DNA of 31,945 nucleotides from a virus, in IMG/VR virus record IMGVR_UViG_3300048590_000042, positions 1 to 31,945 of that record. One strand, 5' to 3'. The notes under the pieces are model-generated. The model saw nothing but the letters and a program-made list of their open reading frames with translations, was not told the DNA's origin and ran no database searches. Of the stretch, positions 1 to 31,945 are shown in pieces. Numbering within the stretch: the stretch's first letter is position 1; each line of letters begins with the position of its first letter. A program made the position numbers and the translations under genes.

Positions 1-1094
1 GCACGCCGGGGGCGGGCTGGACGCTCAGGTTCGAGTCTGGTTCCAGATGGATTCGCGGCACGTTCGGGCTGACGGGTTCTGGTAGTGACTTCGAGTGGTC
101 GCTGCCGACGTGGAGCGCGGGGCAGTCTGGGCGCATCTCGACCATCGTCATCAACGCCACGAATGAAGGGCTGGTGACGGGCAGCGGTGCGATCACGCTG
201 GGCGAAGTGACGGTGAGCGGGACGGGGACGGTGGACGATGGGACGGCGGAGGAGCCGCTTTTCTTTGATGACTTCTCGACGGCAGACTTCTCGAACCACA
301 ACGATTACTTCCGGTGGGGCGGCGGCGGAACAATCCCCGATGAGGGGAACACATTTGGTGGAATTATCGACTCAGTAACCGGGCCGACTGGCGCGACGGT
401 TAATGCCATTCGGTTCCAGTACACGCCGTCCCAGCAGTGGCAAGAGGTTCGGTTTCACCTGACGACCTCGGTATCAGAGACGCGGACGGACGGGACTAGC
501 GGCACTGTCTACCCAGTCGTGTGGCTAAGTTATTGGCTGTATGTTCCTGGGAACTACGTTCACGGGTCAACTGGTGACGCGGGACTGAACCAAAAGGGTT
601 TCGCCACGCTCTGGAAAGACGCCTATCTGTCAAATTTTGCGCAGGCCGCGTGGGACTGGATTCCTGCTGGGTCTTCCAACTCACAACTTCGCGCATGGGT
701 CGTAGACAGAAACGGCGGGTATAACTGGCCGGTCCCGTGGGGCGATGACGAGTACGGGAACCCGTGGACGACCAGGGAGTCGAGCCATCAAATATCCGGC
801 AGCACAAGCGAAGCCTACGCATTTCGCCCTATCAGCGATCTTGGGCGGTGGCAGCACATAGCCATCGGATACAAGATGTCAGACAGCGGATCTGAAAACG
901 GTTACGTGAAGATGTATCGAGATGGAGTTCTCGCTGTCGAACGCACCGGCATGGACAACTATTTGGCGTCTCCGATCAACGGCCTTGATCGCGGCTATCT
1001 GCTCGGGTATCACAACGCGGTATATCCAGAGACAACGACGTTTTACATCACTGGAGTGCGATTCGGCCTGACTCTTGAGTCGGTGCTGGAGTAA
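1..1094 (+). CDS. Lectin-like phage surface/fibre protein, 5' partial
   Basis: The reading frame is open from codon position 3 with no stop, so the gene starts upstream of the window; the GTG at 174 is only an internal codon. About 364 residues are visible. Near residues 58-75 there is one copy of the motif TGSGAITLGEVTVSGTG, the same beta repeat that builds the large protein at 4114-6189. From about residue 87 (FFDDFSTADF) to the end it looks like a single concanavalin/LamG-like beta sandwich, with the typical stretch GRWQHIAIGYKM followed by YVKMYRDGVLAVE. Such domains bind or cleave polysaccharide. I infer a virion surface or receptor-binding protein; no catalytic residues are certain. The part after about 260 looks less GC-rich than the repeat part, which suggests a swapped-in receptor-binding domain. 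It ends 2 bases before the next gene. Confidence 0.7.
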   Translation, partial: TPGAGWTLRFESGSRWIRGTFGLTGSGSDFEWSLPTWSAGQSGRISTIVINATNEGLVTGSGAITLGEVTVSGTGTVDDGTAEEPLFFDDFSTADFSNHNDYFRWGGGGTIPDEGNTFGGIIDSVTGPTGATVNAIRFQYTPSQQWQEVRFHLTTSVSETRTDGTSGTVYPVVWLSYWLYVPGNYVHGSTGDAGLNQKGFATLWKDAYLSNFAQAAWDWIPAGSSNSQLRAWVVDRNGGYNWPVPWGDDEYGNPWTTRESSHQISGSTSEAYAFRPISDLGRWQHIAIGYKMSDSGSENGYVKMYRDGVLAVERTGMDNYLASPINGLDRGYLLGYHNAVYPETTTFYITGVRFGLTLESVLE

Positions 1095-1096
1095 CG

Positions 1097-1705
1097 ATGG
1101 CGACATATTCAGACGACTTCAACAGGACGAACGCCGACACGCTTGGCGGGAACTGGACGGTATGGTCCGATAATGACGTAAGAATTCGCAGCAACCAGGC
1201 AAACTCAGACTGGTACTCAAGTGTTTTTTATTCTGCGTCCGCGTCTGCGGACGACCAGTTTTCGCAGATCACACTAAAAACAAACAGTGCTGGCGCTGAA
1301 GTGTTCCTTTTTGTCAGGGCGTCTGGGAACAGCGAAACCGGCAACGCATACCGCCTGCTGCTGAGAAATATAGCAGGCACATGGAGCGCGTTTATTGGGG
1401 CCATGCCAAATGGCGGATATACCGCGCTGACATGGGTTACAGCGAGCGCGACATCCTTTAGTCCGACGCTTGCAGTAGACGACGTGGTTCGCCTTGAAGT
1501 CGAGGGCACGACGCTGCGGTTCAAGAAAAACGGCAGCACGCTGGATACTGTGACAAACGGGACCGTCTCCAGCGGCAGCCCTGGGTTTGGAATGTATGGT
1601 GGAACAGTCGAGGTCAATCTTGATGATTGGTCTGGAGGGGACTTGAGTGGAGCGGCCTCCATCGTCCCGCAAGCAATGGCTAATTATCGAATGAGGGCGG
1701 CATGA
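1097..1705 (+). CDS. Small concanavalin-like (LamG-type) phage protein
   Basis: 202 residues, ATG start with GGAG five bases upstream (1088-1091). The N-terminus SDDFNRTNADTLGGNWTVW and the later LEVEGTTLRFKKNGSTLDT and GMYGGTVEVNLDDWSGG follow the usual pattern of single-domain beta-jelly-roll lectin-like proteins: the DDF opening strand, the 'R.EV.GTTL..K.NG' strand pair and a closing D-W strand. There is no signal peptide or membrane segment. It follows the larger lectin-like protein and overlaps the next gene by ATGA, so it probably belongs to the same adhesion module. A carbohydrate-binding or decoration role is inferred from the fold pattern. Base use is less GC-rich than in the head genes. 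Confidence 0.65.
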   Translation: MATYSDDFNRTNADTLGGNWTVWSDNDVRIRSNQANSDWYSSVFYSASASADDQFSQITLKTNSAGAEVFLFVRASGNSETGNAYRLLLRNIAGTWSAFIGAMPNGGYTALTWVTASATSFSPTLAVDDVVRLEVEGTTLRFKKNGSTLDTVTNGTVSSGSPGFGMYGGTVEVNLDDWSGGDLSGAASIVPQAMANYRMRAA

Positions 1706-2403
1706 GATACCTGAAGCAGAACACCGCGACCCGCGTGACGGTCGGCCCGTTTCTCGACGTGGCGGATGCGAAGACGCCAGAGTTGGCGCTTACGGTCACG
1801 GGTTGTCTCGTCACGTTCGTGGTGGACGATGGTGGCGTTCCGACGCTCGTCATCGATGCAGCCCCGACCGCATCTGGCGGCAACAACGACATGGTGCATA
1901 TCACCAGCGATGCTGCCGGGTATTACGACCTAGAACTGACCGCCGCGCAGACCAATTACGTCGGACGGGCGGTGCTGTGCATCAACGATGATGACGTTCA
2001 CCTGCCGGTGTTCCACGAGTTTATGATCCTGCCTGCGAACGTCTATGATTCGTGGATGGGCACGGACACGCTCGACGTGAACGTGACCTCTATGGCCGCG
2101 AACGTCCTGACCGCATCTGCCATCAACGCCGACGCCCTGACCGCCGCGAAGGTGGCCGACGACGTGGGCGAGCAGTTCGCGGATCAGCTCTTGAACCGCA
2201 ACCTCGCCACGGGCACCGACTCCGGCTCGGCCACGGTCCGCACCGTGCGTCAGGCGCTGCGGTTCCTGCGCAACAAGTGGAGCATCAGCGGCACCACGCT
2301 CACGGTCACGAAGGAAGACGACAGCACGGCAAGCTGGACTTCCGAACTCACCACGAGCGGCGCGGCGGATCCGGTCACGGGCAGTGACCCTGCTTCTGCA
2401 TGA
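1702..2403 (+). CDS. Phage structural protein, beta-rich N-terminus
   Basis: 233 residues; ATG overlaps the preceding stop (ATGA). The N-terminal 120 residues (VTVGPFLDVADAKTPELALTV, then DAAGYYDLELTAAQT and PVFHEFMILPANVYDSW) resemble small beta-sandwich proteins common beside phage tail fibre genes and loosely like baseplate BppU-type N-terminal domains. The middle (residues about 145-200) is helical and Ala-rich, the C-terminus short and polar (SISGTTLTVTKEDDSTASW). I do not recognise an enzymatic motif. Given the neighbours, a virion-associated role in the fibre module is inferred. It overlaps the next gene by ATGA. Confidence 0.6.
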   Translation: MRYLKQNTATRVTVGPFLDVADAKTPELALTVTGCLVTFVVDDGGVPTLVIDAAPTASGGNNDMVHITSDAAGYYDLELTAAQTNYVGRAVLCINDDDVHLPVFHEFMILPANVYDSWMGTDTLDVNVTSMAANVLTASAINADALTAAKVADDVGEQFADQLLNRNLATGTDSGSATVRTVRQALRFLRNKWSISGTTLTVTKEDDSTASWTSELTTSGAADPVTGSDPASA

Positions 2404-2603
2404 AGCCTGAGCCGAAAGCCACTGGTGTCGGCATCGTCTGGCGGGCCAATGGTAAGCCCGCCATTGACGATGGCTGGGTGGAGAAGCTGACGCCCGCACA
2501 AAGGACATGGGTGGAACACGCACTGAACATGCGCGGGTTCCGCCTCAAAGGTAATTCATTCGAGGAGATCGACGATGGCAACTCTGAGCACAAAGGCGCG
2601 TAA
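2400..2603 (+). CDS. Small hypothetical phage protein
   Basis: 67 residues, charged and soluble, with no membrane segment or known motif. The start overlaps the previous stop by ATGA and the 3' end overlaps the next gene by 29 bases, so translation is coupled on both sides. The sequence includes GVGIVWRANGKPAIDDGWVEKL and a predicted helix around QRTWVEHALNMRG. The function is not recognised. Its position between two small structural proteins suggests a minor structural or assembly role. The shadow reading of the same stretch on the minus strand shows no recognisable domain. Confidence 0.5.
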   Translation: MKPEPKATGVGIVWRANGKPAIDDGWVEKLTPAQRTWVEHALNMRGFRLKGNSFEEIDDGNSEHKGA

Positions 2604-2946
2604 CGCGGCCTGTGATGCGGTAGTGGACCTGATGGACGAGGGCGCGGGCGCTGGCAAGCTCGTGTTCCGGACCTCGGGCGATGCGGAAGTGGCGACGCTG
2701 ACGTTCTCGGACCCGGCGTTCGGCGCGGCTGCGACGGGCGTGGCGACGGCGAGTGCGATCACGTCGGACACGTCCGCGACTGGCGGCACGACCACGAAGG
2801 CGACGCTGGAGGACAGCGACGCGGAAGTGATGCTGACGGCGACGGTCGCCACTTCGGCTGCCGACATCAACTTGTCCAGCACCACGATCGGCGTCGGCGA
2901 CACGGTGGCGGTTTCGGCACTCACGGTTACTTGCCCAGCGAGCTGA
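2575..2946 (+). CDS. Small beta-rich phage structural protein
   Basis: 123 residues, ATG preceded by GAGGAG at a good distance (2562-2567) inside the end of the previous gene. The protein opens with MATLSTKARNAACDAVVDLMD and continues with Thr/Ala/Ser-rich beta strands (GKLVFRTSGDAEVATLTFSDPAFG). This layout, a short helix then FRT.GDAEVATL.., is common among small proteins in phage tail/fibre clusters. No catalytic motif is visible. The base composition is strongly GC-rich, like the head genes. A minor virion protein is inferred from its context. Confidence 0.6.
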   Translation: MATLSTKARNAACDAVVDLMDEGAGAGKLVFRTSGDAEVATLTFSDPAFGAAATGVATASAITSDTSATGGTTTKATLEDSDAEVMLTATVATSAADINLSSTTIGVGDTVAVSALTVTCPAS

Positions 2947-2947
2947 T

Positions 2948-3283
2948 ATGGCCGCAGCGGTCAACACCAGCGGTTCGCAGACATGCACCATCTCGACGGA
3001 GCACACGCTTGCGACCGTTACGGACGCGGGGGTGTATCAGGTCGCGCTAGACCTGAACGCCCTCGCGGACGGGTCCACTCCCGACATTCTCACCGTGCGG
3101 GTGTACGGGAAGGCGCGGTCGTCGGACTCCGAGCGGCTGATGGAGTCGTGGGAGTTCATCGGCGCACAGGGCAAGCCGTTGTGGCGGTCGAACCCTGAAC
3201 TGAGTCCCCACTACTTCAAGGTGACGATCACGCAATCGCAGGGCACGGGCCGTGCGGTGTTGTGGGCGGTCTATAGCGCCTAA
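2948..3283 (+). CDS. Small phage structural protein
   Basis: 111 residues, ATG one base after the preceding stop. The sequence reads as a single small beta domain: TCTISTEHTLATVTDAGVYQVALDLNAL, then DILTVRVYGKARSSDSERLMESWEF and a closing HYFKVTITQSQGTGRAVLWAVYSA. The pattern VYQVALDLNAL.DGD/STPDILTVRVYGK is typical of small proteins in phage fibre modules. No enzyme motif. It shares a TAATG junction with the next gene. Function unknown; a decoration or fibre-associated role is inferred. Confidence 0.6.
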   Translation: MAAAVNTSGSQTCTISTEHTLATVTDAGVYQVALDLNALADGSTPDILTVRVYGKARSSDSERLMESWEFIGAQGKPLWRSNPELSPHYFKVTITQSQGTGRAVLWAVYSA

Positions 3284-4104
3284 TGCCAGCCTTTGCGGGT
3301 TTCTGTCATGGTCGATCCGAGACGCTAGGCGTCACGACGGCGAGTTCCACGGGAACGACGGTCACTGCGTCAGGAACAGCAAACGCATTCGGCTCGTGGG
3401 CGTCACTCGGGCAGACGACGTTCGGGTACGACTGGGTGAACCTGTACATGGCGCAGACCGCTGGGTCTGACAAAGTCATCGAGATCGGAGTCTCGTCGGA
3501 CAACTCGACTTGGTACACGATTGCCGAAGGACTGAGGCTCGCCGGTAGAAAGTCCGCAGACATCATTCAGTCGCTTGCTCTACCACTGCGTATTCGCTCT
3601 GGCGCGTATGTCGCTGTTCGGGTCAAGGCCAGCACCGCGAGTCACGTCCTGAACGTCGCGCTCACCGGATCGTCGGTAGGGATGAAGGGCGGCACGGGGT
3701 ACTCCCGAGCCATCGCGCTATACACCAACGCGACCTCGCGTGGCGTGGCGATTGACCCCGGCGCATCCGCGAACACGAAAAGCGCGTGGACGCAGCTACA
3801 GGCATCAACGTCCGCATCGGTCGATTCTGTGTACGTAATGATCGGCCACAACGCCGACACCGGCAGAACGGCAACCGCGACCGCACTGCTCGATATTGGT
3901 GTCGGGGCCTCATCCAGCGAGTTTGAGATGATCCCCAACATTTTCATGCGGTGGACGACAACGCTCGACGGACCACAGATCAATGTCGGACCACTGCCCT
4001 GTTACATACCAGCCGGATCCCGTGTCGTTGCTCGCGCACAGTGCACTGACACGGTTGCGGGTGACAGGACGATGGATGTGGGGGTCATCGGCTTCGTCCC
4101 ATAA
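3283..4104 (+). CDS. Phage surface protein with two related beta domains
   Basis: 273 residues starting at an ATG that shares a base with the preceding TAA. It appears to be an internal duplication: the block from about residue 40 to 130 (WASLGQTTFGYDWVNLYMA, then DKVIEIGVSSDNSTWYTIAEGL, then LPLRIRSGAYVAVRVKAS) recurs from about residue 165 to 273 (WTQLQASTSASVDSVYVMIG, then ALLDIGVGASSSEFEMIPNI, then LPCYIPAGSRVVARAQC). Each half looks like a beta sandwich ending in a hydrophobic strand. No enzyme motif or membrane segment. The fold pattern and the position just before the big repeat protein suggest a virion surface component. The duplication was read by eye only. Confidence 0.6.
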   Translation: MPAFAGFCHGRSETLGVTTASSTGTTVTASGTANAFGSWASLGQTTFGYDWVNLYMAQTAGSDKVIEIGVSSDNSTWYTIAEGLRLAGRKSADIIQSLALPLRIRSGAYVAVRVKASTASHVLNVALTGSSVGMKGGTGYSRAIALYTNATSRGVAIDPGASANTKSAWTQLQASTSASVDSVYVMIGHNADTGRTATATALLDIGVGASSSEFEMIPNIFMRWTTTLDGPQINVGPLPCYIPAGSRVVARAQCTDTVAGDRTMDVGVIGFVP

Positions 4105-4113
4105 GGGGGCGAG

Positions 4114-6189
4114 GTGAGCTACTTCAATAACCTGCTGCTCCTGACCCCGCAGGGGGCAGTCACGGGCACGGGCGAGATCACCCTCGCTCCGGTTGAAGTC
4201 AGCGGCAGCGGGACCGTCACGGGCGCACCGGCTGCGGGTGGTCCCGTATCGCTGCTCGCGTTCTGGATGGGCGGCGCTGGCGGCGCTGCTGCTGCGGGTT
4301 CGATCACCGGCACAGGCGCGGTCACTCTCGGGGCCGTCACCGTTGCTGGTACGGCAGAGCGGTCTGTCACGGGCACGGGCGCAATCGCGCTCGGACCTGT
4401 CACGGTTGCCGGGACGGCTGAACGCAGCGTCACTGGCAGCGGCGCGATTACATTTGGCCAGATCACGATATCGGGCACCGCAGAACGGTCGATCACGGGA
4501 TCGGGGGCGCTGACCCTCGGCGCGATCACGGTAGACGGTACTGGAACCGCCGCCACTGCGACACAGGGCGGATTCGTGTCCATGTTCGCCCCGTGGTTGG
4601 GCGGTGCTGGCGCGATCCTTGACACCGAACACGACGGCACCGGGGCGATTACGCTCGGCGCCATTCAAGTCTCAGGGACTGGCGAACGGTCGGTCACTGG
4701 AACGGGATCGATCACCCTTGCCGCGATCACCGTAGACGGTACTGGCGAGCGGTCGGTTACAGGATCCGGCGCGCTCACGCTGGCCGCGATTGAAGTCGCA
4801 GGCACAGCGGAACGCAGTGTCACCGGAAGCGGGGCCATCACCCTCGCCGCGCTTGATGTTGACGGCAGCGGGTCGGTCGTCGGAAACGTCGCGGGCACGG
4901 GCGAGATCACGCTCGGTGCAATAGCGGTTGCGGGCGCGGCCGAAAGGGTCATCCCAGGCACCGGGGCAATCACCCTCGCGGCCTTGACGGTTGCTGGAAC
5001 TGCCGAACGATCGGTCACCGGCAATGGCGCGATCACGCTCGGACCGATTGCCGTATCTGGCGCCGGAACGATCGGTCGCAGCGGCTCTGGCGCGATCACG
5101 CTTGGCGCGCTGGAGGTCTCTGGCTCTGGCACGATCGAGGGCAATGTCGGCGGCACTGGTGCGCTGACCCTCGGCGCCATTGCAGTCAGCGGCACGGGCG
5201 AGCGGGTCATCCCGGGAACGGGATCGATCACCCTCGGCGCCCTGACCGTCGATGGATTAGGCGAGATCTCGCATACCGGCACCGGGGCCATAACCCTCGG
5301 TCCGGTCACGGTCGCGGGGACGGCGGAACGTAGCGTCACTGGCTCTGGAGCCCTGACGCTCGGTGCGCTGGAAGTCGACGGAACGGGAACGGTCAGCGGC
5401 TCAGGCGGTGGCTTCAAGTCACTGCTGGGCTTCTGGCTCGGCGGCGCTGGCGGTGGCGTTGGCGTTGCCGGAACGGGTGAGATCACCCTCGGCACGATTA
5501 CCGTATCAGGGACGGCAGAACGCTCCGTCACTGGTTCGGGCGCGATTACCTTCGGCCCGATTGAGATTGACGGCACTGGCACCGTCAGCAGCGGCGGCGG
5601 ATTCGTTTCGCTGCTCGGCTTCTGGCTGGGCGGTATCGGTGCGACTGCTTACACGCCGGGAGAGGTCACCGGCTCTGGTGCCCTGACCCTCGGCGCCATG
5701 ACCGTTGCCGGAACCGGCACGGTCGGCGGCGAGATCGGCGGCGGCGGCGACATCGGTGAGGAAATCACCGGCACAGGGTCAATCACCCTTGCCGCCCTGA
5801 CCGTATCCGGCACGGCCGAACGGTCGGTGGTCGGGTCAGGGGCGATCACCCTGGCCGCGCTCGAGCTGGCCGGCACGGGCGACACGGTTGCTGGTCCAAT
5901 CGGCACGGGAGCTATTACGCTCGGCGGCCTCACCGTTTCCGGTGCAGGAACGATCGGGCGTGTCGCGTCCGGGGACATCGTTCTCGGGGCGATTCAGGTC
6001 AGCGGCACAGCGCCCCCAGCCCTGCGCCCGTATGCCGTGGTGGCGGTGCAGCAAGAGTCTCGCATCGTTTACCTCGACATCGAGGACAGATTGGCTCGAG
6101 CCGATCAGGCATCAAGGGCCGTGATCGACCAAAGAGAGCCGCGAACCATAACCCCGCGGGGCGGTTCGCGGCATATACACGTGAACTGA
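4114..6189 (+). CDS. Large tandem-beta-repeat phage surface protein with FWLGG inserts
   Basis: 691 residues, GTG start preceded by AGGGGGCGAG. Nearly all of it consists of about 24 tandem units of about 21 residues on the pattern (T/S/P)G(T/S)GxITLGxIxVxGTxERSV, which should form a beta-solenoid or regular beta stack. Four times the array is broken by a Gly-rich hydrophobic insert of the form GG(F/P)xSLLxFWLGGxG (near residues 45, 150, 430 and 495), which could be a membrane-active or packing segment. The last 60 residues differ and are charged, with regularly spaced arginines (ESR, EDR, ASR, REPR). No catalytic motif. Related units occur in the partial gene at the left edge. A fibre or capsid-surface role is inferred; the function is undetermined. 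Confidence 0.7.
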   Translation: MSYFNNLLLLTPQGAVTGTGEITLAPVEVSGSGTVTGAPAAGGPVSLLAFWMGGAGGAAAAGSITGTGAVTLGAVTVAGTAERSVTGTGAIALGPVTVAGTAERSVTGSGAITFGQITISGTAERSITGSGALTLGAITVDGTGTAATATQGGFVSMFAPWLGGAGAILDTEHDGTGAITLGAIQVSGTGERSVTGTGSITLAAITVDGTGERSVTGSGALTLAAIEVAGTAERSVTGSGAITLAALDVDGSGSVVGNVAGTGEITLGAIAVAGAAERVIPGTGAITLAALTVAGTAERSVTGNGAITLGPIAVSGAGTIGRSGSGAITLGALEVSGSGTIEGNVGGTGALTLGAIAVSGTGERVIPGTGSITLGALTVDGLGEISHTGTGAITLGPVTVAGTAERSVTGSGALTLGALEVDGTGTVSGSGGGFKSLLGFWLGGAGGGVGVAGTGEITLGTITVSGTAERSVTGSGAITFGPIEIDGTGTVSSGGGFVSLLGFWLGGIGATAYTPGEVTGSGALTLGAMTVAGTGTVGGEIGGGGDIGEEITGTGSITLAALTVSGTAERSVVGSGAITLAALELAGTGDTVAGPIGTGAITLGGLTVSGAGTIGRVASGDIVLGAIQVSGTAPPALRPYAVVAVQQESRIVYLDIEDRLARADQASRAVIDQREPRTITPRGGSRHIHVN
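4156..6010 (+). repeat. Array of about 24 degenerate ~63-bp coding repeats
   Basis: The DNA encoding the beta repeats of the 691-residue protein shows a period of about 63 bases, each unit beginning with a variant of ggcacgggcgcgatcacgctcgg and ending with acggcagaacggtcggtcac. Units are clearly related but diverged, mostly at third positions, so the array is old rather than a recent expansion. Four units carry longer spacers for the hydrophobic FWLGG inserts. Such arrays can change copy number by recombination, but nothing here shows that this happens. Confidence 0.8.
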
Positions 6190-6198
6190 GGTTACAGC

Positions 6199-6678
6199 GT
6201 GATCCAGACGTTCGAGAAAGACCCAGCCGAAGCACTGGATTACTCGGTCGAGTTCATCGCGCACGCCGCCCGGTATCGTGAGCCAAATACCGACTACAAC
6301 ACCTCGACGAAGGTACAGCCGAAGCGCGCCACGGGCCTCGAATACAACGCCAGCACAGGCGGACGCACGGGTACAGACGAGCCCCGGTGGCCGACGACAG
6401 TCGCTCAGACCGTCACCGATGGATCGGTCATCTGGACAGCCGCTGCCATCAGCACGGCTTCACTGACCCGCACCCTGTCGAGCGCCACATGGACAGCGGA
6501 CACCGGACTGACCGTCTCAGGACAAGCCCAGCAGGGCACGAAGTCCACGGCCACGATCTCAGGTGGAACGCTGGGGCAAACTTACCTGGTGCGGGTGGAT
6601 GGCACGTTCTCGGATAGCACGGTCAGGACGGCGACGTTCTGGGTGAAGATCGTCAGACCGAGGACGGTCAGCGCATGA
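6199..6678 (+). CDS. Fibre-tail adaptor-like protein (Gp77-like) with inserted WPTT module
   Basis: 159 residues, GTG start with GAGG seven bases upstream. The N-terminal MIQTFEKDPAEALDYSVEF and the C-terminal half (TWTADTGLTVSG, then ATISGGTLGQTYLVRVDGTF and FWVKIVRP) resemble the small adaptor proteins that join fibres to the tail, typically 'W.AD.GLTVS...T.t..sGGt.G..Y.v'. Between them lies the module GRTGTDEPRWPTT followed by QTVTDGSVIWTA, a short motif seen in many phage tail and surface proteins. The location right after the repeat protein supports a role in attaching surface structures. The assignment is from pattern memory, not from a search. Confidence 0.55.
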   Translation: MIQTFEKDPAEALDYSVEFIAHAARYREPNTDYNTSTKVQPKRATGLEYNASTGGRTGTDEPRWPTTVAQTVTDGSVIWTAAAISTASLTRTLSSATWTADTGLTVSGQAQQGTKSTATISGGTLGQTYLVRVDGTFSDSTVRTATFWVKIVRPRTVSA

Positions 6679-7310
6679 TCTCTGTTTCGGTCGAAGCGGA
6701 CATCAGCAAGGCCGTGCAGATGCTGCGCCTGCTCCCGCAAGAGGCCAACCGGGCGGCCTATCGAGCGATCAACAAGATTGCCGACGAGGTCAAGCGGGAC
6801 AGCGCGAAGGAGATATCTGACCACACGGGCCTGACCCGGGCAGATGTGTATAAGCGCATGTACGTGAAGGGGGCCAGCCCGAGCAGGCTGATCGCCTCGG
6901 TCCATGCCCTGCCTTCGTCAAAGAACGTGGGCTTCTACAAGGGGGCAGCTCCACGCCAGACAAAGCCGGGTGTCGACATCAAGGCATGGGGTGGGCGCAC
7001 CGTGTATGACGGTGCATTCGTAAAGGGTCCACCACGCTTGCGCACCGGGCTGAAGCGCAAAGTATTTCGACGCACAGGTCCAGGCAAGGACGACATCACC
7101 GACAAGGTGTGGGGACCGAGCATCCGCAAATCGTTCGAGCGTCCGTTCGTCAGGGCACGGCAGATGGCAATCATCAAGCGACGCTGGCCTTACCACTTCG
7201 AGCGATATCTGAGAGGCGAGCTGGTCAAGCTGCGTGGAGCGAGCGCACTGAAGGGCATCGCCAACGTGCTGCCGAACCTGACTGGCCCGACGTTCACTAT
7301 TGATGCGTGA
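6675..7310 (+). CDS. Minor tail protein Z-like (head-tail junction/tail completion)
   Basis: 211 residues, ATG overlapping the preceding stop (ATGA). The N-terminus ADISKAVQMLRLLPQEANRAAYRAINKIADEVKRDSAKEI and the segment TGLTRADVYKRMYVKGAS match the pattern of the lambda gpZ / prophage minor tail protein Z family: a helical N-terminus with 'RA..RAINK.A', followed by 'L....V..R'. The C-terminal FVRARQMAIIKRRWPYHFERYLRGEL is also typical. Members of the family act in completing the tail where it joins the head. Such genes normally lie among the head-tail connector genes, so a position upstream of the terminase is odd. It is the last gene before the HNH cassette. Confidence 0.65.
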   Translation: MISVSVEADISKAVQMLRLLPQEANRAAYRAINKIADEVKRDSAKEISDHTGLTRADVYKRMYVKGASPSRLIASVHALPSSKNVGFYKGAAPRQTKPGVDIKAWGGRTVYDGAFVKGPPRLRTGLKRKVFRRTGPGKDDITDKVWGPSIRKSFERPFVRARQMAIIKRRWPYHFERYLRGELVKLRGASALKGIANVLPNLTGPTFTIDA

Positions 7311-7321
7311 TTTGCTATAAA
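7293..7321 (+). promoter_or_regulatory. Candidate sigma70-type promoter for the HNH gene
   Basis: TTCACT (7293-7298) and TATAAA (7316-7321) are separated by exactly 17 bases, matching the -35/-10 consensus at 4/6 and 5/6 positions. The -35 lies in the end of the preceding gene. A start near 7328 would put a strong hairpin at the very 5' end of the transcript. Seen by eye; no transcription evidence. Confidence 0.45.
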
Positions 7322-7324
7322 GGC

Positions 7325-7359
7325 GGGGCCGGACGGTGCGTCAACACCAGTCCGACCCC
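7325..7359 (+). other. Strong hairpin in the leader of the HNH gene
   Basis: The arms GGGGCCGGAC (7325-7334) and GTCCGACCCC (7350-7359) pair with a single C-A mismatch, and inside them GGTG (7335-7338) pairs with CACC (7345-7348), closing a CGTCAA loop with one bulged A. There is no T-tract, so a classical intrinsic terminator is unlikely. It sits between the candidate promoter and the ribosome binding site GGAGGG (7380-7385), which it does not cover. It could stabilise the mRNA, block read-through partially, or be part of a homing site. Confidence 0.7.
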
Positions 7360-7388
7360 TAACCAACACACCCTATTGCGGAGGGCAT

Positions 7389-8156
7389 GTGGCTGCGAAG
7401 CAATGTAGCAAATGCGGCGAGACTAAGCCGCTTTCTGCTTTTAGGCGTCGAGATAGGACTTGTGGCGGATGCCGGATGAAGGCGTACCGCGAAAGACGCA
7501 ATCTATCTGGGAACCCGCTTCCGAATTCGCCGTGGACGGACGCTAGACGAGAGCGCCGGAAACTGACTCTGCAGCGTGTTCGCGCGGACAAGAAGTCGGC
7601 AGGACTAAAAGCTAGACCGTGGGATGATCGGTGGCGAGAGTACGTTTACATTGCAGCAAAGAGGGGCAAAGAATACTGGCCCCTTGGTTGCAGGTTGCCA
7701 AAGGTTAAGCCCGTCAAACGTGTAGTGCAGCGTGGTCCGTGGAGCGCACGGGGGCTGAGTGATGCGGAACAGTATCGCATCAGGTATAGGTCAGACCCTG
7801 AGTTCAGGGAGCGCGAGTGTCTAAGGCAGCAGATGAAGCGCCATGCGAATCCGCGTTATGCCTTGCAGTGGGCCAAGCATGGGGCGCGATGGTTTCGAGC
7901 GAATGAATCGGATGATGGATCGATCACGTTCGATCATCTGCGATGGCTGCGACAGGACAAGACGTGCGCCTATTGCGGGTGCACGCTGACCAGCAAGACA
8001 AGGGAGTTCGACCACGTGCAGCCACTCGCTCAGGGTGGAACGCACACGGCAGATAACCTTGTGGTGACGTGCAGGCCATGCAACAGACTCAAGCGAGACA
8101 AGCCGTTTCTTCAGTGGATCGCGATGATCGGCCAACGGCTGAGCGTGGCCGCGTGA
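7389..8156 (+). CDS. HNH endonuclease with N-terminal zinc finger (homing type)
   Basis: 255 residues from GTG at 7389, preceded by GGAGGG; the ATG two bases earlier is in another frame. The N-terminus holds a CxxC...CxxC zinc ribbon (C6, C9, C25, C28; CSKCGETKPLSAF), and the C-terminal 65 residues hold a full HNH nuclease: C193-x-x-C196, D208-H209, N223, C228-x-x-C231, N232. The middle is basic and probably binds DNA. HNH proteins of this type cleave DNA and often spread as free-standing homing endonucleases; others assist the terminase at cos. The less GC-rich base use, its own promoter/hairpin leader, and gaps on both sides favour an inserted selfish cassette, but its place beside the terminase keeps the packaging role open. 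Confidence 0.85.
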   Translation: MAAKQCSKCGETKPLSAFRRRDRTCGGCRMKAYRERRNLSGNPLPNSPWTDARRERRKLTLQRVRADKKSAGLKARPWDDRWREYVYIAAKRGKEYWPLGCRLPKVKPVKRVVQRGPWSARGLSDAEQYRIRYRSDPEFRERECLRQQMKRHANPRYALQWAKHGARWFRANESDDGSITFDHLRWLRQDKTCAYCGCTLTSKTREFDHVQPLAQGGTHTADNLVVTCRPCNRLKRDKPFLQWIAMIGQRLSVAA

Positions 8157-8270
8157 TGCGAATGATTATCAACGGGTCCCACTTGACGCCCTACCGGGGG
8201 TGCACCCGTGGCCCTACTTATTGATTAGACAGGATTTTTCCTAAGCCGCCTGCCTGAATGGGACTTTCGC
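8157..8270 (+). other. Intergenic region before terminase; palindrome, possible cos or control site
   Basis: This 114-base gap is one of two real gaps in the late region. It contains the perfect 10-base palindrome GGGTGCACCC (8198-8207), and the arm ACCCGT (8204-8209) also matches ACGGGT (8172-8177) as an inverted repeat. The last 50 bases are AT-rich before the terminase start. Phages with lambda-type terminases carry cos just upstream of the small subunit gene, so this is where cos would be expected; the sequence does not prove it. Confidence 0.35.
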
Positions 8271-8834
8271 ATGAATCTTAGCGGCCTGACGCAATCGCAA
8301 GCGGCGACGCTGCTGAGTATTTCGCCACGCACGATTCGCGACTGGCACGACGCGCCGCGGAATCCTGACGGCACGTATCCCGGTCCAGCGCTGGTGGCGT
8401 ACTACGTCGAGAAGCGGACGGGCGCCGGGGACTTTGACGACCAGCGCCAGCGCCTAGCCGCCGCGCAGGCCGAGAAAGTCGAACACGAGAACCTGGTGCG
8501 CCGCGGGATGCTGGCGCAGCGGGAAGCCGTGGTGAAATTCTGGACGGAATGTCTCGCGAACATGCGGGCGAAGATCCTCGCGATGGCATCGAAACTAGGC
8601 CCGCAACTGGTGAACATTGGAGACGCAAGCATCATCGCCGCAGCCATCCGGGCCGAGTGTTACGCCGCCCTCGCCGAGCTTGCCGAGTGGGGTGCAGACG
8701 GACGTGAAGACGTGGTGGCAGGAAGCGAGGAAGGTCCTGCTGCCGCCGCCGGTCCTGACGGTAGCGGAGTGGGCCGACCGCGAGCGAAGGCTGTCAACGG
8801 AAAGCAGCGCCGAGCCCGGACAGTGGCGAACTGA
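8271..8834 (+). CDS. terS: Terminase small subunit (Nu1-like)
   Basis: 187 residues, ATG at 8271. The N-terminal 35 residues form a winged-helix/HTH DNA-binding motif (LTQSQAATLLSISPRTIRDWHDAP), followed by a central helical region (DDQRQRLAAAQAEKVEHENL, then MLAQREAVVKFWTECLANMRAKI), as in Nu1-type small subunits of lambda-like phages, which recognise cos and hand DNA to the large subunit. The last 50 residues (from about GADGREDVV) are low-complexity and lie in a DNA stretch that also codes, in another frame, for the terminase large subunit N-terminus, so the C-terminal tail is probably shaped by that overlap or is not conserved. Length is close to lambda Nu1 (181). Confidence 0.85.
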   Translation: MNLSGLTQSQAATLLSISPRTIRDWHDAPRNPDGTYPGPALVAYYVEKRTGAGDFDDQRQRLAAAQAEKVEHENLVRRGMLAQREAVVKFWTECLANMRAKILAMASKLGPQLVNIGDASIIAAAIRAECYAALAELAEWGADGREDVVAGSEEGPAAAAGPDGSGVGRPRAKAVNGKQRRARTVAN

Positions 8835-10545
8835 TCGCGCCCCGTATCAGCGGGGAATCATGGATGCGGTCTCGGACCCGTCCGTGCGGGAAATATGGGT
8901 TCAGAAAAGCGCGCAGACGGGGTGGACCGAGATCCTGTCGAACGTGATCGGGTATCACGTGGATCAGGACCCGTCCCCGATCCTGATGGTGCAGCCGACG
9001 CTCGAGATGGGCGAGGCGTATGCGAAGGACCGGCTGGCGCCGATGATCCGCGACACGCCTGCGCTGCGGGACAAGATCGCGGACCCAAAGGCCCGGGACA
9101 GTGGCAACACGCTGCTGCATAAGTCTTTCACTGGGGGTCGGCTGACGATCGCCGGGGCGAACAGCCCCGCGGGCCTTGCTTCACGCCCGATCAGGATTGT
9201 GCTGTTCGATGAGGTGGACCGCTTCCCGACGAGCGCCGGGACCGAGGGCGACCCGATCTCGCTCGGCATCAAAAGAACCAGGACATTCTGGAATCGCAAG
9301 GTGCTGGCAGGATCCACCCCCACGGTCAAAGGCAGCAGTCGCATCGAGGTCGGGTTCGAGCAGTCGGACCAGCGGTACTACTTCGTGCCGTGCCCGCACT
9401 GCGACGAGTTCCAGCGCCTTGTGTGGGCCAACGTGCGCTGGCCGGACGGGCAGCCCGAGCGGGCCGTGTACGTCTGCCAGCACTGCGGCGTCGAGCTGAC
9501 CGATGCCGACAAGCCGGGGATGCTCGAGCGGGGCGAATGGCGCGGGTCTAAGCCGTTCGACGGCATCGCCGGGTTCCATATCAGCGAGCTTTACTCGCCC
9601 TGGTCGTCATGGTCCGAGATGGCCGTGGGGTTCCTGCGCGCCAAGCGGCTGCCGGAAACCCTGCAGGCGTGGATCAATACCAGTCTCGGGGAGACGTGGG
9701 AGGACAGCGGCGAGAAGCTCGAGGGCGGCAAGCTCGCCGAGCGGATCGAGTCCTACGTGGCCGACCACTGTCCCGCCGGGGTGCGGGTCATCACGGTCGG
9801 GACCGACGTGCAGGATGATCGCCTCGAGTGCACCGTCTGGGGCTGGGGCGAGGACGAGGAAGCGTGGCGCCTCGGGCATCACGTGTTGCGCGGCGACCCG
9901 GGCCAGCAGCAGTTGTGGTCCGAGCATGACGAACTGCTGCGGCGCCGGTATCGCACCGACGACGGCCGGCAGCTCGTGGTCGAGGCGTGCTGCGTGGACT
10001 CGGGCGGCCACTTCACGCAACAGGTCTACGCCTACTGCTCGGCGCGCAAGCGGTTCCGGGTGTGGGCGATCAAGGGCGCCAGTGGTGGCGGGAAGCTGAT
10101 CTGGCCGAAGCGCGCGAGCCGCGCCGGCAAGACGCGGGCCGACCTGTTCGTGATCGGGGTCGATACGGCGAAAGACGTGCTGTTCGGGCGGCTGAAAAAG
10201 GTCGCCGAGCCCGGTCCCGGTTACGTGCACTTCGACGCGGACACAGACGCGGCCTATCTCGAACAACTCACGAACGAAGTGGTCGTGAGCAAGATGCATA
10301 TGGGCCGCCGGGTAAGGGTCTGGAAGCTCCGTGCGGCGGGCGCGCGGGTCGAGGCACTGGATTGCATGGTCTACGCATACGCAGCCCTGCAGGGCCGTGG
10401 CGGGGCCGCATTACTGAAGACTCGGCATCAGGTTCCGCAGGAAATCATCCCGCCCGAGCCTGAGCCGAAACCGACACCAGAAGTCAGGATGCCGCAGCGC
10501 GTGAAGCCGATCCGGCGCACGAGCTGGGTCAGCCGATGGAGATGA
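8692..10545 (+). CDS. terL: Terminase large subunit (lambda gpA family)
   Basis: 617 residues from GTG 8692; GTG 8704 is an equally good start, while an upstream ATG at 8617 would add a Pro/Ser-rich tail not typical of the family. The chain matches gpA: PPPVLTVAEWADRERRLS opening, Walker A-like QKSAQTGWTE with K72, Walker B LFDEVD with D173-E174, a four-cysteine zinc site (C234, C237, C262, C265), the nuclease signature GTDVQDDR with D372, VDSGG further on, and a closing EALDCMVYAYAA. It is the ATP-driven motor and cos-cutting nuclease that loads DNA into the prohead through the portal. It overlaps the small subunit gene by about 140 bases. The C-terminus carries a Pro/Glu-rich stretch. Confidence 0.93.
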   Translation: MQTDVKTWWQEARKVLLPPPVLTVAEWADRERRLSTESSAEPGQWRTDRAPYQRGIMDAVSDPSVREIWVQKSAQTGWTEILSNVIGYHVDQDPSPILMVQPTLEMGEAYAKDRLAPMIRDTPALRDKIADPKARDSGNTLLHKSFTGGRLTIAGANSPAGLASRPIRIVLFDEVDRFPTSAGTEGDPISLGIKRTRTFWNRKVLAGSTPTVKGSSRIEVGFEQSDQRYYFVPCPHCDEFQRLVWANVRWPDGQPERAVYVCQHCGVELTDADKPGMLERGEWRGSKPFDGIAGFHISELYSPWSSWSEMAVGFLRAKRLPETLQAWINTSLGETWEDSGEKLEGGKLAERIESYVADHCPAGVRVITVGTDVQDDRLECTVWGWGEDEEAWRLGHHVLRGDPGQQQLWSEHDELLRRRYRTDDGRQLVVEACCVDSGGHFTQQVYAYCSARKRFRVWAIKGASGGGKLIWPKRASRAGKTRADLFVIGVDTAKDVLFGRLKKVAEPGPGYVHFDADTDAAYLEQLTNEVVVSKMHMGRRVRVWKLRAAGARVEALDCMVYAYAALQGRGGAALLKTRHQVPQEIIPPEPEPKPTPEVRMPQRVKPIRRTSWVSRWR

Positions 10546-10546
10546 C

Positions 10547-11089
10547 GTGACGACACCGACGCAAGTGCCAGCCGAACTGATCGCGGGCGACACGTGGGAA
10601 TGGACCCGCAATCTGTCCGACTACCCGGCCGCCACATGGTCGGCCGTCTGGTATTTCGAGAAGTCGGATCACAATTTCAGCGTGACGGGCGGCACATCGG
10701 GAGACACGCACACGGCCACGGTCGCCGCGGCGACGTCGGCCGGACACAAGCCGGGAGAATACCGCTGGCGGCTCGTAATGACCGCTTCAGGGGTCCGCAA
10801 AACCGCGGAATCCGGCTATCTGGACGTGCTGCGCGACCCGGCGGCTGTCGGCAACGCCGATCACAGGTCAATCGCGCGCGTCATGCTCGACAACGTCGAG
10901 GCGTATCTGCGCGATCCGACGAATCTGGCCGCGGCGAGCTATTCGCTGGGCGGCCGGTCGCTGTCGAGGTGGTCCCGGTCGGAATTGCTCACCGAACGGT
11001 CGAGATTACAGGCGGAAGTTATGCGCGAGACGCAGGCCGACCGGCTTTCGTCGGGCGTGGGCGTGCCGAGACTACAGGTGAGGTTCTAA
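10547..11089 (+). CDS. Head-tail connector protein with gpW-like C-terminus
   Basis: 180 residues, GTG start one base after the terminase stop, with GGAG at 10538-10541. The N-terminal 100 residues look like a beta domain (AGDTWEWTRNLSDYPAATWSAVWYFE, then KPGEYRWRLVMTASG). The C-terminal 60 residues (AYLRDPTNLAAASYSLGGRSLS followed by RSELLTERSRLQAEVMRE) recall the gpW head-completion protein, which sits under the portal and whose pattern is 'yslgGRsvs...s.L...r..l..E'. The gene lies where lambda has gpW, between terminase and portal. The full-length combination of a beta domain with the gpW-like tail makes this longer than lambda gpW (68). Confidence 0.65.
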   Translation: MTTPTQVPAELIAGDTWEWTRNLSDYPAATWSAVWYFEKSDHNFSVTGGTSGDTHTATVAAATSAGHKPGEYRWRLVMTASGVRKTAESGYLDVLRDPAAVGNADHRSIARVMLDNVEAYLRDPTNLAAASYSLGGRSLSRWSRSELLTERSRLQAEVMRETQADRLSSGVGVPRLQVRF

Positions 11090-11090
11090 C

Positions 11091-12551
11091 GTGACGGAAC
11101 CCTGGTACAAAACCCCGCTTGGGCGCGCGACACTGGCCGCGCAGCCCAAAAAAGTGGCGAAGCGCGCGTTTTCCGGTGCTCAGGCGACGAATCTGACGTG
11201 GTCGTGGGTGACGCAGCCGACGCACCTGAACACCGAGTTGCAAAAAGGGCTGCGCGTGCTGCGGTCGAGATCCCGCGATCTCGAGCAGAACAATGACTAT
11301 GCGCGCAAGTTTCTCGGCATGGTCGAGACGAATGTCGTCGGTCATTCGGGCTTTTCCCTGTTCATTGAGCCGAAAAGGCAGGACGGGACGGTCGATACGT
11401 TCGACGCCGGCCGGTTGGAGTCCGCATTTTGGCGCTGGGCCGAGGATTGCGAGGTCACGGGACTGTCGCTGACCGAAGTTCAGCGGTTGTTCATCCGCAC
11501 GGTGGCTCGCGACGGCGACGTGGCCGTCAGGTTCGTGAATGACGGGCCATTCGGGCTGCGGCTGCAGATGATCGACCCGCAACGCATCGACGACCAATAC
11601 AACGACGAGATCGAAGGCCGCAAGATCCGCATGGGCGTCGAATACGACGCGATGGGTGCGGCGGTTGCCTACTATCTGTCCGATTACGACAGCGCGGACC
11701 CGCGCCAGGGCGAGACATACCGCAAGCGCACGCGGATTCCCGCTGACCAGATGCGGCTGTACTTCCCGAGGATGTCGATCGGGCAGCTCCGCGGCGTGCC
11801 GTTCATGGCTTCCGCGATGCTCCGAATGCAGATGCTCGGCGGTTACGAGGAAGCGGCAGTGGTCGCCGCCCGGGTCGGTGCCGCAAAGCTCGGCGCGATC
11901 AAGACCGAGGACGGCGACATCAGTGGCATGGGCGACGCGCAGGACGGCGCCGGGAATCCGGTGCTGGATGTCGGCGAGCCGGGCAGCTTTTTCAACCTGC
12001 CGCCGGGTTCGTCGCTCGAGTCGTGGGATCCAGACTATCCCCATGCGCAATACGACTCGTTTGTCCGCGCCTGCCTGCGTGGAATCTCGTCAGGGCTCGG
12101 TGTTTCGTACGCCACGCTCGCGAATGACCTCGAAAACGTGAACTACAGCAGCATTCGTGCTGGTGTTCTCGAGGAACGCGAAGTCTGGAAAGCCCTGCAG
12201 GGCTGGATGGTCGATGCGTTCCTGAAACCCATGTACACGCGATGGCTTCGGTTCGCGCTTGTTTCGGGCGAGTTAGACCCGCTGCCGGCGTCGAAATTCG
12301 ACAAATTCAACGCTGCACGGTGGCAGGGGCGACGCTGGGACTGGGTTGACCCGCGCAATGACATGGAAGCGAACATTCTGGCCGTGAAACACGGCCTGAA
12401 AAGCCGTCGCGAGATCGTCGCAGAGCAGGGACGTGACCTCGCGGACGTGTGGAGCGATCTGCAGCAAGAGCAAAAGGATTCGGTGGCGCTCGGCATCAAA
12501 CTGGCCGACCTGGCCGAACCTCAGAAACCAGAACCGGCCCCGGCCGCGTAG
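11091..12551 (+). CDS. Portal protein (lambda family)
   Basis: 486 residues, GTG start with GAGG seven bases upstream. The chain follows the lambda gpB portal family: the N-terminal RSRDLEQNNDYARKFLGMVETNVVG, the central HLIDPQRIDDQYNDE-like segment (QMIDPQRIDDQYND), MGVEYDAMGAAVAYYL, and the clamp/stem region LDVGEPGSFFNLPPGSSLESWDPD, then SYATLANDLENVNYSSIRAGVLEER. It forms the dodecameric ring at one prohead vertex through which the terminase drives DNA. Length is a little under lambda gpB (533). The gene order terminase-connector-portal is the standard one. Confidence 0.93.
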   Translation: MTEPWYKTPLGRATLAAQPKKVAKRAFSGAQATNLTWSWVTQPTHLNTELQKGLRVLRSRSRDLEQNNDYARKFLGMVETNVVGHSGFSLFIEPKRQDGTVDTFDAGRLESAFWRWAEDCEVTGLSLTEVQRLFIRTVARDGDVAVRFVNDGPFGLRLQMIDPQRIDDQYNDEIEGRKIRMGVEYDAMGAAVAYYLSDYDSADPRQGETYRKRTRIPADQMRLYFPRMSIGQLRGVPFMASAMLRMQMLGGYEEAAVVAARVGAAKLGAIKTEDGDISGMGDAQDGAGNPVLDVGEPGSFFNLPPGSSLESWDPDYPHAQYDSFVRACLRGISSGLGVSYATLANDLENVNYSSIRAGVLEEREVWKALQGWMVDAFLKPMYTRWLRFALVSGELDPLPASKFDKFNAARWQGRRWDWVDPRNDMEANILAVKHGLKSRREIVAEQGRDLADVWSDLQQEQKDSVALGIKLADLAEPQKPEPAPAA

Positions 12552-12559
12552 GAGATCAC

Positions 12560-14437
12560 ATGGCGAGCAAAGAACGCCCCAAAAAGATGGGGCTGCAGTG
12601 GCGTTTTGCCGAAGTAAAGCGCGACGCCATCGATACCGAGGCACGGACGATGGCCGTCGCCTTCTCATCCGAGCACCCCGTCGAGCGATGGTGGGGTGTC
12701 GAAGTGTTGGATCACTCACCGCAGTCCGTGCGTCTTGGTCGGATGCAGAACGGCGGTGCAGTGCTTCTCGACCACGATCCACGGTCACACGTGGGCGTCG
12801 TGGAGGACGTTCAGATCGACGCCGACCGCATGGGGCGGGCAGTCCTGCGATTTGGAAAATCGCAGCGGGCGGAGGAGGTCTGGCAAGACGTGCTTGACGG
12901 CATTCGACGTCACGTTTCCGTGGGCTACGCGATCCACCGATCGAAGCTCGAGGAGCAGGGCAGCGATTCACCGGACAAGTACCGGGTCACGGACTGGGAG
13001 CCTTACGAGATCAGTCTCGTCGCTGTCCCGGCCGACCCGAATGTTGGAGTCGGGCGCGCGGAATCCCGCGAGTTCGACCTTGAGATTGAGATTCCCGAAC
13101 AAATCACAGAGGAAAGAGCAATGACGACCGAAGTTCAGACGCCCGCCCCGTCCGTGGACGTGAAGGCGGTTGAGAATGAGGCCCGCGAGGCCGAGCGCGC
13201 ACGCGTGCGCGAGATCCTGGCGGCCGGCGCGCTGCACAATCGCAGCGAGATGGCCCAGAAGGCGGTTTCCGAGGGCGCGAGCCTGTCGGACTTCCGCGAG
13301 ACGCTGCTGGCCGAGATCGCGAAGGCGCAGCCGGCCAAGACGGACCCGGGCATCGGCCTGAGCGACAGCGAGGCGCGGCAGTTCAGCTATCTGCGGGCGA
13401 TTCGCTCGCTGATGAACCCGAACGACCGCAAGGTGCAGGAGGAAGCTGGGTTCGAGCGCGAGGTTTCGCGTGCGGCGGCGCAGAAGTCGGGCAAGCCCGA
13501 GCGTGGCATCGTGATTCCGGTGGACGTGCTGTCGAAGCGCGACCTCATCACCGGCACCGCGACCAGCACCGCGAAGGGCGGTAACCTGATCCAGACGGAC
13601 GTGCTCGGCGCATCGTTCATCGATGTGCTGCGGAACAGCATGGTGCTGCCCGCGGTCGGCGCGCGGTTTATGACGGGCCTGCAGGGCAACGTCGCGATCC
13701 CGAAGCGCACGACGAGTGTCACGGCCTACTGGCCCGGCGAGAACACGGCCCCGACCGAGGGCGCGAACGTGTTTGGCCAGGTCACGATGAGCCCCAAGAC
13801 GCTCGCCGCGTACATCGACATCGGCCGCAGGCTCGCTCTGCAGTCGTCCGTCGATGTCGAGGCGCTGGTGCGTGACGACCTCGCGCAGACGCTCGCCATC
13901 GCGATCGACGAAGCGGCGCTCGGTGCCGCGAAGACGAATGGCCCCACGGGCCTGCGTGGCACGTCGGGCATCGGTTCGGTGGCGATCGGCACGAACGGTG
14001 GTGCGCCGACGTGGGCGAGCATCGTCAATCTCGTCAAGGAAGTCGAAGTCGACAACGCCCTGACGGGCTCGGCGGCGTTCGTGACGAACCCGAAGGTCAA
14101 GGCGAAGCTGTCGCAGACGCCGAAGCAGGCGTCTGGCGTGGAAGGCAACTTCCTGCTCGGCCCGCCGTGGAATGACCTCTACGGGTTCCCGTTCGTCGTG
14201 TCGAACCAGATTCCCTCGACTCTGACGAAGGGCACCTCGACGAGCGTCTGCTCGGCGATGTTCTTCGGCGTGTGGAGCAATCTGGTGGTCGGCCAGTGGG
14301 GCGGCATCGAACTGATGGTCGATCCGTACTCGCTGTCCACGACTGGCGCGACCCGCATCGTGGCGCTGGCGGAGTTGGACGTTTGCGTCCGTCTGCCGGA
14401 GCACTTCGCGGCGGTGCTGGACTACACCACGACCTGA
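12560..14437 (+). CDS. Prohead protease (S78) fused to HK97-type major capsid protein
   Basis: 625 residues from ATG 12560, which follows GGAG at 12551-12554; a longer open frame from 12449 lies inside the portal gene and is ignored. Residues 1-185 are an HK97-type prohead protease: LDHDPRSHVG with H72, HVSVGYAI with S120, and WEPYEISLVAVPADP with E147/E150 give the likely Ser-His-Glu site. Residues 188-300 are a charged helical scaffold (delta-like) domain, and residues 310-625 the capsid fold (GGNLIQTDVLGASFIDVLRN, then GLQGNVAIPKRTTSVTAYW). The protease cuts the scaffold from the capsid during maturation. Such fusions occur in a minority of phages. An internal start at 13121 may give capsid protein alone. 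Confidence 0.9.
   Translation: MASKERPKKMGLQWRFAEVKRDAIDTEARTMAVAFSSEHPVERWWGVEVLDHSPQSVRLGRMQNGGAVLLDHDPRSHVGVVEDVQIDADRMGRAVLRFGKSQRAEEVWQDVLDGIRRHVSVGYAIHRSKLEEQGSDSPDKYRVTDWEPYEISLVAVPADPNVGVGRAESREFDLEIEIPEQITEERAMTTEVQTPAPSVDVKAVENEAREAERARVREILAAGALHNRSEMAQKAVSEGASLSDFRETLLAEIAKAQPAKTDPGIGLSDSEARQFSYLRAIRSLMNPNDRKVQEEAGFEREVSRAAAQKSGKPERGIVIPVDVLSKRDLITGTATSTAKGGNLIQTDVLGASFIDVLRNSMVLPAVGARFMTGLQGNVAIPKRTTSVTAYWPGENTAPTEGANVFGQVTMSPKTLAAYIDIGRRLALQSSVDVEALVRDDLAQTLAIAIDEAALGAAKTNGPTGLRGTSGIGSVAIGTNGGAPTWASIVNLVKEVEVDNALTGSAAFVTNPKVKAKLSQTPKQASGVEGNFLLGPPWNDLYGFPFVVSNQIPSTLTKGTSTSVCSAMFFGVWSNLVVGQWGGIELMVDPYSLSTTGATRIVALAELDVCVRLPEHFAAVLDYTTT
13109..14437 (+). promoter_or_regulatory. 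Internal ribosome binding site and start for separate capsid protein
   Basis: GAGGA at 13109-13113 lies seven bases before an in-frame ATG at 13121, exactly at the border between the protease and scaffold/capsid domains. Initiation here would give a 438-residue capsid precursor (MTTEVQTPAP...). This resembles the lambda C/Nu3 arrangement, where a nested start yields the second product in excess. Interval is drawn to the end of the nested product. Use of the start is inferred. Confidence 0.6.
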
Positions 14438-14445
14438 TAGTCCGA

Positions 14446-14955
14446 ATGATCGAGCTTTCATCGATCAGGGACCGCCACCGGGGGCAGTGCATTGCTGTCC
14501 TCGGTGGTGGCCCCACCTTGCTCAAGGATCTGAAGCGCGTCCCGTTCGACGCGATCCTGATCGGAGTGAACCAGCACGCGATGCTGATGAACCTCGACTA
14601 TGTTGTTTTTCAGGACCGGGAGATTTACCCGGTCTGCGCCGAGTCCGATGCGCCGCTGTGCACGCATCACCGCGACCTCGCGCACATTTTCACCGGCATC
14701 GTGCCGGATTTCGGCCTTTCGGGCGGCACGGCCGTCTGGATGGCCGATTACCTCGGAGCCGACCAGATCATCGTCTGCGGCTGCGACAACTACACCGCCG
14801 GCCGTCGCTACTGGCACAGCAAGCCTGACGACCGGATGCCATTTCTCGGGCAGAACTGCTCAGACGTTTGGAAGCGGGTCCGCGACTACATGGCGCGACC
14901 TGAAGTCGTGCACGCCGTGAGCGGGCCACTGACGGAGATATTCGAACCGCTATGA
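14446..14955 (+). CDS. DUF115/MptE-like protein
   Basis: 169 residues from ATG 14446; a longer open frame beginning at 14272 lies inside the capsid gene in another frame. The opening CIAVLGGGPTLLKDLKRV, then ILIGVNQHAMLMNLDYVVFQD and GGTAVWMADYLGADQIIVCGCDN, form an alternating strand-helix Rossmann-like pattern typical of DUF115 / 6-hydroxymethylpterin diphosphokinase MptE-like proteins, which are also found next to glycan-transfer genes and in some phages. The substrate is unknown. It stands between capsid and head-tail genes together with a methyltransferase, a place usually held by structural genes. Role inferred only: modification of virion or host molecules. Confidence 0.6.
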   Translation: MIELSSIRDRHRGQCIAVLGGGPTLLKDLKRVPFDAILIGVNQHAMLMNLDYVVFQDREIYPVCAESDAPLCTHHRDLAHIFTGIVPDFGLSGGTAVWMADYLGADQIIVCGCDNYTAGRRYWHSKPDDRMPFLGQNCSDVWKRVRDYMARPEVVHAVSGPLTEIFEPL

Positions 14956-15155
14956 AAGTCGAAATGCTCAAGGCGCGGAACTACCGCGGGCAGCACTGCG
15001 ATGCGGGTCTGGTGCTGGACATGGACCAGCAGACCGCGGCGTGGTTCATCGAAAAGGGCTGGGCGTGCAAGGCCGTCGAGCCGGCTCCGCTCACCACGGA
15101 ACAGGCGGACGCCCTGATCCCGAAACAGGACAAGCGCCGCCGTGCAGTCCGCTAG
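14952..15155 (+). CDS. Small hypothetical phage protein
   Basis: 67 residues, ATG overlapping the preceding stop (ATGA). The pattern MKVEMLKARNYRGQHCDAGLVLDMDQQTAAWFIEKGWA resembles small phage proteins of the head region with a KOW/SH3-like strand layout ('M.V..l..y.G...d.G.v.dv....A..li..G.A'), followed by a basic tail KQDKRRRAVR. These are common after major capsid genes and may be structural. Function unknown. It overlaps the methyltransferase gene by 14 bases. Confidence 0.6.
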   Translation: MKVEMLKARNYRGQHCDAGLVLDMDQQTAAWFIEKGWACKAVEPAPLTTEQADALIPKQDKRRRAVR

Positions 15156-15684
15156 GCAGTCGGAAATCGCAAAATACGCGACCGCCTACGCCACGCCAGG
15201 GTATGCGATGGGCGATGAGCGCCGCGCGAGCGTCGAGCGGGTCCTGTCGGGTCGCACCGGATCGCTGCTTGATGTAGGCACCGGCCGCGGCGAGACGATC
15301 GCACTTGCAAAGCTGATGGGCTTCGCGCCAGTGGCTGGCACCGAAGTGGTGCCGTACCTGGTAGGCGGCGACGTGGTGTACGCGGAAGCGCACGCCCTGC
15401 CATTCGCAGACGGCTCGTTTGACGTGGTGACTTGCTTCGATGTGCTGGAGCATCTGCTTTTCGACGATCAACTGCCGGCTCTGAAGGAATTCCGGCGGGT
15501 CGCCAAGCGCGAGGTCATCGTGACGGCCGCGAACTACTCTCACATTTGCGATGACGTCGAGTTGCATGTCGGCCGCCGCGGCGACGACGAATGGGCGCGG
15601 ATCATTGGCGAGATTGGCACGCCGGAACCGCTTGGATGGTGCGGGTCGGCTCAAGGATGGCGCGTGGTGGTCGGTCATGCTTGA
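15142..15684 (+). CDS. SAM-dependent methyltransferase (class I)
   Basis: 180 residues from GTG 15142. It has motif I LDVGTGRGETIALAK (about residue 43-57) for SAM binding, then AHALPFADGSFDVVTCFDVLEHL, the classical post-I/motif II block of Methyltransf_11-type enzymes. Nothing identifies the substrate: no DPPY or similar DNA methylase motif is seen, so it is unlikely to be an adenine or cytosine DNA methylase and may act on a small molecule, glycan or protein. It lies in the head operon next to the DUF115-like gene, and its 3' end overlaps the next gene by 8 bases. Confidence 0.8.
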   Translation: MQSARQSEIAKYATAYATPGYAMGDERRASVERVLSGRTGSLLDVGTGRGETIALAKLMGFAPVAGTEVVPYLVGGDVVYAEAHALPFADGSFDVVTCFDVLEHLLFDDQLPALKEFRRVAKREVIVTAANYSHICDDVELHVGRRGDDEWARIIGEIGTPEPLGWCGSAQGWRVVVGHA

Positions 15685-15964
15685 AAGCGACGCAGACCGA
15701 GAATCCATGCTGCAGTCACTCGGCGGGGTTTCTATTGCCGGCCCGCGCGGGACATTCACTGGCCTGCTGGAACTGGACTACATCGGCGTCGGCGAGATCC
15801 CCGTCGATGACTTCTCGCCGCGCCTTGCCGCTCGCACGTCCGAGTTGGCGCGCTGCGGGGTCACGAACAACGTCGCTTTGATCGTGGACGGCGCGACCTA
15901 CGTCGTGCGGTCAGTTCAACCGGACGGCACGGGCATGACCGTGCTGATGCTCGAGGGGCCATGA
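15677..15964 (+). CDS. Head-tail joining protein (gpFII-like)
   Basis: 95 residues from ATG 15677; a longer open frame from 15551 overlaps the methyltransferase in another frame. The sequence SIAGPRGTFTGLLELDYIGVG...ALIVDGATYVVRSVQPDGTGMTVLMLEGP has the pattern of gpFII-like connector proteins: a small beta barrel with 'v.G..y.V..v.pdg.G...l.L'. These join the head to the tail. Lambda gpFII has 117 residues. The gene is between the head genes and the tail terminator, where this function is expected. Confidence 0.65.
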   Translation: MLESDADRESMLQSLGGVSIAGPRGTFTGLLELDYIGVGEIPVDDFSPRLAARTSELARCGVTNNVALIVDGATYVVRSVQPDGTGMTVLMLEGP

Positions 15965-16392
15965 GCCACGTCCGCACACAGATCCGCACGGCCGCGGTCA
16001 CCGCGCTGGCATCGCTGGGCGGGGTCCACGCCTCGCGTGTGTATCCGATCCAGCCCGAGGAATTGCCAGTTTATCTGGTCTATACCACGGCCGAGACTGC
16101 GGACTATGGCGGCGAGTTCGGCAGCATGTCCGCGCTCGAGCGGCGCCTGCAGCTTGTGATCGAGGTCGTCGCCAGCGCACAGGACATCGATCTTGCGCTT
16201 GACAACGGCATGGTCCGCGTTGAAGCCCTGATCGGCGCCGACATCACGCTTGGCGGGCTGTGCGCGCAATGCCTGCTCGGCAATATCGAAATCACCACTA
16301 GCGTCGAGGGCTCGGCGCCAATCGGCCGCGCCCGAATGACTTACGAGGCCGTCTATCGGACCTCGATCGTGAACCCTGAAACAGCCTTGTGA
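15961..16392 (+). CDS. Tail terminator / minor tail protein U-like
   Basis: 143 residues; ATG overlaps the previous stop. The pattern TQIRTAAVTALASLGGVHASRVYPIQPEELPVYLVYTTAE followed by LQLVIEVVASAQDIDLALDNGMVRVEALI is that of gpU-like tail terminators: R..I...v...L.gl......V.....P.....P.l.V......, then a strand/helix pair. The protein caps the tail tube and fixes its length at the head-proximal end. The order joining protein, terminator, tube is the normal one. Confidence 0.75.
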   Translation: MSHVRTQIRTAAVTALASLGGVHASRVYPIQPEELPVYLVYTTAETADYGGEFGSMSALERRLQLVIEVVASAQDIDLALDNGMVRVEALIGADITLGGLCAQCLLGNIEITTSVEGSAPIGRARMTYEAVYRTSIVNPETAL

Positions 16393-16402
16393 GGATTGAT
16401 CC

Positions 16403-17041
16403 ATGACCAGCACTGCAGTGTCATCTGCCAACAGCCATGTCTACATCGAAACGGCCGATGGCACCGGCAAGACCATCACGGCCATCACGAAGGCGAACCC
16501 GTGCGTTGTTACGTCCGCCGCACACGGACTCGCGGTCGGGACGGTGGTCGTGATCTCTGGCGTGGTCGGCATGACCGAGCTGAACGGACGCGCGGCCGTT
16601 GTCACAGCCGCGGCCACTGGCACGTTTACGCTCGGCGGCATCGACTCGACCAATTACACGACCTATACCTCGGGCGGCACCGCCCTACCGAAGACGATGA
16701 CCGAGGTCGAGAACGTCAAGTCGTGGGATCGCCCGGGCAACCCGGCCGCGGAAATCGACGTGACGAACCTCGCGTCGACGGCCCGGGAGCGCATCTCGGG
16801 TCTGGCCGATCGCGGTTCTGTCACGATGGCGCTGGACATCGACGACGACGGTCCGGGTCAGGTGGCGTTGCGCAAGGCGGTCGGCGGCGCAGCGAAAGCG
16901 ATGAAGGTGGTCCGCGGCGACGGCAAGAGCTTCGCCGTCATGGTGTCATGGAACAACCTCGGCGACTCGCTCGGCGTGGATACGGCGCACAGCGGCTCCG
17001 CCTCGGGTTACATCTCCACCGATTACGCCTGGTTCGCATGA
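16403..17041 (+). CDS. Major tail tube protein with FCCH-like insert
   Basis: 212 residues, ATG with GAGG eight bases upstream. The N-terminus SSANSHVYIETADG and the C-terminal part (EIDVTNLASTARERISGLADRGSVTMALDIDDDGPGQ) match the gpV/tail-tube family. Between residues about 25 and 95 is the small beta module 'ITAITKANPCVVTSAAHGL...GMTELNGR...FTLGGIDSTNYTTYTSGG', often called an E1-FCCH-like domain, found in many phage structural proteins. The tube polymer forms the body of the tail. The position between terminator and chaperone genes fits. Confidence 0.85.
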   Translation: MTSTAVSSANSHVYIETADGTGKTITAITKANPCVVTSAAHGLAVGTVVVISGVVGMTELNGRAAVVTAAATGTFTLGGIDSTNYTTYTSGGTALPKTMTEVENVKSWDRPGNPAAEIDVTNLASTARERISGLADRGSVTMALDIDDDGPGQVALRKAVGGAAKAMKVVRGDGKSFAVMVSWNNLGDSLGVDTAHSGSASGYISTDYAWFA

Positions 17042-17409
17042 GTAGCGACATTCTGCTGCGGGCTCGGCAGAGTTTCCGGGCCTCGCGCACCGTCGAGTCG
17101 CTGCAAAAGATCACCGTTCCCGAGTGGGGCGACGACTTCGCCCTGTACTTCTGGCCGGTCATGTCGGTCGAGGAACGGATGGCCGTTCGTTCGCACGTCA
17201 AGCTCGGCGAGACGCGCACCCTGGCGGACATCACGGCCACCGCGGTTACCCAGATCGTCAAGCGGGCGCGCAACGTCCACGGCATCTTGCTGTTTACGGA
17301 CGCGGACCGCAAGGCGTTCGAGGATACCGACCCGACCGTGCTGGAACGCATCTCGAGCGAGATGGGTTTCGGGGCGGACGTGACGATTGAGGCCGCAGAA
17401 AAAAACTGA
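17038..17409 (+). CDS. Tail assembly chaperone (gpG-like)
   Basis: 123 residues from ATG 17038; the longer open frame from 16396 is a shadow of the tail tube gene. The protein (SDILLRARQSFRASRTVESL...IVKRARNVHGILLFTDADRKAFEDTDPTVLERISSEM) has the mostly helical, charged character and place of lambda gpG, which binds the tape measure during tail assembly. Its last codons are GAA AAA AAC TGA, the site of a programmed -1 shift that would produce the G-T fusion. Confidence 0.8.
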   Translation: MSSDILLRARQSFRASRTVESLQKITVPEWGDDFALYFWPVMSVEERMAVRSHVKLGETRTLADITATAVTQIVKRARNVHGILLFTDADRKAFEDTDPTVLERISSEMGFGADVTIEAAEKN

Positions 17410-17573
17410 TCGAGGACATCGGGCTGCGCCAAGTGGTGGCGCTCGGCATCCGGTTCGGTGTCCCTCCCTCCGCGGTCCTGCAGTTCTCGGATGTCGATTT
17501 TTACCTTTGCCTCGCCTGCCTGAAGATGGAACACGATGACCGAAGCAACAGTCGTAATCAAAGGCCGGAATGA
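17038..17573 (+). CDS. Tail chaperone fusion GT made by -1 frameshift
   Basis: If ribosomes slip back one base on A AAA AAC (17400-17406), reading continues with LIEDIGLRQVVALGIRFGVPPSAVLQ and runs to TGA 17571-17573, giving a 178-residue fusion. The T extension has no usable start of its own, overlaps the tape measure start by 38 bases, and ends in the usual short helical domain with DFYLCLACLKMEHDD. The layout is the same as lambda G/GT, where a few percent of ribosomes make the fusion that links chaperone and tail tube. The slippage rate here is unknown. Confidence 0.8.
17400..17442 (+). other. Programmed -1 frameshift site with downstream hairpin
   Basis: The heptamer A AAA AAC (17400-17406) is in the right phase with the chaperone frame (GAA AAA AAC), directly before the TGA. 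Nineteen bases downstream, GCGCCA (17426-17431) can pair with TGGCGC (17437-17442) around a five-base loop, a possible stimulatory stem. Confidence 0.8.
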
Positions 17574-18771
17574 ACTGAGCTACGCGGTCAAGCAGGCCGA
17601 ACGTGATCTCAAGGGCCTGTTGAGGCAGGGCGAGGTATTCAAAAAGCTATTCACGGGCGGCGCCATCGTGGCCGCTGCCATTGCATTCGGCCGTCTTGCT
17701 GAAAACGCAGAACTTACAGCAAAGAAGTTCGGCCAGGCCAGCGTCGCGCTCGAGGATCTAAACCGCAAGCTGAACACGGCCACGACCAGCGCGAAGCGGC
17801 TCGGGGCTGCGCTGGCCGAGGAAACATTCGGCGAGCTTGGGTTCGGCGGCCAGCGGCGGGAAGTGATCGAACTGACGCGGCAGCTTGAGAACCTGAAGCG
17901 GCTGCAGAGAGGGCAGGACGGGTTCCTGTTTACGGACCGGGATCGCGCCGACACGATCCGGCGAATTGCTGATGTCGAATCCCGTCTCAAGGTGCTGCGG
18001 GAAAATCTCCCATTTGGCGAACGTTCCCGTGCACCCGGCTCCCGTGGCGGCGGACAGTCTGTCGTTCTGACCAACCCAACGCCAGAACGACCAGTCAGAA
18101 CCACAACCGCAAAAGAGGAACTGTGGGTCGATACCGACCGCATCATCCTCGCCGAGCGCGCGTGGATGGAACTGGGCGACACAATCAACCAGTCCATGTC
18201 CGGTATCGGCGACAACCTGAGCCGATGGTCGGATGAGACATTTGATTCCCTGACGCAGCCCGTCGAGATGGCCGCGTCCGTGTGGGATGCCTACGCCGAA
18301 CAGGGCGCCCGCAACATTCAGAACGCTTTCGCCGAGTTCCTGTTCGATCCGTTCGAGGACGGGCTGCGCGGCATGGCCCGCGGGTTCGTGGACGCCATCC
18401 GCCAGATGCTTGCGCAATACCTTGCGTTTACCGCGATCACGGGCATTGGCGGCGCGCTCGGCAACAGCTCCAACCCGTTCCTGAGTTCGATCGGCGGATT
18501 CCTGAGCGGCGCCCGCGCGAGCGGCGGGCCGGTGTCCGCCGGCGGCGCCTTTTTGGTCGGGGAGCAGGGCCCGGAAATCTTCGTCCCGCGATCTTCAGGA
18601 CAAATCATCCCGAATGGCGCAATGGGCGGCGTCTCGGTCAGTTACTCGATCGACGCCCGCGGCGCCGACGCTGACCGGATCATGGCGATCATGCCCGGCC
18701 TGATGAAACAGTCCGAGCAGCGGACGATTGCCCGGGTACAGGAACTGATCGGCCGCGGCAGGTTGGCGTGA
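17536..18771 (+). CDS. Tape measure protein (short)
   Basis: 411 residues from ATG 17536. The N-terminal region is helical/coiled coil (AVKQAERDLKGLLRQGEVFKKLFTGG, LEDLNRKLNTATTSAKRLG), with a hydrophobic stretch near residue 45. The end (ASGGPVSAGGAFLVGEQGPEIFVPRSSGQIIPNGA) is the classical C-terminal signature of lambda-type tape measures. The protein sets tail length and helps DNA entry. At about 1.5 A per residue, a known rule, 411 residues suggest a tail near 60 nm, much shorter than lambda (853 residues). It overlaps the GT product's end. Confidence 0.85.
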   Translation: MTEATVVIKGRNELSYAVKQAERDLKGLLRQGEVFKKLFTGGAIVAAAIAFGRLAENAELTAKKFGQASVALEDLNRKLNTATTSAKRLGAALAEETFGELGFGGQRREVIELTRQLENLKRLQRGQDGFLFTDRDRADTIRRIADVESRLKVLRENLPFGERSRAPGSRGGGQSVVLTNPTPERPVRTTTAKEELWVDTDRIILAERAWMELGDTINQSMSGIGDNLSRWSDETFDSLTQPVEMAASVWDAYAEQGARNIQNAFAEFLFDPFEDGLRGMARGFVDAIRQMLAQYLAFTAITGIGGALGNSSNPFLSSIGGFLSGARASGGPVSAGGAFLVGEQGPEIFVPRSSGQIIPNGAMGGVSVSYSIDARGADADRIMAIMPGLMKQSEQRTIARVQELIGRGRLA

Positions 18772-19349
18772 CCGACTACACCTGGCCGACCGCAGTCTGC
18801 CCCGCCTCGAGCGCGTGGCGACTGGCGGCGAACACGGCTGCGTTCGGTATGCGGCCGATTGCGCGCATGGGCGATCGGTGGGCGTGTACGTTGATGCTGC
18901 CGGCGATGAAAGAGACGACCGGCCACGCGGTCAAGGCGTTTCTCACCCGCTTGCGGGGTTGCGCGCATCGGGTCGTGCTGCCGAACCACGCCCATGTCCG
19001 CCGGGGTACGGCGGGCAACGTGCTGGTGAACGGCAGTTCACAGTCTGGGACAACCCTGATCTGCGACGGTGCCGGCGCCTCGATTACCAATGCAGTACGG
19101 GCCGGGGACTATCTCACGCTCGAAAACCGGCTGTACATGATCGCGGACGACGCGAACTCGGACGGCTCTGGGAATCTGGTCATCAACCTGACGCACCCGC
19201 TGTACATCGCGCCGACCAACAATGCGACCGTGACGCTCGTGAACCCTACGGGCCGGTTCCTGCTCATGGGCGAGTCCGTGTCGTGGACGCGGACCCCCGG
19301 CGATCTGGTGCAGTTTGCACCGCTTGAGTTTCTAGAGGACATCGCGTGA
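18768..19349 (+). CDS. Tail tip protein, paralogue of the PASTA protein's C-terminal half
   Basis: 193 residues from GTG, overlapping the tape measure stop by four bases. The layout W..R.A..A.FG..PI...G, then AFLTRLRGCAHRVVLPNHAHVRRGT, ITNAVRAGDYLTLENRLYMI and NPTGRFLLMGE is that of a distal tail/baseplate hub protein placed right after the tape measure. The C-terminal 150 residues are clearly related to residues about 190-350 of the protein at 27101-28159, including the order FL(T/S)RLRG, (A/K)AGD..(T/S)LE.RLYM and PTG(R/N)F(L/R)L. I infer an early tail tip component; no catalytic residues seen. Confidence 0.65.
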   Translation: MTDYTWPTAVCPASSAWRLAANTAAFGMRPIARMGDRWACTLMLPAMKETTGHAVKAFLTRLRGCAHRVVLPNHAHVRRGTAGNVLVNGSSQSGTTLICDGAGASITNAVRAGDYLTLENRLYMIADDANSDGSGNLVINLTHPLYIAPTNNATVTLVNPTGRFLLMGESVSWTRTPGDLVQFAPLEFLEDIA

Positions 19350-19948
19350 CCTGGTACACCAGCGGAACCAATCAGACCGCGGCGGAAGCGGTCCACGTCG
19401 AGAAGGTGTCCTTCGTCAGTCTCGATTTCCCGTCCGGCTTCCTGCGCGTGCATACCCGTACCGGGACGTTGACGTGGGGCGGGTATGACTGGCTGGGCGT
19501 AGGGAACATGGGCGGGATCTCTGACATTCCCGAAGATGCCATGCTGCGGCCCAACGGGGTCACGTTGTCGCTTTCAGGGGTGGACGCGCAGACCGTCACG
19601 GCGGCGGTGTTCGAGGCGTATCACGGCCGCACGGCGCTGGTCTACACCGGATTCCTGGACGTATCGACGTTCGCGCTCGTGGCGGATCCGCAGCTCGAGT
19701 TCCGCGGGCTCATGGACACGATGACCGTTTCGCTGGAAGCCGAGACGGGATCCATTGCGGTGCAGTGCGAGGGCGAGCTTGCGCGCTGGCAGCGGCACAG
19801 CGGCAGGGTGTACTCGCACGAGGCACAGCAGGAAATCTTCGAGGGCGATCGGGGCTTCGACCTGATCCCGTACATTCAAAACAGGACAATCGATTGGACG
19901 AAAAAGTCGACGTGGGGGGCGCTGTCGCAGGCGCCGTCACGCCGATGA
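19346..19948 (+). CDS. Tail tip protein (DUF2163-like)
   Basis: 200 residues, GTG overlapping the previous stop (GTGA). The sequence opens with WYTSGTNQTAAEAVHVEKVSFVSLDFPSGFLRVHTRTGTLTWGGYDWLGVGNMG and continues with ITLSLSGVD-like strands and FRGLMDTMTVSLEAETGSIAVQCEGELARWQRHSGRVYSHEAQQ, which resembles the tail tip proteins of the DUF2163/BR0599 kind: beta-rich, 'G..W.G.G.mg.i', then 'G.vd...i....e..e...a..w....R..t...q'. These precede the peptidase and gpJ in many siphoviruses, as here. Role inferred: part of the tail tip, below the tape measure. Confidence 0.7.
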   Translation: MTWYTSGTNQTAAEAVHVEKVSFVSLDFPSGFLRVHTRTGTLTWGGYDWLGVGNMGGISDIPEDAMLRPNGVTLSLSGVDAQTVTAAVFEAYHGRTALVYTGFLDVSTFALVADPQLEFRGLMDTMTVSLEAETGSIAVQCEGELARWQRHSGRVYSHEAQQEIFEGDRGFDLIPYIQNRTIDWTKKSTWGALSQAPSRR

Positions 19949-20340
19949 GGCGCCACGACTGGCCGGAACGACTGGCGGACTTCATGGACTCGGTTCGCGA
20001 CGAGCCGTTCTCGTGGGGCGAGCACGACTGCTGCCAGTTCGCGGCGAAAGGCGTCGAAGCGATCACGGGCGAGAATCCGGCTGCGCGCTGGGTGTATGAC
20101 AGTTCGCAGGGCGCGAAGGAACTGCTCGACGCAAACGGTGGCGTGGAAGGACTGGTGACGCAGGCGCTCGGGGCTCCCGTGCATCCGTCGAAGATGCAGC
20201 GCGGCGACGTGGTGCTGGCGGATCTGGACAACGGTCCCACGGCCGGGGTCTGCACGGGCAACGCGATTGCGTTCCCGGCTGCGGTGGGCGTGCTGTTCCT
20301 GCAGCGGTCCCTTGCGCGACTGGCTTGGCGGGTGACCTGA
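19945..20340 (+). CDS. NlpC/P60-like tail tip peptidase (DUF6950-like)
   Basis: 131 residues from ATG 19945. WGEHDCCQFAAKGVEAITG places C29 in the standard active-site position, and MQRGDVVLADLDNGPTAGVCTGN is where NlpC/P60-like proteins have the strand pair and catalytic His; no clear His is visible there, so activity is uncertain. Related small proteins (DUF6950) lie between tail tip genes and gpJ and are thought to act like the peptidase domain of lambda gpK during cell wall penetration. A nearby long frame from 19765 is a shadow. Confidence 0.7.
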   Translation: MRRHDWPERLADFMDSVRDEPFSWGEHDCCQFAAKGVEAITGENPAARWVYDSSQGAKELLDANGGVEGLVTQALGAPVHPSKMQRGDVVLADLDNGPTAGVCTGNAIAFPAAVGVLFLQRSLARLAWRVT

Positions 20341-23300
20341 TGCCGATGGCAGTGGGCGCATTCGTCGCGGCAGCGGTGCCGGGCGCGCTTGGCATTACCG
20401 CAGCCGGAATCATCGGCTGGGCCGCGGCCGGAGCGACGTTCCTTGCCATTTCCTACGGGCTGTCCGCGGCATCCGCTGCACTGATGGGCCGACCGAAGAT
20501 CGGCGCCGGTTCCCGTGCGCGCGAGATGGTCATTCGCACCACGACCGGCCCGCGGGGCATCGTGTACGGCGAAGTGACGACCGGCGGGACGCTGGTGTTC
20601 GTCGGCACGACCGGCCTGAAAAACGAGTTCATGGATTTCGTGATTGCGGTGGCCGGTCACGAGGTCGAAGCGATCACGGATGTCTGGTTCGATGACGTAA
20701 AGATCCCGCTTGCCGACATCGCCAGCGGTTCGGCCGTGGGCGGCGCCGTGGGCGGGACGGGCGACTACCGTCCGCGCGACGGGGATCCGGTTGCGTACGT
20801 TTACAAGTTCACCGGCCGCTCGGATCAGGTCGCCAGCGCGACACTGTACACTTCCGTCACGGGCTACACCGAATGGACCACGGCGCACCGATTGCAGGGC
20901 ACGGCGTATGTCCATATCCGGCTGGTCCGCAATAACAAGGCATACGAGCAAGGCCCGCCGCAGAACTTCCGCTTCGGTGTAAAGGGCGCGAAGGTCTACG
21001 ATCCGCGCCTCGACAGCACGAACGGCGGCACCGGCACGCACCGGCTCGCAGATGCACGGACGTGGGCGTGGTCGAACAACCCTGCGCTGATCGTGGCCGA
21101 CTACATCACGGGCGGCACGCTCACGAATGACCTCGAGACGCCGGTCAGGAAGCGCGGGTTCGGCGCGTCAACCGACGACGTGGACTGGTCGTATGTGATC
21201 GCCGCAGCGAATATCTGCGACGAGTCCGTAGCGATCCCCGGCGGGACTCAGGTGCGCTACACCTGCGACGGGGTGGTCTACCCGTCCGAAGATACCCCGG
21301 ACGCAGACTGCCTCGAGTCGCTGTTGACTTCGATGCTCGGCCAGGTGACCTACACGGCCGGGAAATATCGTATATACGCGGGTGCCTATCAGACCCCGAC
21401 CTACACCCTGAACGAGACTGACCTTGCTGGGCCGGTGACGTTCCAGACTGCTAAGGGTCGCGCTGACCGGCACAACGTCGTGCGTGGAACACGTTACGAC
21501 GGCGAGCAGGGCGTGGCGGTGGAGTTCCTACCGCGCACCGACTCGAGCTATCAGGCCATCGACGGACGGGCGCTGTATCACGACATCGAGTTGCCCTGCA
21601 CCACGAACGAGTACCGGGCGCAGCGCATCGCGCAGACCATACTGCGGCGGTCGCGTGAACAGAAAACCCTGATCTGGGCGGGACAGGCATCGGCCGCTAA
21701 GGTGGCCGTGTGGGAAACGGTGTACGTGACCTGCGGCGAACTGGGGCTGTCGAACAAGGTGTTCCGCTGCATCGAGCGCAAGACGCGCTTTGCTTCAGGT
21801 GAAGACGCGCCGCTGGTCGAACTGACGCTGCGCGAGGAATTCGCCAGCACGTACGCTGACCCGCTCACGGGCGATTACGGTTCGGTGACGGTGGCTACAG
21901 ATCCAGGCCCGACCCCGGACGCGCTGGACGAGCCGACGCTGCTGACCGCGACGCCGCTGTACACCGCCATCGAATTCCGGTGGACGCCCGGCGCGTCCCC
22001 GATTCCGCTTGGCGTGCAGTTCGAACTGTACGAACACAGCGCATCAACCCCATTCTCGTCCGCGACCCTGATCTGGATCGGGACTGCGACTACAGCGGTG
22101 ATCGCGAAGGATGACACCATCCCGCGGTATTACTGGGTGCGGGCTGCGCGGGGCAATGCCGCGTCCGCGACGGAACCGGCTGTCACGGGACTGGCCGCCG
22201 CCGCGCTCGGCACCGTTGAAGGCTCGGGACAATACACGCTGATCGACCACGGCAGCGGGACGATCGAGAAGGGTGCCGACTATTTCATCAAGTCCAGCGG
22301 CGCTTTTGACTGGAACACCGGATGCTATACCGCGGAGGGCTATTACAACGGCGCCTATCTTTCGGCGCGAGCCACTATCACGGTTTACGGGGTAATGATC
22401 GGCCTGAATTCGGATCCGACGACGGATGCCAGCTATACGAGCATCGACTACGCATGGTATGCGGTCGACGGGTTTGCGTACATATACGAGAGTGGCGGCG
22501 GTCAAGGCCAATTCGGATCATTCACCGCCGGCACGATTTTCCAGATTCACTATGACGGCGCATTCGTCAAGTATTTCAAAGATGGCATATTGATGCGGGA
22601 GGTCGCCACGACGGCCAATCGCCTATTCTATCTTGACAGTTCGATAGCATACCCAGGAGATGGCTGGAATCAAGTCCGCTTCGGCCCAGCCGGCGCCGCG
22701 GGCGAGGACGGGATCGACGCGCTGACGATGTCCGTCGTTCCTGACTCCATTGCAATCCCGTGCAACTCGGCCGGCATCCCGAACACGGGCGCGTTCCCGG
22801 TGGCTGTTGCTTACACGGTCTATTCCGGCCCGGACAACGTCACGGCGCAGGTGTCCCCGACGGTCGTTACTTCGTCCTGCACGGTGTCATATCAAGGCGC
22901 AGGTAGTTACAGCGTCACAGGCATGAGCGCGGACACGGCGTACTTCGACCTCACTGCAGTGCTTTCGGGTCAGGGCTCGGTGAAAAAGCGCGTCACGTTG
23001 ACGAAGGTGCGGGCGGGCTCAGCAGCTACGGCACAGTCCGATACGTCGCTGTCGGTGAACAACACCACGGCATACGACGGCAATACGCAGGGCGGCGAGA
23101 TCACCCTGTCGCTCGGCACGGGCGGCACCGTGACGTTCAGCGTGCAGCACGAGTACACGTCCACCGGGACGGGCCGCATGGCGGGCAAATTCCAATACAG
23201 GACAACCCCCGGCTCGGGCGGCTGGACCGATGTGGCCGCGGAGTACGTGGACCCGTTCGTCGCGGCGCCGGGCGAGCCGTCGATCTATGCCAACGTCGCC

Positions 23301-23420
23301 TATCTCGCCGGTCCCGTGTCCCCGGATTCGTGGGAGTTCCGCTACGTGAACCGCCGAGCGCAGTTCACGCAGATTGCGCACGGATCGTGGGGCGAGTTCA
23401 CCGTGGAGTGGAAGGCGTGA
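20340..23420 (+). CDS. Central tail tip / host specificity protein (gpJ-like)
   Basis: 1026 residues from ATG 20340, sharing one base with the peptidase stop. Residues 1-50 are hydrophobic (VGAFVAAAVPGALGITAAGIIGWAAAGATFLA), common at the start of such proteins. Residues 60-520 are the tail hub (REMVIRTTTGPRGIVYGEVTTGG, then DARTWAWSNNPALIVADYIT). About 529-620 is Fn3-like (DEPTLLTATPLYTAIEFRWTPG). About 636-782 is a lectin-like SPRY-type domain (FDWNTGCYTAEGYYNGAYLSAR, then FVKYFKDGILMREV). A short GPAGAAGEDG linker leads to C-terminal Ig-like beta domains. It recognises the host; the SPRY-like part looks like an inserted module. Confidence 0.85.
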   Translation: MPMAVGAFVAAAVPGALGITAAGIIGWAAAGATFLAISYGLSAASAALMGRPKIGAGSRAREMVIRTTTGPRGIVYGEVTTGGTLVFVGTTGLKNEFMDFVIAVAGHEVEAITDVWFDDVKIPLADIASGSAVGGAVGGTGDYRPRDGDPVAYVYKFTGRSDQVASATLYTSVTGYTEWTTAHRLQGTAYVHIRLVRNNKAYEQGPPQNFRFGVKGAKVYDPRLDSTNGGTGTHRLADARTWAWSNNPALIVADYITGGTLTNDLETPVRKRGFGASTDDVDWSYVIAAANICDESVAIPGGTQVRYTCDGVVYPSEDTPDADCLESLLTSMLGQVTYTAGKYRIYAGAYQTPTYTLNETDLAGPVTFQTAKGRADRHNVVRGTRYDGEQGVAVEFLPRTDSSYQAIDGRALYHDIELPCTTNEYRAQRIAQTILRRSREQKTLIWAGQASAAKVAVWETVYVTCGELGLSNKVFRCIERKTRFASGEDAPLVELTLREEFASTYADPLTGDYGSVTVATDPGPTPDALDEPTLLTATPLYTAIEFRWTPGASPIPLGVQFELYEHSASTPFSSATLIWIGTATTAVIAKDDTIPRYYWVRAARGNAASATEPAVTGLAAAALGTVEGSGQYTLIDHGSGTIEKGADYFIKSSGAFDWNTGCYTAEGYYNGAYLSARATITVYGVMIGLNSDPTTDASYTSIDYAWYAVDGFAYIYESGGGQGQFGSFTAGTIFQIHYDGAFVKYFKDGILMREVATTANRLFYLDSSIAYPGDGWNQVRFGPAGAAGEDGIDALTMSVVPDSIAIPCNSAGIPNTGAFPVAVAYTVYSGPDNVTAQVSPTVVTSSCTVSYQGAGSYSVTGMSADTAYFDLTAVLSGQGSVKKRVTLTKVRAGSAATAQSDTSLSVNNTTAYDGNTQGGEITLSLGTGGTVTFSVQHEYTSTGTGRMAGKFQYRTTPGSGGWTDVAAEYVDPFVAAPGEPSIYANVAYLAGPVSPDSWEFRYVNRRAQFTQIAHGSWGEFTVEWKA

Positions 23421-23755
23421 AGGCGCTGATTGACGAGGCGACCAACGAGCTGCGCGGCATCGTCATGAGCACGGCCGGCATTGACCTGACGGGACTGCGC
23501 GTGGTCGAACCCGTCCCGCGCCCGCCGCACGAGTACCGATGGAACCCGGCCACGTCGCAGTTCGATCCACGTCCGCCGAATGCGGCCGAGGATCTGAAGG
23601 GCGACCCGTTCTGGACTGCGCTGCGGGACGCAACGCCGCAGCAGATCGAAAACTGGCTCGGCAACAATGTCACGAACCTGGCCGAAGCACGGCGGGTACT
23701 GAAACTCATCCTATTGGCACTGCGGGCGCTTCGGGCGCGTCGCACATTGGAGTAA
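23417..23755 (+). CDS. Small hypothetical phage protein
   Basis: 112 residues from GTG overlapping the gpJ stop. The sequence contains GLRVVEPVPRPPHEYRWNPATSQFDPRPP, a turn-rich linker, and a C-terminal helical block (TPQQIENWLGNNVTNLAEARRVLKLILLALRALRARRTLE) with a hydrophobic, basic end. The linker W.P....FDPRP is a recurrent feature of small proteins located just after tail tip genes; function unknown. The C-terminal helix could be amphipathic rather than transmembrane. An upstream frame from 23330 overlaps gpJ in another frame. Confidence 0.55.
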   Translation: MKALIDEATNELRGIVMSTAGIDLTGLRVVEPVPRPPHEYRWNPATSQFDPRPPNAAEDLKGDPFWTALRDATPQQIENWLGNNVTNLAEARRVLKLILLALRALRARRTLE

Positions 23756-23758
23756 GCA

Positions 23759-24211
23759 ATGGCAACTGGCGACTTCACCTGGTTCAATGCCGCGAAGCTC
23801 AAGCTCGGTTTGAAAAAGATCGATCTTGAAAATGACACGATCAAGCTCGGGCTTATCACGAATGCCGTGACCCCGACTGCGACGACGGCGGATCCATGCT
23901 GGGGCGCCGGTGGCACCACGAATCTGTCATCGTCGCAAGTCACCCCGGGCGGGAACTACTCGAGCGGCGGCCCCACGGTTGCCGACAATACATTCACGGA
24001 ATCCGGAGGCACGGCGACCTTCGACGGCGATGCGGTCACGATCGCGCAAAACGCATCGAACCCCACGAACGCACGCTGGGGGATTCTCTACAGCGACACA
24101 GCGACGAACAAGGATGCGCTCGGCTTCCTTGACCTCGGTGCAGTCACCGACCTGTCCGCGGGCGGGTTTTCGGCCACGCCGAACGCCAGCGGGATCATGT
24201 ACCTCGCATGA
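23759..24211 (+). CDS. Small phage structural/tail-associated protein
   Basis: 150 residues, ATG after GGAG (23749-23752). The pattern MATGDFTWFNAAKLKLGLKKIDLENDTIKLGLITNAVTPTATT, ending in NARWGILYSDTATNKDALGFLDLGAV, is familiar from small proteins found beside phage tail fibre genes: 'F.......l....idl..d.ik..L.....' and '.ar...ly.d..t..d.l.g..dlG'. Beta-rich and without enzyme motifs. Position after gpJ suggests a fibre-associated component. The function is not established. Confidence 0.6.
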   Translation: MATGDFTWFNAAKLKLGLKKIDLENDTIKLGLITNAVTPTATTADPCWGAGGTTNLSSSQVTPGGNYSSGGPTVADNTFTESGGTATFDGDAVTIAQNASNPTNARWGILYSDTATNKDALGFLDLGAVTDLSAGGFSATPNASGIMYLA

Positions 24212-25911
24212 TCGAGTTCCGTGCGGCCGGCTACATCGAAGTGTGGCGCGGCGAAGAATACATATCCCGGCACCGTGTCGAACGTGAGGCCGTTGAGTCT
24301 GCCGCCGCATCCGGCCCGGGCGAATACGAACTGAGGTTTCCAACAGTGCATGTCATCGTCCGCATTCCGATTGTCGAACCGAACGCCCCGGAGATCGGCA
24401 CCCCGACCGTCGTTTCGGCGTCGTCGCTATTGGTCCCGCTGGCGAGAGCAGCGGGCGGGCCGGTCGCTATTTCCGACTACGTTCTCGAGCGCGGCGAGAT
24501 CCCAGACGCAATGGTCGAAATTGTCCGCGGGCCGTCGATCTTCGACTATACCGACACCGGTCTGACCGGAAACACTCGGTACTATTATCGGGCCTATGCG
24601 ATCGACGATACCGGCCGCGAGTCGGCATATTCGGCGACGGTCAGTCAGATCACCACGCCAGCGTCGGGCGCGGACCTGACTGCGCCGCCCGCGCCGACGT
24701 TAAACGCCGCAAGCGTGGCCGGGACGAATGTCACGCTGACTTGGAACGCGGTGACGGATCCAGTCGTCGGCGGCGAGGCGACCTCTGGCCTGAAGCAATA
24801 CAACGTCCGACGGGACGGGGTGTACATCGGTTCCACGACGACGGAATCCTATGTCGACACCGGGCTCGCCGCGGCCACTTACAGTTACACGGTCCGGTCC
24901 GAGGACGTAGCAGGAAACAAGTCCGGTGACTCGAATGCGGTCAGCGCCGTCGTTGCATCAACCCCGCCATCGGTCACGATCAAGTGGCATCCGGGGCATT
25001 ACGCCTTGCCGGGCGCAGGCGATTCAGACGCAACGCGGCTTTCGCTGTGGGACGACATCGACTCGAGCGGCGGTTGGCAGGGCGGGCACGTTCGGTACTT
25101 TTGGGGCGAACTTGAGACGACGCTAGGCAATTACAACTTCGCAAAGATCCTGAGCGACCGCACGCGGTTGGCGAGTCATGGACTGAAGCTGGTGATACAG
25201 ATTCAGATCGCAGACTTTGGCTCGGGTTTCACAACGCTCGGGCGGCTCGCTCCGTCTTACCTCGCAGGCAGCACGTATGGAGGTGGCGCGGCGTATCTGG
25301 CCGACCGCAGGATCCTGCGGGTGTGGGACGCGAACGTCGTCACTCGTTTGATCGCACTCGATACCGCGCTGGCCGCAGAGTTCGAGGGCGACGCGGTGAT
25401 CTCTGGATTCGTGCTCGCCGAGACGGCACTTGGCGCGGTTCAGTCCGAACCCGGATACACGAATGCGAACTTCCACACGCAGCTCCGGCGCCGCATCCTG
25501 GCGGGCGAAACGGACTGGCCGACCACGCCACGATTCGTGTACTTCAACTGGCTGCTGGGGACGGATTCAGATCGCGCGGCACTCGGCGCTTACTGCGCAT
25601 CGCATACCACGGGCCTCGGCGGCCCCGACATAAAACCCCCCGAATTGTTCGACGGTATGGAGGTCTATACGGGCGCGATCGGCGGCGTCGATTATCGCGG
25701 CGTTGTTCCCGCCTGCTATGCAAACCAGTCGGATAGCGTGAACGGATGGTCGATTGAGACGCTTTACGATTACGCGCTCGACCCACTGCAGACGAACTAC
25801 CTGAACACATTCGTGCGACCGAATGGCTCGGCGAATACGTGGGCGCAGATCAAGTCCTTTGTCGCCGCTAATCCGAACATGATCAGCACGTTGCCGTCGG
25901 TCTATGACTGA
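24208..25911 (+). CDS. Fn3-linked glycoside hydrolase-like tail protein
   Basis: 567 residues from ATG 24208. After an N-terminal beta part, two Fn3-like domains occupy about 60-150 and 155-255 (ending NAVSAVVASTPPSV). From 258 the chain reads as a TIM barrel: WHPGHYALPG, then RYFWGELETTLGNYNF (the 'W..lE...G.Ynf' pattern of GH35/42-like clan A enzymes), HGLKLVIQIQIADFG, GFVLAETALG with E405, and GMEVYTGAI with E485, the spacing expected for the acid/base and nucleophile. I infer polysaccharide degradation as a receptor-destroying or depolymerase enzyme, with its position among fibre genes in support. The family was not confirmed. Confidence 0.65.
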   Translation: MIEFRAAGYIEVWRGEEYISRHRVEREAVESAAASGPGEYELRFPTVHVIVRIPIVEPNAPEIGTPTVVSASSLLVPLARAAGGPVAISDYVLERGEIPDAMVEIVRGPSIFDYTDTGLTGNTRYYYRAYAIDDTGRESAYSATVSQITTPASGADLTAPPAPTLNAASVAGTNVTLTWNAVTDPVVGGEATSGLKQYNVRRDGVYIGSTTTESYVDTGLAAATYSYTVRSEDVAGNKSGDSNAVSAVVASTPPSVTIKWHPGHYALPGAGDSDATRLSLWDDIDSSGGWQGGHVRYFWGELETTLGNYNFAKILSDRTRLASHGLKLVIQIQIADFGSGFTTLGRLAPSYLAGSTYGGGAAYLADRRILRVWDANVVTRLIALDTALAAEFEGDAVISGFVLAETALGAVQSEPGYTNANFHTQLRRRILAGETDWPTTPRFVYFNWLLGTDSDRAALGAYCASHTTGLGGPDIKPPELFDGMEVYTGAIGGVDYRGVVPACYANQSDSVNGWSIETLYDYALDPLQTNYLNTFVRPNGSANTWAQIKSFVAANPNMISTLPSVYD

Positions 25912-26648
25912 TGGGCGTCTATTCGCACCGGACTAGCGGGACGGTCGTCGGATCGTCCAGCTCGGACGCGCTATCTCCGACGGCCGGTACGCACGGCGTG
26001 GACTATCAGACTGGCGACCTGATGCTGTGCGCCGCGATCAACCGCGCCGGCACGCAGACCGTATCGGCCCTGACCGGCTGGACGCAGCTCTACGCGTACA
26101 CAACGCAGGGCTCGACCGAAGTCTGGGGCCGCATCGCAGACGGCGGGGCGAATGACGCGCCGACTGTGGATTGGAGCGGCAGTGCACAAGCGGCCGCATG
26201 GATTGACGTGTTCTATGGCGACGTGTACTCGACGCTCGCGAGCATCGTTCACGCGGCCAGCGCGGAGAGCAGTTCGTCGGCATCGGTGCCGAGGTGTCCC
26301 GCGCTGACTGCGGCCACGAACGCATTCACGGAAAGCGACTGCCTGCTGTACGCCATCGGCAAGCGCAGCACGACGGCGGATTCGGTTTCCGCAGTGATCG
26401 CTCCGTCCGGCCTGACGCTCGCGCAGTCGTGGATCGATAACACGTTCGGTTTCATCACCGGCAGCGCCTATGCGCAGCAGGCGGCACAGGCGGACTTCGG
26501 CGGCGCCGATTTCTCGCAGACCGGGGGCGTTGAATCCAGCTCGTCAAACGGTGTGATGCTCGCGCTGCGCAGTGCCGCCGTATCAAGCGGTGGATCGTTC
26601 GTGCTGCCGACAATGCTTAATCGAACCAACACTCTCTTGAGGATGTAG
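25911..26648 (+). CDS. Beta-rich phage structural protein
   Basis: 245 residues; ATG shares a base with the preceding stop. The sequence is Ser/Thr/Ala-rich with repeated strand-like stretches (GDLMLCAAINRAGTQTVSALTGWTQLYAYTTQGSTEVWGR, and DCLLYAIGKRSTTADSVSAVIAPSGLTLAQSW). 'GD...a......g......P.GWt.l......g.....w.k.a..........' is a recurrent pattern in phage tail/fibre proteins, though the function is unknown. No signal peptide or membrane segment. It ends with a short basic tail NRTNTLLRM. Confidence 0.6.
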   Translation: MGVYSHRTSGTVVGSSSSDALSPTAGTHGVDYQTGDLMLCAAINRAGTQTVSALTGWTQLYAYTTQGSTEVWGRIADGGANDAPTVDWSGSAQAAAWIDVFYGDVYSTLASIVHAASAESSSSASVPRCPALTAATNAFTESDCLLYAIGKRSTTADSVSAVIAPSGLTLAQSWIDNTFGFITGSAYAQQAAQADFGGADFSQTGGVESSSSNGVMLALRSAAVSSGGSFVLPTMLNRTNTLLRM

Positions 26649-26651
26649 CGA

Positions 26652-27101
26652 ATGTCCATTTACACGGTCCCGTTCGACAATCTCTCGGTCACAAATGATT
26701 CGGACCAGGACATCTGGGAGATCACCGCGCCGGCCGACGCGGCAGTCATCCTGCATCACTTTGAACTCTACAGCGCGACGACCTCAGACGAGCGCGTGCG
26801 GTTGCAGCTCGTCCGTCGTTCGACGGCCGGCTCGGGTGGTGCGGGCGCGACGGAAGTCTCGGCGACGGGAACGGCTGCGGCGGTCGGTACAGCGGTCGTG
26901 CAGTTGAACACCACGCCCGGCACCGCGGGCGATGTCCTGCTCGCATGGTACTGGTCTCAGCTCTCGCCGCTGGTGTATCTGCCGACGCCCGAGGGCCGCA
27001 TCATCCTGCCGCCCGGCGGGCGCATCGGCCTGAACCTCGAGACTGCGGTTGCGTCAACCCGCAACTGGAGCGGCTTCATCAAGTTCCAAGAGATCGGTTA
27101 A
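26652..27101 (+). CDS. Small beta-rich phage virion protein
   Basis: 149 residues, ATG after GAGG (26639-26642). The chain (MSIYTVPFDNLSVTNDSDQDIWEITAPADAAVILHHFELYSATTSDERVRLQLVRRSTAG, then RIILPPGGRIGLNLETAVASTRNWSGFIKFQEIG) has the look of a single jelly-roll domain of the type seen in capsid decoration and small tail proteins: 'y......v.v.t..dlwei.apa.....l....l.Q.sd....ql.i.l.r.......g'. No enzyme motif. It shares TAATG with the next gene. Virion location is an inference from this pattern. Confidence 0.6.
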   Translation: MSIYTVPFDNLSVTNDSDQDIWEITAPADAAVILHHFELYSATTSDERVRLQLVRRSTAGSGGAGATEVSATGTAAAVGTAVVQLNTTPGTAGDVLLAWYWSQLSPLVYLPTPEGRIILPPGGRIGLNLETAVASTRNWSGFIKFQEIG

Positions 27102-28159
27102 TGCCAGTCTACCGCCGGCCGCACGACCACGCGCAGCAGGCGGCGATCGTTCGCTGGCATACCCTGCCCGAGTACATCCTGCCGTGGTATAGCGCCGAAC
27201 TGACGCTGACGACGCTGCCGTGGACGATTGGCCTGTCGCCGACGATCAGCATGACCGCGGCGGAACTGACGCTGACCACGCCCGCGTGGACAATCTCCAG
27301 TCCTGCGGTGATCTTGATGATTCCCGAGGCTCTCACGCTTACGACCCCGCCGTGGGTGATTTCCTACACGCAGGAAACGACCACGGTGCCGAACGTCGTC
27401 GGGCTGTCGGCAAACGATGCCGTTGATGCGGTGCGCGCCGCGACCCTCACGCCCATTGTCACGTATAGCATTACAGGCACGGTCGAAGCGCAGAAAGTCA
27501 CCGCGCAGGATCCCGCGGCCGCAACCGTGGCAAACCTGAATACGACGGTGCTGGTGACGGCCGAGGCTGGACTGTATGCCTGGCCGTCCGGTGTAGGGGT
27601 CAGCGAGTGCGAGTGGCAGTGGCACAGCCGCACCCGGCCGCGCATCAGCCCGTTGACGGGCAAGACGCGCACGGTCGGGGACGGGGGCGAGTTCTGGTCC
27701 TGCACGATCACCACGCGCAACCTGAAGGACGGCGACCGGGCGGCCATGCAGGCGTTCCTGTCCCGGCTGCGGGGCCGGCTCCACCGCGCCACGTTGCCGG
27801 CGGACGTGTTCACGAAGCAGGGCACGATCACGGCCGCGACCGTGAACGGCGCGAACCAGACGGGCACCAGCCTCGTCTGTAACGGCTGCTCGCCGTCCAC
27901 CGGCACCGTCAAGGCCGGCGACATGATCTCGCTCGAGAAACGGCTCTACATGGTCGTGGCTGACGCCACGGCGGTGGCGAGTGCAATCACGATCGAAGTC
28001 GTGCCGGCGCTGGAAGGACCGCCCGCGTCCGGGGCCGCCGTGGTGTTCTCGCCCACCGGCAACTTCCGGCTCGCGGAGAACTCGGCCGGGTGGAGTAACG
28101 CCCCCGGCGGGTTCAGCTCGTTCGAGTCGATCCGGTTCATCGAGGATCGCAACGGATGA
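27101..28159 (+). CDS. PASTA-domain fusion with tail tip paralogue
   Basis: 352 residues from ATG 27101. Residues 30-90 contain three repeats of the strand motif (A)ELTLTTxPWTI. Residues about 94-158 form a PASTA domain (TVPNVVGLSANDAVDAVRAATL, then TAQDPAAATVANLNTTVLVT); PASTA domains bind peptidoglycan or peptide stems. Residues about 165-352 are a paralogue of the tail tip protein at 18768-19349 (FLSRLRGRLHRATLP, AGDMISLEKRLYMV, PTGNFRLAENS). A wall-binding domain joined to a tail-tip domain suggests a role in adsorption or cell wall contact. Combination inferred from the motifs seen. Confidence 0.7.
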   Translation: MPVYRRPHDHAQQAAIVRWHTLPEYILPWYSAELTLTTLPWTIGLSPTISMTAAELTLTTPAWTISSPAVILMIPEALTLTTPPWVISYTQETTTVPNVVGLSANDAVDAVRAATLTPIVTYSITGTVEAQKVTAQDPAAATVANLNTTVLVTAEAGLYAWPSGVGVSECEWQWHSRTRPRISPLTGKTRTVGDGGEFWSCTITTRNLKDGDRAAMQAFLSRLRGRLHRATLPADVFTKQGTITAATVNGANQTGTSLVCNGCSPSTGTVKAGDMISLEKRLYMVVADATAVASAITIEVVPALEGPPASGAAVVFSPTGNFRLAENSAGWSNAPGGFSSFESIRFIEDRNG

Positions 28160-28596
28160 GCACCTTCATCGACGGCAACCTCGATCCGTCGCGGGCGTAC
28201 TACCTGCTCAAGATTCAGGACGCCGCACAGCGCGGAATGGCGAACCACTGGCCGCAGCCGCGCTGGATCAAGTATCGCGCGGACGATGACTTTGTGTTCG
28301 TGATGGCGTGGATGAATCGCGCCTGTGCGGATCGGTTCTATCCCAACGTCTCGCCCCAACGGGTCATCGGTCACTGCGATCGGTCCTGTCACACCGACGA
28401 GCGGGCCGCGCACTACGCGATCACCGACCAGCAGGCCGTCGATCGGCCGGGGCTGATTGTCGAATGCGACGAGCCGGACCCGAACGGCGGCACCGTGCGC
28501 GTCCTCAAATTCGCCTATCGGGTCAACGCCGATGGCCTGCTCGGCTGGTTTGTGTACGGAGAATGCCCGGATGAACAACAACAACCCCCCGGCTGA
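28156..28596 (+). CDS. Hypothetical phage protein before the lysis genes
   Basis: 146 residues, ATG overlapping the preceding stop. The chain (GNLDPSRAYYLLKIQDAAQRGMANHWPQPRWIKYRADDDFVFVMAWMNRACADRFYPN...RVIGHCDRSCHTDERAAHYAITDQQAVDR) includes clustered His and Cys residues (GHCDRSCH) that could bind a metal, but no known domain is recognised. It is highly soluble with an acidic end. It overlaps the next gene by 26 bases. It may be structural or a lysis accessory; neither can be shown. Confidence 0.5.
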   Translation: MSTFIDGNLDPSRAYYLLKIQDAAQRGMANHWPQPRWIKYRADDDFVFVMAWMNRACADRFYPNVSPQRVIGHCDRSCHTDERAAHYAITDQQAVDRPGLIVECDEPDPNGGTVRVLKFAYRVNADGLLGWFVYGECPDEQQQPPG

Positions 28597-28900
28597 CTGG
28601 GCGTGGCCCGCGCTGATTCAATCGCTGCAACGCGACATCGGCCAGCTTCGAGAACTGATGGACGAGGCGCGCCGCGAGACGATCCAGGTGCGCGAGATTC
28701 ACCGCAAGGAACTCGACGCGCTGATTGACCAGCTCCGCTCGGTGCGGGAACAGCTCAACCCGATCGTGAAGGAGCGCGAGGACAGCAACCGGCTGTCACG
28801 CGAAACGCGCTGGTCGTGGATCGAGCGCACGGGATGGATCGTCATGGGCGGGCTGGCGCTGGCGGCGTGGCACTTCATCAAGGAGAACTTGCGGCGATGA
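28571..28900 (+). CDS. XhlA-like coiled-coil membrane protein (lysis)
   Basis: 109 residues from ATG 28571 with GGAGA nine bases upstream. Residues 15-75 are a heptad-patterned coiled coil (SLQRDIGQLRELMDEARRETIQVREIHRKELDALIDQLRSV), then residues about 85-105 are one membrane span (IERTGWIVMGGLALAAWHFI) and the tail is KENLRR. A coiled coil followed by a C-terminal span is the layout of the haemolysin XhlA family, whose members act with holin and endolysin in lysis. Its place directly before the endolysin supports this. A separate role as an antiholin cannot be excluded. Confidence 0.6.
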   Translation: MNNNNPPADWAWPALIQSLQRDIGQLRELMDEARRETIQVREIHRKELDALIDQLRSVREQLNPIVKEREDSNRLSRETRWSWIERTGWIVMGGLALAAWHFIKENLRR

Positions 28901-29355
28901 GCTACACCCTCTCAGCCCGGTCGCTGCGCAACCTGAAGGGGGTACATCCCGATCTGGTGCGCGTCGTGAAGCACGCGATCGAGGACACGCCCATCGACTT
29001 CGTGGTGATCGAGGGGCTGCGCACGATGAAGCGCCAGCAGCAACTTGTGGAGGCGGGCGCCTCGCAGACCATGAACTCCCGGCACATCACCGGCCACGCC
29101 GTTGACCTGGCCGCGTGGGTCGGCGAGATCCGCTGGGACATGGGCCTGTACTACCAGATCGCCGCGACCGTGCAGAAGGTCAGCAAGTACGCTGGGGTGC
29201 CGATCCGTTGGGGCGGGTGCTGGGTGCGGCTGGACACCACGGACAAGACCCCGGCGCAACTGGTGGCCGATTACGTCGCCTCGCGGAAGCTGGCGGGCAA
29301 GCGCGCTTTCATAGACGGACCGCATTTAGAGTTGCCGGCGGGACTGTATCCGTGA
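28897..29355 (+). CDS. Endolysin, M15-family peptidase (VanY/T5-type)
   Basis: 152 residues from ATG 28897 with AGGAGA upstream; the frame extends back to 28816 but that part overlaps the previous gene. The motif SRHITGHAVDL gives H63 and D70 and GPHLEL gives H146, the three zinc ligands of M15 peptidases, with VIEGLRTMKRQQQLVEAG nearby as in L-alanyl-D-glutamate peptidases. No signal peptide, so it depends on a holin to reach the wall. It cuts peptide links in peptidoglycan at the end of infection. The short length fits single-domain enzymes such as the T5 endolysin. Confidence 0.9.
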   Translation: MSYTLSARSLRNLKGVHPDLVRVVKHAIEDTPIDFVVIEGLRTMKRQQQLVEAGASQTMNSRHITGHAVDLAAWVGEIRWDMGLYYQIAATVQKVSKYAGVPIRWGGCWVRLDTTDKTPAQLVADYVASRKLAGKRAFIDGPHLELPAGLYP

Positions 29356-29549
29356 ACCTCTCGACCTTCGGCGGCCGGCGCTTCCTGATGACGATGGGCT
29401 GCGGCGTGGCCTGCACCGTTCTCGTCTGGTTCGCCAAGATCGACGGGCCGATCTTCCGGGACATAATTATCGCCACGGTCGCGGTCTACATCGCCGGGAA
29501 CACGGCCCAGAAGATTCGCGCCGCGAACAAGGAGCAGGCCGATGCCTGA
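29352..29549 (+). CDS. Holin-like two-span membrane protein
   Basis: 65 residues from GTG 29352, overlapping the endolysin stop by four bases. Two hydrophobic segments (FLMTMGCGVACTVLVWFAKI and FRDIIIATVAVYIAGNTAQKI) are separated by a short charged loop with DGP, and the C-terminus is charged (RAANKEQADA). Size, two spans, and the place between endolysin and spanin genes suggest a class II-type holin or related small membrane protein. No family signature was recognised. Confidence 0.65.
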   Translation: MNLSTFGGRRFLMTMGCGVACTVLVWFAKIDGPIFRDIIIATVAVYIAGNTAQKIRAANKEQADA

Positions 29550-29733
29550 GTTCCAAGCCATGCTGCTCTCGGACCATCTGGCCGAAGCCCTCGCCGCGCT
29601 CAACCGCGCCCGTGAGGCGGCCCGCGACCAGCACAACGTGAACCATCGCGAGGTGGTGCAGCGGGAGATTACGCAGGCAGAGCATTCGATCGCGCGGGTC
29701 ATCGGGCTCATTGCCGGGGCGCCCCAGTCGTGA
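29542..29733 (+). CDS. Small helical protein in the lysis cassette
   Basis: 63 residues, ATG after AAGGAG (29529-29534), inside the end of the holin-like gene. Almost entirely helical (LLSDHLAEALAALNRAREAARDQHNVNHREVVQREITQAEHSIARVI) with no membrane segment. Not recognised; similar small helical proteins are often found in phage lysis modules without known function. Its stop overlaps the i-spanin GTG start (GTGA). Confidence 0.55.
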   Translation: MPEFQAMLLSDHLAEALAALNRAREAARDQHNVNHREVVQREITQAEHSIARVIGLIAGAPQS

Positions 29734-30233
29734 TCCCGCTCGCATGGCTCAAGCTCGTCCCGTGGCGGCTGGTGGGTGCCGCGGGACTGGTCGTGGCCGT
29801 CGCCCTGATGGGCTGGCGCGTGACTCGGTGGCACGATGCGTTTGAGGCTTTACCCGGCGTCCGTGACGCCCTCGAACGCGAGGAGGGGTGTCTAGATGGC
29901 TCCAAGTGCGCGGACCGCGTGGCGGCCCTCGTGGTGCGGCAGGAACAGGCAACCAAAGATGCGGTGGCGGACTATGAACGTGAACTGGAAGACCTTCGCA
30001 ATCGTCCTGTGCCTACTCGGGTCATCCGGGTGTGCCGCCAGGCCAATCCAGGTGACGTGCGTGTTCCCGGCGCCCCCGGCGGAACTGATGGAACCGGCGC
30101 CCCCGGCGGGGTCGTTTCAGGACCGGATGAATTCGATACTCGCCCCCTACGAGAGCTTGCCCGCGAAGCCGACGAAGTAGCGGCTAGACTTCGGGCGATT
30201 CAGGAGTGGAACCGGGCGCTGGCGGCGCAGTAG
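29730..30233 (+). CDS. Rz: i-spanin (Rz-like)
   Basis: 167 residues from GTG 29730. An N-terminal membrane anchor (WRLVGAAGLVVAVALMGWRV) is followed by a periplasmic helical region (DAFEALPGVRDALEREEG..., EQATKDAVADYERELEDLRN) and a C-terminal LRELAREADEVAARLRAIQEWN stretch, which matches Rz-type inner membrane spanins. These fuse the inner and outer membranes after the wall is cut. The gene has a full o-spanin reading frame embedded in the +1 frame, the classical Rz/Rz1 arrangement. The Gly/Ala/Pro-rich stretch at about residues 110-125 is imposed by the embedded gene. Confidence 0.8.
   Translation: MIPLAWLKLVPWRLVGAAGLVVAVALMGWRVTRWHDAFEALPGVRDALEREEGCLDGSKCADRVAALVVRQEQATKDAVADYERELEDLRNRPVPTRVIRVCRQANPGDVRVPGAPGGTDGTGAPGGVVSGPDEFDTRPLRELAREADEVAARLRAIQEWNRALAAQ
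29974..30180 (+). CDS. Rz1: o-spanin lipoprotein (Rz1-like), embedded in Rz
   Basis: 68 residues from ATG 29974 in a frame different from Rz; upstream in-frame codons to 29896 are not needed. The signal MNVNWKTFAIVLCLLGSSGC ends in a lipobox with Cys20, and the mature part is Pro-rich (PAPPAELMEPAPP), both hallmarks of Rz1. It is lipidated in the outer membrane and meets the i-spanin across the periplasm. Complete nesting within the Rz frame matches lambda. Confidence 0.82.
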   Translation: MNVNWKTFAIVLCLLGSSGCAARPIQVTCVFPAPPAELMEPAPPAGSFQDRMNSILAPYESLPAKPTK

Positions 30234-30387
30234 CGGCTGCGTTCTGCTCGCAGTACATATCGGCGCGTCGGTTCAGCGACTCCGCGACCCTCGCAAACTC
30301 ATTGGCGTGCATCTGTAGATCGCGAGCGACGAGATAGTACGCCTCGGCCAGTGCCAAGCGTTCCACTTCCGCGTATGGGTCGCTCAT
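30184..30387 (-). CDS. Small hypothetical protein, end of minus-strand operon
   Basis: 67 residues, ATG overlapping the stop of the upstream gene (ATGA); the last 50 bases overlap the end of Rz on the opposite strand. Residues 1-50 are helical (DPYAEVERLALAEAYYLVARDLQMHANEFARVAESLNRRADMY), and the tail is Pro/Ala-rich (ATAPPAPGSTPESPEV). No known domain. Its start site shares a 23-base identical segment with the start of the next upstream gene, including the ribosome binding site. Function unknown. Confidence 0.55.
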   Translation of the reverse strand: MSDPYAEVERLALAEAYYLVARDLQMHANEFARVAESLNRRADMYCEQNAAATAPPAPGSTPESPEV

Positions 30388-30400
30388 CGCTCACCCTCCT
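30378..30400 (-). repeat. 23-bp direct repeat at a gene junction, copy 1
   Basis: Identical over 23 bases to 30905-30927. On the minus strand each copy contains the ribosome binding site GGAGGG, the end of one gene (codons for GER and TGA) and the overlapping ATG and first codons (MSD) of the next. Confidence 0.85.
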
Positions 30401-30914
30401 TCGCAGCGGCAAGAAAGCGGGCCATCTGATCGAAGTCCTCATGATACAGCCGTACCAGATACGCCCCGTTTTCAAAGTGGCGAACGCTGCCGTTCGTTTT
30501 GCGGATGATGACTCTCGCCTCGGCCAGTTCGCGTTGCGCCCGCCCAAGATCAGCCTCAAGCTCCGCTATGGTTGCTTGAAATTCACCGGCATCAACATCA
30601 GCGGACACTCGCAGTTCTCCTATCTCGCGCTGCAAATCGAGAATCTGCCCATCGCGCTGCTGGTAGATTGCGATTAGCCCTTGCGCCTCGGCCAGTTCGC
30701 GGCGTGCATCATCGCGTTCCTCACACGCCTGACGATACAGGTCGGCCATTGCATCCCGGTCGCGCCGCAGCCCCGAAATCTCCGCGCACAGTTCCAGCGC
30801 CTGCGCGTTCAGGCGGTCGAGTTCGTCGGCGGCAACCTCAAGCGTAAGGATTTCGGCATACGCGAATTCTGGATCATTGGCCATGTGGCGCAGCGTCTCA
30901 GTCAGGTCGCTCAT
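30384..30914 (-). CDS. Coiled-coil phage protein (accessory/early type)
   Basis: 176 residues, ATG overlapping the preceding stop. It is mostly a long coiled coil (ELCAEISGLRRDRDAMADLYRQACEERDDARRELAEAQGLIA, then LDLQREIGELRVSADVDAGEFQATIAELEADLGRAQRELAEAR), ending in a small globular region (KTNGSVRHFENGAYLVRLYHEDFDQMARFLAAAKEGER). This resembles Ea22/Ead-like phage accessory proteins, which have a coiled coil plus short domains. Function not established. Confidence 0.6.
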   Translation of the reverse strand: MSDLTETLRHMANDPEFAYAEILTLEVAADELDRLNAQALELCAEISGLRRDRDAMADLYRQACEERDDARRELAEAQGLIAIYQQRDGQILDLQREIGELRVSADVDAGEFQATIAELEADLGRAQRELAEARVIIRKTNGSVRHFENGAYLVRLYHEDFDQMARFLAAAKEGER

Positions 30915-30927
30915 CGCTCACCCTCCT
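30905..30927 (-). repeat. 23-bp direct repeat at a gene junction, copy 2
   Basis: Second identical copy of the segment at 30378-30400. The flanking gene ends (KEGER and QEGER) and gene starts (MSDP and MSDL) are similar, suggesting duplication of the junction or selection for a coupled start. Confidence 0.85.
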
Positions 30928-31243
30928 GCATGGCCGCGTCGATGGCGGCGTCCAACTGTTCCAGCGTTTTCCACTGATTGCCGCCCATGTACTGACCCCA
31001 CGCCGGATGAAACACTCCGGGCGGGGCGCGATCGTAAGACGCCCGCAGCCACCGATACCGCTCCGCGTCCTTGCGCAGCGCCGCGTTCTCGGCGGTCAAA
31101 GCGTCGTGCTTATCCCGCCACTCATGCGCCCACCGCTGTTGTGCTTTGCCGTGGGCGTCGGCTTCGGCCAGCCGCGCCTCTGCTTTCATGGCGCGCTCGT
31201 ACCAGTGTGCCGCGTTGCTTGTTCCTTCGTCGTTGATTTTCAT
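30911..31243 (-). CDS. Phage accessory protein with DAERYRWLR motif (Ea22/Ead-like)
   Basis: 110 residues. I chose ATG 31243 because AGGAGG (complement of 31251-31256) lies seven bases upstream; a longer frame to 31267 lacks such a site. The chain has helices (AHWYERAMKAEARLAEADAHGKAQQ, DALTAENAALRKDAERYRWLRASYDRAPPGVFHP) and the motif RKDAERYRWLR, which recurs in accessory proteins of lambdoid and related phages. It ends with LEQLDAAIDAAMQEGER. No known enzymatic domain. The ATG overlaps the stop of the gene upstream on this strand. Confidence 0.65.
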   Translation of the reverse strand: MKINDEGTSNAAHWYERAMKAEARLAEADAHGKAQQRWAHEWRDKHDALTAENAALRKDAERYRWLRASYDRAPPGVFHPAWGQYMGGNQWKTLEQLDAAIDAAMQEGER

Positions 31244-31945
31244 GGTGCAGCCTCCTGTGCGATGCATCCCGGCGCGTGCTGACCAACGCCTTCACAGCAC
31301 ACAAAGGCTTTGACGTTGCCGCCTGCGCCAGTGGGCGATCTAGTGCGCCACAGCATCGCGTCCCGCACTAGCGCGTCGTAATCCTGCTGCGTCAGGCCGG
31401 TAACAGCCGCCGCGCCGTGAAGAAACCTCTGCGCCTCGGCAAATTGTGCATAGGTTGCGTCACGTTCCCCTGATGCGATGCACGCGATGTTCTCAAGCCG
31501 CACTTCCGTGTTGACCGGACGCGGTTCGGCGGCGATGCCGTGAATGCGCGTCAATAACCCCCGAAGCCGCACGTTGTCGGCTTCCGAGTCCTCTAGGTCG
31601 CGCTCTACGTTGTAGAATTTGACGCGCAGGGCGACGATTTCAGCGTTCGGCAAGTCCTCCCGGCACATCGCCTGCGCGTAGGGCCACTCAGCCGGTGCGC
31701 TGCCCTTGTACCGCAGCGTGCCAAGTCCACTACAGGTTAGGCAGATACGATCCGTGCCTGCATACGCGCCTTCCCCTTTGCACGCTTCACACATGACCTC
31801 CTGAACAGCCGGTGCGCCGTGAGGAAACCTCTGCTCCTCGACCGATTGTGCATAGGCTGCGTCACGCACGCGCTTTTGCAGCCCCGGTGGAATGTGAGCC
31901 GCCGCCGACGAGTGCCACAAGTCGCAAACCAACTGCGCAAGGGCG
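31240..31945 (-). CDS. Zinc-finger-like phage accessory protein, 5' partial
   Basis: The frame is open to the right edge of the window (TTG at 31932 is not a convincing start), so the gene is cut at its 5' end; about 235 residues are visible. It carries CEACKGEGAYAG...CLTCSGLGTL, a half DnaJ-type zinc finger (two CxxCxGxG), a central coiled segment (FYNVERDLEDSEADNVRLRGLL), and a Cys/His-rich end (FVCCEGVGQHAPGC). A stretch of about 20 residues, RDAxYAQxxExQRFxHGAxAV, occurs twice, around 31803-31866 and 31401-31464 in DNA. Function unknown; similar proteins occur in phage accessory operons. Confidence 0.6.
   Translation of the reverse strand, partial: ALAQLVCDLWHSSAAAHIPPGLQKRVRDAAYAQSVEEQRFPHGAPAVQEVMCEACKGEGAYAGTDRICLTCSGLGTLRYKGSAPAEWPYAQAMCREDLPNAEIVALRVKFYNVERDLEDSEADNVRLRGLLTRIHGIAAEPRPVNTEVRLENIACIASGERDATYAQFAEAQRFLHGAAAVTGLTQQDYDALVRDAMLWRTRSPTGAGGNVKAFVCCEGVGQHAPGCIAQEAAP
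31401..31464 (-). repeat. 64-bp imperfect coding repeat, copy 1
   Basis: Related without gaps to 31803-31866 in the same gene. Both encode RDAxYAQxxExQRFxHGAxAV, differing at scattered bases, so the duplication is not very recent. Confidence 0.75.
31803..31866 (-). repeat. 64-bp imperfect coding repeat, copy 2
   Basis: Second copy of the 31401-31464 segment, in the N-terminal part of the same protein, about 400 bases away. Confidence 0.75.

Follow-up and report, generated by a model that had tools for sequence, protein, structure and literature searches.

Branched receptor-binding protein systems, described for the K1-5/K1E/SP6, KP32 and KP34 viruses, dock by N-terminal peptides of 7 or 11 residues, with a hydrophobic peptide (MALxxLV) in the KP34 viruses (PMC6872550). 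The locus considered here lies in a 31,945-nucleotide stretch of DNA (hereafter the window; positions 1 to 31,945 of IMGVR_UViG_3300048590_000042, a linear virus record from a tailed phage), in which a repeat protein is interrupted four times by a short FWxGG peptide. As in the branched systems, a short conserved N-terminal peptide is found on variable cargo at related loci, and a conserved candidate partner is encoded elsewhere among the structural genes. Unlike the branched systems, the FWxGG motif occurs in one to seven tandem copies and also internally in repeat arrays, is common to very different phages, and is borne by cargo with no recognised depolymerase; its presumed partner is KEDD, a domain of ∼75 residues that bears no earlier name and is so called here, in place of their T4gp10-like domain. 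To our knowledge, the docking mode of the branched systems is known with a single peptide.

Two further systems invite comparison. In the window and in a related contig (L003), the gene right after the repeat ORF belongs to the family of Gp77, the fibre-tail adaptor of podophage GP4 (PF23148), but the repeat ORF itself has no match to that family and most motif carriers lack a Gp77 gene. Short Gly-rich beta repeats are likewise a feature of beta-solenoid phage fibres, bacterial beta-helical adhesins and S-layer proteins, although the repeat protein has no sequence relation to these, and we know of no counterpart of its inserts among them.

The repeat protein and its neighbourhood

The features of the window are as follows.

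3-1094: 5'-truncated ORF, two domains with one copy of the 21-residue repeat between them
180..239, plus strand: that single repeat copy (GSGAITLGEVTVSGTGTVDD)
1702..2403, plus strand: fibre-like protein, 233 aa, with a KQNTA..VGPFLD N-terminal domain and a C-terminal KEDD domain (2152-2400)
4114..6189, plus strand: repeat protein, 691 aa, GTG start, N-terminus MSYFNNLLLLTPQG, predicted beta array, C-terminal arginine-spaced tail
4165..6006, plus strand: array of ∼24 units of 21 residues (GTGAITLGALTVSGTAERSVT)
4249..4281, plus strand: insert 1, SLLAFWMGGAG, aa 46
4579..4611, plus strand: insert 2, SMFAPWLGGAG, aa 156
5419..5451, plus strand: insert 3, SLLGFWLGGAG, aa 436
5608..5640, plus strand: insert 4, SLLGFWLGGIG, aa 499
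6007..6186, plus strand: C-terminal tail with spaced arginines (QESRIVYLDIEDRLARADQASRAVIDQREPRTITPRGGSRHIHVN), aa ∼632-691
6199..6678, plus strand: Gp77-like fibre-tail adaptor (PF23148, E 1.5e-9)
6675..7310, plus strand: tail completion / Minor_tail_Z protein
8617: TerL, closest deposited relatives Roseobacter phages (52%)
11091-12551: portal
12449-14437: capsid
15961: tail terminator
26945: Dit

A preliminary description of about 24 repeats interrupted by four inserts, with a tail of spaced arginines, agrees with the count made here: 23 units match the 21-residue pattern G[TSN]G[AES][IVL]T[LF][GA]xx[TEA]VxG..., one further unit is divergent (SGDIVLGAIQVSG), and the mean pairwise identity of the units is 55% versus 12% expected from composition. 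The inserts take the form [G]-x-x-S-[LM]-[LF]-[AG]-[FP]-W-[LM]-G-G-x-G, and the DNA form of FW[LM]GG matches three times in the window versus none in 100 shuffles. Fixed spacing of the inserts, also proposed, does not describe this protein (intervals of 110, 280 and 63 aa) and applies instead to the short ORFs in which related phages carry tandem copies. In the AlphaFold2 model (mean pLDDT 50) the repeats are not predicted to be disordered throughout, and show a regular three strands per 21 residues; the suggested beta array is thereby retained in its periodicity, at low confidence, with a pLDDT of 55-71 for most repeats and below 50 for most inserts and the C-terminal tail. Foldseek searches with the low-confidence repeat model returned weak matches, nearly all beta-rich and many beta-helical, all at E > 0.02.

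A full-length homologue (51% identity in the best segment) occupies the same gene position in L003, where a Gp77-like gene also follows in the same position (E 3.9e-7). The inserts are present in this homologue and in that of L032, repeat numbers differing between the window, L003 and L032. The L003 tail has more regularly spaced arginines (GSRTVKARGSRTVRPKGNRTI), with an 8-residue period; tails with regular ESR/GSR-type arginines are also seen at the end of a motif ORF in L132, and in the window, L003 and L132 alike a Gp77-like gene comes next. Insert-free forms of the 21-residue repeat occur in L034-L038 and other phage contigs, sometimes adjoining apparent lectin-like domains, and a single copy links the two domains of ORF 3-1094, so that the repeat as such is a general spacer. 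The N-terminal part of ORF 3-1094 resembles L003 8566-10269; the C-terminal part has no Pfam match and, judged by eye, is possibly lectin- or lyase-like. Joining the window ends in a circle to supply the missing start of this ORF was unsupported.

The repeat protein has no match in Pfam, PHROGs, PDB sequences or cultured phages. Against 50,697 deposited phage records, tblastn found nothing real for the full protein, for either of two motif arrays or for a consensus, and did not find KEDD; the one weak match concerned the KEDD protein, in its N-terminal domain only. Among PDB sequences, profiles of the repeat, the motif and KEDD had no significant match, and the Gp77-like protein gave weak FN3-type matches only. 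The portal ORF is overlapped by the 662-aa ORF at 12449-14437, which matches PHROGs for the major head protein as well as for the head maturation protease and is likely, from these matches, a capsid-protease fusion.

The FWxGG motif in other phages

The peptide is not confined to one odd fibre, as the preliminary description had implied in too narrow a reading: DNA-pattern and profile scans of the 2.9 million contigs of IMG/VR placed it on 35 contigs. The absolute numbers given for the motif and for KEDD are lower bounds, as these scans recover close relatives only, and both families may be wider. A scan of 84,980 genomes gave one match (L022), judged to be chance, and 385 genomes of the class of L022 gave three weak matches and no real motif; the motif peptide strings were not found in the literature.

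Fifty-three distinct instances on very different carriers share a core of 12-14 residues with the consensus G-x-R-S-[LM]-[LF]-A-[FP]-W-[LMI]-G-G-A. The G, W, GG and hydrophobic positions are partly imposed by the search pattern, with GG forced outright; the R (37/53), the A before F/P (46/53) and most of the S (50/53) were unforced or only loosely forced by the DNA pattern. Two architectures recur. Short ORFs bear one to seven tandem copies spaced 20-25 aa apart (median 22, 44 intervals), followed by a Pro/Gly linker and often an acidic-hydrophobic end; elsewhere, one to four copies lie within or ahead of repeat arrays (window, L003, L032). At related loci the first motif usually begins 2-6 residues past the start codon, unlike the internal motifs of the window protein. 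Its presence on dissimilar repeat arrays (L009, L010, L030, L073, L077, L137), including an ORF of L010 that fuses repeats, the motif and a KQxxA..GPFLD domain, identifies the insert, on sequence grounds, as a portable module.

The KEDD companion domain

Most motif ORFs have, upstream of them, a gene whose product ends in KEDD (ADALLNRDM...RFLRNKWSISGTTLTVTKEDD...ADPxTGNDPA). KEDD is encoded on 32 of the 35 motif contigs, and the three contigs without it (L018, L030, L059) each end 35-250 nt upstream of the motif. Adjacency alone does not account for the link, since in L009 and L011 KEDD is present kilobases from the motif; in L057/L075 it lies downstream.

Approached from KEDD, the association is looser. 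Matches to the domain were found on ∼108 of the 2.9 million IMG/VR contigs, and at 44 of the 80 loci kept from these 108 relatives a motif follows within 2.5 kb, most often among the opening residues of the ORF that comes next, by an expression loose enough to count a few borderline forms. The upstream control gave five matches in 303 kb, three of which are a real motif array in L075, leaving ∼2 as chance. With a stricter expression, 33 of 68 non-redundant loci have the motif and a further 10 a related GFRSPLF-type start; at the others the next ORF often opens with another hydrophobic start. The tag undergoes no fewer than 5 changes on the KEDD tree, 15 being the likeliest number, which, together with its absence from about half of the KEDD loci, indicates that KEDD does not need the tag.

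For the KEDD proteins encoded in the window, L053 and L067, Pfam and PHROG searches gave no significant family, and in these searches no T4gp10-like domain; Foldseek gave one weak match to a 'Tail protein' of an uncultured phage (E 0.014). Tandem arrays of a related motif follow KEDD in L102 (from ∼4713, GFRNPLPVPPLSGG) and L120 (4707 on, GLLSPLPFLGAFAG), and are possible sister docking peptides.

Candidate roles for the motif

A partner-binding role, raised in the preliminary description, is favoured by the tight consensus, the dissimilar carriers and the near-obligate presence of KEDD. That the motif almost never occurs without KEDD, and KEDD often without the motif, fits a docking peptide, as do the N-terminal placing, exchangeable carriers and tandem copies; branched receptor-binding proteins offer a precedent by analogy. 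The likeliest of the readings considered, with chances that we regard as evenly balanced, is that the motif is a multi-copy docking peptide attaching variable fibres or cargo to a KEDD-containing structure. In such a mechanism, the 691-aa product would be a virion fibre or spacer protein, its 21-residue repeats stacking into a beta-solenoid-like rod, and the four looped-out motif copies (G-x-R/V-S-L/M-L-A/G-F/P-W-L/M-G-G-A) would dock it onto the virion structure containing the KEDD protein (1702-2403), the receptor being KEDD or something in its complex. Several copies would raise avidity, and the Gp77-like adaptor at 6199 could provide a further contact. In related phages the tag is found, in one to seven copies, on cargo that is interchangeable: short helix-ended linkers, beta arrays of several kinds and an Ig-like domain. 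A wider proposal, that FWxGG and KEDD form a portable plug-and-socket in which tandem plugs on exchangeable cargo give avidity-based attachment to a conserved socket on the virion in many unrelated uncultivated phages, a connector system not described before, is more tentative and falls a little short of even. If true, a 12-residue peptide and a 75-residue domain, both absent from Pfam and PHROGs, would together be a general means of attaching appendages to phages. Fibre-like cargo could then be recognised in phage 'dark matter' that otherwise defies annotation, and the copies in tandem and within arrays would represent a multi-copy version of the docking mode.

Direct docking onto KEDD was not supported by AlphaFold2. 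A chain from L112 comprising KEDD and four motifs, with one stop codon read through purely as a modelling device, gave a well-folded KEDD (about 90) and motifs at pLDDT ∼35-63 that were left free and undocked, in a monomer model incapable of testing a trimer interface. For this reason docking is put at even odds, and a receptor role for KEDD somewhat below that. The undocked chain suits the strongest competing explanation, in which the motif signals assembly with something other than KEDD (the portal, neck or capsid surface, or a shared fibre-folding chaperone) and KEDD is a mere neighbour within one exchange cassette, as does the frequent swapping of tag and cargo on the KEDD tree. Portal, capsid, protease, connector or Gp77 genes lie near the motif/KEDD cassette in several records, and mark it as a putative structural module; yet the identified head-gene neighbours differ in family from record to record with KEDD as the common part, and KEDD is there even when non-adjacent, leaving such a signal an unlikely though serious candidate. 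Gp77 genes are present in just 6 of 48 related records, so that Gp77 was dropped as a universal third member. Portal, capsid and connector neighbours would suit an appendage on the head, neck or tail; in the phage of the window, the Gp77 neighbour argues for the tail.

A membrane-active role for the inserts (insertion or fusion-like, for genome entry or surface anchoring) would suit peptides that are hydrophobic, Gly-rich, tryptophan-bearing and present in several copies, and membrane-like inserts had been suggested at the outset. The idea loses most of its force here, since the inserts are too short for a membrane span, their best 19-residue Kyte-Doolittle means of 1.07-1.27 fall below the usual transmembrane cut-off (∼1.6) and are no higher than those of the repeats, and bulk hydrophobicity explains neither the strictness of the S, A, W and GG positions nor the link to KEDD; we consider it improbable. 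Less probable again is protease cleavage at the GG-A step, with the tandem ORFs encoding precursors from which peptides would be released: all collected instances have GG, though forced by the search pattern, and an S49 peptidase gene follows in L021, but this is the sole record with that neighbour, cuts at the inserts would break the window fibre, and there are no conserved linker ends. Neutral low-complexity shuffling, by which recombination would spread repeats and inserts without function, is disfavoured to a similarly slight probability despite the differing repeat numbers, because the KEDD association holds, one motif sits on dissimilar repeat families, and the inserts are not fresh DNA copies, inserts 3 and 4 differing at five synonymous and one non-synonymous codons out of 11 with the peptide kept.

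Two side observations were made. An imperfect peptide repeat (AYAQSVEEQRFPHGAPAV / TYAQFAEAQRFLHGAAAV) is encoded on the minus strand at 31240-31932, near the record end. In L055, a 1712-aa ORF (6300-11435) immediately follows the motif ORF; a match to ART-PolyVal (ADP-ribosyltransferase; E 2.8e-11) covers the first 500 residues of its product.
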